From the NCBI GenBank assembly GCA_024998815.1, contig JACEUQ010000003.1, forward strand, positions 124,001-188,000: a DNA stretch of 64,000 bases, given 5' to 3'. Made by a program: the position numbers and the translations under genes. This DNA comes from Opitutus sp. Lineage in GTDB: Bacteria; Verrucomicrobiota; Verrucomicrobiia; Opitutales; Opitutaceae. Below, piece after piece: positions 1-64,000 of the stretch (positions are counted from its first letter, which is position 1; each line of letters opens with the position of its first letter). The notes below the pieces were generated by a model. That model was not told where the DNA came from. It saw only the letters and a list, made by a program, of their open reading frames with translations, and did no database searches.

Positions 1-461
1 ACCTCGCCGAGGAAGACCACAAGGAGATCGAGGCCTCCAAGTTCGGCCTCTCCTACATCGCTCTCGATGGTAACATCGCCTGCTTGGTCAACGGTGCCGG
101 CCTGGCCATGAGCACCATGGACATCATCAAGCACTACGGCGGCAACCCGGCCAACTTCCTCGATGTCGGCGGTGGCGCCACCAAGGACCAGGTCATCGCC
201 GCGTTCAAAATCATCCTCGGTGATACCAACGTGAAGGGTATTTTTGTTAACATTTTCGGCGGCATCATGGACTGCAACGTCATCGCCACCGGCATCGTCG
301 AAGCCGTGAAGGAAGTCGGCCTCAAGCTGCCGCTCGTTGTGCGCCTCGAAGGCAACAACGTCGCCACCGGCAAGGCCACCCTCGCCGCCTCCGGTTTGTC
401 ATTGGTTTCCGGTGACACCATGGCCGACGCCGCCCAGAAGATCGTCAAACTCGTCGCCTGA
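1..461 (+). CDS. sucC: Succinyl-CoA synthetase beta subunit, C-terminal part
   Basis: C-terminal 152 residues of the ADP/GDP-forming succinate-CoA ligase beta chain, which with SucD interconverts succinyl-CoA and succinate in the TCA cycle. The frame is open from base 3 and stops at TGA 459-461. Visible family features are the ligase-domain segment [11 protein letters not shown], the glycine-rich loop FLDVGGGA, the segment IFVNIFGGI, and the closing [12 protein letters not shown]. The ATP-grasp half lies outside the window. sucD follows 113 bp downstream on the same strand, the usual sucCD order. Nothing suggests damage; it is partial only because the window starts inside it. Confidence 0.96.
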
Positions 462-574
462 ATAAAACAAGACGTCAGCAGTCTGAAATCAGTTGCAATG
501 AAAGACCCTGTCTAACGTCGCCCCCGACGTCCGCCTTCTGACTTCTGCTCGCTGACCTCTGATCCTTTAAAACC

Positions 575-1498
575 ATGTCTATTCTCATCACTCCCTCGAC
601 CAAGATTCTCGTGCAAGGCATCACCGGCGACTTCGGTGGCCGCCACGCCAAGCTCTCTCTCGACTACGGCACTCAGATCGTCGCCGGCGTCACCCCCGGC
701 AAGGGCGGCCTGTTCTTCGAACACGGCACCCACAAGGTGCCCATTTTCAACTCCGTGGCCGACGCCGTCGCCGCCACCGGTGCAACGGTCGCCGTCGTCT
801 ACGTGCCGCCGCCCTTCGCAGGCGACGCCATTTTGGAAGGCGTTGACGCCGGCCTCGACCTCGTGGTCGCCATCACCGAGGGCATTCCGATCAAGGACAT
901 GATCCGCGTGAAGCGCGCCATCACCGGCAGCAAGACCCGCCTGGTCGGCCCGAACTGCCCTGGCGTCGTCACCCCCGGCACCGGCCCGGATTCCACCGGC
1001 GGCTGCCGCATCGGCATCGCTCCCGGCTACATTCACAAGAAGGGCCACGTCGGCGTGGTTTCCCGCTCCGGCACGCTCACCTACGAGGCGGTATTCCAAC
1101 TCACATCCAAGGGCATCGGCCAGTCCACCGCGGTGGGCATCGGCGGCGACCCGGTCAACGGCACCAGCCACCTCGATATCATCAAACTGTTCAACGAAGA
1201 CCCGGACACGCACGCCATCATCCTGATCGGCGAAATTGGCGGCAACGCCGAGGTCGAGGCTGCCCGTTGGATCAAGGCCAACTGCAAAAAGCCGGTGGCT
1301 GGTTTCATCGCCGGTGCGACTGCTCCCGCGGGCCGTCGTATGGGCCACGCCGGCGCCATCGTCGGTGGTGTTGAAGACACCGCAGCGGCCAAGATCGCAG
1401 TGTTTAAAGAGTGCGGCATCGAGGTTGCCGAAACTCCCTCCGACATGGCCGACGCGCTCCTGCGCGCCGCCAAGGTCAAGGGCGTCACCCTGAGCTAA
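575..1498 (+). CDS. sucD: Succinyl-CoA synthetase alpha subunit
   Basis: 307 aa, normal family length. The alpha subunit binds CoA and carries the phosphohistidine intermediate of succinyl-CoA synthetase. An N-terminal CoA-binding Rossmann domain ([15 protein letters not shown]) is followed by the ligase domain. His258 in [13 protein letters not shown] matches the active-site phosphohistidine; the segment [11 protein letters not shown] is also typical. The ATG at 575 is the only sensible start, giving the expected short N-terminus before the first beta strand. No Shine-Dalgarno motif precedes it. The gene ends in a strong intrinsic terminator, so sucCD is probably the end of its transcription unit. 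Confidence 0.97.
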
Positions 1499-1540
1499 AC
1501 CTTAAGATCGGAACGAGAGCTCCTCGATCCGTTAAACGAA

Positions 1541-1571
1541 AAGGCCGCGCGAGAAGCGCGGCCTTTTTTTT
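1541..1571 (+). terminator. Intrinsic terminator after sucD
   Basis: A perfect GC-rich stem (AAGGCCGCGC / GCGCGGCCTT) with a 5-nt loop is followed directly by a run of T. It lies 43 bp after the sucD stop codon. Confidence 0.93.
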
Positions 1572-1604
1572 GTGTGGGCGACGGGCCGTGCCCGACCACC
1601 CTGA

Positions 1605-1717
1605 CGAACGAGAAAGATTAAGAGGAAAGAGAAAGAACCCAACGTCGGCGCAGACACCACAAAGGGCGTCCCGCCACTATCTTTCTCGTTCCTCTTTATC
1701 TTAATCGTTCTCTTCCG
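1605..1717. repeat. Purine/pyrimidine hairpin repeat (family D), full copy
   Basis: An almost pure G/A arm (about 1605-1637) is mirrored by a C/T arm (about 1679-1717), with a spacer containing GGGCGTCCCGCC. The arms are imperfectly complementary and would fold into a long hairpin. The same design occurs at 5039-5138, and single C/T arms occur at 50296-50331 and 59128-59162. It sits between the convergent ends of sucD and the HtrA gene. No coding content. Confidence 0.6.
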
Positions 1718-1736
1718 AATTTCCGCCCTCAGACAA

Positions 1737-3173
1737 TCACTTCATGTTGAGGGTCAGGTAGCGCATCACGCCTCGGTACTGCACGAGCAAGGCGTTCAGG
1801 CCCGGCCGCAACGCTGCGGAGGCACTGGGCACATCGGTCACCGGACGCCGGTTAATCTCCACGATCACCACGCCGGGGACGAGGATGTTGGCGTAGGGGG
1901 AGCTTTCGTTCACCGCCGTAACCACCACCCCGTTCTCCACCCGTTGGTCGAGTTTGAACTGGGTGCGCAGTTCCTCATCGAGGGTCTTGATCGTGACTCC
2001 GGGGATCAGCTCGGTGGTAGACTCGGCGCGCTCGTCCAAACTGCCCACCTTGACCTTGAAGGTCTTCTCCTTGCCGTCCCGCAGCACGGTCACGCTAACC
2101 TCGGTTCCGGGGATGATCTGCGCGATATTGAGGCGCAACGACAGCTGCGACTCCACGGGGCGCGTGCCCACCTTTAAGATGACATCGTTGCGCTTGAGGC
2201 CGGCTTTGGCGGCAGGCGAGTCCTTGATCACATCGGTGACCAACACGCCCTTGATGTCGCGCTCCACGCCGAGGCTTTCCGCCAACTTGGCATCGAGGTT
2301 CTGGCCGCCCACACCGAGGTAACCGCGCTGCACCTTGCCGGTGGCCACTAAGCTGTTGAGAATCGACACCGCCAGATTGGTCGGCACGGCGAAACCGATG
2401 CCAATGTTGCCGCCGTTTCCGCCGGACAAAATCGCACTATTGAGCCCGATCAGGCGCCCCTTGGCATCGACCAGCGCCCCACCCGAGTTGCCTTGGTTAA
2501 TGGCGGCGTCGGTCTGAATGAAGTTCTCGTAACCGGCGATGTGGTCGTTGGACAAAATGCCCACGTCGGTGCGGCCGAGGGCCGAGACGATGCCCATGGT
2601 CACCGTCTGGCCCACACCCAGCGGGTTGCCGACCGCGAAAACGATGTCGCCCACGCGCAACTTGTCGCTGTCGGCCACGGTGGCCACGGGCAGGTTTCCC
2701 GCGTCAATCTTGATGACGGCGACGTCGGTTTTCTCGTCGGTGCCAATCACCTTGGCGACAAACTCGCGGCCATCGGCCAGCAAGACCTTGAGCTCGTCTG
2801 CACCGGCAACGACATGATTGTTGGTCAAAATGTAGCCGCCGGGAGAGATGATCACCCCGGAACCCAGCTCCTGCTCCTTGCGCTCACGCTCGGGTGCGCC
2901 GCTGTTATCGCCAAACAACTGGCGAAAGAACGGGTCGAGGCGCAGGCGTTCGCGCACGATCTTGGTGGAATAAACCGAAACGACGGCCTTCTGCACCGGT
3001 TCAATCACGTCGGCGTAGCTCACCAACTGGCGTCCGGAACCGTCGCCGATCGAGGAGGAATCAAATTTGATGTCCGGCTTGGCCCCAATCGGCTTTTCCT
3101 GGGCATAGCCGGGAGAGAACAGCGAGCTGGCCAAAACAAAGACAACGGTACGAGTAAGTAGATTGGTTTTCAT
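1737..3173 (-). CDS. htrA: HtrA/Do-family periplasmic serine endoprotease
   Basis: 478 aa from ATG 3173. Predicted periplasmic chaperone-protease for misfolded envelope proteins. The N-terminus is a Sec signal peptide (MKTNLLTRTVVFVLASS, cleavage near GYA-QE). The trypsin-like domain has the complete triad His120 (LTNNHVV), Asp150 (KTDVAVI) and Ser230 (NQGNSGGAL). A clear PDZ domain covers roughly 265-360 (YLGVGGQNLD to KVKVGSL) and a shorter second PDZ-like region follows. The frame stays open upstream to about 3536, but that part only translates hairpin repeats, so the signal-peptide ATG is chosen. No Shine-Dalgarno motif is seen. DegP, DegQ and DegS type cannot be separated from sequence alone; a soluble two-PDZ Do form is likeliest. 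Confidence 0.93.
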   Translation of the reverse strand: MKTNLLTRTVVFVLASSLFSPGYAQEKPIGAKPDIKFDSSSIGDGSGRQLVSYADVIEPVQKAVVSVYSTKIVRERLRLDPFFRQLFGDNSGAPERERKEQELGSGVIISPGGYILTNNHVVAGADELKVLLADGREFVAKVIGTDEKTDVAVIKIDAGNLPVATVADSDKLRVGDIVFAVGNPLGVGQTVTMGIVSALGRTDVGILSNDHIAGYENFIQTDAAINQGNSGGALVDAKGRLIGLNSAILSGGNGGNIGIGFAVPTNLAVSILNSLVATGKVQRGYLGVGGQNLDAKLAESLGVERDIKGVLVTDVIKDSPAAKAGLKRNDVILKVGTRPVESQLSLRLNIAQIIPGTEVSVTVLRDGKEKTFKVKVGSLDERAESTTELIPGVTIKTLDEELRTQFKLDQRVENGVVVTAVNESSPYANILVPGVVIVEINRRPVTDVPSASAALRPGLNALLVQYRGVMRYLTLNMK

Positions 3174-3301
3174 GGACAGGGAGGTGACAAACCCAAGGGA
3201 AGGATTGTTCCATCGCAAGATTTTGGCGGCTGGCACCAGCCGGAACCCCGCGCCGCCTCGTCGAAAGTAGCGCCGGCTTCCAGTCTGCTTTAGGCGGTAT
3301 T

Positions 3302-3605
3302 TTCGGATACAGACTGGAAGTCTGCGCGCCCCCAGCCCCCTAATAAAAGTGTCACCTATTAGGTGACACTGCCTTGGCCTTTGGAGCCAAACTCCGGATA
3401 CAGACTGGAAGTCTGCGCGCCCCCAGCCCCCTGATAAAGTGTCACCTATTAGGTGACACTGCCTTGGTCTTTGGGGCCAAACTCCGGATACAGACTGGAA
3501 GTCTGCGCGCCCCCAGCCCCCTAATAAAAGTGTCACCTATTAGGTGACACTGCCTTGGTCTTTGGAGCAAAACTCCGGATGCAGACTGGAAGTCTGCGCT
3601 ACTTT
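3302..3605. repeat. Tandem array of about 90-bp units built from two hairpins
   Basis: Three full units and one partial unit, period 90-91 bp. Each holds the element CAGACTGGAAGTCTGCGC (palindrome A), a spacer CCCCCAGCCCCCTAATAAA, then palindrome C (arms GTGTCACCTA and TAGGTGACAC around one T) at 3349-3369, 3439-3459 and 3530-3550, then TTTGG(A/G)GCCAAACTCC. That last segment matches the end of the 459-bp element described at 52816-53274. The fourth, partial unit ends in GCGCTACTTTTGCAT just before the FAH gene. Frames through the array are open but are not genes. Confidence 0.9.
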
Positions 3606-3621
3606 TGCATCCGCTCCCTGC

Positions 3622-4416
3622 ATGCGCCTTATCCGTCACCTCACACCCTCCGGCCCCGCCTACGCCGCGCTCCAACCCGACGGTACCGCCGTGGAAATCA
3701 GTGGCGATCCGCTGGCTAACACCCACCGGCTCACCGGGCGCGTCGTCGCCCAGGGTAAGCGCCTCGCGCCTGTTGTCCCCACGGCGATCATCGGGGTCGG
3801 GCTCAACTACGCACGCCACGCAGCCGAGGGAGGCAAAGGCCCTCCCGAGCGCCCCATTTGGTTCATGAAACTGCCCGGCAGCGTACAAAACCCCGGCGAC
3901 CCGATTCGCCTGCCGCGCCTCCAGCCCACCGAAAAACCCGACTACGAGGCCGAATTCGCTATCGTGCTCGGCCGCGATTGCCGCGACGCCACCCGCGAGA
4001 ACGCGTTATCCTATGTTCTTGGTTACACCTGCGCTAACGACGTTTCGGCCCGCGACTGGCAACGCGACTGGAGCGGCAGCCAGTGGTGCCACGCCAAGAG
4101 CTTCGATACCTTTTGCCCGCTCGGCCCGGTGCTTGTCACCCCCGACGAGCTGACCACCCCCAACGCCCTGCGCATCCGCTCCGTGCTCAACGGCACGGTC
4201 ATGCAGGACTCCTCCACCGCCGACATGATCTTCGATGTCGCCGCGTTGATCGTGTTCCTGAGCGCTGACAAGACACTGCCCGCCGGCACCGTTATCCTGA
4301 CCGGCACCCCTGAAGGCGTAGGCTTTGCGCGCAAACCACCGGTGTGGTTGCGCTCGGGTGACACCATTAGCGTGGAGATCGAAGGCATCGGCACGCTGAG
4401 TAATCCGGTGGAGTAG
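3622..4416 (+). CDS. Fumarylacetoacetate hydrolase (FAH) family protein
   Basis: 264 aa from ATG 3622. The family includes 2-hydroxyhepta-2,4-diene-1,7-dioate isomerases, acylpyruvases and oxaloacetate decarboxylases acting on beta-dicarbonyl acids with Mg2+ or Mn2+. Visible motifs are VGLNYARHA, PIWFMKLPGSV, DYEAEFAIVLGRDCRD (metal-binding acidic residues), GYTCANDVSARDWQ, WCHAKSFDTFCPLGP and the closing LTGTPEGVGFARKPP, in the order expected for a complete single-domain member. The frame is open to 3544, but those 26 codons translate repeat DNA and lack family similarity. It stands alone between repeats, so the substrate cannot be told from context. Confidence 0.9.
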   Translation: MRLIRHLTPSGPAYAALQPDGTAVEISGDPLANTHRLTGRVVAQGKRLAPVVPTAIIGVGLNYARHAAEGGKGPPERPIWFMKLPGSVQNPGDPIRLPRLQPTEKPDYEAEFAIVLGRDCRDATRENALSYVLGYTCANDVSARDWQRDWSGSQWCHAKSFDTFCPLGPVLVTPDELTTPNALRIRSVLNGTVMQDSSTADMIFDVAALIVFLSADKTLPAGTVILTGTPEGVGFARKPPVWLRSGDTISVEIEGIGTLSNPVE

Positions 4417-4533
4417 CGTTCGCACGCAGCGCGGCGGACGCAGGCAGCGCGGCAAGATTTTACGCGAGGCCACGGCTTGGTTTTGCGGCTTGCACGCGAA
4501 ACGCCACGTTTAAACCTCTTCAGCACCACCCTC

Positions 4534-4989
4534 ATGAAAATTACCCTCAGTCTACTGGCACTCCTTCTTGCGATCGTTTCTCCCGGTGCGTCCGTGACAC
4601 TTCACGCGGCCGACCAACCCCAAGCCGACAGTGAAGACTCCGAACTGGGGGATGCGATGTCCGCCATGAACTCAGCATTCAAAAAGCTGAAACGCCAGGT
4701 GGCCGATCCCGCGCAAAACGAGGCCTCGTTGGCCTTGGTCGTCAAATTGCGTAAGGCCTGCGTCGATTCCACCCAACATGTGCCCATCAAGGTCGGCCGC
4801 CTGCCCGCCGCCGAGCAGGCTGCGGCGAAACTCGCCTATCAGGACAAAATGCAGAAGCTCCTTGCCACTATGGACGAGCTGGCGGCCGCGCTTAAAGCCG
4901 GTAAAAACGACGTCGCTGCCAACCTCCTCAAAGAGCTCCACGATCAGGAAGAAGCCGGCCACAAGGAGTTTCGCTCCAAGAAGAAATAG
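4534..4989 (+). CDS. Cytochrome b562-like periplasmic protein
   Basis: 151 aa starting at ATG 4534, which begins a clear signal peptide (MKITLSLLALLLAIVSPG, with a likely cleavage after LHA). The mature part is almost entirely helical and charged, compatible with the four-helix bundle of the cytochrome b562 family. The first helix has LGDAMSAMNSAFKKLKR, where a Met could be the axial heme ligand; the last has EEAGHKEFRSKKK, with His in the position of the C-terminal heme His. Heme binding is an inference from these two positions. An upstream in-frame TTG at 4477 would add 19 residues ahead of the signal peptide and is rejected. Confidence 0.72.
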   Translation: MKITLSLLALLLAIVSPGASVTLHAADQPQADSEDSELGDAMSAMNSAFKKLKRQVADPAQNEASLALVVKLRKACVDSTQHVPIKVGRLPAAEQAAAKLAYQDKMQKLLATMDELAAALKAGKNDVAANLLKELHDQEEAGHKEFRSKKK

Positions 4990-5038
4990 GCCTAAGCCGG
5001 ATTCGCCTTTGCCGGAGGGGCGCAAAGGGGAAGAGCCA

Positions 5039-5138
5039 GAAAACGAGTAGGAGTAAGAGTAAGAGCAGGATTTCCGCCCCAGAGGCCGTCCCGCCGCAAT
5101 CGTTCTCGTTCTCTTACTCCTACTCGTTCTCGTTCTCT
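5039..5138. repeat. Purine/pyrimidine hairpin repeat (family D), full copy
   Basis: G/A arm GAGTAGGAGTAAGAGTAAGA (about 5046-5065) and C/T arm CTCTTACTCCTACTCGTTCT (about 5110-5130) are complementary over most of their length. The loop carries CCGCCCCAGAGGCCGTCCCGCC. It lies between the convergent ends of the cytochrome b562-like gene and metW, so it may act as a bidirectional end structure; that function is inference. Confidence 0.7.
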
Positions 5139-5161
5139 CGCCCGCCTTTTCCTCCGGCCCC

Positions 5162-5770
5162 TCAACGCGTGAGGTCGTAGAGCGCGTAGCCGGCGAACAA
5201 ATTGGGTGCGAAGCGGCAGGTGGTTTTCCAATCGCCGTGCAAATGCGCGCTCCTCGCGATCCGCAGCTCGCGCAGCGCACAAAAATCCTCGAAGTCGGCG
5301 ATCGTCGCCGGGTTGCTTGGCCGACTCTCATACCAGGCCGTGGTGTAAACGGAGTTGCGCGGCTTGCGGCCCCGAAAAAACGCGGCCGTGCGGTTTTTCC
5401 AATAGCCGTGGTTCACAAAGCCCACCGTCACCGTACGGCCAATACGCAGCGCTTGCTCAATGATCGCGCCCGGGTCGGGTAACTCTTCCAAGGTGCGCGA
5501 GCAAATCACCCGGTCGAAGTGGTTCTCGGGCAGCGCGCGCATGAGCGCCATCATGTCGCCCTGATAGGCGGTGAGCCCGCGGCGCACGCAGGCGGAGATT
5601 TTGTCGAAATCGAGGTCCACGCCGACGGCATGCACCTGCTTGGTGTGCACGAGGTATTCCAGAAGCACGCCGCGCCCGCAGCCCAGGTCGAGCACCCGCG
5701 AACCGGGTTCGACCCAGTCGGCGATGATCTGCATATCGACCGTGCGTTTGAGGTGGGAGTGGCGAGACAT
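5162..5770 (-). CDS. metW: MetW methionine biosynthesis protein
   Basis: 202 aa. Class I methyltransferase-fold protein of the MetW family, which partners homoserine O-acetyltransferase MetX in the acylation step of methionine synthesis. The SAM-binding loop VLDLGCGRGVLLEYL is near residue 26, followed by VGVDLDFDKISAC, the stretch DRVICSRTLEELPDP and the typical VGFVNHGYWKNR. Length matches the family. It lies 49 bp downstream of metX on the same strand, the conserved metX-metW order. The ATG at 5770 is used; an internal Met at residue 13 (MQIIADW) would also leave the whole domain intact. Confidence 0.95.
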   Translation of the reverse strand: MSRHSHLKRTVDMQIIADWVEPGSRVLDLGCGRGVLLEYLVHTKQVHAVGVDLDFDKISACVRRGLTAYQGDMMALMRALPENHFDRVICSRTLEELPDPGAIIEQALRIGRTVTVGFVNHGYWKNRTAAFFRGRKPRNSVYTTAWYESRPSNPATIADFEDFCALRELRIARSAHLHGDWKTTCRFAPNLFAGYALYDLTR

Positions 5771-5819
5771 GAGTGGGAGCGGCAGCGGGCTGTGGCTGCG
5801 GACTTAAAAACGGCGTGAG

Positions 5820-7073
5820 TTAGTTAAGAAAACCGCGCACCAGATCGTAGATTTGCGGGGACTCGAGCAGGAAGGAATCGTGGCCGAGGTCGGTGGAGAG
5901 TTCGGCGTAACTCACGCGTTTACCGGCGCGCAGCAGGGCGAGGGCGATGGCGCGGTTCTGCTCCGGCGGGAACAACCAGTCGCTGGTAAAGCCCACCACG
6001 AGCGTGGCGCCCTGCACTGAGGCAAAAGCCTGTTCGAGGGACCCGTGGGTGGCAGCGAGGTCGAACTGGTCGAGGGCGCGCGTGATGTAGAGGTACGAGT
6101 TTGCGTCAAAGCGGTTAATAAAACTCTGCCCTTGATAACGCAGGTAGCTCTCCACCTCGAAGCGCACGTCAAAGGTCACGGCGGGCGAAACCGGGTCGAT
6201 GCCCTCCATCGACAAACCCGACGCTTCGTTGGCGGCGACTGCCGCGATGGCCTCGCTGGTTGCGGGCGCGCTGGCGAGGGACGTGGGCTTGTGGTGGGGG
6301 GCGACGGCCTTGCGACCGAATTTGCGGTCCATCGAGGCGTCGGAAAGGTAGGTGATGTGCGCCATCATACGCGCGATCGCCAGGCCCACACGCGGACCGC
6401 CGCCCTTGGGATAATAGCCGTGGTTCCACTCGGGGTCTTGGAGGATCGCTTGGCGGCCCACCTCGTTGAAGGCGATGGCCTGCGCGCCTTCGCGGGCGGT
6501 CGTGGCCATGGCGAGCGCGCGTTGCACGAAGGCGGGGTATTCGAGACTCCATTGCAGCACCTGCATGCCGCCCATCGAACCGCCAATGACGGCGTACAGG
6601 CTGCGCACGCCTAGGGAGTCGAGCCAGCGCTTCTGGGTGCGCACCATGTCGCGGATGGTGACCGCAGGAAACGTGATCCCGTAGGCTTGGCCGGTGCGCG
6701 GGTCGATAGACGACGGGCCGGTGGAGCCCTGACAGCCGCCGATCACATTGGCGCAGAGAACGAAAAACTTGTTAGTATCAACCGCCTTGCTCGGGCCAAT
6801 GAGGTTGTTCCACCAGCCGGGCTTTTTGTCGGTGAGGGCGTGGATGCCCGCGCAGTGGTGGTCGCCGGAGAGGGCGTGACAGACCAACACGGCGTTATCG
6901 CCGGTGGCGTTGAGCCGCCCGTAGGTCTCGTAACGCAGGGTAAAACCGGGGATAGCCAACCCGTTGTCAAAAGTGAACGGGGAGGCAGAAACGAAGTCGC
7001 GTGGCTCAACGAGGCCGACCTCTCCGGGTTCGGAGCGGGCTGACGTGTGGAGATCGGCGGAGGCATCGTTCAT
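5820..7073 (-). CDS. metX: Homoserine O-acetyltransferase
   Basis: 417 aa from ATG 7073. Alpha/beta-hydrolase that acylates homoserine at the start of the methionine branch, feeding O-acetylhomoserine to sulfhydrylation or cystathionine formation. The nucleophile elbow is GGSMGGMQ; the C-terminal Asp lies in TSDWLFPPEQ and His in DLGHDSFLLE. The segment VCHALSGDHHCAG and the long lid insertion are typical of MetX rather than MetA. A GTG at 7103 would add ten residues without family support. metW follows 49 bp downstream. No SAM riboswitch was recognised in the short leader. Acetyl versus succinyl specificity cannot be proven from sequence. Confidence 0.95.
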   Translation of the reverse strand: MNDASADLHTSARSEPGEVGLVEPRDFVSASPFTFDNGLAIPGFTLRYETYGRLNATGDNAVLVCHALSGDHHCAGIHALTDKKPGWWNNLIGPSKAVDTNKFFVLCANVIGGCQGSTGPSSIDPRTGQAYGITFPAVTIRDMVRTQKRWLDSLGVRSLYAVIGGSMGGMQVLQWSLEYPAFVQRALAMATTAREGAQAIAFNEVGRQAILQDPEWNHGYYPKGGGPRVGLAIARMMAHITYLSDASMDRKFGRKAVAPHHKPTSLASAPATSEAIAAVAANEASGLSMEGIDPVSPAVTFDVRFEVESYLRYQGQSFINRFDANSYLYITRALDQFDLAATHGSLEQAFASVQGATLVVGFTSDWLFPPEQNRAIALALLRAGKRVSYAELSTDLGHDSFLLESPQIYDLVRGFLN

Positions 7074-7210
7074 GGCAGTGAAGGCAGCCAAACAACGGTT
7101 CACTGGGAAAATGGCAAGGAGTGAGAAAAAGCAGGTGCGGTCGGGGGGGGGCGTGGGGCGTGGCTGAGTCGGGCAAGGGCGGGTCCACCTCCGTATGGAC
7201 TGGTTCGAGA

Positions 7211-7334
7211 AAAGTAGCGCAGACTTCCAGTCTGCCTCCGTGCCTCAACCCAGCCGAGTAAACCAGCCGCCCCGAGCAGACTGGAAGTCTGCGCTACTTT
7301 TTTCGATCCCGGACGACACGGCGGTCGTCCCTCC
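7211..7334. repeat. Palindromic repeat family A, full unit with tail
   Basis: The left arm AAAGTAGCGCAGACTTCCAG begins at 7211 and its complement ends with GCGCTACTTT at 7300; each arm is itself a small palindrome. The unit is followed by the conserved tail CGATCCCGGACGACACGG, which contains a second hairpin ending GTCGTCCCTCC. Similar tails occur at 50574-50604, 56992-57022 and 59095-59124. The preceding GGGTCCACCTCCGTATGGAC resembles sequence before the 50392 copy. The G9 tract at 7143-7151 lies just upstream. Confidence 0.88.
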
Positions 7335-7455
7335 GACATCGCGCTCCCACTCGTTCACTCCGCTAAGTCGGCCTCCGCCCCGTCCTCCGTCTGGCCAACG
7401 CAGTTCCCCAACACCGCAGCTCGACGGACGGCTGGCGTTGCGCGAGGTTGGGCGC

Positions 7456-8997
7456 ATGGCTCAAAACGATTTTTCCGACGGTAAGCGGGATCGCGTGGAC
7501 GGGAATGACGTTAAGCCCGTGCCCTCGCCCGCGCGTTCCACCGGTGGCGGCTGGCGGCTGGAGCATTCGTATGCGCTCTTGCCTGCCGCGTTCAGGACCG
7601 AGGTGCTACCGTCCACCGTGCACGCCCCGCAGCTCGCCTTGTTTAACCACCGGCTGGCGCGGGAGCTGGGGCTGGATGCGGACGTGCTGGCCGGAGCGGA
7701 AGGCGCGGCTGTGTTTGCGGGCAATCAACTGCCGCCGGGGGCCAAGCCGCTCGCGCAGGCTTATTCAGGCCACCAATACGGGCACTTCACCACGTTGGGC
7801 GACGGGCGCGCCATTCTGCTGGGCGAACAGATCACACCGACGGGCGCGCGCTACGACATTCAGCTCAAGGGCGCGGGGCCGACGCCGTTTTCACGGCGGG
7901 GAGATGGGCGGGCAGCGCTCGGGCCGATGTTGCGCGAATACATTATTAGCGAGGCGATGTCGGCGCTGGGAATACCGACTACCCGCAGCCTCGCGGTGGC
8001 CGCCACGGGCGAGCCGGTGTGGCGGCCCGACGCGCGTCCCGGCGCGGTTCTAACGCGAGTGGCGGCCAGCCACATCCGCGTGGGCACCTTTGCAGGGGCC
8101 GCGGCGCGCGGAAATACGGGCGAGTTGCGCGCGTTGGTCGATTACACGATTGCCCGGCATTACCCGAAGCTTCTGGAGGCGCCTAATCCTGCACTGGCGC
8201 TGCTTGAAGCCGTGGTGGAACGCCAAGCCGCGCTGGTGGCGCGCTGGATGCTCGTGGGCTTTGTGCACGGGGTGCTGAACACCGACAACGTGGCGCTTTC
8301 AGGCGAGACGATCGACTACGGCCCTTGCGCGTTTATCGACGCCTATGACCCGGCAACCGTGTTCAGCTCGATCGACCGGCACGGGCGCTACGCCTATGGC
8401 AACCAGCCGAAAATCACCCACTGGAACGTTACGCGGCTGGCCGAGGCTTTGCTCACGGAGCTGCACGAAGACGCGGACACCGCCGTGGCGCTGGCGCAAG
8501 AGGCGCTGGGGCGTTTTGAAGACCATTATCAAACCCACTGGCTGACGGGCATGCGGGGAAAATTGGGGCTGTTCAACGCTGAGGCCGAAGACACGGCGCT
8601 GGCGGAGGATTTGTTAACGTGGATGCACACGACGAAGGCCGACTTCACCAACACCTTCGCCGCCCTCAGCGACGGCACCGGGGCGAGTGGGATCGGCATC
8701 AGCGGAGCGGATACGCAGTTAACCGGCTGGTTGGGACGTTGGCGGCAGCGCCTGGCGCGGCAGGCACAAACCGAGGCCGAGTCGCTGCAGCTGCGGCAGG
8801 CGCACAACCCGGCGGTGATTGCGCGTAATCATCGTGTCGAGGCGGCGCTGGCTGCGGCCGAACAAGGCGATTTCGGCGTGTTGGAACGACTCCTCGCGGA
8901 CTTGGCCTCGCCCTATGATCACACGCGGACCGATCCACAGGCCCGCGAACCCGCGCCGCCTGGCGGGTCGGAGTACCGCACGTTTTGCGGAACCTGA
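7456..8997 (+). CDS. selO: SelO/YdiU-family protein AMPylase
   Basis: 513 aa from ATG 7456. SelO is a pseudokinase-fold enzyme that transfers AMP from ATP to protein hydroxyls and is linked to redox stress. Family blocks seen in order are AYSGHQYGHFTTLGDGRA, LKGAGPTPFSRRGDGRAALG, LREYIISEAM, the metal/active-site region HGVLNTDNVALSGETIDYGP, and the C-terminal FCGT. The C-terminal Cys occupies the position used by selenocysteine or cysteine in SelO proteins; here it is Cys. The frame is open to 7195 through a family A repeat and a G-tract, translating low-complexity residues, so that extension is rejected. No operon partner; htpG follows after a terminator-like hairpin. Confidence 0.94.
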   Translation: MAQNDFSDGKRDRVDGNDVKPVPSPARSTGGGWRLEHSYALLPAAFRTEVLPSTVHAPQLALFNHRLARELGLDADVLAGAEGAAVFAGNQLPPGAKPLAQAYSGHQYGHFTTLGDGRAILLGEQITPTGARYDIQLKGAGPTPFSRRGDGRAALGPMLREYIISEAMSALGIPTTRSLAVAATGEPVWRPDARPGAVLTRVAASHIRVGTFAGAAARGNTGELRALVDYTIARHYPKLLEAPNPALALLEAVVERQAALVARWMLVGFVHGVLNTDNVALSGETIDYGPCAFIDAYDPATVFSSIDRHGRYAYGNQPKITHWNVTRLAEALLTELHEDADTAVALAQEALGRFEDHYQTHWLTGMRGKLGLFNAEAEDTALAEDLLTWMHTTKADFTNTFAALSDGTGASGIGISGADTQLTGWLGRWRQRLARQAQTEAESLQLRQAHNPAVIARNHRVEAALAAAEQGDFGVLERLLADLASPYDHTRTDPQAREPAPPGGSEYRTFCGT

Positions 8998-9043
8998 GCC
9001 GGCTTATGCTAATAAGCTTATGAGTGGAGCTTTACGGCATCCT

Positions 9044-9138
9044 CGAGCTCACGCTCAAGGCCACACGCTTTGCGAACACACGCGCCTTGCGAACACACGC
9101 TTCGCGAAACACCCTCGTGGCCTTGAGCGTGAGCTCAG
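9044..9138. repeat. Palindromic repeat family B
   Basis: The arms GAGCTCACGCTCAAGGCCAC (about 9045-9064) and GTGGCCTTGAGCGTGAGCTC (about 9117-9136) are exact complements. The loop contains three copies of a GCGAA(C/A)ACAC-like motif. It occupies the 338-bp gap between selO and htpG. Relatives lie at 13979-14051, 32761-32785, 52859-52931 and 60541-60627. Confidence 0.88.
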
Positions 9139-9277
9139 GGTGTTTACCCAACAGTTCCGCTTCCCCGGGGAACTTGCTGAGTTCAGCTCATCGTGGAGGC
9201 GAATGGGCATTACGGCGCTATTGCCCCCCAAAGCGCCCCGGGCCGCCCCCCTCAAACTGCACAGTCTTGATTTTTCT

Positions 9278-9313
9278 AAAAGCCCGCTAAAGTTAGCGGG
9301 CTTTTCCTTTTTC
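9278..9313 (+). terminator. Terminator-like hairpin upstream of htpG
   Basis: A 13-bp perfect stem (AAAAGCCCGCTAA / TTAGCGGGCTTTT) with a 2-nt loop is followed by a T-rich run. It could end selO transcription; its 3' edge is only about 22 bp before the htpG start codon, leaving little room for an htpG promoter. Confidence 0.75.
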
Positions 9314-9335
9314 CCTCATTTAACCTCTTCGCTCT

Positions 9336-11186
9336 ATGTCTACCGCTACGCCGCAAAAATTCGAGTTCCAGGCTGAGATCAAGCAGCTCCTCGATATCGT
9401 CATTCACTCGCTTTACACGGAGAAGGAAATCTTCGTGCGCGAACTGGTTTCCAACGCTTCCGACGCGATTGAGAAGTTCCGCCACCTCCAGCTCACCGAG
9501 AAGGATGTCGCCGACGACCAGCTCGCCCTGGAGATCAATCTCACCACCGACGACACCGCCAAAACCCTCACGCTGCAGGACGCCGGCCTCGGCATGACCC
9601 GCGCCGAGTTGATCGAAAACCTCGGCACCATCGCTCACTCCGGCTCCAAGGCGTTTCTCAAAGCCCTCAGCGAGGGCGGCCAGAAAAACACCAACTTGAT
9701 CGGCCAGTTTGGCGTTGGTTTCTACTCGGCGTTCATGGTCGCGAAGACGGTAAAAGTTTACTCCCGCTCGTGGAAAAAGGACGAGCCCGCCCACGTATGG
9801 ACCAGCGACGGCTCCGGCAGCTACGAGATCGAGGAAGTCGCCGACCAACAGCGCGGCACCAAGATCGTCATCGAGCTCAAGGACGACTGCGGCGAATTCG
9901 CCACCGAAGGCCGCATCAAGGAAATCCTCGAGCGCTACAGCGCCTTCGTGTCGTTCCCGGTTAATCTCGGCGGCAAGTTGATTAACACCGTTCAGGCCCT
10001 GTGGCTGCGCAGCAAGAGCGAGATCACCGACGAGCAGTACACCGAGTTTTATAAATTCCAGGCCCACGCCTACGACGAGCCCCGCCTGCGCCTGCATTTT
10101 TCCGCCGACGCCCCGCTGCAGATCAACGCCCTGCTATTCGTACCCAAGGACAACACCGAAAAGTTCGGCATGGCCCGCCTGGAGCCGTCCGTCTCGCTGT
10201 TCTGCCGCAAGGTGCTGATCGATTCCAAGCCCAAGGACCTGCTGCCTGAGTGGCTGCGTTTCCTCAAGGGCGTGGTCGATAGCGAGGACCTCCCGCTCAA
10301 CATCTCGCGCGAAACCATGCAGGACCGCGCCTTGGTCGAGAAGTTAAACAAGGTCATCACCAAGCGCTTCATCAAGTTCCTCTCCGAGGAAGCCAAGAAC
10401 CGCACCGAGGCATACAACGAGTTCTACGCCGAATTCGGCGTGTTCCTCAAAGAAGGCGCCGCCCTCGATTACACCCACAAAGACGAGATCGTTAAACTGC
10501 TCCGCTTCGAGTCATCCCTCACCGAGAAGGGTAAAATCACCTCTCTGGCCGAGTACGTGACGCGCATGGGCACCGAGCAGAAGGAAATCTATTTCCTGAT
10601 GGGCCCGAACCGCGCCGCCATCGAGAGCGGCCCGTACCTGGAAGGTTTTAAAGCCCGTAATCTCGAAGTGCTGTTCTGCTACGAGGCGGTGGACGAGTAC
10701 GTGATGAGCAACGTGCGTGAGTTCGACGGCAAGAAGCTGGTCGCCGCCGACCACGCCGACGTTAAGTTGGCCGACGCCCCCAAGCCGCCTGCCGCCGAAG
10801 GCGACCTCTCCGAAAACGACGCCAAGGCGCTGGCCGAATGGCTCAAGACGACCCTCGGCGACCGCGTCGGCGAAGTTAAAGCCAGCGACCGTTTGGTTGA
10901 TTCGCCCGCCCTGGCGGTCAACGCCGACAAGTTCATGTCGCCGCAAATGCGCCGCATGATGAAGGCCATGAACAAAGACGGCGCCGAGGCCCCGGTGAAA
11001 GTTAACCTGGAGATCAACCCCCGCAGCGCGGTGATCAAACACCTCTCGATTACGCGCACTGCGGCCCCTGAAAAGGCCGCCCTGATTGCCGAGCAGATCT
11101 TGGACAACTCACTGATCAGCGCCGGCCTGTTCGAAGACCCAAGCAAGATGGTGGCCCGCCTCTACAAGCTACTGGAGACGGTTTAA
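9336..11186 (+). CDS. htpG: Molecular chaperone HtpG (Hsp90)
   Basis: 616 aa, normal for bacterial Hsp90. ATP-driven dimeric chaperone in the cytosol. The GHKL ATPase domain carries the catalytic Glu and Asn in FVRELVSNASDAIEK, the adenine-binding DAGLGMT loop and the lid motif GQFGVGFYSAFMVA. The middle domain has the catalytic Arg region VVDSEDLPLNISRE. The C-terminal dimerisation domain is complete. The ATG at 9336 gives MSTATPQKFEFQAEIKQLL, with the standard first helix. No Shine-Dalgarno motif is visible. It ends at an intrinsic terminator. Confidence 0.97.
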   Translation: MSTATPQKFEFQAEIKQLLDIVIHSLYTEKEIFVRELVSNASDAIEKFRHLQLTEKDVADDQLALEINLTTDDTAKTLTLQDAGLGMTRAELIENLGTIAHSGSKAFLKALSEGGQKNTNLIGQFGVGFYSAFMVAKTVKVYSRSWKKDEPAHVWTSDGSGSYEIEEVADQQRGTKIVIELKDDCGEFATEGRIKEILERYSAFVSFPVNLGGKLINTVQALWLRSKSEITDEQYTEFYKFQAHAYDEPRLRLHFSADAPLQINALLFVPKDNTEKFGMARLEPSVSLFCRKVLIDSKPKDLLPEWLRFLKGVVDSEDLPLNISRETMQDRALVEKLNKVITKRFIKFLSEEAKNRTEAYNEFYAEFGVFLKEGAALDYTHKDEIVKLLRFESSLTEKGKITSLAEYVTRMGTEQKEIYFLMGPNRAAIESGPYLEGFKARNLEVLFCYEAVDEYVMSNVREFDGKKLVAADHADVKLADAPKPPAAEGDLSENDAKALAEWLKTTLGDRVGEVKASDRLVDSPALAVNADKFMSPQMRRMMKAMNKDGAEAPVKVNLEINPRSAVIKHLSITRTAAPEKAALIAEQILDNSLISAGLFEDPSKMVARLYKLLETV

Positions 11187-11230
11187 GGCGAAGGCCGCTC
11201 GGCCAGCACGAGCAGAGCAGGCGCAACCCA

Positions 11231-11260
11231 AAGCCCCGACACAAACGTCGGGGCTTTTTT
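11231..11260 (+). terminator. Intrinsic terminator after htpG
   Basis: The stem AAGCCCCGAC / GTCGGGGCTT with loop ACAAAC is followed by TTTTTT, 44 bp after the htpG stop. The rest of the gap up to the tRNA (11261-11470) shows no gene or repeat that I recognise. Confidence 0.92.
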
Positions 11261-11470
11261 GTGGAGCGGTTAAAGAGCTCGGCCGCGCTAGCTGATGCCC
11301 GAATCCGTTTGACTGAGGTGCCTTTCCTCCGGTGCGGCAAGATGCAGGCAGGCTCGCATGGTTTACAGGGTATATCCGCCCGAAAATCTTCCGCGTCATC
11401 TGTCTTTATGGGCGAACAGTTCGAATCATCGGCCCTGTTTTGTTAGCAGTAAAACCGAGTCTTCGGACAC

Positions 11471-11503
11471 AAAAAAACCCGCAACCTGCTAGGGCTACGG
11501 GCT
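11471..11503 (-). terminator. Putative terminator of tRNA-Met
   Basis: Read on the minus strand, AAGCCCGTAGCCC and the later GCGGG are followed by TTTTTTT, immediately 3' of the tRNA gene. The stem is imperfect, with CCCG pairing CGGG and an inner CCC/AGG helix. Confidence 0.6.
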
Positions 11504-11519
11504 TAACAAAGCAAAAAAT

Positions 11520-11600
<81 letters not shown>

Positions 11601-11818
11601 GTGGGAAGGGCAGACCATCACCGCGGCTCGCGCTCTGTCAACGGCCTTTTTCTAAAAAACGAATTCTCCGCTTGCCAGCCCTCCCGCCGCCCTCTGTTGT
11701 CTGCCGCTCCTTCGCCCATCACGGACGCGGGAAAACCAAACCACAACCAGCATCTCTCGATCGCAAGGCGGCCCTCTGGCCGACCTGTGTTTCAGGCAGA
11801 TAACATAGATCAACTCCC

Positions 11819-12712
11819 ATGAACGTAACTCCTAAGGACCTCCTCGACGCCGGCGTACACTTCGGCCACCAGACCAAACGTTGGAACCCGCGCTCCAAGC
11901 CCTACGTCTTCGACCACCGCCAGGGCATCACCATCATCGACCTCGGCAAGACCCACGAGCTGCTCCAGAAGGCCTACACCTTCCTCGAGGAAACCGTCGC
12001 CGGCGGCGGTAACGTGCTCTTCGTTGGCACCAAACGCCAGGCCCAGGAAATCGTCCGCGAGGCCGCTATCGCCACCCACCAGCCTTTCGCTGTTGACCGT
12101 TGGCTCGGCGGCACCCTCACCAATTTCGCCACCGTCAAAAAATCCATCGCGAAGTTCAAGAAGTTCCAGCAGCTGGAAGCTTCCGGCGAACTGGCCAAGC
12201 TCTCCTCCAAGGAAGAGTCCGCCATCAAGCGCGAGATGGTGCGCATGAACAAGAATTTCTCCGGCATCGTCGACATGGCGAACCTGCCTTCCGCTGTGTT
12301 CGTCCTCGACGCCCACCAGGAAGCCATCGCCGTCGCCGAAGCCAAGCGCCTCGGCATTCCTTGCGTCGGCCTGGTCGACACCAACTCCGACCCCACCCAG
12401 CTCGCTTACCCGATCCCCGGTAACGACGACGCAGTGAAGTCCATCCGCATCATCGTCGACACCGTGATCGAGGCCGTCCAGAGCGGTCTGGCTCAGCGCG
12501 ACAGCCGCCGCAACACCCGCGGTCAGGCCGACCTGCGCGCCGTCTCCTCCGAGATGGCCGCCTCCGCTGGCGCCACCAACGAAGCCGGCGAAGTTGACCT
12601 CTCCAAGGTCTCCATCCCGTCCTCCGTTGAGGTCTCCGAGGCCGACATCGCCGCTTCCGCCAAGAAGAGCGCCGCGACCCCCCGCAAGAAGGTCGCCGCT
12701 CCCAAGGCCTAA
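11819..12712 (+). CDS. rpsB: 30S ribosomal protein S2
   Basis: 297 aa, longer than the usual 230-260 because of an Ala/Lys-rich C-terminal tail (KKSAATPRKKVAAPKA). Required for late 30S assembly and S1 binding. Family blocks are DLLDAGVHFGHQTKRWNP, KPYVFDHRQGITIIDL, FVGTKRQAQEIV, RWLGGTLTNFATVKKS, PSAVFVLDAHQEAIAV and GLVDTNSDPTQLAYPIPGND. It starts at ATG 11819 with a leader lacking a Shine-Dalgarno motif. tsf follows 21 bp downstream, the conserved rpsB-tsf operon. In the 220-bp gap upstream I recognise no RNA element. Confidence 0.98.
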   Translation: MNVTPKDLLDAGVHFGHQTKRWNPRSKPYVFDHRQGITIIDLGKTHELLQKAYTFLEETVAGGGNVLFVGTKRQAQEIVREAAIATHQPFAVDRWLGGTLTNFATVKKSIAKFKKFQQLEASGELAKLSSKEESAIKREMVRMNKNFSGIVDMANLPSAVFVLDAHQEAIAVAEAKRLGIPCVGLVDTNSDPTQLAYPIPGNDDAVKSIRIIVDTVIEAVQSGLAQRDSRRNTRGQADLRAVSSEMAASAGATNEAGEVDLSKVSIPSSVEVSEADIAASAKKSAATPRKKVAAPKA

Positions 12713-12733
12713 TCGCCCCCTGTTTATCTAAAA

Positions 12734-13327
12734 ATGAGCACTCCCATCACCGCCCAACAAGTCAACGACCTGCGCGGCCAAACCGGCGCCGGTCTCATGG
12801 ACTGCAAGCGCGCGCTTGTTGAAACCAACGGCAACTTCGAAGAGGCCGTCACCATCCTTCGCAAAAAGGGTGCCGCTTCCGCCGCCAAACGCGCGGATCG
12901 CGAAGCCAAAGAAGGCCTCATCGAGAGCTACATCCACGTCGGTGGCAAAGTTGGCGTCCTCATCGAGGTCAACTGCGAGACCGATTTCGTGGCTCGTAAC
13001 GACGACTTCAAGGCCCTCGTTCGTAACCTCGGTATGCACATCGCCGCCGCCAACCCGATCTGCGTTTCCCGCGATCAGGTTCCCGAGGCCGATATCGCCG
13101 TCGAGCGCGACATCGCCACCGCACAGGTTGCAGGCAAGCCGCCCGCCGCCGTGCAGAAGATCGTTGAAGGCAAACTCGAGAAGTATTTCGCGACCGTCGC
13201 GCTCCTCGATCAGCCCTTCGTGAAGACCCCTGAGAAAACCATCAAGGAGATCCTCACCGAGGCGATCGCCAAGACCGGCGAGAACATCCAAGTTCGCCGC
13301 TTCGTTCGCTACCAGCTCGGTTCTTAA
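12734..13327 (+). CDS. tsf: Elongation factor Ts (short form)
   Basis: 197 aa, the single-core form rather than the roughly 280-aa two-subdomain form of E. coli. It is the guanine-nucleotide exchange factor for EF-Tu. The N-terminal UBA-like domain is VNDLRGQTGAGLMDCKRAL, the core has the TDFV exchange motif in EVNCETDFVARNDDF, and the C-terminus ends in the helix IQVRRFVRYQLGS. It sits 21 bp after rpsB and ends 32 bp before a strong terminator. Confidence 0.97.
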   Translation: MSTPITAQQVNDLRGQTGAGLMDCKRALVETNGNFEEAVTILRKKGAASAAKRADREAKEGLIESYIHVGGKVGVLIEVNCETDFVARNDDFKALVRNLGMHIAAANPICVSRDQVPEADIAVERDIATAQVAGKPPAAVQKIVEGKLEKYFATVALLDQPFVKTPEKTIKEILTEAIAKTGENIQVRRFVRYQLGS

Positions 13328-13358
13328 GCCGACCCGCTGCGGTTAGCAGCTAACCCCC

Positions 13359-13391
13359 AAAGCACGCCGGTTTTCCGGCGTGCTTTTTTGT
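13359..13391 (+). terminator. Intrinsic terminator after rpsB-tsf
   Basis: The stem AAAGCACGCCGG / CCGGCGTGCTTT with loop TTTT is followed by further T residues. Confidence 0.93.
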
Positions 13392-13426
13392 GTCCAGTGC
13401 AGCGGTTTCAGTCTCCGATCAACACC

Positions 13427-13834
13427 ATGAAAGTCACCAAGGGCCAGATCTTCAATCGGGGTATTACCCACTGCTGCCCCAACTGCGGCGCCAACAAACT
13501 ATTCAAAGCCGACTCGTTTTTCGCGCTCAACCCCGAGTGCCCGGATTGCGGCCTAAAAATCGAGCGCGACGAGGGATTTTTTCTCGGTTCCATGTCGCTC
13601 AACTACGCCGTCACCACCTTGGGATTTTTATTTCCCGTCTTGGTGCTGTATCTGGTCGGCGCGCTGTCGGGGATAGTCGCGGCGGTGATCGCCGGAACCG
13701 GAGCACTCGGCTTCCCCGTTCTCTTTTACCGCTCTTCACGGAGCTGGTGGCTGATGAGCTATTACTTTTTCCTCCCGCATCACCTCCCGGCCAACTGCGG
13801 CGCGGCCCCCACCAACGCGGACGACAACCCGTAA
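13427..13834 (+). CDS. DUF983-family zinc-ribbon membrane protein
   Basis: 135 aa from ATG 13427. The N-terminal zinc ribbon has two CxxC knuckles (CPNCGANKLF and CPDCGL), then the motif RDEGFFLGSMSLNY, then two membrane spans (TTLGFLFPVLVLYLVGAL and VAAVIAGTGALGFPVLF) and a short tail. This is the arrangement of DUF983 proteins, small inner-membrane proteins of unknown function. A TTG at 13388 inside the terminator would extend it and is rejected. Monocistronic by position. Confidence 0.8.
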   Translation: MKVTKGQIFNRGITHCCPNCGANKLFKADSFFALNPECPDCGLKIERDEGFFLGSMSLNYAVTTLGFLFPVLVLYLVGALSGIVAAVIAGTGALGFPVLFYRSSRSWWLMSYYFFLPHHLPANCGAAPTNADDNP

Positions 13835-13876
13835 CTCACGGCAGGCTAGCTAATTTTAAGCAGGATCGTAGCCGTA

Positions 13877-13935
13877 AAAGTAGCGCAGACTTCCAGTCTG
13901 CTCGGGGTGCGCAAATGCAGGCTGGAAGCCTGCGC
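13877..13935. repeat. Palindromic repeat family A adjoining the 459-bp element
   Basis: The left arm AAAGTAGCGCAGACTTCCAG is followed, after a short spacer, by the small palindrome GCAGGCTGGAAGCCTGC at 13917-13933. Bases 13915-13935 are repeated exactly at 19598-19618 on the far side of the nested insertion. Confidence 0.85.
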
Positions 13936-14431
13936 CTGGAGTTTGGCCTCTGACTAGTCGAACGCAGATCAGCCGAATCCTTGAGCTCACGCTCAAGACC
14001 ACACTCTTCGCGAACACACTCCTTGTGGCCTTGAGCGTGAGCTCAAGGATTCGGCGCACCGCAGCCAGAAAAAACACCTCGTGCTCACGCACGAAGCCAC
14101 ACCGAGCCAAAGCCACCCAGGCAAAGGCACACTCCAGGCCGCACCCGCCCGAACGTGGCCTTGAGCGTGAGCTCAAGGTCTGGAGTTTGGCCGTTTAACT
14201 CGTGCCAAGAACCACACAGGTGCTGCGCATCATGTATGGTGTGAGCGGCGAGCGGGAAAGCGTCTATTTCTGGCGGTTAGGAATGCACTTCTTCTTCGGT
14301 GGATCTTCTTCCCCTTAAAAAGAGTAATACTCTTCTTCCGTGGGTGGGTTTTCTTCCCTGTCCGGCTGGGGATATGAGGGGTGCGAATGGGTGGAGATTG
14401 AACCGGCGGGACGCTTGGCGGATGCACAGCG

Positions 14432-14989
14432 ATGCATCCAACCGGTTCACGCAAGTGTTTGCACTGTGTCGATTTCTTTCTGCCCGACGCGCATAACCGC
14501 GAGCGTCAGCGCTACTGCGGGAAGCCGGGATGCCGACGGGCGAGCCGGGCGGCCAGTCAGGCCAAATGGTTGGCGAAGCCGGAGAACCTCGACCACTGGA
14601 AAGGCCCAGAAAATGTCCAACGGGTGCAGGAGTGGCGGAAGGCCAATCCGGGGTACTCAAGGCGGAGGGGGCCGCGACGGCGGGTGGCGTTACAAGACAT
14701 CCCAACTACGCAATCCGTTGTGCACCAGCCTAAAGCCGAGCCGGTCGCCGAGGTGGCGTTACCGAATCCCTGCGTGCCGTTACAAGACAGATGGGAGTCG
14801 CAAAACCCTGTGCTCGTGGGGCTTATCGCGCAGTTCGCCGGAGTGACGTTACAAGAGGACCTCGAACCCATGCTGCGACACCTGCAATCCCGGGGGCGGG
14901 TGATCCTGGGCATCGACGTCCAGCCGCCCGATTATGCAAAAACAACCGATCGATCGCGAACAACTCCGGCGCACGCCGGCCCAGTTTAG
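14432..14989 (+). CDS. IS21-associated zinc-knuckle protein (copy 1)
   Basis: 185 aa. The N-terminus has a Cys-rich knuckle (RKCLHCVDFFLPD ... RQRYCGKPGC) of the CxxC...C....C type, followed by a basic stretch ASQAKWLAKPENLDHWKGPE and EWRKANPGYSRRRGPRRR. This profile resembles accessory ORFs found ahead of istA in some IS21 relatives; its role is unknown to me. DNA binding is plausible from the zinc knuckle and basic patches. The last 56 bp overlap the next ORF. Copy 2 (46098-46655) differs at several residues, including VKPECQQ for GKPGCRR, but keeps all Cys, suggesting selection on the knuckle. Confidence 0.7.
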   Translation: MHPTGSRKCLHCVDFFLPDAHNRERQRYCGKPGCRRASRAASQAKWLAKPENLDHWKGPENVQRVQEWRKANPGYSRRRGPRRRVALQDIPTTQSVVHQPKAEPVAEVALPNPCVPLQDRWESQNPVLVGLIAQFAGVTLQEDLEPMLRHLQSRGRVILGIDVQPPDYAKTTDRSRTTPAHAGPV

Positions 14990-15293
14990 CTGGCTGGACC
15001 ACCGGCTGGTGCGGGGCAATTACCTGGGGCGGGCCAGTGCCCCCGCCTGGGGCCTCTATCTGGTCCTGGTCACCGTGGGCGACGCCGACGGGCTGAGTTA
15101 CTACGCCACGCGCACCCTGGCCCGGCTGCTCACGCTCAGCGAGGACGGCCTGGTCGAGGCGCGCCGGCAGTTAATCGAGGCCGGGGTGATCGCCTACGCC
15201 GCGCCACTTTACCAGGTGCTCTCCTTGGACCGGGGCAGGCCAACGCACACGCTGGCGGCAACGCCGCCGCCGAGCCGGGAGGTGGGCGCGTGA
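14934..15293 (+). CDS. IS21-associated small protein (copy 1)
   Basis: 119 aa, starting inside the preceding ORF and overlapping the istA start by four bases (GTGA). The core LSYYATRTLARLLTLSEDGLVEARRQLIEAGVIAY has the cadence of a winged helix-turn-helix, with a recognition helix then a wing. It may bind the IS ends or regulate istAB; that is inference. Copy 2 at 46600-46959 is almost identical. Confidence 0.65.
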   Translation: MQKQPIDREQLRRTPAQFSWLDHRLVRGNYLGRASAPAWGLYLVLVTVGDADGLSYYATRTLARLLTLSEDGLVEARRQLIEAGVIAYAAPLYQVLSLDRGRPTHTLAATPPPSREVGA

Positions 15294-15943
15294 TCGATTA
15301 CGAACTGTATTGCCGGATAAAACAGGCGGAGGCGGCCGGTCACAGTGCGCCGCAAATCGCCCGCTCGCTCCAGTTGCACGTGCAGACGGTGAGGCGCTGG
15401 CAGGCGCAGGAAAAGTACGTGCGCAGCCAGGCCGCGCAGGTGCCTAGGCCAAGCAAGCTCGACGTGCACAAGCCGGCGATCGCGCGCTGGCTGGAGGCCC
15501 ATCCGTTCACCGCCATGCAGCTCTGGCAAAAGGTGCGCGAGCGGGGGTACACGGGCGGGTATTCAATTTTGAAAGACTACGTGCGGCGGGTGCGGCCGAG
15601 GAACCTGGAGGCGTTTCTTACCCTCAAGTTTGCCCCCGGCCAGACCGCGCAGGTGGACTGGGGCAGTTTTGGCGCGGTGGAGGTGGACGGCACCCGGCGG
15701 GCTTTAAGTTTTTTCGTCATGGTTTTGGGGTACAGCCGGTTCCTGCATGTGGAATTTACCCTCGGGCAGGGCCAGGAGTGGTGGCTGGGCTGTCACCGGC
15801 GCGCCTTTGAAAAACTCGGCGGGGTGCCGCGCGAGGTGATGGTGGACAACTGCAAGACGGCCGTCCTCTCGCATGTGCCCGGGACCGACCCGGTGTACAA
15901 CGCCCAGTACCTGGACTTTGCCCGGCACTACGGGTTTACGATA

Positions 15944-17750
15944 GAGCCTGTCCCAAATTTCCGGATTTTTAAAAAGTGCGCAGAGGTCCATTGGGATTGC
16001 GGGCGAACGAGGTGGCACGAATCACCCCAGCGACGTTAAACGGCGGCCCGAATCGATTTTTCCCGCCCCCAAGCGCGGTAGTAAGGTACGGCAAAGCCGG
16101 GGCGAGCCCCAGGGTTATTCACATTTTTGCCGGAAAATTGAATTAAGCGGCCAGCGGAAGTGTTATTTCCTCGGCAAGGATTCGTGACACCAGCCAGAGG
16201 TTGTGACCGAGTACACTCCAACCCACCGAACGGTAGCGGTTGGCAAACCCTTTACAGCGCAAGCGTCCGCCGAGGCGTTGTTTGAGGATCGCAATGCGCG
16301 CTTCGGTCGCCGAACGGCGCCGCTGCAATTGGGCGAAGCGTTTTTCGCTCAAACGCTCCTTGAGCGCGTGCGGATCACGCGGGCATACCGCATCGTAAAC
16401 GTCTTGTTGCTTGAGCATTGCGGAAGTTTTTTTGGTGGCGAAGCCGCGGTCGGTGCCGACCGCGCTAATCGGCGCACTCAGGTCAAAGCGGTTCTGCCGC
16501 GCCAGGCTTTCCTCGAGTTGGCACCATTCTGCCGGAGCCGCGCCCTGGTAGAGTTGCCAGTCGGTGATTAAACCGGAGAGCGCCTCGCTCAACAGCAACG
16601 AGTTGCCAAACTCGACTTGGCTCCCTGCTTTGCCGCGAACCAGTACGTTCACATCAAGTTCATGCACGCTGAGGATCTTTTGGTCGTTGGGCACCGGGCG
16701 TCCGCCGATGATGCGCTCGTGGGCCTGCTTGATGACGGCGGGCAGTTGGCCGAGCATAGCGTCGATGCGGGTGGTTATCCGCTTGGTTTGGCGTTGGCTG
16801 TAATGGGTTTGGCTATACTTCTGCGCCAACAGGTCGCGGTGGCGGCGGGCATGTTCTCCGATCGTGCGTAACAGCGTCTTCATCTTGCGCAGGATCTGTT
16901 TACGCGCGCGCTTGGCGTCGTTGCGGCGGCCTGCGTGGGTCATTGACATGCACAACTTGTTCATCTGCTTGGCAAAGCACTCCGGCTCTTCAGGCATACG
17001 GTGGAGCAGTCCAGCGCGGCGGATTAAAATCATGGCCTTGAGCAAAGTCTTGGACACATCACGCAACAGCACCCAGTCCACCGGGAAGTGGATGTTGGTC
17101 TCCAAGCACGTGCCGTCGATGAGGCAAACATCCATGTCCAGCGGCGCGCTCAACCCGAGTTCAGTGGCGCGATCCTTCTCGCCGCACATCTCCACCAACA
17201 CTTGCCCCATCCAGCGCACCTGTTCGGCGGTGAAAAACTTCGAGGCCCGCTCCAGCACACTTTTGGACGCCCCCTTGATTCCCTCAAGCGTGCGAACACC
17301 GCAAAAATCCGCCAGTAAATCACTTGAGGCAATGCTACGGGAAAGCTCGCGAAAGGATATGTTGCCCAAATGCACCCGCAACACTTCAAAGCGTAACGCT
17401 TTGAGCGCAAACTCCATACGCTGGCGTAGTTGTGCGACACTGGCTTGGCCTGCCCCCGCCTTGGCAAAGTCCATCGCCATCGTCTCCAAGTGGCTGCCAC
17501 GCAACAACGCGTCGAGTCCTTCCAATTGCTGGCGAAACTCGGCGTAATCTTTATTGGCACCGACTGGCGTTAGCGCCGGACGCAACCAGCGTTGCAGGGC
17601 AATGGCCGAGGTGGCGGATACGGGTTTTGACTTCATGGCCGATTATAGCGGCTTTTTTTTGACCAAAACCAGGGAATTACCCCTCTTTAGGCATCATTAA
17701 ACTTATGCTAATAGTTCACTGCTAGGTTTTTATGCTTTCGGGACAGGCTC
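15944..17750 (-). mobile_element. 1807-bp DDE insertion sequence, copy 1
   Basis: The ends are inverted repeats GAGCCTGTCCC...GGGACAGGCTC (11 bp perfect, then similar). The 7-bp target duplication TACGATA lies at 15937-15943 and 17751-17757, confirmed by the uninterrupted istA of copy 2. It contains one transposase gene on the minus strand. The sequence appears identical to the copy at 26689-28495, pointing to recent transposition. Confidence 0.95.
16143..17636 (-). CDS. DDE transposase of the 1807-bp IS (copy 1)
   Basis: 497 aa, filling most of the IS. A DDE triad can be proposed: Asp in CLIDGTCLETNIHFP, Asp in AVGTDRGFATKK, and Glu in RRSATEARIAILKQRLGGR. The region between the first two is interrupted by a long basic helical segment (RRNDAKRARKQILRKMKTLL), and the C-terminus NRYRSVGWSVLGHNLWLVSR resembles the RNase H-fold end of IS4/IS5-superfamily and ISNCY-type transposases. 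Exact family is uncertain. Intact, with a protein sequence identical to copy 2, so probably functional. Confidence 0.88.
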   Translation of the reverse strand: MKSKPVSATSAIALQRWLRPALTPVGANKDYAEFRQQLEGLDALLRGSHLETMAMDFAKAGAGQASVAQLRQRMEFALKALRFEVLRVHLGNISFRELSRSIASSDLLADFCGVRTLEGIKGASKSVLERASKFFTAEQVRWMGQVLVEMCGEKDRATELGLSAPLDMDVCLIDGTCLETNIHFPVDWVLLRDVSKTLLKAMILIRRAGLLHRMPEEPECFAKQMNKLCMSMTHAGRRNDAKRARKQILRKMKTLLRTIGEHARRHRDLLAQKYSQTHYSQRQTKRITTRIDAMLGQLPAVIKQAHERIIGGRPVPNDQKILSVHELDVNVLVRGKAGSQVEFGNSLLLSEALSGLITDWQLYQGAAPAEWCQLEESLARQNRFDLSAPISAVGTDRGFATKKTSAMLKQQDVYDAVCPRDPHALKERLSEKRFAQLQRRRSATEARIAILKQRLGGRLRCKGFANRYRSVGWSVLGHNLWLVSRILAEEITLPLAA

Positions 17751-18566
17751 TACGATAAAAGCGTGCGGGCCGGGGCATCCGCAGTCCAAGGGCATGGTGG
17801 AAAACGCGGTGGGTTACGTGAAAAAAAGCTTCCTTGGCGGGCGGCAGATGAACGGGTTTACCGAGCTGGGGCCGGCCGCCAGCTTGTGGCTGGAAACGGT
17901 GGCCAACGTGCGCGTTCACGCTGAAACCCAGGGCCGGCCGGTGGACCGGCTGCCCGAGGAGCGCGCTGCGCTCCTGCCGCTTAACCCGGTGGCCAGTCCG
18001 GCGGTGCGCACCTTAAGCGTGCGGGCGTCGCGGCGGTGCCGGGTGAGTATCGAAACGAACCGCTACTCGGTGCCCACGAAGTTTGCCGGGGCGCTACTCA
18101 CCGCGCAGATCGAGGGGGCGCAGGTGAGGTTTTATGCGGACCGCACCCTGGTGGCCGAGCATGCCCGCAGTTTTGCCCGCCGCGCCGATGTGGAAAACCC
18201 CGAGCATGTGCGCGAACTCGAGGAGCGCAAACGGCAGGGGGCGCGGCAGCGCCTGCGGCTACGGTTTTTGGAACTGAGCCCGGCGGCACCCGCCTACCAA
18301 CGGGGGCTGGAGGAGCGCCGGCTCAACGCGGGACACCACCTGGCGACTATCGTGGGTTTGGTGGCCCTGTATGGAACGGAGGCAGTCGGCCGGGCGATCG
18401 AAAGCGCCCATGAACTCGGCGCCTACTCCAGCGATTACATCCTCAACTTGCTCGAACAACGCGCGCGGGCCTTGCCGCAAGCCGGGCCGATCCACCTCAC
18501 CCGCGCCGACGCGTTGGCCGCACTGGAACTCGAACTGCGTCCCCCGGATTTAAGCCCCTATACCCA

Positions 18567-19334
18567 ATGAAAACAGAACCCGAAAAAACCGATTTATTAA
18601 AAGATCAACTCAAGTACCTGAAACTCGGTTACCTGCTGCGCCACCACGGCGAACTCACGGCCGAGGCGGCCAAGGCGCGCTGTTCGCACGCCGAATTTTT
18701 ACGCCGACTGGTGCAGGCCGAGACCCAGGACCGCCAGATCCGGGCGCTGGAGCGGCGCATCCAGGCAGCGCGCTTCCCGGTCAAGAAAACCGTCGACCAG
18801 TTCCAGTGGGACTGGCCCAAGGAGTTGAACGAAGCGCAGGTGCGGCACCTCTTCGAACTGGGCTTTGTCAAGGAGCGCACCAACGCGGTGTTTTGCGGTG
18901 GTGTGGGGCTTGGGAAGACACATCTCGCGAGCGCGTTGGGCTACGCGGCGTGCCAGGCGGGCTACACGGTGCTGTTTACGACGGCGGTGGACGCGATCAA
19001 CGCCCTGGTCACCGCCCAGTCCCTGCACCGGTTGCAAGCCGAGTTGAAGCGTTACATGACCCCTGCGGTGCTCGTGCTCGATGAGGTCGGCTACCTGCCG
19101 CTCGACAAGTCGGGGGCCGACCTGCTCTTCCAGATCGTCAGCCAACGCTACGAACGCGGCTCGCTGATCGTCACCACCAACAAGGCCTACAAACACTGGG
19201 CAGGGATCTTTAACAACGACGCTGGCATCACCGCGGCGATCCTGGACCGCCTACTGCACCGGGCCCAGACCGTCGTCATCGAGGGCAAATCCTACCGCAT
19301 GAAAGACCGCCTGGCCGACGAACCTGCAAGCTGA
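18567..19334 (+). CDS. istB: IstB-family AAA+ transposition helper (copy 1)
   Basis: 255 aa ATPase that selects target DNA for the IstA transposase. Walker A is GGVGLGKTHLASALG, Walker B is AVLVLDEVGYLPLDKSG, and sensor-type residues lie in GSLIVTTNKAYKHWAG. The N-terminal KLGYLLRHHGELTAEAA helix is typical. It overlaps the istA stop by ATGA. Intact, but its partner istA in this copy is broken; copy 2 could supply IstA in trans. Confidence 0.95.
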   Translation: MKTEPEKTDLLKDQLKYLKLGYLLRHHGELTAEAAKARCSHAEFLRRLVQAETQDRQIRALERRIQAARFPVKKTVDQFQWDWPKELNEAQVRHLFELGFVKERTNAVFCGGVGLGKTHLASALGYAACQAGYTVLFTTAVDAINALVTAQSLHRLQAELKRYMTPAVLVLDEVGYLPLDKSGADLLFQIVSQRYERGSLIVTTNKAYKHWAGIFNNDAGITAAILDRLLHRAQTVVIEGKSYRMKDRLADEPAS

Positions 19335-19337
19335 CCG

Positions 19338-19381
19338 GGCCTGATGATCGGCCCCTGGCGGGGCCGGTCATCGGCTTTTAC
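19338..19381 (+). terminator. Terminator of the IS21-family operon (copy 1)
   Basis: A long stem (GATGATCGGCCCC / GGGGCCGGTCATC) with a 4-nt loop is followed by TTTTA just inside the right IS end. It recurs in copy 2 at about 49190-49233. Confidence 0.75.
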
Positions 19382-19622
19382 GACAGGTGATTTTGTAACC
19401 GCCAGAAATAGACGGTGTTCGCGCCGCCGCTCACATGTATGGCGATCTGAGCTGATCACTCCGGAGAGTTTCGCAGACTTCGCAACAGCCACCCGCACGT
19501 CCACGAACGCATCGAAACCCATGCCGTTGCTACCTGCGGTACGCTTCTACCTTAGCTGGGGGGACGGATCTCAACTCGTTTTGGGGCCAAACTCCAGATG
19601 CAGGCTGGAAGCCTGCGCTACC

Positions 19623-20486
19623 TCAGTCAAAGACCACCGTTTTGTTACCGTAAACCAAAACGCGGCTCTCGAGGTGCCAGCGCACGGCTTGGGCGAGCAC
19701 GATTTTCTCTAGGTCGCGCCCCTTGCGCACGAGGTCGTCGACGCCATGCCGGTGCGTCACCCGCGTGACGTCCTGCTGAATGATCGGGCCGTCATCGAGC
19801 ACCGCTGTCGCATAATGCGCGGTCGCGCCGATCAGTTTGACTCCGCGTTCCGCAGCTTGGTGATACGGACGGCCGCCGGCAAAGGCCGGTAAAAACGAGT
19901 GGTGAATGTTGATCACCGGGCGGGCGAATTTCGTTAAAAAATCCTCCGACAACACCTGCATGTAACGGGCGAGAATCACCAGCTCGACATCGAGCGAGCG
20001 CAGGAGCTCCAGTTGCGCGGATTCCCCCTCCGGCTTGGTCGCCGAAGTCACGGGGATGACATAAAACGGCAGGCCATAGCCCCGCGCCGCCGCTTCGAGT
20101 TCGCGATGGTTGGAGACGATCGCGACAAGCTCACAGGCGTAATCGCCCGACTTCCACCTCAACACGAGGTCGTGGAAACAGTGGTCGAACTTGGAGACAA
20201 AAATCGCCACGCGCGGGCGATGGCTGGAGGCGGTCACCCGCGCCTGCATCCCAAGGGAGGCAGCGAAGGCATGGAAGCCCGCTGTGTCGGCCGACGCGGC
20301 ACCGTGGGACGGCACCCACTCGACGCGTTGAAAAAAGATTCCCGCCTCCATGTCGCGGTGCTGGTCCGCATGGAGGATGTTGCCCCCACGCTCGAAAATC
20401 CAGCCGGCCACCCGCGCCACCAAGCCCGGCTGGTCCGGACCATGCAACAAGGCTACGAGGGTGGCGGCGGGGGCGGCGGACGACAT
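19623..20486 (-). CDS. purU: Formyltetrahydrofolate deformylase
   Basis: 287 aa from ATG 20486. It hydrolyses 10-formyl-THF to formate and THF, balancing one-carbon pools and supplying formate for PurT. The N-terminal ACT domain (LVALLHGPDQPGLVARVAGW) senses effectors, and the formyltransferase fold follows with catalytic Asn-His in VINIHHSFLPAFAGG and Asp in LDDGPIIQQDVTRV. Length is normal. The stop abuts the hairpin flank of the 459-bp element. It lies 14 bp downstream of carB on the same strand, probably co-transcribed. Upstream in-frame codons lie within carB and are not used. Confidence 0.95.
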   Translation of the reverse strand: MSSAAPAATLVALLHGPDQPGLVARVAGWIFERGGNILHADQHRDMEAGIFFQRVEWVPSHGAASADTAGFHAFAASLGMQARVTASSHRPRVAIFVSKFDHCFHDLVLRWKSGDYACELVAIVSNHRELEAAARGYGLPFYVIPVTSATKPEGESAQLELLRSLDVELVILARYMQVLSEDFLTKFARPVINIHHSFLPAFAGGRPYHQAAERGVKLIGATAHYATAVLDDGPIIQQDVTRVTHRHGVDDLVRKGRDLEKIVLAQAVRWHLESRVLVYGNKTVVFD

Positions 20487-20500
20487 GGAGCGCAGTGAAC

Positions 20501-23746
<3,246 letters not shown>

Positions 23747-23865
23747 GGGCGTGAATGCCAGCGAGGTTGCCCCGCCTCCGTGCCGGGGCAAGCGGAAAGG
23801 CGGCTCGATCCGACATCTCCCCGGCGAAAAAAAAAACACGGGCAAACGCCCCCGGCTCACACCCC

Positions 23866-25125
23866 TCAGCTCGTCAACTTAAGTTGCTCAACCCCAAGGA
23901 TCTTGGCAGCCGCAACGCGGTCGCCCTTACAGGCATTGAGCACCATTTCGACATACTGCCGCTCCTGCACCGACAGAAAGTCGGCAAGCGCCGGCCAATC
24001 TTTAACCTCCTTGAGCCGCAACGGCAACTGCTCGGCACCAACCAAACGAACCGAGGTGGTCGCGGCGATTTTGGTGATCGTCTGCCCCAGCTCGGAAAGA
24101 TTCCCCGGCCAGTGATAGGCCTGCAACGCCTCGAGCGCATCGGGCGCAAACTCAATCAGGTGCGCCTCGAAGGAAGGGTTAGAGGCCGTTGCCAAAAAAT
24201 GCTTCACCAGTAGCGGCACGTCCTCGATGCGATCGCGCAATGGGGTCAGGACCACCGGCAGCGAAGCGACGCGGTAGAACAGCTCATCGTTAAAACGCCC
24301 CTCGTCGGTGAGTTTATCGAGATCCTCCGTGGTGGTGCAGATCAGCCGGAAACCATGCGAAGTGTTGCGCAATACGCCCACTAATTCCTGCTGTGTGGCG
24401 AGATCCAGCCCATGCAGGTTTTGCAACAGCAGCGTACCACCCCGGGCCTTTTCCACCCAGGCCCCACCGGCGCCATTACTCCCGAGCAAGCCGACACGTA
24501 ATTCTGAGGCTGAACTCAGCGCGCAGTCGATGCGCACCAAGGGGGATTCAGGCGCTCCGCCACCGGCGTGTAAGATTTCCGCCACCGTTGTGCGTCCCGT
24601 ACCGGCCTCGCCTTGCAACAGCACGGGCGTACGCACCGTGGAGAGTTTCTTCACCTGCTGGATAAGCCGCTTATTTGAAGCACCTTGCCCAACAAGGCGA
24701 TGATCCACATCCAACGCCTTGACGGAGGGCGCCGCGGAATCGTTGGCGCGCTCGGCAGTGACCTGCCGAAACGCCAACCCGCGCTTGAGTGTAGCGATCA
24801 ACTCGTCCACGCGGAAAGGTTTCTGCATGTAGTCAAACGCCCCGAATTTGAGCGCTTGAATCGCGCTTTCGGTGCTCGCGTAGGCAGTCATGATGATGAT
24901 GACCGCACTCGGATCGTAGGCCTTCAATTGCTTCAGCAACGTGATGCCGTCCATCGGCTTCATGTCGATATCGGCCAACACCAGATCGAACCGCTCGACC
25001 TTGTAGCGAGCCAACGCCTTCTCTCCGTCGGTTGCAAACGCAGTGATAAACCCAGTGGGCTGAATCACGGCCTCCAACATTTCATGAATGGAGAGCAAGT
25101 CGTCGACGATGAGAACGGAGGACAT
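23866..25125 (-). CDS. NtrC-like response regulator with degenerate AAA+ domain
   Basis: 419 aa. Receiver domain: acidic pair in LIVDDL, phospho-Asp52 in [11 protein letters not shown], Thr in IIMTAYAS, Lys in [10 protein letters not shown]. The central domain aligns with sigma-54 activator ATPases, but key residues are lost: Walker A reads GEAGTGRTT (Arg for the essential Lys), Walker B reads [10 protein letters not shown] (QN where DE is expected), and the GAFTGA loop is replaced by GSNGAGGAW. The C-terminal region ([20 protein letters not shown]) is a Fis-type HTH. Prediction: phosphorylation-responsive DNA binder that cannot hydrolyse ATP or remodel sigma-54 holoenzyme. It starts 52 bp after the GspF gene on the same strand, hinting at a shared operon. 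Confidence 0.88.
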
Positions 25126-25177
25126 GAATAAAGAGCGCGAGTTTCGGTATTAAGGCGCAGAAGGCAAGTTATAGCAC

Positions 25178-26362
25178 TTACTCCAGGCCGCCCGCCACCG
25201 CACCCAGTTTGAATATGGGCAAAAACATAGCCATCACGATTCCGCCCACCACAACGCCAAGGAAAACAATCAGGAGCGGCTCGATCAGCGAGGTCAGCGA
25301 GGCAACGGTGGCCTCACTCTCCGTATCGTAGAAATCAGCGATCTTGTTCATCATGCCGTCCACATTGCCCGTAGATTCACCGGCCTTGACCATGTGCTTC
25401 ATCATCGGGGGGAAAAACGTATTGATCGCCAATATCTCAGAAACCTGGCCGCCCTGGCTAACATGCTTGGCGACTTCGATGCAGGCGTCCTCGATCTGCA
25501 CCTTGTCGCTGGCCGCCGAAACGATTTCGAGCGTCCGCAAAATCGGTACGCCGGAACGCATCAGTGTGGCGTAAGTGCGGCAAAAGCGGGAAAGCGCGAT
25601 TTTGTGGATCAACGAGCCAAAAATCGGCGCCCGCATCAGGCCCACGTGCCACAGGCGCCGGCCCCGGGGCGTTGAAATGAATTTGTTAAAACTCCAGTAT
25701 GCTGCGCCAGCCCCCGCCAAAAGGTAAAAGAAGTTGGCCTTCAGGAAATCGCTCATGTCGATGAGCATCTGGGTCGGCGCCGGCAGCTTGGCACCGAAGT
25801 CGGCAAACATAGCTGCAAACACCGGAATCACGAAAATCAAGAGGACGTTGACCAACGCGACCGCCAAGCCGATGACCGCGATCGGGTAGGTCATGGCCGA
25901 CTTGACCTTTTTGGTGAGCTTCACCGTGGACTCAAAATAAACCGCCACCTTACTAAGGATTTCCGCCAACGCACCCGACGCTTCGCCGGCCTCGACCATC
26001 GAGGTAAACAAGGAGTTGAACGACCGGGGAAACTTCTTCACCGCCGAAGAAAAGGAATTACCCGAAGAAATATCCATGCGGACATCACGGATAATGATTC
26101 GAAAAACCGGATCTTCGGTCTGATCTTGAAGCGCCTCAAGACACTGAACCAACGGCAGACCAGCGTTTAAGAGGGAGGACAACTGCTGGGTGAAGATGGC
26201 CAGTTCACCGAGGGGCAACTTGTACTTGGATGCCTTTTTTTCGTACGCCTTTTGCTTGGCGAGGGCCTGCGATGCCAAGAAACCCTGATTTTTCCCCCTC
26301 GATCCAGCCGCAGGTGCCACTTTTGCGCTTTGCTCCGAGGATGCCGACGTAATGAAAGCCAT
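25178..26362 (-). CDS. Type II secretion / type IV pilus inner-membrane platform protein (GspF/PilC)
   Basis: 394 aa from ATG 26362. GspF/PilC-type platform proteins connect the assembly ATPase to the pseudopilus or pilus in the inner membrane. Two T2SSF domains are visible: FTQQLSSLLNAGLPLVQCLEAL with EAGEASGALAEIL, and CRTYATLMRSGVPILRTLEIV with KAGESTGNVDGMM. Three membrane spans lie at AVIGLAVALVNVLLIFVIPVF, FFYLLAGAGAAYW and IEPLLIVFLGVVVGGIVMAMF. A TTG at 26401 would add 13 residues. No other pilus or secretion gene is adjacent except the degenerate regulator downstream, so T2SS versus T4P is open. Confidence 0.93.
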   Translation of the reverse strand: MAFITSASSEQSAKVAPAAGSRGKNQGFLASQALAKQKAYEKKASKYKLPLGELAIFTQQLSSLLNAGLPLVQCLEALQDQTEDPVFRIIIRDVRMDISSGNSFSSAVKKFPRSFNSLFTSMVEAGEASGALAEILSKVAVYFESTVKLTKKVKSAMTYPIAVIGLAVALVNVLLIFVIPVFAAMFADFGAKLPAPTQMLIDMSDFLKANFFYLLAGAGAAYWSFNKFISTPRGRRLWHVGLMRAPIFGSLIHKIALSRFCRTYATLMRSGVPILRTLEIVSAASDKVQIEDACIEVAKHVSQGGQVSEILAINTFFPPMMKHMVKAGESTGNVDGMMNKIADFYDTESEATVASLTSLIEPLLIVFLGVVVGGIVMAMFLPIFKLGAVAGGLE

Positions 26363-26521
26363 TGCGCTTTTAAAATAGCGGTCCGTCCACGAAAACCACA
26401 ACTCATTTTCACCCCTCAGAGCGTAAAAAACTTCACATTAAACGAGTGCTACACCGTGCGCCCCCTAGCCAAAGCTTGACCCGCACGGCCACAACTGCGG
26501 AAACTCCTCCGTGATATCACT

Positions 26522-26595
26522 GCGGTCGTAGTTTAGAGGTAAAACTCCTTCCTTCCAAGTAGGTGTCCCGGGTTCGATTCCCGGCGACCGCACCA
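26522..26595 (+). tRNA. tRNA-Gly(TCC)
   Basis: 74 nt including encoded CCA at 26593-26595. Acceptor stem GCGGTCG pairs with CGACCGC, discriminator A. The D arm contains GTTTAGAGGTAAAAC, the anticodon loop reads CTTCCAA (TCC, decoding GGA/GGG), and the T arm is CCGGG-TTCGATT-CCCGG. All stems are complete. The second 1807-bp IS begins 93 bp downstream. Confidence 0.96.
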
Positions 26596-26688
26596 AATCA
26601 CCGGGCTAACGCAAGCGCTCCAAGCGCTCAACCGGCTTCAGCCGCCGAATCAGAAGATTCACCCAGAGCGTGCCCGCGTCACCAGCTA

Positions 26689-28495
26689 GAGCCTGTCCCA
26701 AATTTCCGGATTTTTAAAAAGTGCGCAGAGGTCCATTGGGATTGCGGGCGAACGAGGTGGCACGAATCACCCCAGCGACGTTAAACGGCGGCCCGAATCG
26801 ATTTTTCCCGCCCCCAAGCGCGGTAGTAAGGTACGGCAAAGCCGGGGCGAGCCCCAGGGTTATTCACATTTTTGCCGGAAAATTGAATTAAGCGGCCAGC
26901 GGAAGTGTTATTTCCTCGGCAAGGATTCGTGACACCAGCCAGAGGTTGTGACCGAGTACACTCCAACCCACCGAACGGTAGCGGTTGGCAAACCCTTTAC
27001 AGCGCAAGCGTCCGCCGAGGCGTTGTTTGAGGATCGCAATGCGCGCTTCGGTCGCCGAACGGCGCCGCTGCAATTGGGCGAAGCGTTTTTCGCTCAAACG
27101 CTCCTTGAGCGCGTGCGGATCACGCGGGCATACCGCATCGTAAACGTCTTGTTGCTTGAGCATTGCGGAAGTTTTTTTGGTGGCGAAGCCGCGGTCGGTG
27201 CCGACCGCGCTAATCGGCGCACTCAGGTCAAAGCGGTTCTGCCGCGCCAGGCTTTCCTCGAGTTGGCACCATTCTGCCGGAGCCGCGCCCTGGTAGAGTT
27301 GCCAGTCGGTGATTAAACCGGAGAGCGCCTCGCTCAACAGCAACGAGTTGCCAAACTCGACTTGGCTCCCTGCTTTGCCGCGAACCAGTACGTTCACATC
27401 AAGTTCATGCACGCTGAGGATCTTTTGGTCGTTGGGCACCGGGCGTCCGCCGATGATGCGCTCGTGGGCCTGCTTGATGACGGCGGGCAGTTGGCCGAGC
27501 ATAGCGTCGATGCGGGTGGTTATCCGCTTGGTTTGGCGTTGGCTGTAATGGGTTTGGCTATACTTCTGCGCCAACAGGTCGCGGTGGCGGCGGGCATGTT
27601 CTCCGATCGTGCGTAACAGCGTCTTCATCTTGCGCAGGATCTGTTTACGCGCGCGCTTGGCGTCGTTGCGGCGGCCTGCGTGGGTCATTGACATGCACAA
27701 CTTGTTCATCTGCTTGGCAAAGCACTCCGGCTCTTCAGGCATACGGTGGAGCAGTCCAGCGCGGCGGATTAAAATCATGGCCTTGAGCAAAGTCTTGGAC
27801 ACATCACGCAACAGCACCCAGTCCACCGGGAAGTGGATGTTGGTCTCCAAGCACGTGCCGTCGATGAGGCAAACATCCATGTCCAGCGGCGCGCTCAACC
27901 CGAGTTCAGTGGCGCGATCCTTCTCGCCGCACATCTCCACCAACACTTGCCCCATCCAGCGCACCTGTTCGGCGGTGAAAAACTTCGAGGCCCGCTCCAG
28001 CACACTTTTGGACGCCCCCTTGATTCCCTCAAGCGTGCGAACACCGCAAAAATCCGCCAGTAAATCACTTGAGGCAATGCTACGGGAAAGCTCGCGAAAG
28101 GATATGTTGCCCAAATGCACCCGCAACACTTCAAAGCGTAACGCTTTGAGCGCAAACTCCATACGCTGGCGTAGTTGTGCGACACTGGCTTGGCCTGCCC
28201 CCGCCTTGGCAAAGTCCATCGCCATCGTCTCCAAGTGGCTGCCACGCAACAACGCGTCGAGTCCTTCCAATTGCTGGCGAAACTCGGCGTAATCTTTATT
28301 GGCACCGACTGGCGTTAGCGCCGGACGCAACCAGCGTTGCAGGGCAATGGCCGAGGTGGCGGATACGGGTTTTGACTTCATGGCCGATTATAGCGGCTTT
28401 TTTTTGACCAAAACCAGGGAATTACCCCTCTTTAGGCATCATTAAACTTATGCTAATAGTTCACTGCTAGGTTTTTATGCTTTCGGGACAGGCTC
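26689..28495 (-). mobile_element. 1807-bp DDE insertion sequence, copy 2
   Basis: Same ends (GAGCCTGTCCC...GGGACAGGCTC) and exact length as the copy at 15944-17750. A 6-bp repeat CAGCTA flanks it (26683-26688 and 28496-28501). It lies between tRNA-Gly and the 3' end of the AmaP-like gene and does not break either. Confidence 0.94.
26888..28381 (-). CDS. DDE transposase of the 1807-bp IS (copy 2)
   Basis: 497 aa with the same protein sequence as the transposase at 16143-17636, including the proposed catalytic residues in LIDGTCLE, GTDRGFA and SATEARIA. The reading frame is intact and starts at ATG 28381. Both copies keep the full IS ends, so either could mobilise the other. Assignment within the IS4/IS5/ISNCY group is uncertain. 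Confidence 0.88.
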   Translation of the reverse strand: MKSKPVSATSAIALQRWLRPALTPVGANKDYAEFRQQLEGLDALLRGSHLETMAMDFAKAGAGQASVAQLRQRMEFALKALRFEVLRVHLGNISFRELSRSIASSDLLADFCGVRTLEGIKGASKSVLERASKFFTAEQVRWMGQVLVEMCGEKDRATELGLSAPLDMDVCLIDGTCLETNIHFPVDWVLLRDVSKTLLKAMILIRRAGLLHRMPEEPECFAKQMNKLCMSMTHAGRRNDAKRARKQILRKMKTLLRTIGEHARRHRDLLAQKYSQTHYSQRQTKRITTRIDAMLGQLPAVIKQAHERIIGGRPVPNDQKILSVHELDVNVLVRGKAGSQVEFGNSLLLSEALSGLITDWQLYQGAAPAEWCQLEESLARQNRFDLSAPISAVGTDRGFATKKTSAMLKQQDVYDAVCPRDPHALKERLSEKRFAQLQRRRSATEARIAILKQRLGGRLRCKGFANRYRSVGWSVLGHNLWLVSRILAEEITLPLAA

Positions 28496-28516
28496 CAGCT
28501 AACGCCCAGCGGCCGA

Positions 28517-28927
28517 CTAAAAGGCCGCCGGATCACGCGTGATGCCGACTACCTTGACCTGAACACGGCCGATTTCGCCAACGCCGAGGTTCTCCTTAAA
28601 AATTTCTGCTAACTCTTGGGTGAGGTAACCCTGAATCGCGTCGAGCTTGGCGTTCGGGCGCACCGTGAGTCGCAGTGTCACGGTAAACTTGCCACCTCGA
28701 CGCCCCACCGTTGCCCGGGCCGTGGCAACACCCCGGAGTTGCTCGCAGCAGGTCTCGATCAGCCGGTGCAAGGCATGGCGCGAAATCCGTAGCTCTCCCT
28801 GGTCGTTGGCGACCAGGGTCACCGAAGCTGGGGGGCGCAGGCAAAGCAACAAGACTAACAACGACAACGCGCTCCAAATGAGCACATACTGCGTGGCCGT
28901 AAAATCGAAAAGCTCAACGGGGATCAT
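28517..28927 (-). CDS. AmaP-like membrane protein with Asp23-like domain
   Basis: 136 aa. One N-terminal membrane span (YVLIWSALSLLVLLLCL) is followed by a soluble domain, SVTLVANDQGELRISRHALHRLIE then a basic strand region and VGEIGRVQVKVVGITRD. The arrangement matches AmaP, the membrane anchor of Asp23 in Firmicutes. It lies 18 bp downstream of the Asp23/Gls24 gene on the same strand, which supports a partner role in envelope stress or membrane organisation. The stop codon lies in the stem of GCGGCC...GGCCGC, which may also act as an end structure. Function in a Gram-negative-type cell is inference. Confidence 0.75.
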   Translation of the reverse strand: MIPVELFDFTATQYVLIWSALSLLVLLLCLRPPASVTLVANDQGELRISRHALHRLIETCCEQLRGVATARATVGRRGGKFTVTLRLTVRPNAKLDAIQGYLTQELAEIFKENLGVGEIGRVQVKVVGITRDPAAF

Positions 28928-28945
28928 CGCGAAAGACGCCGCAGC

Positions 28946-29395
28946 TTAGTCGGTCGCCGGAGCCTCGGGCCACAGGTCCTCGGCCTTGTCGGCGGCTTCA
29001 GCCGGGTCATGCGGCAGGCGCACGCCCTCAATGATGACGTCGACCTTGGCGACGTTTTTCTCGGTCATCGCGATCACCTGCTTACGCACCGCCACCTGGA
29101 CCTCGTAGGCGGTCTTGGCGATTTCAGCGCCGTACTTGATGATCACCCGCAGCTCAATCGCGTAGGTGTCGGAGTCGGTCTCGCTCACCCGGACGCCGCG
29201 ATGGTCGGACTCGCGACGTTTGCTAAAAAGCTCGCTCAGGCCATCGACGATTCCGCCACCCACGCCGGCAACACCGGGAACTTGGAGGGCCGCGAGCCGG
29301 ACGATGCTGGCCACGACATTGTGGTTGATCTTAATCTCGCCGAGCTCCGGCTGGTCGTCGAAGCGGGACGTGGGAATGAACTCGGAGGATTGCAT
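28946..29395 (-). CDS. Asp23/Gls24 family envelope stress response protein
   Basis: 149 aa. Family core: GEIKINHNVVASIVRLAALQVPGVAGVGG, then ELRVIIKYGAEIAKTAYEVQVAVRKQVIAMT and VAKVDVIIEGVRLP. These are the hallmarks of Asp23/Gls24 (alkaline-shock/general-stress) proteins. It is soluble, probably membrane-associated through the AmaP-like protein encoded 18 bp downstream. It sits 130 bp after accC, beyond that operon's terminator, and has no visible Shine-Dalgarno motif. Confidence 0.9.
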   Translation of the reverse strand: MQSSEFIPTSRFDDQPELGEIKINHNVVASIVRLAALQVPGVAGVGGGIVDGLSELFSKRRESDHRGVRVSETDSDTYAIELRVIIKYGAEIAKTAYEVQVAVRKQVIAMTEKNVAKVDVIIEGVRLPHDPAEAADKAEDLWPEAPATD

Positions 29396-29460
29396 GGTAT
29401 TAAAGATAACTTAAATGCTCTTTCACGCTAAGGAGGCAAGGGCGGCTACGGGCTTGCTTC

Positions 29461-29498
29461 AAAAAAAACTCCCGCAACAGGCGGCACCTGGCGGGAGC
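29461..29498 (-). terminator. Intrinsic terminator after accB-accC
   Basis: On the minus strand a stem GCTCCCGC ... GCGGGAG, with an inner CAGG/CCTG helix, is followed by eight T residues, 27 bp beyond the accC stop. Confidence 0.88.
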
Positions 29499-29524
29499 GC
29501 AACCAACTCAGCCCCAGCTCGTTC

Positions 29525-30889
29525 TCAGGTGAACAGGTCGGTGGGGGTGCGGGCGAAGAAGTCCTCCATGTAGGCGGTGGTCGCCTTGCCTTCGATGAAG
29601 GTCGGGTCACACATGATCGCCTTATGGAGCGGGATGGTGGTCTTGACGCCACGGATGAGGTACTCGCTGAGAGCACGGTAGGTACGCTGAATTGCAGTCG
29701 GGCGATCGCGGCCGTAGCAGATGAGTTTACCGATCATCGAGTCGTAATAGGGCGGGATGTTGTAGCCCGAGTACGCATGCGAATCGACGCGCACGCCGTG
29801 GCCGCCAGGGGCGTAATAGAGGCCGATGGTGCCTGGCGACGGCACAAAGTTGCGCGCCGGATCTTCCGCATTGATGCGGCACTCGATGGCGTGCTTTTCA
29901 AATTTGATATCGGCCTGGTCGAAGGCGATTTTCTCGCCGTTGGCCACCAGGATCTGCTGTTTGATCAGGTCGATGCCGGTGCACTCCTCGGTCACCGGAT
30001 GCTCCACCTGAATGCGGGTGTTCATCTCGATGAAGTAAAAGTTACCCTTGGCATCGACGAGGAACTCGATGGTGCCGGCATTCTCGTATTCAGCTGCCTC
30101 AGCGGCTTTTACGGCGCACTTGGCCATCTTTTTGCGCAAGTCGGGCGTCAGGAACGGGGACGGTGACTCTTCGATGAGCTTTTGGTGGCGGCGCTGAATC
30201 GAACAGTCACGTTCGCCGAGGTGCAGCACCTTACCATGGCTGTCGGCCAAAATCTGGAACTCGATGTGGCGGGGTTTTTCAATGTAACGCTCGATGTAAA
30301 CCGAGCCGTTGCCGAAGGCCTTTTCCGCTTCGTTGCGGGCAACATGGTACTCCTTGGCGAAGGAGATGTCGTTGTGGGCGATACGCATACCGCGCCCGCC
30401 GCCGCCGGCGACCGCCTTGATGATCACCGGATAACCAATCCGGCGCGCCACCTTGACCGCCTCGGTCTCGTTATCGACCGGGCCGTCCGAACCGGGAACC
30501 GTGGGAACGCCGGCTTTTTTAACCGTGTCCTTGGCCACGGCCTTGTCGCCCATCATCGAGATGGTCTTCGACTTAGGTCCGATGAACTTGATGTTACACG
30601 ATTCGCACTGCTGGGCGAACTTGGCGTTTTCCGACAAAAAGCCGTAACCCGGGTGAATCGCATCCACATCGGCGATCTCGGCGGCGGCAATGATACGGTC
30701 CGCACGCAAATAGCTGTCCGCTCCGCGCGGACCGCCAATGCAAATTGCCTCATCCGCCAGCTGGACGTGCAGGGATTGCACGTCGGCCTCGGAGTAAACG
30801 GCGAGGGTCTTAATACCGAGCTCGCGACAAGCGCGGACAATGCGGAGGGCGATTTCACCGCGATTGGCGATGAGGATTTTTTGGATCAT
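29525..30889 (-). CDS. accC: Biotin carboxylase subunit of acetyl-CoA carboxylase
   Basis: 454 aa. It carboxylates biotin on AccB using ATP and bicarbonate, the first step of malonyl-CoA formation. The N-terminal Rossmann segment is [17 protein letters not shown]; the ATP-grasp glycine loop is [15 protein letters not shown]; metal and bicarbonate residues lie in [16 protein letters not shown]; and the C-terminal closing region is [18 protein letters not shown]. Complete and of family length (about 450). It is transcribed after accB with a 111-bp gap. Confidence 0.97.
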
Positions 30890-31000
30890 CAGAAATGTGG
30901 GTAATAAATAAACCGCTGATTCGCACTAAAATGCGCCAATATTAATCGGCGAAGTCAGTCACGATCAGCGGTTCGGATGGAGGAGGGACAACGACGAAAC

Positions 31001-31486
31001 TCAGGCGTTCTTAACCTTAAAGAGCTTCTGGCCGTATTCGACGGGCTGGCCGTTTTCGACGAGGACCTCGACGACAACGCCCTTCACCTCGGACTGGATC
31101 TCGTTCATGATCTTCATCGCTTCGATGATGCACACCACCGAGTTCTCGACGACCTTGGTGCTGTTTTCCGCGTAGGGCTTACTCTCGGGCGAGCCGGAGC
31201 GGTAGAACGTGCCGACCATCGGCGACTTAATGTAAATGATGCTGGCGTCATCCGAAGCGGCGGCCGGCGCGGCGGCAGGGGCCGGAGCGGCGGCGGGTGC
31301 AGGTGCGGGAGCGGCGTAAGCCACTTGAGCGGCCGGAGCTTCAGCTACACGGCTGCTGCTGACCACCGGAAGGCCATTGGCACCCCGACGGATCTTCAAC
31401 TTAAAGCCCTCTTCCTCGACCGCGAATTCGGTCAGTTCGGAGCGCGTCATGAGGTCGATGATTTGTTTGATCTGTTTAAGGTCCAA
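31001..31486 (-). CDS. accB: Biotin carboxyl carrier protein
   Basis: 161 aa. A swinging-arm carrier, biotinylated at Lys125 in [12 protein letters not shown]. The N-terminal helix [20 protein letters not shown] and strand GFKLKIRRG match the family. An Ala/Pro-rich hinge (about 50-80) leads to the biotinyl domain beginning [18 protein letters not shown]. The start is TTG at 31486: it reproduces the conserved (M)DL(K/R)KIK N-terminus, and no ATG lies between it and residue 13. accC follows on the same strand. The rare start codon may lower translation. Confidence 0.95.
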
Positions 31487-31743
31487 GGTGTGCTTTGGTT
31501 AAGTGAAATTGACGTGACGTTTTCTATCCTGAACGACCACTTTGAAATGGAACCGGCCGGTTTGTGCAATACTTGATTTTAAACCCCAAAATACGCATAA
31601 ATTGCCCTAAAAACCGCTCCCAACCTCGCTTTTTACGGTGTTTTTATGTGCCCGCCAAAGTCGGCCATGGGGTATGCGCCCCATAAAAAACACCTAAGGG
31701 GAAAGCCCGTTTTACCTGCAAAACCAGTCCGATTCCGGCCCCC

Positions 31744-31772
31744 AAAGGGCGTTTCGGTGAAGAAACGCCCTT
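31744..31772. repeat. Perfect 12-bp stem-loop after prmA
   Basis: AAAGGGCGTTTC and GAAACGCCCTTT are exact complements around a 5-nt GTGAA-like loop, 30 bp beyond the prmA stop. No T-run follows on the minus strand, so it is terminator-like at best. In the rest of the 315-bp gap to accB (31487-31743) I see no gene. Confidence 0.6.
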
Positions 31773-31801
31773 TAATCCCCGGCTCAGCCAAAATCCACCG
31801 C

Positions 31802-32689
31802 TTAGCCGACTCGGGTGAGCGCCAAATCGCTCCACTCGCCCATCACGCGGCTGGCGATTTTCCAAGCCGGCACCGTCTGCGCAAACACTGCCCGAACCTT
31901 CTCCAATTCGATGGCCAAAATTCCGCTCAAGACCAAGGTCCCGCCGGGGGCCACGGCGCCGACCAACTCGTTGGCAAAGCGCATGAGCACGTCGGCCTGA
32001 ATGTTCGCCAAAACCACTTCGGCTTGGCGCCCGCCGGCCAAGCCGCTGACCAAGTCGCCGGTAAAGAAGTCCACCGCGCCGGTCAGTTCGTTCATGGCGG
32101 CATTCTCCTCGCTCACCCGGACTGCCTCGGCGTCGTTGTCAAAACCCACGATCCGGCCAAATCCGAGCTTGGCGGCCGACAGGGCGAGAATCCCCGAGCC
32201 GCAGCCCGCATCAATGACCCGCAACTCACCCACACGCGCGCCGGCCTGATCGGCCAAAACGACCAATCGCTCGCAGCACAACCGGGTCGTCTCGTGGTTA
32301 CCCGTGCCGAAGGCCAAGCCCGGATCCAGCCAGATAACCACCTCACCTGCTGCCGGTTGAAACGTGGCCCGCTCCCAGACCGGAACCCAATGCAGGCGGC
32401 CAAACTGGGACGCCTTAAAGTGCGCCTTGTAACTATCGCGCCAGTCCTGATCGGCCAACTCGCGGAATTCGGGCTCCGCCAGCGCGCCAAAGCCTGCGAC
32501 GAGCGGCACCAACTCCGCCCACTGTGCCCGACCCACGACGGAGTCGGCAAAAATGCCCACGATCCAGGCCCTCTGGACGATCACGTCTTGCAGCAGGCTC
32601 CAGCCCTCGACCCCAAGCTCCTGAAACACCTCGTCGATGGCATCGACCGCTTGGGGGGAAATCTCGGCTTTAATCTCAAACAGACTCAT
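31802..32689 (-). CDS. prmA: Ribosomal protein L11 methyltransferase
   Basis: 295 aa from ATG 32689. SAM-dependent trimethylation of L11. The N-terminal substrate-recognition domain ([21 protein letters not shown]) is followed by the PrmA signature [20 protein letters not shown] and the SAM motif [19 protein letters not shown], then [12 protein letters not shown] (the NxxA-type catalytic motif). Length matches the family. The frame runs open upstream to 32851, but that part translates the 32761-32851 repeat and is rejected. Confidence 0.95.
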
Positions 32690-32760
32690 AGTGCGCGCAG
32701 ACTCCGCGCCGCCCCCGCACGATGCAAACGCATTCTCCGGCGAAGGGGCCTGGCCGGAAA

Positions 32761-32851
32761 GTGGCCTTGAGCGTGAGCTCAAGGAAGTTGAGACCACCAA
32801 AGGGTGGCCAAGCCACCTCGTGCTCACGCACGAAGCCACGCCGAAGTTCAC
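32761..32851. repeat. Fragment related to the centre of the 459-bp element
   Basis: A half palindrome of family B (GTGGCCTTGAGCGTGAGCTC, about 32761-32780), then after a divergent spacer CACCTCGTGCTCACGCACGA and AGCCACGCCGAAG. Both blocks occur in the same order in the 459-bp element (about 52911-52985), with different sequence between. It has no inverted ends here, so it is probably a degraded remnant. Confidence 0.7.
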
Positions 32852-32893
32852 CCCTCAACCCCGATTCGGCTCGGCCGAACGGCCCGCCGCCGC

Positions 32894-34040
32894 TCACTCG
32901 TCGTCGATCTGAATATCCTTATTGCGGTGCCGCGGACAGCCGGCCCGCAACCACCCGGTGATGAACCGGTCGATATCGCCATCCAACACGCCCTGGGTGT
33001 CGGACGTGGACACGCCCGTGCGTAAGTCCTTCACCATCTGATAGGGCTGAAGCACGTAACTGCGGATCTGGGCGCCGAAGCCGATCTCGCCCTTGTCGCC
33101 ATAGAACTTGTCCATCTCCGCGCGCTGCTCGTCCTGCCGCTTTTCGTAGAGGCGGGATTTCAGCACGTTCATCGCGGCCGCCTTGTTCTTAATCTGTGAG
33201 CGCTCGTTTTGGCAGACCACCACCGTGTTGGTCGGAATGTGCGTGATGCGCACGGCCGAGTCAGTCGTGTTAACACCCTGTCCGCCCTTGCCGGAGGAAC
33301 GGTAAACGTCGATGCGCAACTCGCTCTCGGGGATGTCGATTTTGATCTCGTCGGTGATCTCCGAGACCACGTCCACCGCGCAAAACGAGGTGTGGCGGCG
33401 TGCATTGGAGTCGAACGGCGAGATTCGCACTAACCGGTGAACCCCGCGCTCGGCCTTGCAGTAACCGTAGGCGTTTTCCCCCTTGATGAGGATCGTCGCC
33501 TTGGAAATACCGGCTGTATCACCGGGTTGCACATCCATGAGCTCGACATCGAAGCCCCGGCGCTCGGCCCAGCGGTTGTACATGCGATAAAGAATGTCCG
33601 CCCAATCGTTGGACTCGGTGCCGCCGGCGCCGGCCTGAATCGAGAAGATCGCGTTGTTGCGATCGAACTGCCCGGTGAGGAATGCGCCGATCTCGATTTT
33701 GTCGAGTTCGGGCAACATGGCGTCGACCTGGGTGGTGAGTTCTGCCCCAAATTCGTCCTTTTCGTCGGGCGTACCGGCGTCGATGAGCTCCAGCATCACG
33801 TCGAGGTCGGCCACCCGTTTGCGGAAATCGACCACGGGCAGGACGGCGCGTTTGAGTGCGTTGACCTTGCCGATGTGTTTTTGAGCGCGCTCGTTGTTAT
33901 CCCAGAAGGTGGGATCGCCCATTTGGGCCTCAAGAGCCTCTATTTCGCGAAGCTTTTGTTCGCAGTCAAAGAAACCTCCATAGATGCCCTGCGCGCTTCT
34001 TGATGTTTTCGATGTGGTTGAACGTTTCGGGGGAGACCAT
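32894..34040 (-). CDS. prfB: Peptide chain release factor 2, programmed +1 frameshift
   Basis: Two-part gene: ATG 34040 through CTT ending at 33969 (24 codons, [15 protein letters not shown]...), then a +1 shift over base 33968 into the frame 33967-32894 (357 aa), 381 aa in total. RF2 releases peptides at UGA/UAA. The stop-recognition tripeptide SPF lies in [10 protein letters not shown] and the catalytic GGQ in [14 protein letters not shown]. The in-frame UGA at 33966-33968 follows CTT and a GGAGG motif three bases upstream of that codon, the classical autoregulatory arrangement. The frame without the shift would have an unrelated N-terminus (MRRPPAV...) and is rejected. Confidence 0.94.
33965..33979 (-). 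promoter_or_regulatory. prfB: prfB programmed frameshift signal
   Basis: The minus strand reads GGAGG-TTT-CTT-TGA-C. The Shine-Dalgarno-like GGAGG is three bases before the slippery CTT codon and UGA stop, matching the spacing of the E. coli RF2 site. Low RF2 favours slippage and full-length product. It is one of the few clean anti-16S motifs in the window. Confidence 0.93.
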
Positions 34041-34163
34041 GGCTTTAAAGAAAAAGCGATAAGCGCAACGGCGGGCGGGCGGCGCAAGGACGAAAGCGCC
34101 CGTGCCGCGTGTTTCCGCCGCGATCAGGCAGCCGCAGTCAAACTGACGGCCCCCGACGCGGAG

Positions 34164-34260
34164 TTTTAACGCGAAGGCGCAAAGGGACGCAAAGATCGCC
34201 AAGTAAGTCGCGGCCTTACTTGGCGTACTTCGGGTCGACCTTCGCGTCTTTGCGTTAAAA
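34164..34260. repeat. Nested palindrome between prfB and the membrane protein gene
   Basis: Outer arms TTTTAACGCGAAGGCGCAAA (34164-34183) and CTTTGCGTTAAAA (34248-34260); inner hairpin CGCCAAGTAAG / CTTACTTGGCG at 34198-34225. The TTTGCGTTNNNNCGCGG theme recurs at 50452-50525 and 62405-62504 (family E), where it sits inside family A units, and weakly near 38168-38275. Confidence 0.75.
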
Positions 34261-34319
34261 TCCGTATTTCGCTTAAGCGCATCCTGGTCACTCTCCGGCA
34301 AGAACGATGTTACGGCCTA

Positions 34320-35036
34320 TTAGGCCTTGGGCGATTTTTCCGTCGGAGTCTTAAAAATCGCCTCCAGCTCCAGCCCGGTGATGCGTTTGATCCCGCCCAG
34401 TAAACGCCACAACACAAACATCATCATTCCCATGCTCGGGACGACGATGACCGGCCAGCTCAGCACATGCATCTTGGCCAACTCGGCGTTAAATTCAGCC
34501 GTCCCGGGCGGACTTTTTAACAGATAAATCGCCAGGACGAAGTTGAGCACCGCACTAATAAGGAACGACAAGGCCAACAGGTAACTGGCGTGCACGAGCA
34601 GGCGCTCAAAGGCGAAGCGATTACCCTGCTCATCGAGGGCCTGATCCACCCGAGGCACATCAATAACCTGGTCGTTATAAAGCATCGTCCGCACCAGAGG
34701 AGTTTTGGATTTAAGCGAGGCCAGCACCGCCACCCCAATCACCGCAGGAACACCCGCTTCCTTGATCGCGAACCCCAATCCCCCCACATGCAACAAGCCC
34801 AGCCCACCCGTCAGCAACACGCTGATAAAGCCAAGGATAGAGATAAAATTAGCCTTACGCCGCGCCATGAAATCCCACACGCCATAGCCCAGCGGAAACA
34901 CCAAGGCGAACAGCAGCCCACCCACCGGACCGAGCCGCGTCTCGGCGCTCAATTTCGACAAAATCAGCGTGGGGATCAGGATATTGAAAACCAGGTTAAC
35001 CAGCAGGTTTTCCTTTTTGGCGGGCGCGTTCGACAT
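34320..35036 (-). CDS. Conserved multi-span membrane protein (VC0807-like)
   Basis: 238 aa from ATG 35036. Five or six hydrophobic segments (LLVNLVFNILIPTLIL, PVGGLLFALVFPLGYGVW, ISILGFISVLLTGGLGLL, LLALSFLISAVLNFVLAIYLL, WPVIVVPSMGMMMFVLWRLL), with a conserved-looking loop RRKANFISILG and KSKTPLVRTMLYNDQV. The layout resembles the VC0807 family of uncharacterised integral membrane proteins; that match is from memory. No substrate or partner is suggested by neighbours. A TTG 36 bases upstream is less likely than this ATG. Confidence 0.65.
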   Translation of the reverse strand: MSNAPAKKENLLVNLVFNILIPTLILSKLSAETRLGPVGGLLFALVFPLGYGVWDFMARRKANFISILGFISVLLTGGLGLLHVGGLGFAIKEAGVPAVIGVAVLASLKSKTPLVRTMLYNDQVIDVPRVDQALDEQGNRFAFERLLVHASYLLALSFLISAVLNFVLAIYLLKSPPGTAEFNAELAKMHVLSWPVIVVPSMGMMMFVLWRLLGGIKRITGLELEAIFKTPTEKSPKA

Positions 35037-35283
35037 GGGGTGAAATTCGAAATGAACCATGAAAACGGCCAAAAGAAAAGGCCTCCCTCAAGTTAACCCG
35101 CACGGTGCACCCCGCCCTTTACCACCCGCGCAAAGTGGAAGCGAATAACCCGTGTCAGCCACCCGCCGTCCCTCCCGCTCACGCCCAGGCCCACGCTCCG
35201 CCAACAGGAGCCAAACGCCGCGTGGCCTTGCGCGTGAGCGCAGGGAGTTCACCGCCAAAACGATCCGGCTCGTCCCCCGCCCC

Positions 35284-37872
35284 TCACGCCTCCTGGCGCA
35301 ACACCTCCAGCGGAGGGTGCCGCGTAATCCCCCGGCCCGACCACCAACCGGTGGCCACCGTCACACCCGACACCACCACCACCGCACCCAGTAACGGCGC
35401 GTGCGGCAGGATAACCGGCGCCTTGAACACCCACACCGCCAGCGCCGCATTGGCGCCATAGGCCAGCGCGCCCCCCACCAGCGCACCGAGGACGCCGAGA
35501 ACGGTGTTTTCCACCAGCTGGATCTGCACGAGCTGCGCCCTCGACGCCCCCAACGTGCGCAGCAACACGGTTTCCTGAATCCGCTGAAACCGCCCCGTCG
35601 CCACCGCGCCGACCAACACGATCAACCCCGTCGCCACCGTGAACAACGACATGAACTGCACCACGTACTGAACCTTTTCGAAAATCCCATCCAAGGTTTT
35701 CAGCACCAGGGCCAGATCGAGCGCCGAGATGTTCGGGAACGCGGCGACCACCGCCTGCTGCACCTGCGCCGACTCGGCCGCATCCGCCGCCCGCGTCGCC
35801 ACCACAAAAAACTTCGGCGCCCCCTCCAGAACACCCTCGGGAAACAGCACAAAGAAATTGGGCGACATCCGCCGCCAATCCACCCGCCGCAAGCTCTCGA
35901 TGCGCGTTTTTAGCGGCACCCCTTGCACGTCAAACTCCACCTCGTCGCCCAGCCCCAGCTGCATGTCGCGGGCGAGCTTTTCCTCCATGGAAATGGGGAT
36001 AACCGCCTCGTTAACCACCCCATTACCGCCCGCCGTGCCACCGGCCGCGTTGCCCATTGAGTTACCCATGGCGCCACCCGCGACACTCCCCGTGAAGCGC
36101 CCCGCCACCAACGTCTCGGTTTTGGACAACGCGCCTCGATAGGTGGAACGGTACTCGCGCCGCAGCGTCCACGCGGGAATGCCCACCGTTTTATCCTTAA
36201 GCAGCGCCTCGATTTTCCGCCCCTTCAAGCTGAGCAGCCGCATCGTCACGATGGGCGCACTCGCCAGCACCGGCGCGCCCTCGGCAGCGAGCAACGCCTC
36301 CAGTGGCGCGAACTGGTCGTCCTGAATATCGAAAAACAGCAGATTGGGCCGCGCCCCGCCCTCGGTGCTTCGGATCTGGCTGAGCAAGGTTTCGCGCGAC
36401 AAGGTGAGCGTGAGCAGCAAAAACGTGCCCAGCCCCAGCGAGAGCAACAGCAGCACGGTACGGTTATTGGGCCGATGCAAGTTGGCCACGCCCTGCCGCA
36501 CCACGTAAGGCAGGCGTTTGGGCAACCACCGCCGTGCCGCCCAGGCCACCCCGCGTGCCGCTGCCGCCAACAACCCGAAACTCACCGCCAGCGCCCCGGC
36601 AAACCCAAGTCCCCAAGTCCAGCGCTGCGTTTGCCACACCGCGAAACCCGCCACCGCCAGGCCGATCGCGGCATAAACCACCCACCGCAACGGATCGCCC
36701 GCTCCCGCCCGCTCAGCAAACGCCGAGCGGATCGCTACCAGCGGCGACACCCGCCGCACCGCCAGCAACGGCAGCAGGGTAAACAACCCGCCCACGAGCA
36801 CACCCGCCGCCAACCCACGCCCCACCGCCGCCCACGCCACAAAAAACTCCACCTCAAACGGCAGCAGCCCCCTCACCAGCGTCGGCAAGCCCAACTGCAC
36901 CGCCACGCCCACCGCCGCGCCCGCCAGCGCTCCGCCCAAACCCAGCGCCAGGCCCTGCACCAGGTACACCGCAAAACTCTGCCACGCGCTCGCCCCGAGG
37001 CAGCGCAACACCGCCACCGTGGTGATTTTCTGGCGCACATAGACATGCACCGCGCTGGCCACCCCGATCGCCCCCAGCACCAGCGCCACGAACCCCACCA
37101 GACTCAGGAAACCCTGCACGTTTTGCAGCGCCTGCCCCAACTCGCGCCGCCGCTCCTCCACCGTGTCCACGTCCAGCCGCAGCTCACGGAAGCGCTCACG
37201 GTTTTGCCCGACCAGCGCCTCGGCATCCACTTTGGAGCCGAACTTAAAATACTCCCGGTAACGCACCAGCGAACCGCGTTGCAGAAGCCCCGTATCCGCC
37301 AAAGCGGCACGCGCCACTAGGACTCGAGGAGACAGGGTGGCCACCGCCGCCGAGTCGCCCGGCAACTGCTCCAAACCGGCCGCGATGCTAAACACCTTTT
37401 CCCCCAACTTGAGGGGATCGCCGACTTTTAGGCCAAACTGCCGCAGCAGCGTTTCCTCCACCACCACGACCTCGCCCTGCGGCAAACGCGCCATCGCATT
37501 CGGCGGGGTTGTTTTAACCTCACCATAAAACGGATACCCACCCGCCAAGCCGCGCACAGTGACAAGCCGCGTCTGGTTGCCCGCAGAGGGGAAAACCACC
37601 ATGGAAGCGAACGAGACCTCGCTGGCCTGTTCGCCGCCCAACCCCGCGAGAAAAGCCTGCGCCTCGGCGGAAATCGCTGAGCGCGAATTGACGGCGAGAT
37701 CAGCCCCGAGCAGCGATTTGGCCTGTGCATCGATGGCGTGACGCAAGTTTGCGCTGAACGAGCCGATGGCGACCAGCGCGGCCACGCCGAGCACGATCGA
37801 GAGTGAAACCAGCGCGAGCCGCCGACGCGAAGTGCGCGAGTCGCGCCAGGCCATTTTGAGGATGAAATTCAT
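35284..37872 (-). CDS. FtsX/MacB-type ABC transporter permease (YbbP-like)
   Basis: 862 aa from ATG 37872. N-terminal span (RLALVSLSIVLGVAALVAIGSF) and a large periplasmic domain, then FtsX permease blocks: SLVGFVALVLGAIGVASAVHVYVRQK with RCLGASAW, a central four-span region, and a second FtsX block FMSLFTVATGLIVLVGAV ... LLRTLGASRAQL near the C-terminus. Two FtsX repeats plus a central membrane region match YbbP-like permeases, which pair with a LolD/YbbA ATPase for lipoprotein or lipid export. No ATPase gene is adjacent. A Met-poor GNSMGNAAGGTAGGNG insert near residue 610 is low-complexity. Confidence 0.87.
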   Translation of the reverse strand: MNFILKMAWRDSRTSRRRLALVSLSIVLGVAALVAIGSFSANLRHAIDAQAKSLLGADLAVNSRSAISAEAQAFLAGLGGEQASEVSFASMVVFPSAGNQTRLVTVRGLAGGYPFYGEVKTTPPNAMARLPQGEVVVVEETLLRQFGLKVGDPLKLGEKVFSIAAGLEQLPGDSAAVATLSPRVLVARAALADTGLLQRGSLVRYREYFKFGSKVDAEALVGQNRERFRELRLDVDTVEERRRELGQALQNVQGFLSLVGFVALVLGAIGVASAVHVYVRQKITTVAVLRCLGASAWQSFAVYLVQGLALGLGGALAGAAVGVAVQLGLPTLVRGLLPFEVEFFVAWAAVGRGLAAGVLVGGLFTLLPLLAVRRVSPLVAIRSAFAERAGAGDPLRWVVYAAIGLAVAGFAVWQTQRWTWGLGFAGALAVSFGLLAAAARGVAWAARRWLPKRLPYVVRQGVANLHRPNNRTVLLLLSLGLGTFLLLTLTLSRETLLSQIRSTEGGARPNLLFFDIQDDQFAPLEALLAAEGAPVLASAPIVTMRLLSLKGRKIEALLKDKTVGIPAWTLRREYRSTYRGALSKTETLVAGRFTGSVAGGAMGNSMGNAAGGTAGGNGVVNEAVIPISMEEKLARDMQLGLGDEVEFDVQGVPLKTRIESLRRVDWRRMSPNFFVLFPEGVLEGAPKFFVVATRAADAAESAQVQQAVVAAFPNISALDLALVLKTLDGIFEKVQYVVQFMSLFTVATGLIVLVGAVATGRFQRIQETVLLRTLGASRAQLVQIQLVENTVLGVLGALVGGALAYGANAALAVWVFKAPVILPHAPLLGAVVVVSGVTVATGWWSGRGITRHPPLEVLRQEA

Positions 37873-37899
37873 TGGTTTGAGCACGGAACAGGGAGCCTA

Positions 37900-38066
37900 A
37901 GCCTGAACTCCGAAGCTGGCAACGATGAGCTGGCGCAAGATGCTGGAGCAGATGATCGTGAGTGAATCCCCGAGGTGCACTCAATAGTGCTGCGAGTGGG
38001 TGAATGAACGGTCAGGTGCCCAGCAGGTTGCGCCAGATCGCGATGATCAGCTTCGGAGTTCAGGCT
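37900..38066. repeat. 167-bp palindromic element
   Basis: Terminal arms AGCCTGAACTCCGAAGCTG (37900-37918) and CAGCTTCGGAGTTCAGGCT (38048-38066) are perfect 19-bp inverted repeats. Inside, GAGCTGGCGCAA is matched by TTGCGCCAG, so it can fold into one long hairpin. The 463-bp gap 37873-38336 otherwise holds no gene that I recognise. Either a MITE-like element or a structured RNA. Confidence 0.8.
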
Positions 38067-38336
38067 AAGCGGTGGAACTACTCTGCGAACCAGGGAACAC
38101 GGAGTTGTTGCCCACGGAACACAGGACCACACGGAAGAATCAATCCATGTATACCCTACACGTTCCGACTTTAGGCTTTAACACAAAGGCACAAGTACGC
38201 GAAGAAGCGAAATGAAGTCATTTAATTGCAATACTTTGCGAAATTTTAGCGTTGGCGACTTAGCGTTAAAAAAGTCCCGTTCGTTTGGGGTTTTGGTACA
38301 AAACGCACGCCGCGCACTCGCCTGGACTGCGCGAAC

Positions 38337-38798
38337 TCAGCCCCGGCCGCCGCGCAGAACAAAAACATGGGCGAGGTCATGGGTCTCAAACTCGTCCCAA
38401 TAGCCCTCCTCAAGCTGGTCCAAACGAGCATCGCCGTCGATCGCCGGGCCTCCATGGCCCTCCACGGCGCGCAGAATCTGTTCAGTCGCCAGATCGCGGT
38501 CGGCCAGGCGGGTGACCAACTCGCGCCAAAACGTGTCGTTATCGTAGTCGCCCGCCAGCTTGGCCAAGCGTTCGTCGCCGAGCAGTTTTTCGGAAGCTAC
38601 CGGCTGGCCGCGATCGCCGATATCAACCAAGTCGGCACAGCCCAAGGGGGTCGCCAGCTCGTAGAGCTTTTGCTCCAACTCGGCATAGCGGGCAAACGCC
38701 GGGGCTTGCTCGCCCTGGCGCCCCTCCACCACACGCATCCCCAGATGCACGAGTTCCAGCAAACGGGCGTATTCCTTAGGCGTAAACATGACCTTCAT
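38337..38798 (-). CDS. Hypothetical protein
   Basis: 153 aa from ATG 38798 (MKVMFTPKEYARLLELVHLG). I do not recognise a family. It is soluble, acidic and mostly helical, with an N-terminal LLELVHLGMRVVEG helix, an aspartate-rich middle (DERLAKLAGDYDNDTFWREL) and LATEQILRAVEG near the end. The frame is open to 39095, but the extension translates repeat DNA, so the internal ATG is taken. Codon use is like its neighbours and the acidic composition supports a real protein. Confidence 0.6.
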   Translation of the reverse strand: MKVMFTPKEYARLLELVHLGMRVVEGRQGEQAPAFARYAELEQKLYELATPLGCADLVDIGDRGQPVASEKLLGDERLAKLAGDYDNDTFWRELVTRLADRDLATEQILRAVEGHGGPAIDGDARLDQLEEGYWDEFETHDLAHVFVLRGGRG

Positions 38799-38875
38799 TT
38801 CGCTGATTGCATCGGCGGGTCGCCCGCGCGCAAGTCGGGAATGCCCGCCAACGTGCCGCGTGGCAGCTAAAAATC

Positions 38876-38953
38876 GGAGCGCTGAGCTCCAGCTCGGCTC
38901 GGTGCAGCGAAGCGAGAACCTGCAAAGCCCGAGCTGGGGCTCGGCGCTCCCAC
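38876..38953. repeat. REP-like hairpin
   Basis: GGAGCGCTGAGCTCCAGCTCGG and its near complement CCGAGCTGGGGCTCGGCGCTCC enclose a spacer (GTGCAGCGAAGCGAGAACC). It is distinct from families A to E. A degenerate family A pair follows at about 39062-39121, completing the 337-bp gap between the hypothetical and BLUF genes. Confidence 0.6.
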
Positions 38954-39135
38954 CAAAGCGTCGCCAGGCAAACGCGTGCAATATACCCCTGATCGATCCG
39001 ACGCTTGGAATCTGACGCCCAACCCGCGGCGCTTTAAACGAAACGATGGCTGCAGGTGGGCCGACGTGGCGCAGATTTCCAGTCTGCACGCGCACCGGGA
39101 GCCGACTGGACGCCTGCGCTGCTTAACACCCCCGC

Positions 39136-39573
39136 CTACAATCCATGCGGGGCGCCTTCGGCCCTGCGCAGCGTATCCAGAGTCTGGAGTAACCCCAACG
39201 CCACCTCCGCCGATAGCTTGGTCGGCTCAAAAACCGCACTGTCCACATAACGCTCAATCGCGGAGGAATCCACCATCGTCAAATTGCAGTCCCCCATGGC
39301 GGAATGGGGAAATTGGCGCTCCTCGATCTCCCTGAAACTGATCAGGTGCACGCCGTGGTGCCGAGGATCGCGGCAAATCGAGCCGTACAACAGATTCGCA
39401 GCCAACGAATCTCCTTCGATGACCTGCAGAAAATTGCTTTCATTGAAGGCCAGAAACCCAGTGATACCGCGGGCCGAATTTTTTTTCGACGCGCTGTTGA
39501 GGATATACTGGACCGAATCGAGGGTCAGCCTTCCGGTGACCTGGCTGCAATAGATGAGCTGGACGAGTTTCAT
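39136..39573 (-). CDS. BLUF-domain blue-light photoreceptor
   Basis: 145 aa from ATG 39573. Stand-alone BLUF domain binding FAD. The photocycle residues are present: Tyr8 in LVQLIYCSQ, Asn32 in KKNSARGITG and Gln50 in NFLQVIEGD. In the usual FSxWSM segment this protein reads FPHSAMG: the semi-conserved Trp is Ser91 while Met93 is kept. There is no output domain, so it probably signals by protein contact. It lies downstream of the chemotaxis operon on the same strand but beyond a terminator, so it needs its own promoter. Confidence 0.92.
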   Translation of the reverse strand: MKLVQLIYCSQVTGRLTLDSVQYILNSASKKNSARGITGFLAFNESNFLQVIEGDSLAANLLYGSICRDPRHHGVHLISFREIEERQFPHSAMGDCNLTMVDSSAIERYVDSAVFEPTKLSAEVALGLLQTLDTLRRAEGAPHGL

Positions 39574-39596
39574 AAATAGAGGGGGAGTGACCAAAT

Positions 39597-39637
39597 AAAA
39601 ACAGCCAACAGGGGACCCCAGGGTTCCGTGTTGGCTG
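39597..39637 (-). terminator. Intrinsic terminator after the che operon
   Basis: Minus strand: CAGCCAACA ... TGTTGGCTG stem with an inner GG(A)ACCC/GGGGTCC helix, followed by TTTTT. It separates the MCP gene from the BLUF gene. Confidence 0.88.
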
Positions 39638-39649
39638 AATTGCAGGGGT

Positions 39650-39722
39650 GAGCGCAGACTTCCAACTCGGCTGCTAGGGCGTACCGCAGCTGACTTGAAG
39701 CAGGCTGGAAGCCTGCGCTACT
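39650..39722. repeat. Palindromic repeat family A, diverged copy
   Basis: GAGCGCAGACTTCCAACTCGG on the left and GCAGGCTGGAAGCCTGCGCTAC on the right. The left hairpin is decayed. It lies between the che operon terminator and the MCP stop codon. Confidence 0.7.
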
Positions 39723-39811
39723 GGGTGTTGCGAATCCGGCCGGCCCGAAGGTAGCTCCTCCGCCCGAGGGCGGGTGAGGTGAACCTGGGTGCCGGCCGAG
39801 GTGCTGCAGGG

Positions 39812-41893
39812 TTATTTCTTGGTGGCCGCATCGACCACGCTCTTGAGGGAGGCGGCGAGACGGGCCAGTTCGGTGGCGGCGGACAGGGTGTTGTTGGCGC
39901 CCTCGGTGGTGCTGCGTGCAGCCGTGGACACGTTGGTGATGTTGCGCGAGATTTCGGTACTGCCCTTGGCCGCCTCGCTGGCGTTGCGGGCAATCTCGTT
40001 GGTGGTGGCCGACTGCTCCTCCACCGAGCTGGCGATGGTGCTGGAGATGTCGTTGATCTGGCCGATGATCTTCGCGATTTCGCCGATCGCCGTCACGGCC
40101 CCCTTGGTGTCGCCCTGAATCGCCTCGATCTTGGCACTGATGTCCTCGGTGGCGGCGGCGGTCTGTTTGGCCAGTTCCTTCACCTCGTTGGCCACGACAG
40201 CGAAGCCCTTGCCCGCCTCGCCGGCTCGGGCCGCCTCGATGGTGGCGTTAAGCGCGAGTAGGTTGGTCTGCTGCGCAATCGAGGTGATGACCTTGATGAC
40301 CTTGCCGATCTCAATGGAGCTCTGGCCGAGCTTGGAGATCGTCTGGTTGGTGTCCTCGGCGACCTTGACCGCCGTGGTGGCAACGCGCGCCGCGTCATTG
40401 GCGTTCTTGGCGATTTCACGCACGGAGGCGCTCATCTCCTCGGCGCTGGTGGCAACCGTGGCGACGTTCTTGCTGACCTGCTCGGAGGCGGAGGCGACCA
40501 CATTGGACTGCGCGGCGGTTTCCTCGGAGTTCGAACTCATCTGCTGGGCGACCGCGGAGAGCTCCTCGGAGGCGGAGCTGAGCGACTGCGCGTTCTGCGA
40601 GACGGTTTCGAGGGTGAGCTTGAGGCTGGCCTCGGCTTGCTTACGCGGGGTGATGTCGGAGGCGAATTTGATCACCTTGTTCACCGTGCCGGTGGAGTCA
40701 AAACGAGGGTTGTAGGTGGCCTGAATCCATACCTCCTTGCCGCCCTTGCCAAAACGCTTGTACTCGGCGGTTTGAAACTTGCCTGTGCCGAGATCGGCCC
40801 AGAACCGCGAGTAATCGGCGGAGGCGGCGTAGGCCGGATCGACAAACATGCGGTGGTGCTTGCCCTTGATCTCGTCGAGGCCGTAACCCAGGCAGCTGAG
40901 GAAGTTATCGTTGGCGTTGAGGATGGTGCCGGTGGCGTCGAACTCGATCACGGCCTGGTTGCGGTTGGCCTCGGCGAGCTGGCGCTCGTTGTTGATCGAC
41001 TCGGTCTTGGCGGCGGTCACGTCGGTGGCGAACTTGACGACCTTGAATGGCTTGCCGTTGAGGTCGGCAATGGGGTTGTACGATGCCTGAATCCATACGA
41101 TTTTGCCGCCCTTGCCGATGCGCTTGTACTCGGCAGAGAAGAACTTGCCGTCATTGAGGTCGCGCCAGAACTGCTTGTAGGCCTGGCTTTCACGGTAGGC
41201 CGGCTCGACAAAAAGGCTGTGATGCTGACCCTTGATCTCCGCCAGCGTGTAGCCGAGCGTGTTCAAAAAGTTATCGTTGGCGGTGATGATGGTGCCATCG
41301 AGGTTGAACTCGATCACCGCTTGCGCCTTGGAGATCGCCGCCAGCTGGCCCTCGTAATTAGCGTTAACCAGTTTGGCCGCAGTGGTGTCGCTTGCGAACT
41401 TCACGACCTTCACGATCTTCCCGTTCGCATCAAAGATTGGGTTATAGCTGGCTTGAATCCAGACCTCCTTGCCGCCCTTGCCAAAGCGCTTGTACTCGGC
41501 AGAGAAGAACTTGCCGTCATTGAGGTCGCGCCAGAACTGCTTGTAGGCCTGGCTTTCACGGTAGGTCGCGTCGACAAAGAGGCTGTGATGCTGGCCCTTG
41601 ATTTCAGCCAAGGTGTAGCCAACCGTGTTCAAAAAGTTTTCATTGGCGGTGATAATCGTGCCATCGAGGTTGAACTCGATGATCGCCTGCACCTTGGCGA
41701 GCGCGGCGATTTTTCCGCGCAAATCAGCGAGTTCAGCGGCTGAAGATGAAGTGCCGGCGGGGGCGGTTTTCTTTTTGGGTGCCGCGACGGCTTTGGCCGC
41801 ACCGGGCGTGGACGGAGCAGGCGTTTTGACGGGGGCTTGGGATTTGGCTGAGGCGGGAGCGGAGGCGTTCATAGCGGAGTCGATGTTGAGCAT
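39812..41893 (-). CDS. Soluble methyl-accepting chemotaxis protein with three PAS domains
   Basis: 693 aa. No membrane span, so cytoplasmic. An Ala/Pro/Lys-rich N-terminal tail (about 1-50) leads to three tandem PAS domains of about 120 aa (each with NxDGTI-type core and a repeated AEYKR(F/I)GKGGK(E/I)VWIQA block); the first two are nearly identical even at DNA level. The C-terminal signalling domain holds the hairpin tip [26 protein letters not shown] and [16 protein letters not shown]. No HAMP and no C-terminal CheR-tethering pentapeptide. Last gene of the cheY-cheA-cheW-mcp operon. Likely senses an internal redox or energy signal; ligand unknown. Confidence 0.93.
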
Positions 41894-41941
41894 GGTGAGG
41901 TACGGGTGAGGTGGTTGATGAGGTCGAAAATGAAGTTTGAA

Positions 41942-42403
41942 TTAGGCGGCCTTGGCGTTGGCGGAGGCCGATTTTTCGGTGAGGTCTACGGTCTGGTCGG
42001 TGTCGAGAATGAGCAGGAGGTTGCCTTTGAGTTTATAGACGCCGCGCACCAGTTGGCGCGCGATGCCGCTGAGGGTTTCGGGTGGTCGTTCGTAACTTTC
42101 CGCATCGACCTCCAACACGTCGCCAATGTGGTCAACGAGGAGGCTCACGGCGCCATCGTCGGTGCGAATGACGACGTTCATGGGAAATTCGGATGAATTG
42201 CGGTCGGCCAGCGCGAGGCGGCGGCGCAGGTCAATGGCGGTGACGATCTGCCCGCGCAGGTTGATCAGGCCGCTGACGACGTTGGAAGCAAGTGGCACAG
42301 GGGTCATTTCCTGGAAGCGAATGACCTCCTGGACACGCAGGACCTCGACGCCGAAGAACAGGCCGTCGACGTAGAAGGTGCAGTATTGGTTGGCGGTGGA
42401 CAT
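41942..42403 (-). CDS. cheW: Chemotaxis coupling protein CheW
   Basis: 153 aa. SH3-like adaptor linking receptor tips to CheA. Family segments: YCTFYVDGLFFGVEVLRVQEVIR, GLINLRGQIVTAIDLRRRL and LLVDHIGDVLEVD. It sits 14 bp after cheA and 48 bp before the MCP gene. Complete. Confidence 0.94.
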   Translation of the reverse strand: MSTANQYCTFYVDGLFFGVEVLRVQEVIRFQEMTPVPLASNVVSGLINLRGQIVTAIDLRRRLALADRNSSEFPMNVVIRTDDGAVSLLVDHIGDVLEVDAESYERPPETLSGIARQLVRGVYKLKGNLLLILDTDQTVDLTEKSASANAKAA

Positions 42404-42417
42404 GGGGGGTTAAAGGA

Positions 42418-44790
42418 TCAGGCGGCGATGGTGTCGTAAAAAGACGGTGTGGCGTTGCGGATGAGGCCGGGCACATCGAGCAGGTCGGTGACGTGGCCCT
42501 GGACCACGGCCGAGCCGGCCAGGCCGCGCCCCGAGGCGTGGCTTTGCACCTTGAAGGCTTCTTCCACGATGTCGTTGATGCTCGAAACCACGAAGCCCAC
42601 CGAGCGGCCCTTTTCCGAATACACCACCACCGACAACTTTTCTGCATCCGGTTCGGTTGCCACACCGCCGCTGATGTACTTGCACACCCGAATCAGCGGC
42701 ATGATCTGGCCGCGGTATTGGACGACCTCGGAGTCGCCGGTGTGCTCGATCTGGGTGATCGGGAATTCTTCGAGCCGGGCGGCGAGCGAAAGCGGGATGG
42801 CCATGCGCCGTTTGCCGCCGACGTTGAAGAGCAGGAGCGATTTCGGCCTGTCGCTATCGGCGACATAGGAGGTCTTGACCACGTCGACGGCGCGCTCGCG
42901 GGTTTCGCCCACCACCCGGGCGTGTTGGGCGAAGCCGACCACATCGATGATGAGTGCCACGCGGCCGTCGCCCATGATGGTTGCACCGGCAAAGCACGAG
43001 ATGCCCTTGAGCTGTTTGCCGAGCGGTTTAACCACGATCTCCTCGGTGTCGTTGATTTCATCGACCACCAAGCCGAAGGGACGGCCATCGGCCTGCAGCA
43101 CGACGATGTTGATCACATCATCATCACCGGGGCTGCGGCCCAACCCGGGGGCGGTGCCAAGCTGTTCGTTGATGTAGGCGAGCGGCAGCAGGTTGCCGCG
43201 CAGCCGGTAGACGGGCGAGCCGCAGAGTTTTTCAATGCCCTTGCGCGCCGTGGCCCCCTCGAGCCGGACGAGCTCCAGCAGGCTCACCTGGGGAATCGCG
43301 TAGCGGGCGCCGCCACTGGTGACGACGAGCGCAGGGATGATCGCAAGGGTGAGCGGGATTTTGATCCGCAACGTGGTGCCCTGGCCGGCCTGCGTCTGCA
43401 GGTCAATCGAGCCGCCGATTTTCTCGATGTTGGTTTTCACCACGTCCATGCCGACGCCGCGGCCGGAGACATTGGAGATCTTTTCGGCGGTGGACAGGCC
43501 GGGGAGGAAAATGAGGTTGATCGCCTCGCGGTCGCTCATACGGGCGGCCTGCTCGGGGGATATGAGGGATTTGGATACCGCCTTGGTTTTGACGCGCTCC
43601 AGGTCGATGCCGTGGCCGTCGTCCATGATCTCAATGATCACCTGACCACCCTCGTGGAAGGCGCGCAGGGACAGCAGGCCCTCGTCGACCTTGCCGCATG
43701 CGGTGCGGCGCTCGGGCGCCTCGATGCCGTGGTCAATGGAGTTGCGCACGATGTGGGTGAGCGGGTCCTTGATCGCCTCGATGATGGTGCGGTCGAGCTC
43801 GGTGGTCTGGCCCTGCATGACCAGGCGCACCTTTTTGCCGAGATCCTTGGCGACGTCGCGCACGACGCGGGGGAACTTGGCCCACACATTGCCGATGGGC
43901 TGCATGCGGGTTTTCATCACACTTTCCTGCAACTCGGTGGTGATGATGTTGAGGCGCTGGGCGGCGGTGGTGAGCGCGGCCTGGTCAAACACGGTGGTGT
44001 TGGAGACGATTTGATTGCGGGCCAGCACGAGTTCGCCGACCAGATTCATGACCTTGTCGAGTTGGTTAATATCCACCCGGATCGCGCTGTCGGCCACGCC
44101 GCCGCGGCCGGAGTTATCGGCTGCTGGCGCTTCGGGTGCCGGCTGGCGGGCCTGCATCGGGGCTGCGGCCGCAGCAACAGCCGCAGGCACGACGACGGGG
44201 GCAGACGCCGCCTCGCCTGTCTCGGGCGCGGCCTCGGCTGCGCACTCCGCGGAGCCGGCCGCTTCGGGGGAACTTGCAGCGGGTGCCTCAGGAGCGGCGG
44301 GCACTGCGCTCGCAACGGCAGGCACCTCGTCGGCTTCCTCGAAGAGGCCATAGTTAGCCTTGGCCACCACCGGAGCCGGCGCGGCGGCGACCGGAGGGAT
44401 CTGGAGTTTGGCCAGCAGGAGCAACAACGGGGCGTGCTCCTCGGTGCTCTCCGCGCCGGTGGACTCCAACACCCGCAGCATGCCGCGCAGGGCGTCGGAC
44501 ATTGAAAGCAAGGCGGAGACAATTTCACCGGAGACGGCGAGTTTGCCCTCACGCAGTATGCTCATCAGGTTCTCGCCCGCATGGGCGAGCTTCTCAATGC
44601 GCCCAAGGCCGATACAGCCAGCCGTGCCCTTGATGGTATGGATAACGCGGAAAACGATATTAAGGCGGGCGAGGCCGCCTTCGCCCTGCTCGATGCCGAG
44701 CAGTTCGCGATCAAAAAGATCGAGGCCCTCGTAGCTTTCCACGAGGAGATCTTTAACCAATTCCTGTTGCAGAGATTCGTTCATCGACAT
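42418..44790 (-). CDS. cheA: Chemotaxis histidine kinase CheA with two CheW-like domains
   Basis: 790 aa from ATG 44790. P1 HPt domain with phospho-His51 (FRVIHTIKGTAG). A long Ala/Pro/Glu-rich linker (about 150-255) replaces a recognisable P2. P3 dimer helices begin VDINQLDKVMNLVGELVLARNQ; the P4 kinase has N-box IVRNSIDHGIEAPERR and G-boxes IMDDGHGIDLE and VSGRGVGMDVV. Two successive CheW-like P5 domains follow (ALVVTSGGARYAIPQVSLLE and LLLFNVGGKRRMAIPLSLAA), where one is usual. It starts 14 bp after cheY. The TTG further upstream is inside cheY and not needed. Confidence 0.94.
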   Translation of the reverse strand: MSMNESLQQELVKDLLVESYEGLDLFDRELLGIEQGEGGLARLNIVFRVIHTIKGTAGCIGLGRIEKLAHAGENLMSILREGKLAVSGEIVSALLSMSDALRGMLRVLESTGAESTEEHAPLLLLLAKLQIPPVAAAPAPVVAKANYGLFEEADEVPAVASAVPAAPEAPAASSPEAAGSAECAAEAAPETGEAASAPVVVPAAVAAAAAPMQARQPAPEAPAADNSGRGGVADSAIRVDINQLDKVMNLVGELVLARNQIVSNTTVFDQAALTTAAQRLNIITTELQESVMKTRMQPIGNVWAKFPRVVRDVAKDLGKKVRLVMQGQTTELDRTIIEAIKDPLTHIVRNSIDHGIEAPERRTACGKVDEGLLSLRAFHEGGQVIIEIMDDGHGIDLERVKTKAVSKSLISPEQAARMSDREAINLIFLPGLSTAEKISNVSGRGVGMDVVKTNIEKIGGSIDLQTQAGQGTTLRIKIPLTLAIIPALVVTSGGARYAIPQVSLLELVRLEGATARKGIEKLCGSPVYRLRGNLLPLAYINEQLGTAPGLGRSPGDDDVINIVVLQADGRPFGLVVDEINDTEEIVVKPLGKQLKGISCFAGATIMGDGRVALIIDVVGFAQHARVVGETRERAVDVVKTSYVADSDRPKSLLLFNVGGKRRMAIPLSLAARLEEFPITQIEHTGDSEVVQYRGQIMPLIRVCKYISGGVATEPDAEKLSVVVYSEKGRSVGFVVSSINDIVEEAFKVQSHASGRGLAGSAVVQGHVTDLLDVPGLIRNATPSFYDTIAA

Positions 44791-44804
44791 GGCGGGGTGG
44801 GGGT

Positions 44805-45173
44805 TCAGGTGGGCAATACTTTCGCCACAATGGCGAGGAGCTGTTCTTGGTTGAAGGGTTTGATAATCCACCCGGTGGCGCCGGCCGTGCGGCCTGCCAA
44901 TTTTTTCGCCGGATCAGATTCCGTGGTGAGCAAAATAATCGGCGTGCGGGCGAAGGCAGGCAGGGCGCGCAACTGGCGGGTCAGTTCGATGCCGTCCATG
45001 TTGGGCATGTTCAGGTCGGTGATGATCGCATCGACGGAGCGATCCTTGAGGACCTTGAGGGCGTCGCAGCCATCTACTGCTTCGAGTACCTCGTAACCCG
45101 CGTCCTTGAGGGTAAAGGCGACCATTTTACGCATGGTCGCGGCGTCATCGACGGTGAGGATTCGTTTGCTCAT
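44805..45173 (-). CDS. cheY: CheY-type response regulator
   Basis: 122 aa from ATG 45173, a lone receiver domain. Acidic pocket ILTVDDAATMRK, phospho-Asp53 in AIITDLNMPNMDG, Thr in IILLTTES, and Lys in GWIIKPFNQEQL. First gene of the operon, 14 bp before cheA and about 100 bp after the sigma-28-like promoter. Likely the motor-directed output, though flagellar genes are not in the window. Confidence 0.94.
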   Translation of the reverse strand: MSKRILTVDDAATMRKMVAFTLKDAGYEVLEAVDGCDALKVLKDRSVDAIITDLNMPNMDGIELTRQLRALPAFARTPIILLTTESDPAKKLAGRTAGATGWIIKPFNQEQLLAIVAKVLPT

Positions 45174-45273
45174 AAGGCCGGGGTTAAGAAAGCGGGCTGC
45201 ACCACGCCGCACCGGAGTCCGCGGCAACGCAGACGGGCAAAGACGTGGAGACGTGAGGTGTTCACCCTATCCC

Positions 45274-45301
45274 TATCGGCACAACTTGAGGTAAACTTTA
45301 G
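45274..45301 (-). promoter_or_regulatory. Sigma-28 (FliA)-type promoter of the che operon
   Basis: Minus strand: TAAAGTTT (45301-45294), 12-bp spacer, GCCGATAG (45281-45274). The E. coli FliA consensus is TAAAGTTT-N11-GCCGATAA, so only the last base and one spacer base differ. Predicted start about 95 nt before the cheY ATG. Confidence 0.78.
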
Positions 45302-45439
45302 CCCTATTTTTCACCCCTAAAGAAAATCCCTAGCCTGATACCAACGGATAGATACGTTTAGACGCTACGACCTAGGATCAAAATCGCTCCGCGATCTCGG
45401 AGAGGGATGAGAAAAGCCTATAACCAACATTAGATTAAC

Positions 45440-45514
45440 CATTGGCCATTGGTCATTGGCCATTGGTCATTGGTCATTGGTCATTGGCCATTGGCCATTG
45501 GTCATTGGCCATTG
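45440..45514. repeat. 7-bp tandem repeat (CATTGGY)n
   Basis: Ten consecutive 7-mers CATTGGC or CATTGGT plus a partial unit, mixed irregularly. It lies immediately after the stop codon of the split regulator gene and before the che promoter region. Confidence 0.92.
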
Positions 45515-46097
45515 CGCCTAATCCCACGACACCAGCGGCCCCGCCAGCTCCGTCATGAGTAATTCGTGAAACAGCGGCATAGACCACGTCGGCTCGATCA
45601 CCATCGCACGCGCCAACTCCCGCGGCGTCACCGTGCCACGGGCCGACTGGGCCAGTTTTCCAGCGAGTTCGATCGTACGATGAAAAGGAGCGTAATCCCC
45701 CGGCCAGGTTTGCTCGCCCACCCAGATCTCGCAGGCAGGATCGACCAAAAGCGCGCCACTGCCCGTGCGCGTCCAGACCGCCAAGGCCATCAGCCATAGA
45801 TCCTCACGCCGCTGCACCAACGCCGACACCTGCTGCACCATCGATCCTGCACGCATCAGCAGCAGTTCGCAAAAATGCCCTTGTTCCGCTCGCTCGCACA
45901 ACGACTGTGAGCGGCGAGCGGGAAAGCGTCTATTTCTGGCGGTTAGGAATTCACTTCTTCTTCGGTGGATCTTCTTCCCATTTTAAAGAGTGAAACTCTT
46001 CTTCAGTGGGTGGGTTTTCTTCCCTGTCCGGCTGGGGATATGGGGGATGCGAATGGGTGGAGATTGAACCGGCGGGACGCTTGGCGGATGCACAGCG

Positions 46098-46655
46098 ATG
46101 CATCCGACTGGTTCACGCAAGTGCTTGCACTGTGGCGATTTCTTTTTGCCCGACGCGCGTAACCGCGAGCGTCAGCGCTACTGCGTGAAGCCGGAGTGCC
46201 AGCAGGCGAGCCGGGCGGCCAGTCAGGCCAAATGGTTGGCGAAGCCGGAGAACCTCGACCACTGGAAAGGCCCAGAAAATGTCCAACGGGTGCAGGAGTG
46301 GCGGAAGGCCAATCCGGGGTACTCAAGGCGGAGGGGGCCGCGACGGCGGGTGGCGTTACAAGACATCCCAACTACGCAATCCGTTGTGCGCCAGCCTAAA
46401 GCCGAGCCGGTCGCCGAGGTGGCGTTACCGAATCCCTGCGTGCCGTTACAAGACAGCTGGGAGTCGCAAAACCCTGTGCTCGTGGGGCTTATCGCGCAGT
46501 TCGCCGGGGTGGCGTTGCAAGAGGACCTCGAACCCATGCTGCGACACCTGCAATCCCGGGGGCGGGTGATCCTGGGCATCGACGTCCAGCCGCCCGATTA
46601 TGCAAAAACAACCGATCGATCGCGAACAACTCCGGCGCACGCCGGCCCAGTTTAG
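46098..46655 (+). CDS. IS21-associated zinc-knuckle protein (copy 2)
   Basis: 185 aa. The Cys pattern KCLHCGDFFLPD ... RQRYCVKPEC matches copy 1, with a basic central part (AKWLAKPENLDHWKGPENVQ) and repeated VALQD/VPLQD motifs spaced 50-60 residues apart toward the C-terminus. Function unknown; the conserved zinc knuckle despite neighbouring substitutions suggests it matters for transposition. It overlaps the next gene by 56 bp. Confidence 0.7.
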   Translation: MHPTGSRKCLHCGDFFLPDARNRERQRYCVKPECQQASRAASQAKWLAKPENLDHWKGPENVQRVQEWRKANPGYSRRRGPRRRVALQDIPTTQSVVRQPKAEPVAEVALPNPCVPLQDSWESQNPVLVGLIAQFAGVALQEDLEPMLRHLQSRGRVILGIDVQPPDYAKTTDRSRTTPAHAGPV

Positions 46656-46959
46656 CTGGCTGGACCACCGGCTGGTGCGGGGCAATTACCTGGGGCGGGC
46701 CAGTGCCCCCGCCTGGGGCCTCTATCTGGTCCTGGTCACCGTGGGTGACGCCGACGGGCTGAGTTACTACGCCACGCGCACCCTGGCCCGGCTGCTCACG
46801 CTCAGCGAGGACGGCCTGGTCGAGGCGCGCCGGCAGTTAATCGAGGCCGGGGTGATCGCCTACGCCGCGCCACTTTACCAGGTGCTCTCCTTGGACCGGG
46901 GCAGGCCAACGCACACGCTGGCGGTAACGCCGTCGCCGAGCCGGGAGGTGGGGGCGTGA
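46600..46959 (+). CDS. IS21-associated small HTH-like protein (copy 2)
   Basis: 119 aa, differing from copy 1 only near the C-terminus (AVTPSPSRE for AATPPPSRE). The helix-rich block LARLLTLSEDGLVEARRQLI is followed by a short beta wing (GVIAYAAPLYQVLSL), like a small winged helix. GTGA overlap with istA indicates translational coupling. Confidence 0.65.
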   Translation: MQKQPIDREQLRRTPAQFSWLDHRLVRGNYLGRASAPAWGLYLVLVTVGDADGLSYYATRTLARLLTLSEDGLVEARRQLIEAGVIAYAAPLYQVLSLDRGRPTHTLAVTPSPSREVGA

Positions 46960-48422
46960 TCAATTACGAACTGTATTGCCGGATAAAACAGGCGGAGGCG
47001 GCCGGACACAGTGCGCCGCAAATCGCCCGCTCGCTCCAGTTGCACGTGCAGACGGTGAGGCGCTGGCAGGCGCAGGAAAAGTACGCGCGCAGCCAGGCCG
47101 CGCAGGTGCCTAGGCCAAGCAAGCTCGACGTGCACAAGCCGGCGATCGCGCGGTGGCTGGAGGCCCATCCGTTCACCGCCATGCAGCTCTGGCAAAAGGT
47201 GCGCGAGCGGGGGTACACGGGCGGGTATTCAATTTTGAAAGACTACGTGCGGCGGGTGCGGCCGCGGAACCTGGAGGCGTTTCTTACCCTCAAGTTCGCC
47301 CCCGGCCAGACCGCGCAGGTGGACTGGGGCAGTTTTGGCGCGGTGGAGGTGGACGGCACCCGGCGGGCTTTAAGTTTTTTCGTCATGGTTTTGGGGTACA
47401 GCCGGTTCCTGCATGTGGAATTTACCCTCGGGCAGGGCCAGGAGTGGTGGCTGGGCTGTCACCGGCGCGCCTTTGAAAAACTCGGCGGGGTGCCGCGCGA
47501 GGTGATGGTGGACAACTGCAAGACGGCCGTCCTCTCGCATGTGCCCGGGACCGACCCGGTGTACAACGCCCAGTACCTGGACTTTGCCCGGCACTACGGG
47601 TTTACGATAAAAGCGTGCGGGCCGGGGCATCCGCAGTCCAAGGGCATGGTGGAAAACGCGGTGGGTTACGTGAAAAAAAGCTTCCTTGGCGGGAGGCAGA
47701 TGAATGGGTTTACCGAGCTGGGGCCGGCCGCCAGCTTGTGGCTGGAAACGGTGGCCAACGTGCGCGTGCACGCTGAAACCCAGGGCCGGCCGGTGGACCG
47801 GCTGCCCGAGGAGCGCGCTGCGCTCCTGCCGCTTAACCCGGTGGCCAGTCCGGCGGTGCGCACCTTAAGCGTGCGGGCGTCGCGGCGGTGCCGGGTGAGT
47901 ATCGAAACGAACCGCTACTCGGTGCCCACGAAGTTTGCCGGGGCGCTACTCACCGCGCAGATCGAGGGGGCGCAGGTGAGGTTTTTTGCGGAACGCACCC
48001 TGGTGGCCGAGCACGCCCGCAGTTTTGCCCGCCGCGCCGATGTGGAAAACCCCGAGCATGTGCGCGAACTCGAGGAGCGCAAACGGCAGGGGGCGCGGCA
48101 GCGCCTGCGGCTACGGTTTTTGGAACTGAGCCCGGCGGCACCCGCCTACCAACGGGGGCTGGAGGAGCGCCGGCTCAACGCGGGACACCACCTGGCGACT
48201 ATCGTGGGTTTGGTGGCCCTGTATGGAACGGATGCAGTCGGCCGGGCGATCGAAAGCGCCCATGAACTCGGCGCCTACTCCAGCGATTACATCCTCAACT
48301 TGCTCGAACAACGCGCGCGGGCCTTGCCGCAAGCCGGGCCGATCCACCTCACCCGCGCCGACGCGTTGGCCGCACTGGAACTCGAACTACGGCCCCCGGA
48401 TTTAAGCCCCTATACCCAATGA
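46956..48422 (+). CDS. istA: IS21-family transposase IstA (intact)
   Basis: 488 aa. N-terminal HTH (HSAPQIARSLQLHVQTVRRWQ), rve-type DDE core with Asp in TAQVDWGSFGAVEVDG, Asp in EVMVDNCKTAVLS and Glu in GHPQSKGMVENAVG, then a beta-barrel-like C-terminal region (RCRVSIETNRYSVPTKFAG). It starts at GTG coupled to the previous stop and ends ATGA with istB. Intact, so it could mobilise both copies. Confidence 0.95.
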   Translation: MINYELYCRIKQAEAAGHSAPQIARSLQLHVQTVRRWQAQEKYARSQAAQVPRPSKLDVHKPAIARWLEAHPFTAMQLWQKVRERGYTGGYSILKDYVRRVRPRNLEAFLTLKFAPGQTAQVDWGSFGAVEVDGTRRALSFFVMVLGYSRFLHVEFTLGQGQEWWLGCHRRAFEKLGGVPREVMVDNCKTAVLSHVPGTDPVYNAQYLDFARHYGFTIKACGPGHPQSKGMVENAVGYVKKSFLGGRQMNGFTELGPAASLWLETVANVRVHAETQGRPVDRLPEERAALLPLNPVASPAVRTLSVRASRRCRVSIETNRYSVPTKFAGALLTAQIEGAQVRFFAERTLVAEHARSFARRADVENPEHVRELEERKRQGARQRLRLRFLELSPAAPAYQRGLEERRLNAGHHLATIVGLVALYGTDAVGRAIESAHELGAYSSDYILNLLEQRARALPQAGPIHLTRADALAALELELRPPDLSPYTQ

Positions 48423-49186
48423 AAACAGAACCCGAAAAACCCGATTTATTAAAAGACCAGCTCAAGTATCTGAAACTCGGTTACCTGTTGCGTCACCACG
48501 GCGAACTGACCGCCGAGGCGGCCAAGGCGCGCTGTTCGCACGCCGAATTTTTACGCCGACTGGTGCAGGCCGAGACCCAGGATCGCCAGATCCGGGCGCT
48601 GGAGCGGCGCATCCAGGCAGCGCGCTTCCCGGTCAAGAAAACCGTCGACCAGTTCCAGTGGGACTGGCCCAAGGAGTTGAACGAAGCGCAGGTACGCCAC
48701 CTCTTCGAACTGGGCTTTGTGAAGGAGCGCACCAACGTGGTGTTTTGCGGTGGTGTGGGGCTCGGTAAAACACACCTCGCGAGCGCGTTGGGCTACGCGG
48801 CCTGCCAGGCGGGTTACACGGTGCTGTTTACGACGGCGGTGGACGCGATCAACGCCCTGGTCACCGCCCAGTCCCTGCACCGGTTGCAAGCCGAGTTGAA
48901 GCGTTACATGACCCCTGCGGTGCTCGTGCTCGATGAGGTCGGCTACCTGCCGCTCGACAAGTCGGGGGCCGACCTGCTCTTCCAGATCGTCAGCCAACGC
49001 TACGAACGCGGCTCGCTGATCGTCACCACCAACAAGGCCTACAAACACTGGGCAGGGATCTTTAACAACGACGCTGGCATCACCGCGGCGATCCTGGACC
49101 GCCTGCTGCACCGGGCCCAGACCGTCGTCATCGAGGGCAAATCCTACCGCATGAAAGACCGCCTAGCCGACGAACCTGCAAGCTGA
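48419..49186 (+). CDS. istB: IstB-family AAA+ transposition helper (copy 2)
   Basis: 255 aa, differing from copy 1 at two residues (KPD for KTD near the start; TNVVF for TNAVF). Walker A GGVGLGKTHLASAL, Walker B VLVLDEVGYLPL. Followed by the same long terminator hairpin just inside the IS right end (about 49190-49233). Confidence 0.95.
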   Translation: MKTEPEKPDLLKDQLKYLKLGYLLRHHGELTAEAAKARCSHAEFLRRLVQAETQDRQIRALERRIQAARFPVKKTVDQFQWDWPKELNEAQVRHLFELGFVKERTNVVFCGGVGLGKTHLASALGYAACQAGYTVLFTTAVDAINALVTAQSLHRLQAELKRYMTPAVLVLDEVGYLPLDKSGADLLFQIVSQRYERGSLIVTTNKAYKHWAGIFNNDAGITAAILDRLLHRAQTVVIEGKSYRMKDRLADEPAS

Positions 49187-50295
49187 CCGGGCCTGATGAT
49201 CGGCCCCTGGCGGGGCCGGTCATCGGCTTTTACGACAGGTGATTTTGTAACCGCCAGAAATAGACGGTGTTCGCGCCGCCGCTCACACAACGACTCGCTC
49301 CCGCAGAGCAACACCCGCACGCGCCCAGCAAAACGCTCACTGAGTGGATCCCCTGGGTGCCGGACCAACAAGCCCTCCACCAACATCTGCTTTTGCGTAT
49401 CCAGATTCTCACTTTCCAGCACCACCAGCACCACCGGACGGTCATTATCCTGCGCCGGGGCCAGTAATTCCATGAGCACCGCCCGGTCGATCCACCCGGC
49501 AAGGCACGCCACCAGCAAGGAATTCTGCGGTCGCACGAGGTCCACCGCCAGGTCGAGCACACCAAAACCGAGGTGACTCTGCACCACCGCCAAAGAGCCA
49601 AAGCCCCTCAGCCGCGCAAAATCTTTGTTTAACTCACGCGCTTGCGCCGAGCACCCCAGACGAAGTGGCACGCCCCTCGCTCCTTCGCCCCACTCAGCGC
49701 CTGCTTCCGGCGCTTTGGTCGCGCTCGCCAGCCAATCGGCGGCGGTGGCGCAAACGGCGGCTTTTCCGGGCTGCAGTCCGCGCTTCGGCAGCGCGAGTTC
49801 GATTTGCTCCACCATGGCGCGCGGGTCCACTGGTTTCACCCAAATATCAACCACTCCCAGCTGGCGGTACTGCGCCCCCTGAGCCTCGCTGTGGCCCCCC
49901 ACACAAAGCACCAGCGGCAAATCGGGGAAAAACTTCCGCAGCATGACCAGCAGGCCCAGTTCGACTGCATCGCCCGCCACCAAATCGACCAAAATCACAT
50001 CGGCAGGATCCGCCCTTAAGACCGCCACCGCCTCGATACTGGTCTGCACGCAGGTAATTCGATAGCCGATGGGGCCGAGTAACAGCGCCAAAGCCGATTC
50101 ACCAACAGGCGCCTTTTCGGTCACCAAAATGTGATAGTCGGCGTGGGTAAGCACAGAAACAGGGGGTATGCCCGAAACTGCCCCGCCCATAAGCAAACGC
50201 AATGGCCCTTATTACATTTTTTTAACATTTAAGGCAGCCCTTCGTGCGCATCGACTTCCGGCACGGACGACACGGAGATCGCCCCCCCCCCGAAA

Positions 50296-50331
50296 TCGTT
50301 CTCGTTCTCTTACTCCTACTCATTCTCTCTT
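50296..50331. repeat. Family D half-copy (C/T arm only)
   Basis: CGTTCTCGTTCTCTTACTCC continues TACTCATTCTCTCT, matching the pyrimidine arm at 5101-5138. No purine arm is present nearby. A C10 tract (50282-50291) precedes it. Confidence 0.65.
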
Positions 50332-50391
50332 CCGCCGCCGTTTTCCTCGGCGTCTGCGGGGAGGGCCCACCTCCGTGTGGGCTGGCTCGGG

Positions 50392-50604
50392 AAAAGTAGC
50401 GCAGACTTCCCAGTCTGCTCCGCTAGATTCCGTCTCAGCAGCGTTCCTTTTGGCCGCGAAAGAACGCAGAGCAATACAGGCTGATTGGTATCTTTGCGTT
50501 CCTTGCGTTCTTTCGCGGCTAAACTGCCGTGGTTGTTTCGATGCAGACTGGAAGTCTGCGCTACTTTTTTCCGATCCCGGACGACACGGAGGTCGTCCCT
50601 CCGC
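50392..50604. repeat. Palindromic repeat family A with nested family E hairpin
   Basis: Outer arms AAAAGTAGCGCAGACTTCCC and GAAGTCTGCGCTACTTTTTT; inside, GGCCGCGAAAGAACGCAGAG pairs with CTTGCGTTCTTTCGCGGC (about 50452-50519). The tail CCGGACGACACGGAGGTCGTCC ends at 50602. The preceding GGGCCCACCTCCGTGTGGGC (about 50363-50382) is a further hairpin shared with sequence before 7211. Together these fill the 443-bp gap before the SPFH genes. Confidence 0.85.
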
Positions 50605-50645
50605 TATCGTCCGCGGTCCCCGCCGCTAATCCATCCGCACCGCTA

Positions 50646-51518
50646 TCAGCTATTGAGCAACAACCCAGTCCCATCTCCGCTCGCCAGCGTCAGTTTCCCC
50701 GGACTGCGCAGCGTCGCCTGCACATCCAGCAGCGCGAACAACGCATCGGCCACCTCCGGCACGCGCTGGATCTCCGCCAGCGCCCGGCCCACCACTTGCG
50801 GCCGCACCGCTTGCGCCTGGCCGAGCCGCTGCGCAGCCTGGCGGTCGGCCTCCGAGTGGATAATCGCCACCTCGTTGTCGCCGGCTTGGCGCATCGCGGC
50901 GGTCACTTGGCGCAGGCGGTTGACCACCTTGCGCTGAATCTCGGCGATCATGCCCTTGTCGCGGAAAGCCACCTTGCGGATGTAGGTCGAGCCCAGGCTA
51001 AAACCCCACTGCGAGGAGGTGGGCGAAACCTCTTCGCGCACCTTGCGTGAAAGCGCATCGCGGTTTTCCAGCAGCACCTCGAGGCGCAGGTTGGAGAGCT
51101 GTTTAACAATGGCGGTGGCGACGTTGGCTTTGAGTGAGCCGATCGGGTCGGAGTTTTGAAACAGGAACGCCTTGGGGTTGTTGACGAACATCTCGAACCA
51201 GATGCCCACGCCCATCGGCGCGCCTTCTTCGGAATTCACTAACTGGTTACGCAGGTAGGCCTGGTGAATCACCGTGCTCACCACGTAGGCCTTGCCGAAC
51301 AGCGGGAACAGCAGCGCGCGCGGGCCGAAGTGCATGATGGGCAGAAACAGGCCGGGCTCGTCGACCTGGCCGACGACTTTGCCGAAGAAGGTGTAAACGA
51401 TCACCGTGCGCTCGGGCAGCACGCGCCAGAGCTGGAACATGCGGCCGATGGCGAGCACGATGGGCGTGGCGATGAAGGTGCCGATAGCACCCAGGATAAG
51501 TGTCGATAAAAATGACAT
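50646..51518 (-). CDS. SPFH/Band 7-domain membrane protein, second gene
   Basis: 290 aa from ATG 51518. N-terminal span (TLILGAIGTFIATPIVLAIG) then an SPFH-like domain (ERTVIVYTFFGKVVGQVDEPGLFLP ... VSTVIHQAYLRNQLVNSEEG) and a helical part rich in Ala/Gln (QAGDNEVAIIHSEADRQAAQRLGQAQA), like stomatin/prohibitin relatives. It lies 19 bp after the other SPFH gene; the pair probably forms a hetero-oligomeric membrane scaffold comparable to HflK/HflC, though sequence similarity to HflC is not strong. Confidence 0.82.
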   Translation of the reverse strand: MSFLSTLILGAIGTFIATPIVLAIGRMFQLWRVLPERTVIVYTFFGKVVGQVDEPGLFLPIMHFGPRALLFPLFGKAYVVSTVIHQAYLRNQLVNSEEGAPMGVGIWFEMFVNNPKAFLFQNSDPIGSLKANVATAIVKQLSNLRLEVLLENRDALSRKVREEVSPTSSQWGFSLGSTYIRKVAFRDKGMIAEIQRKVVNRLRQVTAAMRQAGDNEVAIIHSEADRQAAQRLGQAQAVRPQVVGRALAEIQRVPEVADALFALLDVQATLRSPGKLTLASGDGTGLLLNS

Positions 51519-51537
51519 GGCGGGGACGGGGCTGGAG

Positions 51538-52494
51538 TTAGAGTTTAAGCACGGTTTGGGCGGCCTTTTCGCGCAAGGGAAGGCGGGCGTTGCGCAGATA
51601 ACTGTCGAGCGCGGGCTTACCACCCTCGGCGTGCATGGCGGCGAGGGTTTTACCCAGCTCCAGCAGCGGCGCGGCCTCGGCCTGCGCGCGGTTCTCGGCG
51701 ATTTGCACGGCCTGCTCGGCCATTTTGAGGCGCTGGTCGGCGTCCGCCTTGGCTTGGCTGATCGAGGCGGCGACCTGGTTCTGCGTGGTGTTGATGGACG
51801 CGAGGGCCTCGTCGACGTCGCTCGGCGGGTCGATGTTGGTGATGAGAGCGGCGTCGAGATCGATGCCGTAGCGGGCAGCGGTCTTGCGGCAGGCGTCCTC
51901 CATAAAGCTGTTAATCAGCGAAAGGTTGCGCCGCAGGTCGTTGATGGAAACGCCCTCGACTGCGCCCTCGGCGGCCTCGCCGTGAAAGGTGGCGATGCGG
52001 TCGCGCAGCACCGAGATGAAGTACCCGACCACGTGGGCGGCCGGGCGCGAGATGCCGAACAGGTAGGCGTAGAGGTTGCGCTCGCACGGTTTCCACCGGA
52101 TCTGACCCGAGATCTGCACGGTGAGGTTGTCCTTGGTGACGGCCTCGATGGAGTCCTGGCGCACATCCGGATCCCAGGTGATGTCGACGGTTTGGATGGT
52201 CATATCGACCTTGTAGAGCTTCTGCCACGGCCACTTGAAATACGGGCCGCCCGGCTGGATGACGCGCACGCACGGATAGTTATAGCGCTGCTTTTCCTCG
52301 TCCGTGAGCAGCGGTGCGAGCACGGGATCCTCGGCGGTGGAGCCGGGAGTGCGCTGGGCGCGGCCGAAGGTGGTGAGCACGCCGCGTTCGGTCGGCCCGA
52401 TGGTATAAACGCCGAACAGCAGCGTGAGCAAAGCGGCAAGGCCGACCCCGAGGATCAGACCGGACAAGGATTCGATAGGGGAGTAGTAGTCCAT
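51538..52494 (-). CDS. SPFH/Band 7-domain membrane protein, first gene (HflK-like)
   Basis: 318 aa. N-terminal span (GLILGVGLAALLTLLFGVYTI) directly followed by IGPTERGVLTTFGRA, the canonical Band 7 entry, then YFKWPWQKLYKVDMTIQTVDI and TKDNLTVQISGQIRWKP. The C-terminal coiled coil (SISQAKADADQRLKMAEQAVQIAENRAQAEA) resembles HflK/prohibitin. Likely inner-membrane scaffold modulating proteases. An 11-bp G/C homopolymer lies 25 bp upstream of the start. Confidence 0.88.
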   Translation of the reverse strand: MDYYSPIESLSGLILGVGLAALLTLLFGVYTIGPTERGVLTTFGRAQRTPGSTAEDPVLAPLLTDEEKQRYNYPCVRVIQPGGPYFKWPWQKLYKVDMTIQTVDITWDPDVRQDSIEAVTKDNLTVQISGQIRWKPCERNLYAYLFGISRPAAHVVGYFISVLRDRIATFHGEAAEGAVEGVSINDLRRNLSLINSFMEDACRKTAARYGIDLDAALITNIDPPSDVDEALASINTTQNQVAASISQAKADADQRLKMAEQAVQIAENRAQAEAAPLLELGKTLAAMHAEGGKPALDSYLRNARLPLREKAAQTVLKL

Positions 52495-52518
52495 AAGAGA
52501 AGGTGCGTGCGAGGGAAA

Positions 52519-52529
52519 GGGGGGGGGGG
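52519..52529. repeat. G11 homopolymer upstream of the SPFH operon
   Basis: Eleven consecutive G (C on the coding strand) from 52519 to 52529, 25 bp before the SPFH start codon. Further C-tracts lie at 52654-52663 and 52710-52717. Slippage here could change promoter or leader length. Confidence 0.85.
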
Positions 52530-52732
52530 CGAAGGGACAAGGAGCGAGGCAACGAGAAACAGGCTAGCTGGTTCACCAAAAACAAGAACCACGTCGCCCA
52601 CCAATCGTGCCGCGCGCGCGGCGGCACAACGGTAAACCCCTAAAAACGCCCTGCCCCCCCCCCGTCGTCGCCCAGCCCCACCCCACCCTGCTCCCCTCCT
52701 CCCCCATCGCCCCCCCCGTTACCCCTAACCAA

Positions 52733-52755
52733 AGTGTCACCTATTAGGTGACACT
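52733..52755. repeat. Palindrome family C
   Basis: Arms AGTGTCACCTA and TAGGTGACACT around one T. The same orientation and central base occur in the 3302-3605 array. Confidence 0.9.
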
Positions 52756-52784
52756 CACGATCCCGCATCCACTGCGGGGAAGGC

Positions 52785-52815
52785 CCAAAGTGTCACCTAA
52801 TAGGTGACACTTTGC
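52785..52815. repeat. Palindrome family C, left flank of the 459-bp element
   Basis: 31 bp, CCAAAGTGTCACCTA then ATAGGTGACACTTTGC, repeated exactly at 53275-53305 on the other side of the element. Confidence 0.92.
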
Positions 52816-53274
52816 CTGGAGTTTGGCCCCTGACTAGTCGAACGCAGATCAGCCGAATCCTTGAGCTCACGCTCAAGGCCACACTCTTCGCGAACACACT
52901 CCTTGTGGCCTTGAGCGTGAGCTCAAGGATTCGGCGCACCGCAGCCAGAAAAAACACCTCGTGCTCACGCACGAAGCCACACCGAGCCAAAGCCACCCAG
53001 GCAAAGGCACACTCCAGGCCGCACCCGCCCGAACGTGGCCTTGAGCGTGAGCTCAAGGTCTGGAGTTTGGCCGTTTAACTCGTGCCAAGAACCACACAGG
53101 TGCTGCGCATCATGTATGGCGATCTGAGCTGATCACTCCGGAGAGTTTCGCAGACTTCGCAACAGCCACCCGCACGTCAACGAACGCATCGAAACCCATG
53201 CCGTTGCTACCTGCGGTACGCTTCTACCTTAGCTGGGGGGACGGATCTCAACTCGTTTTGGGGCCAAACTCCAG
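52816..53274. mobile_element. 459-bp MITE-like element, copy 2 (uninterrupted)
   Basis: Perfect 15-bp terminal inverted repeats CTGGAGTTTGGCCCC (52816-52830) and GGGGCCAAACTCCAG (53260-53274). Internal features are a family B palindrome (about 52859-52931), a solitary half at 53036-53055, and a direct internal copy of the end, CTGGAGTTTGGCC, at 53060-53072, which divides it into parts of 244 and 215 bp. No credible ORF. This copy holds the empty site (TGTATGG near 53114) of the IS21-family element in copy 1. Flanked by an exact 31-bp direct repeat that contains palindrome C. Confidence 0.92.
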
Positions 53275-53305
53275 CCAAAGTGTCACCTAATAGGTGACAC
53301 TTTGC
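53275..53305. repeat. Palindrome family C, right flank of the 459-bp element
   Basis: Exact duplicate of 52785-52815. Together with the adjoining CTCCAG and CTGGAG it forms a still longer near-palindrome. Confidence 0.92.
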
Positions 53306-53552
53306 TGGAGCCGTCCAGGGGGTGGAGCGAGAGCGATGGGGCCGCACCTGGGACTGCGGGGGCGGACAGGGGGGGATGGGGATGGGCATCCGGCCGCGGG
53401 TTCGCGCTGGGGATGGCGGTAAATTCGCATTTTTCGCCACGCTTGGCTTGCTTCTGCGCGCCCCCGCGTTTCACGTTGCCCCTCTCCAAGCAGCGGGGCA
53501 ATTGCCTCGCTTCCTCAACCACAAAACACACCCGTCCGCTCCTCCTCGTATC

Positions 53553-54638
53553 ATGTCTAAAGCCGCTCCCGCCAAGACCTCCTCGTCCGCCCCCGCCGTC
53601 CTCGCCCCCGACGCCACCACCCGCAAGAACGTTGACCTCGCGGTCAGCGCCATCACCAAGCAATTCGGCGAAGGCTCGATCATGCGTTTAGGTGACAATA
53701 ACAAGATGGCCGTCGAGACCGTCTCAACCGGTTCACTCGCCATCGACCTCACGCTCGGCGGCAAAGGCCTGCCCCGCGGTCGTATCATCGAAATTTACGG
53801 GCCGGAATCCTCCGGCAAAACCACCTTCTGCTTAAGCGTCATCGCCGAAGCCCAGCGCCGTGGCGGTCTCGCCGCCTTCATCGACGTCGAACACGCCCTC
53901 GACCCGAAATACGCCCGCGTCGTCGGCGTGAAACTCGACGACCTGCTCGTCTCCCAGCCCGACTCCGGCGAAGACGCGCTCAACATCATGGAAACCCTCA
54001 TTCGCTCCAACGCGATTGATGTCATCATCCTCGACTCGGTCGCCGCCCTCATCACCAAGGCCGAACTCGACGGCCAGATGGGCGACATGACCATGGGCAG
54101 CCAAGCCCGCCTGATGTCCCAAGCCATGCGCCGGCTCACCGCCGTGGTCAGCAAGACCAAGTGCATCTGTATTTTCACCAATCAGATCCGTGAAAAGATC
54201 GGCGTCATGTTCGGCAGCCCCGAGACCACTTCCGGCGGCCGCGCGCTCAAGTTCTTCTCGTCCATCCGCATCGACATCCGCCGCAAGGACCAGATCAAGA
54301 CCCCGGACGGCAAGATCATCGGTAACCGCACCAAGCTCAAGGTGGTCAAAAACAAGGTCGCTCCGCCCTTCACCGAGTGCGAATTCGACATCATGTACGA
54401 CGAGGGCATCTCGGCTTCCGGCTCGCTTATCGACCTCGGTATCGAGCACAAGATTCTGGAGAAAAAGGGTTCGTGGATCTCCTACCAGGGCGACTTGGTC
54501 GGCCAGGGCCGCGACGCCGCCAAACAGGCCGTGCGCGCCAACCCCGAGTTGGCCGCCAAACTCACCGCCGCGATCATGGAAAAGGTCACCGTCATCGGTG
54601 GCACGGCAGTGACCGGAGCGGGCGAAGCGGCGGAATAA
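53553..54638 (+). CDS. recA: Recombinase RecA
   Basis: 361 aa from ATG 53553. It forms nucleoprotein filaments for homologous recombination and SOS signalling. Walker A is GPESSGKTT (about residues 83-91), Walker B region [16 protein letters not shown], loop L1 [19 protein letters not shown], and loop L2 [27 protein letters not shown] 30-residue Ala/Ser/Pro N-terminal extension precedes the usual start ([19 protein letters not shown]). The frame is open to 53322 but that part is low-complexity. No LexA-type box was recognised upstream. Confidence 0.97.
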
Positions 54639-54681
54639 GCCCTTCCCCACCTCCGCAACCGCGCTTTGGCGCGCACCTCCC

Positions 54682-54716
54682 AAAACCCCGAGCGTTCATG
54701 CGCCCGGGGTTTTTTA
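54682..54716 (+). terminator. Intrinsic terminator after recA
   Basis: AACCCCGAGCG pairs with CGCCCGGGGTT (one mismatch) around TTCATG, followed by TTTTTATTG. 43 bp after the recA stop. The remaining gap to 54975 contains two TATAAT hexamers (54749-54754 and 54962-54967) and no gene. Confidence 0.85.
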
Positions 54717-54961
54717 TTGTTACAACGCCAAGGAGCGGCCCGATTATATATAATCCTGGAGGCGCCCTCGCCCTTTGAAACAGCGGATACTCCCCCTCCG
54801 CCAAAAACCAGCTACAACCTGCACGAAAAGCCTTTACTGACTAACCGGCGACGGAAAGCTCGCCCCAGTCCAACCGCACTTCAGCTGCACTCGGTTTAGC
54901 CCGAGCCTCTGCACTCTCCGCCCACCGCCCTCCTCTACCCTCGGGCGCAGCCAAAACCTTA

Positions 54962-54967
54962 TATAAT
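54962..54967 (+). promoter_or_regulatory. Possible -10 element abutting the zwf start codon
   Basis: A perfect TATAAT lies 8 bp before the ATG at 54976, so a transcript would start at or next to the start codon (leaderless). No good -35 hexamer is seen 17 bp upstream. Low certainty. Confidence 0.4.
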
Positions 54968-54975
54968 AAAAATTC

Positions 54976-56910
54976 ATGACTACTGCCGCCGCTCTGAGTG
55001 AACCCTGCGTAATGATCATCTTTGGTGCGTCGGGCGACCTCACCAAACGCCTGCTGGTGCCATCCCTGTATAATTTGGCCTGCGACGGCCTGCTGTCGGA
55101 TAATTTTGCCGTTCTGGGCGTGGGCCGTAGCGAAATCACCGACGCCCAATTCCGCGCCTCGATGAACGGCGAAACCGACGGCCTGCCGAAATTCCACACG
55201 CGTAAAGAATACGACAAGGAGCAGAGCGCCAAGCTGATCAACCGCTTCCACTTTTCCTCCGCCAGCATCACGGTCGACGACTTTAAACAACTCAAGGAGC
55301 GCGTCAGCGCCCTGGACGCCGAGTATAAAGCGCAGGGTAACGTACTGTTTTATTTCGCCATGGCCCCGCGCTTTTTCGGCCCCTTGTGCGACACGCTCCA
55401 CGCAGCCGGTTTCCAAGACGGCCCGGGCTGGAAACGCATCATTGTAGAGAAACCGTTTGGCACCGACCTGAAATCCGCCCTGCAACTCAACGCGGAAATC
55501 CTGCGGCATTGGAACGAGGACCAGATTTTCCGCGTCGATCATTATCTCGGCAAGGAAACGGTACAAAACCTACTGGCGTTCCGCTTCTCGAACGGAATGT
55601 TCGAGCCGCTGTGGAATAGTCACCACATTGATAATATTCAGTTCAACGTCTGCGAGTCGGTCGATGTGCAGGGACGCGGTGGTTACTATGACAGTTCGGG
55701 CGTCCTGCGTGACATGATTCAGAATCACATGTTTCAGATGTTGTCCTACCTGTGCATGGAGCCACCCGGTTCCTTCGAGGCCGACTCCATCCGCAACGAA
55801 AAAGCCAAACTCCTGGAGTCGGTACGGGTATATAAGCCCGAGGAAGTGCCCAACTATGTGGTGCGCGGCCAGTACGGACCCGCGCATGACACCAACGGCG
55901 AAATCAAAAAGCCCGGCTATAGACAGGAAAAAGATGTCGCCGCCGACTCGAGCACGGAAACTTTTGCGGCCATAAAACTGCATATAGACAACTGGCGGTG
56001 GAGCGGCGTCCCAATTTACTTGCGCTCGGGCAAAGCCCTTTGGAAGCGCGGCACCGAAATCATCGTCACCTTCAAAACCGCGCCGGCCGCCGTTTTCCGC
56101 GGTACCGGCGTCGAGAAACTCGAACCCAACCGCCTCGTATTTCATATCCAGCCCCAGCAAGGCATTGAGTTATTATTTCAAGCCAAGGTGCCGGGCCCGA
56201 CCCTGCAATTGCAGAAAGTCGACATGAGCTTTAACTACGGAAACGTATTTAAGGCATCCCGTTACACTGGCTACGAGGTGATGTTTTATTCCTGCATGCG
56301 CGGCGACGCGACGCTGTTTTCGCGCGGCGACCTGGTCAAGGCGGCGTGGGAAATCGCCCAGCCCCTGCTGGATTATTGGCAGGCCAACCCGGCCGGCGCG
56401 GAGTTCCCCAATTACGCCCGCAACTCCTGGGGCCCGCCTGCGGCGAGCGCCTTGGTCGAGCGCGATGGACGCCGTTGGTATGAAGTCGTCACGCGCGATT
56501 TGTTGGAGCAAACCCCGCTATTTAAAGGCACCGACCCGATGTTAATCAACGCGGTGATCATGGCCTTTAAGTCACGTTCATTTACCGCCGGACAGACTAT
56601 AATAAAGGAAGGCGATACAGCCGGAGAGATGTATATTATCTGCCGTGGCGCGGTTGAAGTGACGGATAAAAACGGCAAGCACCTGAAGCACCTTTACGAC
56701 GGCGAATACTTTGGCGAAATCGGCCTGATACGCACCTCGCCGCGCACCGCCAACGTGGTGGCCACCAGCCAATGCGACCTGTTCATATTAGAAAAGTCGG
56801 ACTTTAACCGGATCATGCAGGACAACCCGCAGTTTGCGGAGGCCCTGTGCACACTCGCCAAGGAGCGTTATAATGTGGCTGTTTCGAGCGCCGATTTGAT
56901 GAGCACCTGA
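54976..56910 (+). CDS. zwf: Glucose-6-phosphate dehydrogenase fused to a cyclic-nucleotide-binding domain
   Basis: 644 aa, about 150 longer than typical Zwf. It oxidises glucose-6-phosphate to 6-phosphogluconolactone, making NADPH. Residues 1 to about 495 are a full enzyme: nucleotide-binding GASGDLTKRLLVPSL (from Gly17), EKPFGTDLKSA, and active-site RVDHYLGKETVQNLL (186-200, catalytic His near 189 and following residues). Residues about 510-640 form a CNB domain: LLEQTPLFKG, SFTAGQTIIKEGDTAGEMYII, and the phosphate-binding cassette YFGEIGLIRTSPRTANV, with Glu581 and Arg590 at the ligand-binding positions. Codons such as ATA, AGA and TTA are commoner than in neighbours. Monocistronic. The fusion suggests control by cAMP or cGMP. 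Confidence 0.94.
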   Translation: MTTAAALSEPCVMIIFGASGDLTKRLLVPSLYNLACDGLLSDNFAVLGVGRSEITDAQFRASMNGETDGLPKFHTRKEYDKEQSAKLINRFHFSSASITVDDFKQLKERVSALDAEYKAQGNVLFYFAMAPRFFGPLCDTLHAAGFQDGPGWKRIIVEKPFGTDLKSALQLNAEILRHWNEDQIFRVDHYLGKETVQNLLAFRFSNGMFEPLWNSHHIDNIQFNVCESVDVQGRGGYYDSSGVLRDMIQNHMFQMLSYLCMEPPGSFEADSIRNEKAKLLESVRVYKPEEVPNYVVRGQYGPAHDTNGEIKKPGYRQEKDVAADSSTETFAAIKLHIDNWRWSGVPIYLRSGKALWKRGTEIIVTFKTAPAAVFRGTGVEKLEPNRLVFHIQPQQGIELLFQAKVPGPTLQLQKVDMSFNYGNVFKASRYTGYEVMFYSCMRGDATLFSRGDLVKAAWEIAQPLLDYWQANPAGAEFPNYARNSWGPPAASALVERDGRRWYEVVTRDLLEQTPLFKGTDPMLINAVIMAFKSRSFTAGQTIIKEGDTAGEMYIICRGAVEVTDKNGKHLKHLYDGEYFGEIGLIRTSPRTANVVATSQCDLFILEKSDFNRIMQDNPQFAEALCTLAKERYNVAVSSADLMST

Positions 56911-57022
56911 CGAAGTAGCGCAGACTTCCAGTCTGCTTCAGTCGCTTCCCGAGCTGAATCGGAGCAGACTGGAAGTCTGCGCTACTTTTTTCGATCCCGG
57001 ACGACACGGAGGTCGTCCCTCC
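56911..57022. repeat. Palindromic repeat family A, full unit with tail
   Basis: GAAGTAGCGCAGACTTCCAG begins immediately after the zwf stop, and its partner ends GCGCTACTTTTTTCGATCCC; the tail hairpin ends GGTCGTCCCTCC at 57022. It sits between the convergent zwf and ftsY genes. The spacer TGAATCGGAGCAGAC is shared with the 59010 copy. Confidence 0.88.
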
Positions 57023-57042
57023 CCGGACTCCGGCCGCCGCGA

Positions 57043-57960
57043 TTACTCGCTGCCGAAAACCGCTTTGGCGTAGTTTTCGGCGCTGAAGGGCTGCAAATCC
57101 TCGGGTTGTTCGCCCAATCCCAAAAAGTATATAGGCAGCTTTAGCTCGCGCCAGATGCCCGCGATCGCCCCACCTCGGCTGGTGCCGTCGAGCTTGGTTA
57201 CAATCAGCCCGGTCAGCCCGAAGCTCTTGTGGAAAACCTTGGCCTGCTCGATTGAATTGGTGCCCAGCGAGCCGTCGACCACCAGCCAGGAATGATGCGG
57301 GGCGGTGGCGTCGTTTTTCTGCAACACGCGGCGGATTTTCGCCAACTCGTCCATGAGGTGCCCCTTGGTGTGCAAGCGGCCCGCCGTATCGACGATGAGG
57401 TAGTCGCAGCCGCGCGCTTTGGCGGCTTTCCAGGCATCGAAGGCCACCGCAGCCGCATCGGCGCCGGTGTGGCTGGCAATGATAGGCAATTCCAGCCGCG
57501 TGGCCCACGCCTTCAGCTGCTCGACGGCGGCGGCACGGAAGGTGTCGCAGGCGGCCAGCATCACCGACTTACCGTCCTGCTTAAGCAACCAGGCGAGTTT
57601 GGCCGAAGAAGTGGTTTTCCCCGAGCCGTTGACCCCGATCATCACGATGACCGTGGGGGCGGCGGCGGCCGGCTTCAGTTCGCCCTCGCTGCCCGCCAAC
57701 ACGCGCCGGAGCACCGCCGAACCGATGGCGGCGGCCTGCTGACCGCGCAGCTCTTTATCCTTTTTGTAGGCGTCCTTGATCTCGCCCAAAATCTCGTCGG
57801 TCGTGGCGACGCCGAAATCGGCGGTGTAGAGCGCCTCTTCGAGCGTTTCCAGCGACGATGCGTCGATGGAGCGGCCGCCGAAAATCCCGCGCGTGGTCTC
57901 GCTGATCGCCGCGACCGTCTTGGCCAGGCCGTCTTTGAATTTCTTAAAAAGTCCGAACAT
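57043..57960 (-). CDS. ftsY: Signal recognition particle receptor FtsY
   Basis: 305 aa, lacking the long acidic A domain of E. coli FtsY, as in many bacteria. GTPase that docks SRP-ribosome complexes at the membrane. N domain from LFKKFKDGLAKTV; G1 VNGSGKTTSSAKLA, the insertion-box ACDTFRAAAVEQL, G3 LIVDTAGRLHTK, G4 IVTKLDGTSRGG, and closing GLGEQPEDLQPFSAENYAKAVFG. G1 reads GSGKTT instead of the commoner GTGKTT. Likely in one transcription unit with nusB (51-bp gap). Confidence 0.95.
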   Translation of the reverse strand: MFGLFKKFKDGLAKTVAAISETTRGIFGGRSIDASSLETLEEALYTADFGVATTDEILGEIKDAYKKDKELRGQQAAAIGSAVLRRVLAGSEGELKPAAAAPTVIVMIGVNGSGKTTSSAKLAWLLKQDGKSVMLAACDTFRAAAVEQLKAWATRLELPIIASHTGADAAAVAFDAWKAAKARGCDYLIVDTAGRLHTKGHLMDELAKIRRVLQKNDATAPHHSWLVVDGSLGTNSIEQAKVFHKSFGLTGLIVTKLDGTSRGGAIAGIWRELKLPIYFLGLGEQPEDLQPFSAENYAKAVFGSE

Positions 57961-58011
57961 GGGAGGAAGCCTCGACGTTGGTGGAGGGCGCGCGGCGGGG
58001 CGGCGGTTAAC

Positions 58012-58470
58012 TTATTCCGGCTTCTCGACCTTGCGGGAATCGCGGCCGAGCTGGTCCTTGAGGCGATCGAGGATGCCGTTGATGAAGCGTTTGGCGTCGG
58101 TGTTGGAAAACAGTTTCGACAGGTCGATGGCCTCGTTGATGGAGACAACCGGCGGGATGTCCTTGCGGTAAACCATCTCGAAAATCGCCAGGCGCATGAT
58201 GGCGAGGTCGATCTTGGCAATACGGTCGAAATCCCAGTTGTGGGCCAAGGCGCGGATACGTTCGTCGATGGCGTTGGCGTTCTCGACCACGCCATTGATG
58301 AGCTCCTCGCCGAAGGCGTAGTGCTCGCGCGGCTTTTCCTGGGTTTGCAGGAAGGTGCAGATGTCGTCCGAGAGGTTCGTGGGCTTGTTGATGCTCCAGG
58401 CGAAAAGGTACTGGAGGGCGGCCACGCGACCATCGCGACGCTGGGCAAAAAGGGCTTTGTTACTGCTCAT
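58012..58470 (-). CDS. nusB: Transcription antitermination protein NusB
   Basis: 152 aa. All-helical RNA-binding factor acting with NusE at boxA of rRNA operons. The segment ALQYLFAWSI, the stretch IRALAHNWDFDRIAKIDLAIMRLAIFEM and VSINEAIDLSKLFSNTDAKRFINGILD are characteristic. The start ATG overlaps the ribH stop (ATGA), so translation is coupled. ribH-nusB is a widely conserved pair. Confidence 0.96.
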   Translation of the reverse strand: MSSNKALFAQRRDGRVAALQYLFAWSINKPTNLSDDICTFLQTQEKPREHYAFGEELINGVVENANAIDERIRALAHNWDFDRIAKIDLAIMRLAIFEMVYRKDIPPVVSINEAIDLSKLFSNTDAKRFINGILDRLKDQLGRDSRKVEKPE

Positions 58471-58940
58471 TTGGAAAGGGATTTGTTGAGGTCGGCCATG
58501 GCGAGGGCGGCGCGGGCGAACTCGGCGCCGCGGTTGATTTTGCCCAGGCAGCGGTCGTCGGCCTGCTTCTGGTTTTCGGCGGTGACCACGCCGTTGATGA
58601 TCGGCGTGAACGAGTCGAGCGACACGCGCTGGAGGCCCTGCTGCGAGGACTCGGCGACGAGCTGGTAGTGAATGGTGTCGCCGCGGATGATGACGCCGAG
58701 GGCGACGACCACGTCGAGTTTTTTGGCGGCGAGCAGGAGCTGGGCGGCGCTGGGCAGCTCGTTGGCGCCGGGCACGCGGATGACGGTGATTTTTTTGGGC
58801 TTTACGCCGGCCTCGATCAGGTGGGCCTGAACCTGGTTCACGAGGGCATCGACGAGGGTCGGATTGTAGCGTGAGGCTACGATACCGATGGAAAAAGTGG
58901 CGCCGTTAACGGGCTGGAGCGAAGGAGCGTCGAGACTCAT
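58467..58940 (-). CDS. ribH: 6,7-dimethyl-8-ribityllumazine synthase
   Basis: 157 aa from ATG 58940. Penultimate step of riboflavin synthesis; forms 60-mer or pentameric shells. SIGIVASRYNPTLVDALV, VIRVPGANELPSAAQLL (a GAFELP variant with Asn), catalytic His in GVIIRGDTIHYQLVAESS, and GVVTAENQKQADDR. The frame extends upstream to 59366, but only through a family A repeat. Overlaps nusB by four bases. Confidence 0.95.
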   Translation of the reverse strand: MSLDAPSLQPVNGATFSIGIVASRYNPTLVDALVNQVQAHLIEAGVKPKKITVIRVPGANELPSAAQLLLAAKKLDVVVALGVIIRGDTIHYQLVAESSQQGLQRVSLDSFTPIINGVVTAENQKQADDRCLGKINRGAEFARAALAMADLNKSLSK

Positions 58941-59009
58941 GTGAAAGAAGGAAAGGAAAGGTGTGCGAAGCCCGCCCGCCTGCGGCAACCTATTTTCCTC
59001 CCGGCTCCG

Positions 59010-59162
59010 GAAGTAGCGCAGACTTCCCAGTCTGCCCTCGGGGGCGTTCCAGATCTGAATCGGAGCAGACTGGAAGTCTGCGCTACTTTTTTCCGATACC
59101 GGACGACACGGAGGCCGTCCCTCCGCAATCGTTCTCGTTCTCCTACTCCTACTCGTTCTCTC
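59010..59162. repeat. Family A unit with tail, followed by family D half-copy
   Basis: GGAAGTAGCGCAGACTTCCC on the left and GAAGTCTGCGCTACTTTTTT on the right; the tail reads GGACGACACGGAGGCCGTCC and ends at about 59124. A pyrimidine arm CGTTCTCGTTCTCCTACTCC begins near 59130. The same order (A tail, then D arm) suggests modules inserted next to each other. It lies between ribH and the hydrolase. Confidence 0.85.
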
Positions 59163-59185
59163 AGTCACTGCGGCCGACTGCCCTG

Positions 59186-60295
59186 CTAGCGCCCCGGCTC
59201 CGTAAAAGATAACGCCACCCGTAGCACCGCTCCGGTGATGAGTTGTCCCGACGGCCCATGCAGGTTCGCTTCGCCCGCGTGGGTCGCCCACGGCAGCCGC
59301 ACGAACGCGTGCCGCACCCCCGCCCGCGCCAGCGCCGCCGCCAGCCGCTCGCTGTGTCGGCACCACACCAACTGATCGAGCGCCCCGTGCAGGATCAGCG
59401 TCGGCGGCACACCCGCGTGCACCAGCTTTTCCGCGCTGCCACTGCGATAAATCTCCGCCGCACCCGCCACCTCGGGCCCGCCGCCCATGAACTGCTGCAT
59501 CAACTTATCCGAGTTGAGCGAATCCGTCGCTGAGCGAATCGACCACACGAACTCCAAGTCGTAACACCCGTACAACGCCACCACCGCGCGCACACCCGGC
59601 AACGCTTCGCCATAAGCCGTGGCCGCCGCGATCTGCGCGCCCGCGCTGCGCCCGAGCAACACCAGCCGCTCCGGATCGACGCCGAGCCGCGGTGCGTTGG
59701 CGCGCACCCAGGACACCGCCGCCCGAACATCGTCGCGTTGCGCCGGCCAACGGTGTGTCGGCGCCAGCCGGTAACTCACCGCCGCCACCGCCACCCCGCG
59801 CGCCGCCAGCCAGTGGTTAAAGGCCGCCAATTGCCCCCGGTCGCCGCTGTCCCAGCCGCCCCCATGCACCACCACCACACACACCGCCGCAGCCCTGCGC
59901 CCACCCGACGTCGACACAGCCACGCCCGCCGCCCCCCGCGCCCGATAAAAATCAACCGGTAAACCCGCCCCGTTTGCCCCGCCAGCCCCGTTCGCTTCGC
60001 CCGCCGCGCCCGTTTCCAGCGCAAAGGTCTCCACCACTCCGCGCTCCACCCGGTTGGGCCAACGCCAGAGCCGGCGCCACGACCAGAGTGTTTCCGTGGA
60101 TACCGCGTCCGCGCCTGGGTTCGCTCCGCCTGAGCCGAACGTAGCCGCAACCTCCTTCTCCACGCACCGACTCATGTGCCACGCCGACCAAGCGGGCCGC
60201 GCAAACAACCCCGCCGCGACCCACGCTATTCCCGCAGCACCCGCAGCCAGCCCCATCCCCCACCCCGCTGCCGCGTGCGACGCCAGCACCGCCAT
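59186..60295 (-). CDS. Membrane-anchored alpha/beta hydrolase (BD-FAE/HSL-like esterase)
   Basis: 369 aa from ATG 60295. One N-terminal span (GMGLAAGAAGIAWVAAGLFA), then an alpha/beta-hydrolase fold: oxyanion loop VVHGGGWDSGDRG, nucleophile elbow LLGRSAGAQIAAAT, Asp in ILHGALDQLVWC and His in PWATHAGEANLHGP. This order and the HGGGW motif fit the esterase/lipase group near BD-FAE and hormone-sensitive lipase. Substrate unknown. The same frame stays open to 60523, but with Gly/Ala-rich, non-membrane sequence; the membrane-like continuation is in another frame (next entry), so a frameshift is possible. Confidence 0.82.
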   Translation of the reverse strand: MAVLASHAAAGWGMGLAAGAAGIAWVAAGLFARPAWSAWHMSRCVEKEVAATFGSGGANPGADAVSTETLWSWRRLWRWPNRVERGVVETFALETGAAGEANGAGGANGAGLPVDFYRARGAAGVAVSTSGGRRAAAVCVVVVHGGGWDSGDRGQLAAFNHWLAARGVAVAAVSYRLAPTHRWPAQRDDVRAAVSWVRANAPRLGVDPERLVLLGRSAGAQIAAATAYGEALPGVRAVVALYGCYDLEFVWSIRSATDSLNSDKLMQQFMGGGPEVAGAAEIYRSGSAEKLVHAGVPPTLILHGALDQLVWCRHSERLAAALARAGVRHAFVRLPWATHAGEANLHGPSGQLITGAVLRVALSFTEPGR

Positions 60296-60456
60296 GCGCC
60301 AATCGCCAGCCCCAGCGCCAGCACCACCCCGACATGCCCCAGCTCGGTGGCCACCAGGGCTACCCACCAAGCGCGATACGTCCGCGCCGGCCGCACGCAA
60401 AACCGCGCCGCCGCCAGCAGCCCCAGCGCCAACATTAAACCGATCACACTCATCAT
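60226..60456 (-). CDS. Small membrane ORF overlapping the hydrolase, possible frameshifted N-terminus
   Basis: 76 aa from ATG 60456. Two hydrophobic spans (MMSVIGLMLALGLLAAARF and WVALVATELGHVGVVLALGLAIGAW) with a basic loop between, then a basic tail. It overlaps the hydrolase start by 70 bp in another frame. It reads like the first membrane part of the hydrolase protein; a one-base indel near 60295-60310 would join them. Could be a separate small gene or a sequencing error. Confidence 0.45.
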   Translation of the reverse strand: MMSVIGLMLALGLLAAARFCVRPARTYRAWWVALVATELGHVGVVLALGLAIGAWRCWRRTRQRGGGWGWLRVLRE

Positions 60457-60540
60457 TGGCCCCACCCCACCGGCAACCCCGTGCGCCGCCAACACCAAAG
60501 CTCAGCAGCCCCAGTACGCACAATCGGGCTTGCAGCCCAC

Positions 60541-60627
60541 CCTGCGCTCACGCTCTGGGCCACCCTCCAGCCCTCGCAACCATCACTCCCCGTGGCCTTG
60601 AGCGTGAGCTCAGGGTGTTTGGCCGCT
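60541..60627. repeat. Palindromic repeat family B
   Basis: CCTGCGCTCACGCTCTGGGC on the left and GTGGCCTTGAGCGTGAGCTC on the right around a CTCCAGCCCTCGCAACC spacer. The left arm is partly decayed. Confidence 0.75.
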
Positions 60628-60658
60628 GCACGCACAACGGCATTTCCATGCCCCCCAC

Positions 60659-61474
60659 TCAGCGCTGGCACTGCGGGCAAAAGTAGGTCGCCCGTTGCCC
60701 GAGCACGCTGCGCTTCACCACTCCGGCGCACCTCACGCAGCCCGCCCCCTCGCGGTCATACACCCGCAAGCTCTGCTTAAAATATCCCGGCGCCCCGTCC
60801 TCGCGCAAAAAATCGCGCAGCGTCGTGCCGCCCGATTCGATCGAAGCCGCCAGCACGCGCTGGATCGCCTCCACCAGCCGGACGAACTCGGCGCGCGTTA
60901 CCTTACCGGCCGCCCGCGTCGGCCGGATGCCCGCCATAAACAGCGCCTCGCTCGCATAGATGTTGCCCACCCCGACCACCACCGAGGCATCCATGATAAA
61001 GGGTTTTACCGCCGAGGTTTTTTCGCGCGACAACGCAAGCAGGTGCTCGGCGGTGAAGCCCGCCTCAAGCGGTTCGGGGCCGAGATCGGCAAGCAGCGGG
61101 TGCCGCTCCGGCGTTGCTGCATCGGCCAGCAAGATGCACCCAAAACGGCGCGGATCGTGATAACGCAGTTGTTTGCCCGACGAGAGCAAAATGCCGACGT
61201 GGTCGTGTTTTTTCCATTCCGAGGTGGGATCGACGATGCGCAGGCCGCCCGACATGCCCAGGTGAATCAAAAGCGTGCCGGCGGCGGTGCCAAACAGCAG
61301 GTATTTGGCGCGCCGGCGGGCGATCTCGATGGTGACTCCCGCCAACGCATCCACCGACTCCGGAATCGGCCAACGCAGGCGGCGTTCGCGCACGGTGACG
61401 GCGACGATGCGGTGGCCGAGCAAATAGGGGGAGACCCCGCGCAACGTCGTTTCGACTTCCGGCAATTCAGGCAT
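60659..61474 (-). CDS. mutM: Formamidopyrimidine-DNA glycosylase
   Basis: 271 aa from ATG 61474. Bifunctional glycosylase/lyase removing 8-oxoguanine and Fapy. Pro at position 2 (MPELPEVET) is the catalytic nucleophile with Glu3; the beta-lyase Lys lies in RRAKYLLFG. The helix-two-turn-helix NIYASEALFMAGIRPTR and the C-terminal zinc finger (CVRCAGVVKRS ... YFCPQCQR, four Cys) are complete. The frame is open to 61534 but only MPELPEVE can be active. Confidence 0.97.
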   Translation of the reverse strand: MPELPEVETTLRGVSPYLLGHRIVAVTVRERRLRWPIPESVDALAGVTIEIARRRAKYLLFGTAAGTLLIHLGMSGGLRIVDPTSEWKKHDHVGILLSSGKQLRYHDPRRFGCILLADAATPERHPLLADLGPEPLEAGFTAEHLLALSREKTSAVKPFIMDASVVVGVGNIYASEALFMAGIRPTRAAGKVTRAEFVRLVEAIQRVLAASIESGGTTLRDFLREDGAPGYFKQSLRVYDREGAGCVRCAGVVKRSVLGQRATYFCPQCQR

Positions 61475-61609
61475 AGCCAAAGCGCTAGGGCGTGTGGGTG
61501 TGCGGCTCAAGCGCGTACGCGCAGGCCAAAGCACGCTGGGCGCAAATTCGCCTGATTGTCACCGCATCGACGCAGCGTTGTCACACACGACTGATAGTCT
61601 GGGGTTCCT

Positions 61610-62365
61610 ATGGCTACCTCGTCTGATTTCCGTCAAATCTACTGCTCGCATAATGGCATTAACGAAGCCGACTACGTTGAACACCTGCTGCAAAAAGCCC
61701 TCCCGCTACACGCCCGTGTGTTCCGTAAATTTCCACTGGTCACGCTTCTAAACAAAAACTTCTTCAGGCCTGATTTCGACTTCGTCAATGATATCGGCTG
61801 TTTGCGGCATTATAGCGACTACAGCCAATCGGTGGACGAGTTCCACGTGGATCCTTGGAATAAGCGCACCCTTTTACGGGGCTTACTGCGCCTGCGTGTG
61901 AGTACAAACCGCGTGCGCCAGATCGTGCGCGAGCAGCTCAAAACTAAAGCCAAAACCGAAGCGCAACCCGCCGTAGAGCAATCCAGCGCCCCGGCGATTC
62001 TCAGCGCCGAACCCACCGCCGCCGCAGCGTCTCCTACGGACAGTATTCTCAGCGAGGAAAACAAAGCGCTGATTATGGCGCGCCTCGAACAGATTGCGCC
62101 CGCGCCCACGCCGCCTTCTCCAGAGCTAGTGAGCCAGACCGCACACGCGCCTGCCACTTCAGGTCAAACGGCTACACTTCAATTCACCCAGCGGAATGCA
62201 CGGAGCCGCACCGGGACTCTGCACCATGGCCATTCGCAAGCCGCAATGGAGGCCGAGATCGACGTGCTGCGCGTGGTCAACGAACGCCTGAAATGCGACC
62301 TTGAGCGGATAACCGCCCAGCGCGACATCCTTAAAAAGGCCGCCGCCATTTTGGCCGCTCCGTAA
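61610..62365 (+). CDS. Hypothetical protein with C-terminal coiled coil
   Basis: 251 aa; family not recognised. Residues 1-110 look folded and aromatic (FRQIYCSHNGINEADYVEHL, NKNFFRPDFDFVNDIG, DPWNKRTLLRGLLRLRVS); 110-205 are Ala/Pro/Thr-rich and probably disordered; 215-251 form a coiled coil (EIDVLRVVNERLKCDLERIT, then AQRDILKKAAAILAAP). That tail resembles the leucine-zipper end of IS3-type OrfA proteins, but no HTH or IS structure is present. It starts at ATG 61610 and stands alone. Confidence 0.65.
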   Translation: MATSSDFRQIYCSHNGINEADYVEHLLQKALPLHARVFRKFPLVTLLNKNFFRPDFDFVNDIGCLRHYSDYSQSVDEFHVDPWNKRTLLRGLLRLRVSTNRVRQIVREQLKTKAKTEAQPAVEQSSAPAILSAEPTAAAASPTDSILSEENKALIMARLEQIAPAPTPPSPELVSQTAHAPATSGQTATLQFTQRNARSRTGTLHHGHSQAAMEAEIDVLRVVNERLKCDLERITAQRDILKKAAAILAAP

Positions 62366-62374
62366 GCGTCCGAG

Positions 62375-62548
62375 AAAAAGTAGCGCGGACTTCCAGTCTG
62401 CTCCGGCTAAACTACGGCAGTTTAGCCGCAAAAGATCGCAAGGATCGCAAAGAACAATCCCCGGTATTTCTTTGCGTTCTCTGCTTTCTTTCGCGGCTAA
62501 ACGGCTTGGAGTTTTTCGAAGGCAGACTGGAAGTCTGCGCTACTTTCA
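62375..62548. repeat. Family A unit with nested family E hairpin
   Basis: Outer arms AAAAAGTAGCGCGGACTTCC and GAAGTCTGCGCTACTTTCAA; inner pair GTTTAGCCGCAAAAGATCGC and CTTTCTTTCGCGGCTAAACG (62405-62504), with an inner repeat AGATCGCAAGGATCGCAAAG. Organised like the 50392-50604 copy. The MITE at 62550 begins directly after. Confidence 0.85.
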
Positions 62549-62549
62549 A

Positions 62550-62759
62550 AACCCAATGCCTGTAGGGCGTCCTTAAAGTATCACAACCGCCACAGCACCA
62601 ACCCCATGGGCGGGACGCCCATGCTACGTCCGGACGGGGCCGAGTGCCTTGAGCGTCCCGCCCTTTCATCGGCCCGTAACGTGGCATGGGCGTCTCGCCC
62701 ATGGGATTAATTGAGAGATAATTAAATCTACTTTTTCTATGCCTTACAGGCATTGGGTT
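62550..62759. mobile_element. 210-bp MITE-like element with 15-bp inverted ends
   Basis: Terminal repeats AACCCAATGCCTGTA (62550-62564) and TACAGGCATTGGGTT (62745-62759) are perfect. Inside, CCCATGGGCGGGACGCCCAT and its near complement (about 62605-62626 and 62681-62704) form a second hairpin. No ORF. In 62760-62990 I see no gene or repeat. Confidence 0.8.
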
Positions 62760-62990
62760 AAACCCCGCCGCCTAACTACCCCGGCGCCAATGGGGTGCGT
62801 TTCACCCCGGCGGCTTCAGCGCCTTTGCGGCCGGCCGCACGCCGCCCCAACTCGCGCCAGCATCGCGATGTGCGTTGGGACGACGGCACGACGCTCGGCT
62901 TTAAACGGGTAAACGCTCTCTGGGGTCGATCCCTACATTGCGCATTATCCATTCGCCAAAAACCCCGCTTAGTTCTTACAGAACGGGATT

Positions 62991-64000
62991 ATGGATACCT
63001 TCAGGAGTCCGCACAGGAGATGGATGAGTGCAGTGGCCCTCATCGTGGCCGCTGCCGGCTTCTTCGTGATTGGACGCCTTTGGCTGCGCAACCCGCAGCC
63101 GTCCACGGTGACCAACACGGCTGCCACCGGCTCGCAAAAATCCGTGGCCGTGCCTGAGCCAAAAGACCCGGCGAGTGCCGCCAAGGGTGCGGCCGGGGCT
63201 GCGGGCGCGCCATCGGCTGCGGTGGCGTGCAAGCATGATGACCATCACAAGGAGCTCCCGAATCTCGACACGCGGATCGCAACCGCAGTCCGGGGCGAAG
63301 CCCAACGCCAGCGCGCGCTCGCGGCATTGCGCACTAAGATCCGCGGGGTAGAGGTGCAGTTTGATCCGGTCACCGGCGCGCCCAATTACATCATGGCACC
63401 CGGGCGGTTCCTCCAGCCGGCGCCAGCGCAGCCGGGCGATGTTTACGCCTCCGTACGCGGGTTTGTGAATGAGCACGCGGACCTCTTCGGCCACGACGCC
63501 ACCACCATCAACGACAGCCGGATGACGCGCGAGGATGTGACCGCGCACAATGGCATGCGCACGGTGGTGTGGCAGCAGCAGGTCGACGGTATCCCCGTTT
63601 ACAACACGGTGCTGAAGGCGAACCTCACCCGGGACGGCGCACTGGTGACGCTAGGCAGCCACTACCTGAGCGATGCGCCGGCGTCCACCGGCCTGGACGC
63701 GACCCAACGCGCGGCCTTGGCCGCCCAGCCGCCAGTGGACGCACGCAAAGCGGTGTCGCTCGCGGCGGCGAACCTAGGTGACACCGTCGCACCGGAGCAG
63801 GCGCGAGAGACCTCGCCTCCCGAGGGCGCGGAGCGCAGGCAGCGCTTTTCCGCACCTCTCCTTTCCGACACGCTCGTCCAACTAGCGTGGCTGCCGGTGG
63901 GCGCTGATTCGGCCAAGCTGACCTGGGATGTGACCCTGGTTAGCCTCCAGCAGCAAGCCATGTTCCGCGTAGTGGTGGATGCGGTGACCGGCGAGGTGCT
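62991..64000 (+). CDS. Fungalysin (M36)-type metallopeptidase, N-terminal part
   Basis: Open from ATG 62991 to the window end: 336 codons and no stop. A membrane span or uncleaved signal lies at residues 13-26 (AVALIVAAAGFFVIG), followed by a Pro/Ala/Gly-rich linker. The FTP (fungalysin/thermolysin propeptide) domain is visible at VVWQQQVDGIPVYNTVLKAN and GALVTLGSHYL, preceded by VRGFVNEHADLFGHDA. A second propeptide-like strand pair (LTWDVTLVSLQQQAMFRVVVDAVTGEVL) closes the window. The catalytic HExxH part would lie beyond 64000. Alternative: another secreted protein with FTP/PepSY domains. Confidence 0.75.
   Translation, partial: MDTFRSPHRRWMSAVALIVAAAGFFVIGRLWLRNPQPSTVTNTAATGSQKSVAVPEPKDPASAAKGAAGAAGAPSAAVACKHDDHHKELPNLDTRIATAVRGEAQRQRALAALRTKIRGVEVQFDPVTGAPNYIMAPGRFLQPAPAQPGDVYASVRGFVNEHADLFGHDATTINDSRMTREDVTAHNGMRTVVWQQQVDGIPVYNTVLKANLTRDGALVTLGSHYLSDAPASTGLDATQRAALAAQPPVDARKAVSLAAANLGDTVAPEQARETSPPEGAERRQRFSAPLLSDTLVQLAWLPVGADSAKLTWDVTLVSLQQQAMFRVVVDAVTGEV

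Follow-up and report, generated by a model that had tools for sequence, protein, structure and literature searches.

The window, i.e. the whole stretch of 64,000 nucleotides of an Opitutus sp. genome (Verrucomicrobiota) analysed here, contains between recA and ftsY an uninterrupted frame of 644 codons, with an ATG start, a TGA stop and no internal stop codons, in which a glucose-6-phosphate dehydrogenase (G6PD) is followed by a cyclic-nucleotide-binding (CNB) domain (Table 1). The first-pass annotation, made from the sequence alone, had described a complete G6PD running in frame into a CNB domain, and this in-frame fusion is confirmed: the Pfam families G6PD_N (197.3 bits, cut-off 22.1), G6PD_C (371.2 bits, cut-off 27) and cNMP_binding (78.8 bits, cut-off 27.5) were all matched above their cut-offs, and the NCBIfam model zwf (TIGR00871) gave 560.7 bits for a cut-off of 400.6, so that the fusion protein passes the equivalog threshold. 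The protein ends 13 residues beyond Arg631, and no helix-turn-helix DNA-binding domain of the CRP/FNR type was matched in it by Pfam at E 0.001.

Table 1. Features of the fused gene and of its 3' side, in window coordinates
Feature	Position	Strand	Basis or remark
G6PD-CNB fusion gene	54976..56910	+	644 codons plus stop; full-length relatives known
G6PD NAD(P)-binding domain, residues 14-198	55015..55569	+	Pfam PF00479; holds the D188-H189-Y190-x-G-K193 motif
G6PD C-terminal domain, residues 200-501, with H251 and K353	55573..56478	+	Pfam PF02781
Join, residues 503-531, running straight into the CNB N-terminal helices	56482..56568	+	Constant length; helices in the model
Cyclic-nucleotide-binding domain, residues 534-617	56575..56826	+	Pfam PF00027; CNB model; Foldseek matches to HCN/SthK
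Phosphate-binding cassette (predicted), residues 579-594, with Glu581 and Arg590	56710..56757	+	Sequence FGEIGLIRTSPRTANV
C-helix (predicted), residues 618-632, with Arg631 aligned to the SthK C-helix Arg	56827..56871	+	Alignment and model; HCN2 roles from the available text of PMC3283738
Palindromic hairpin just 3' of the fused gene	56912..56988	+	Fold z-score -8.93; two copies of the repeated motif

The repeated motif of the hairpin is a 17-base sequence, GCAGACTGGAAGTCTGC, which occurs in 18 copies between 3272 and 62538 of the window when up to 2 mismatches are allowed (0 expected), for example at 56920-56980. The copies sometimes stand in facing pairs, and the two that follow the fused gene fold into the very stable hairpin of Table 1. 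The motif looks like a dispersed REP-type element. The hairpin is a possible terminator; a scan for terminator-like structures gave one match there, with a total of 2 for the region vs a shuffle mean of 3.8, i.e. no excess. Elsewhere in the window, two adjacent SPFH/Band 7 genes (50646-52494, minus strand) are weakly HflK-like, below the NCBIfam cut-off, and two consecutive ORFs at 46956-49186 resemble, by eye, an IS21-type transposase and its ATP-binding helper. The latter overlap an ORF on the opposite strand similar to response regulators (49144-50202), whose receiver domain scored 29.9 bits, just under the cut-off of 30.2.

Relatives and the join

A scan of one genome per species returned 53 loci, 42 of which (L005-L043, L049, L050 and L056) match into the CNB domain, the other 11 being plain G6PDs. 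The alignment used below, A1, holds 42 proteins, including those of the window, L072 and L073, and leaves out L010 for its frame break, L041, which a contig end cuts so that it begins at residue 178, and L042, whose cassette contains masked bases. All three Pfam families were matched by 42/42 of the A1 proteins, three families in all being found at E 1e-5, with no channel domain of Pfam in any of the 42. Altogether, 88 distinct loci with both domains were counted, the window included; this total also contains G530, G702, G791 and 40 genomes sampled from the phylum to which a locus titled Betaproteobacteria belongs (1.3-3.1 Mb, hereafter the small-genome group), with seed genomes counted once and L101-L103 taken as L005-L007, inside which their first 60 bases lie.

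Residues 501-531, across the join, have a single length in 42/42 aligned proteins, and so have the intervals 581-590 and 590-631 in A1, the interval 531-581 differing in 2 of the 42. The pairwise distances of the G6PD and CNB parts are correlated (r 0.84), a value matched in 0 of 2000 permutations. Two more family members come from contigs 2.6 and 3.3 Mb long, and the frame break of the relative L010 is near the start of the G6PD part, away from the join. An assembly or frame error as the source of the fusion, for which no support was found, has next to no probability: it is contradicted by the 88 two-domain loci, several of them on large contigs, and was ruled out. A chimeric assembly had been judged unlikely from the uninterrupted frame, and the homologues of the same architecture, together with the constant length of the join, now put this judgement on firmer ground.

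Among four close genes, the dN/dS of the CNB part was 0.11-0.23 in 5 of 6 pairs, the sixth being undefined for saturated dS, and that of the G6PD part 0.04-0.07 in 6/6 pairs; these values are rough, dS being near saturation in the remaining pairs too. In these four genes the CNB part is, on this rough estimate, under purifying selection.

As for the catalytic part, D188, H189, K193, H251 and K353, which we take to be the active-site positions of G6PD, are invariant in 42/42 A1 proteins and in 40/40 members from the small genomes. Two mutants of the Leuconostoc G6PD appear in PDB titles, D177N as an active-site mutant and H240N as an inactive one. The model of the whole protein (pLDDT 81.2, pTM 0.79) matches G6PD structures and has helices at 507-510 and 521-530, within the join; it is unsure at 191-197 and 353-357 among other stretches, which include some active-site loops. 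Judged from its sequence, the fusion protein is a complete glucose-6-phosphate dehydrogenase.

The nucleotide pocket

In mouse HCN2, the residues E582, R591 and R632 are named as important for cAMP binding in the available text of PMC3283738, and Glu581, Arg590 and Arg631 of the fusion correspond to them with the same spacing, of 9 residues from Glu to Arg and of 41 between the two Arg. The alignment with SthK is ungapped from E581 through R631, Arg standing opposite Arg. In A1 the CNB domain is the more variable part (mean entropy 1.57 bits vs 1.03 bits for G6PD), and nine of its positions never vary, namely M552, G558, G576, F579, G580, E581, R590, A592 and R631, of which M552, G576 and A592 do vary outside A1. 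The chance that three residues named beforehand all fall among 9 invariant positions of 125 columns is 2.6e-4, an estimate that ignores the constraints of the fold and the nine members with Leu590 outside A1.

The pocket was readable in 87 proteins, the window included (A1, L041, L094, L096, L098, L099 standing for L010, and the 40 of the small-genome group): Glu581 and Arg631 were each present in 87/87 and Arg590 in 78/87, with Leu at position 590 in 9, so that all three HCN-type residues occur together in the window and in 77 others of the 87. All the Leu590 carriers belong to the 40 small-genome proteins (L142, L144, L145, L147, L149, L151, L152, L154, which is the same gene as in L115, and L155); the three that were placed in the tree form one clade (100/100), and the other six share the motif. 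Moreover, Thr replaces Ala592 in 7/40 of the small-genome proteins. The Leu590 members, in which a change or a loss of the ligand is possible, count by their cassettes against a uniformly canonical pocket and offer a natural contrast.

Modelled on its own with AlphaFold, the CNB part had a mean pLDDT of 92.6. Nine of the ten best Foldseek matches of this model, with 35-38% identity, were CNB domains of HCN2, HCN4, HCN1, the sea urchin SpIH channel and SthK; the remaining one was a Streptomyces regulator domain (26%). Directly after Arg590 the fusion has T591, and SthK likewise has Thr there; the sequence of the cassette does not separate cAMP from cGMP as ligands. The pocket looks functional. 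The earlier proposal of an apparently functional cassette is backed more strongly by the conservation of the pocket and by the HCN2 spacing than by the motif from which it had been read, and the fold model, with its resemblance to HCN/SthK domains, agrees with it. The proposal holds for the window, where the pocket is canonical, but not throughout the family, since Arg590 has been lost in 9/40 members of one group.

Distribution and genomic setting

Matches over both domains were found in at least 1 of 288 Verrucomicrobiota and in 3 of 9 genomes of the same genus, in both cases among the matches listed, and in at least 4 of 200 genomes of the window's own family. The phylum samples of other loci gave at least 5 of 199 (Planctomycetaceae locus, 3 of the 5 being seeds), at least 12 of 235 (Myxococcales locus, 10 seeds of 12), at least 2 of 247 (Acidobacteria locus, 1 seed of 2, with a third match that is plain) and at least 41 of 398 (Betaproteobacteria locus, 1 seed of 41). 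These counts are lower bounds, the best few candidate stretches per genome being scored, with a strict threshold of 1e-165 for the Myxococcales, Acidobacteria, window-family and Betaproteobacteria samples. The fused gene is patchy and, in the window's family, an accessory gene. The closest relatives of the window's gene, at 82-85% identity, are in MAGs labelled Opitutus, Verrucomicrobia and Opitutae. Plasmid records matched in 367 cases, in six of which a single stretch covered 80% or more of the query; among 15 of the 367 that were listed, none spanned the CNB domain, the longest reach ending at residue 522.

In a tree of the G6PD part (61 rows, after 9/70 were dropped, i.e. three long-branched plain rows, including L002, and six near-duplicates), all the fused rows and the plain L077 fell in one clade (95/95), and the next branches outside it were L080 and L081, two plain genes of one planctomycete genome. 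The same clade was recovered at 90/95 when 12 of the 40 small-genome genes were added, with 13/70 rows dropped. L077 (also L084) is a G6PD of the planctomycete sample, 59% identical and devoid of the CNB domain; a tblastn search of the surrounding 9 kb (E 0.01) detected no remnant of the domain. The tree requires two changes, and counts of changes cannot separate gain from loss; most simply, there would have been a single gain with one loss in L077, and a single origin of the fusion is favoured. Since phyla are mixed within the fused clade, the tree suggests transfer between phyla, some cases of which may be explained by binning errors in MAGs. Record titles are not always reliable: L019 is titled Bifidobacterium breve, but the taxonomy used here assigns its genome to the same phylum as the Myxococcales locus, and in the tree its gene stands among proteobacterial and myxococcal rows; it is probably a mislabelled MAG.

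The window's genome encodes a second, plain G6PD (L002, C1:1398075-1399616), 42% identical to the fusion. Its neighbours are a gene of OpcA type (39.5 bits against a cut-off of 27.9) and one of the 6-phosphogluconolactonase family. Therefore, control would reach just one of the two isozymes, and the idea that entry into the oxidative pentose phosphate pathway as a whole is under cAMP or cGMP in this organism had to be given up.

Three class III cyclase genes (PF00211) were found in the same genome, of which two carry a CHASE2 domain and the third is short. Both metal Asp motifs are kept, by eye, in the two CHASE2 cyclases, which also have the Lys/Thr pair that we take to be that of an adenylyl cyclase of the sAC/CyaC type. 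PF00211 was present in 40/41 genomes with the fused gene in the first set and in 40/40 in the second; none was found in the fused genome G295, a MAG that is perhaps incomplete. It was also present in 64/145 Verrucomicrobiota, the window's genome among them, and in 17/20 non-fused genomes taken from 357 of the Betaproteobacteria-locus sample. Cyclases are thus common without the fused gene too, and the co-occurrence is weak, i.e. consistent with control by a cyclic nucleotide and not specific for it. Other CNB proteins are encoded in the genome, two with several cNMP_binding stretches and a third with one; a 450-residue protein with two such stretches lies at L086:4001-5350 (+), and a frame of 583 codons, at G000:C3:589196-590110 (-), has three matches, whole or partial.

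Flanks of the fused gene were compared for 18 of the 40 small-genome loci, with queries from L112, one of the 18. The gene of 6-phosphogluconate dehydrogenase (gnd) adjoins the fused gene in 14/18, and a 6-phosphogluconolactonase gene then follows, at once or after up to ~1.6 kb, in 13/18; L115 is cut by a contig end, and four of the 18 have neither gene. These neighbours link the small-genome group's fused enzyme with the oxidative pentose phosphate pathway. No conserved neighbourhood emerged from the first family set, where no family occurred in more than 3 of the 100 flanking ORFs scanned, which were drawn from 143 picked by script, the larger, doubtful and farther ones being left out; the 6-phosphogluconate dehydrogenase and gluconolactonase-like (SGL) families had 2 each of the 100. 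The window's recA, ftsY, nusB and one SPFH protein had no tblastn match at 1e-5 in the flanks of 13 loci (including L005-L007), flanks that are short, down to ~150 bases on one side of L007. Thus, the fused gene has no one fixed place among close relatives.

Possible control by a cyclic nucleotide

The catalytic core is common to ordinary G6PDs (Foldseek identity of 33-34% to the Leuconostoc enzyme, 1dpg, and of 40-41% to that of Synechocystis, 9emm). By contrast, in 42 solved G6PD-type sequences the match stops at or before query residue 504, and the fusion continues with the CNB domain after residue 503. By its title, the Synechocystis entry shows the enzyme bound to OpcA, a separate protein. 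The CNB fold is shared with the SthK and HCN2/HCN4 channels (35-38% identity) and with MloK1 (1u12, 29%), in which the effector is a channel, whereas that of the fusion is a soluble dehydrogenase, nucleotide binding being predicted. The fold is also that of the CRP/FNR proteins (47.3 bits with the CRP model, cut-off 266), although the fusion has no DNA-binding domain. The mycobacterial acetyltransferase Pat (CNB-GNAT) is a soluble enzyme with a CNB domain, to which the match was weak (45.4 bits, cut-off 460). Pat is controlled by cAMP, and its CNB domain precedes the catalytic one.

A bacterial sequence, Q0F2T2, has been described with the same architecture; we take it to be a Mariprofundus protein, and our guess is that the small-genome group belongs to the Zetaproteobacteria. 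The available text of a 2014 paper (PMC4106842) mentions in one parenthesis, as a single sequence, that Q0F2T2 joins G6PD to a CNB domain, and the protein is likely related to the family of the window. The same text deals with the trypanosomatid PGKL, the one other CNB fusion of this kind found in the literature covered, in which an enzyme domain of the sugar-pathway type is, as in the fusion, followed by a CNB domain; there, the enzyme domain and the CNB pocket are reported as degenerate, the latter without key nucleotide-binding residues (PMC4106842), whereas both look intact in the fusion of the window. The survey of CNB fusions by Kannan et al. 2007 (PMC2246266) does not, in its main text as available, use the terms glucose, dehydrogenase or G6PD. 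A literature search, mostly over papers outside subscription, returned no characterisation of a G6PD-CNB fusion. The layout, which the first-pass annotation did not know from characterised enzymes, is so far as this search goes still without a characterised example, but it is not entirely novel, given its mention in 2014 (PMC4106842, as available). As far as the literature searched shows, the architecture was noted before, and the extent of the family, its single origin, the conservation of the pocket, the operon setting and the Leu590 branch are apparently undescribed.

On the strength of the sequence and models, we suggest, as the reading we lean towards, that the gene of the window encodes a second G6PD isozyme and that a cyclic nucleotide, by binding to the C-terminal CNB domain of this same protein, sets how active it is. 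The class III cyclases of the cell would make the nucleotide, most likely cAMP; its binding would shut the C-helix over the pocket, and this closure would shift the helices at the start of the CNB domain. The end of G6PD runs straight into these helices, and their movement could alter the catalytic domain or its oligomer. By analogy, cAMP is the likelier ligand than cGMP, because SthK, according to the available text of PMC11630820, reaches full activation with cAMP and partial activation with cGMP. As to the sign of the effect, the effector stands N-terminal to the CNB domain in the fusion, and on this weak analogy activation by the ligand, i.e. relief of inhibition, would be somewhat more likely than inhibition. 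This arrangement is that of cAMP-activated channels. Several points speak against gating: Leu590 in 9/40 small-genome members, the existence of L077 without the domain, the unspecific co-occurrence with cyclases and, as described in the available text of PMC4106842, the degenerate CNB domain of PGKL.

Some of these observations would also fit other roles for the domain. It could bind a cyclic nucleotide and serve to place or assemble the enzyme, through oligomerisation or docking of a partner, with catalysis unchanged, as might be expected from its location at the extreme C-terminus, from its being more variable than the enzyme, from L077, which belongs to the clade and keeps its G6PD, and from the many G6PDs that have no such domain. 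We regard this as unlikely: the constant join of residues 501-531 (42/42) argues for coupling, not for a loose tether, and the residues for the ligand are precisely the invariant ones in A1. That the pocket holds another ligand, i.e. a different cyclic nucleotide, a nucleoside or some other metabolite, seems to us likewise improbable, the Glu, the Arg and the C-helix Arg of cAMP/cGMP binders being kept in the window and in 77 others of the 87; the Leu590 members are in favour of it, as are, in the available texts, CNB families with ligands such as haem (Kannan et al. 2007, PMC2246266) and the nucleoside-binding PKA of Trypanosoma (PMC10959531). A vestigial passenger without any ligand could account for the loss of Arg590 in nine members, for the absence of the domain in L077 and for its varying more than G6PD, and the CNB domain of PGKL, reported as degenerate in the available text of PMC4106842, would be a parallel; nevertheless, such a relic is hardly to be expected with a CNB dN/dS of 0.11-0.23 in 5/6 pairs and with Glu581 and Arg631 in 87/87 readable members.

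Gating of the window's isozyme by a cyclic nucleotide is the reading we carry forward. What had been proposed from the sequence at the outset keeps its core, namely the in-frame fusion, the apparent pocket and the exclusion of a chimera, with these qualifications: control by cAMP or cGMP would concern one isozyme and not the whole pathway, the layout had one earlier mention in print, and not every member has a canonical pocket. For the family at large we find the case evenly balanced: one fusion might have made a cyclic-nucleotide-gated G6PD, which would have spread over at least Planctomycetota, Verrucomicrobiota, Myxococcota, Acidobacteriota and Pseudomonadota and placed entry into the oxidative pentose phosphate pathway under cAMP/cGMP, either as an extra isozyme, as in the window, or as the own enzyme of a pathway operon, the pocket of one lineage having changed to another ligand or to none.

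The Leu590 members, L077 without the CNB domain and the plain isozyme of the same cell are clean material for tests, and the fusion would, if the proposal is true, give a soluble and easily assayed reporter for CNB domains of the HCN/SthK type. Most known cAMP effectors of bacteria are transcription factors, and few are metabolic enzymes. If true, here a second messenger would set the supply of NADPH by binding to the pathway's initial enzyme itself, with neither transcription nor a kinase in between.
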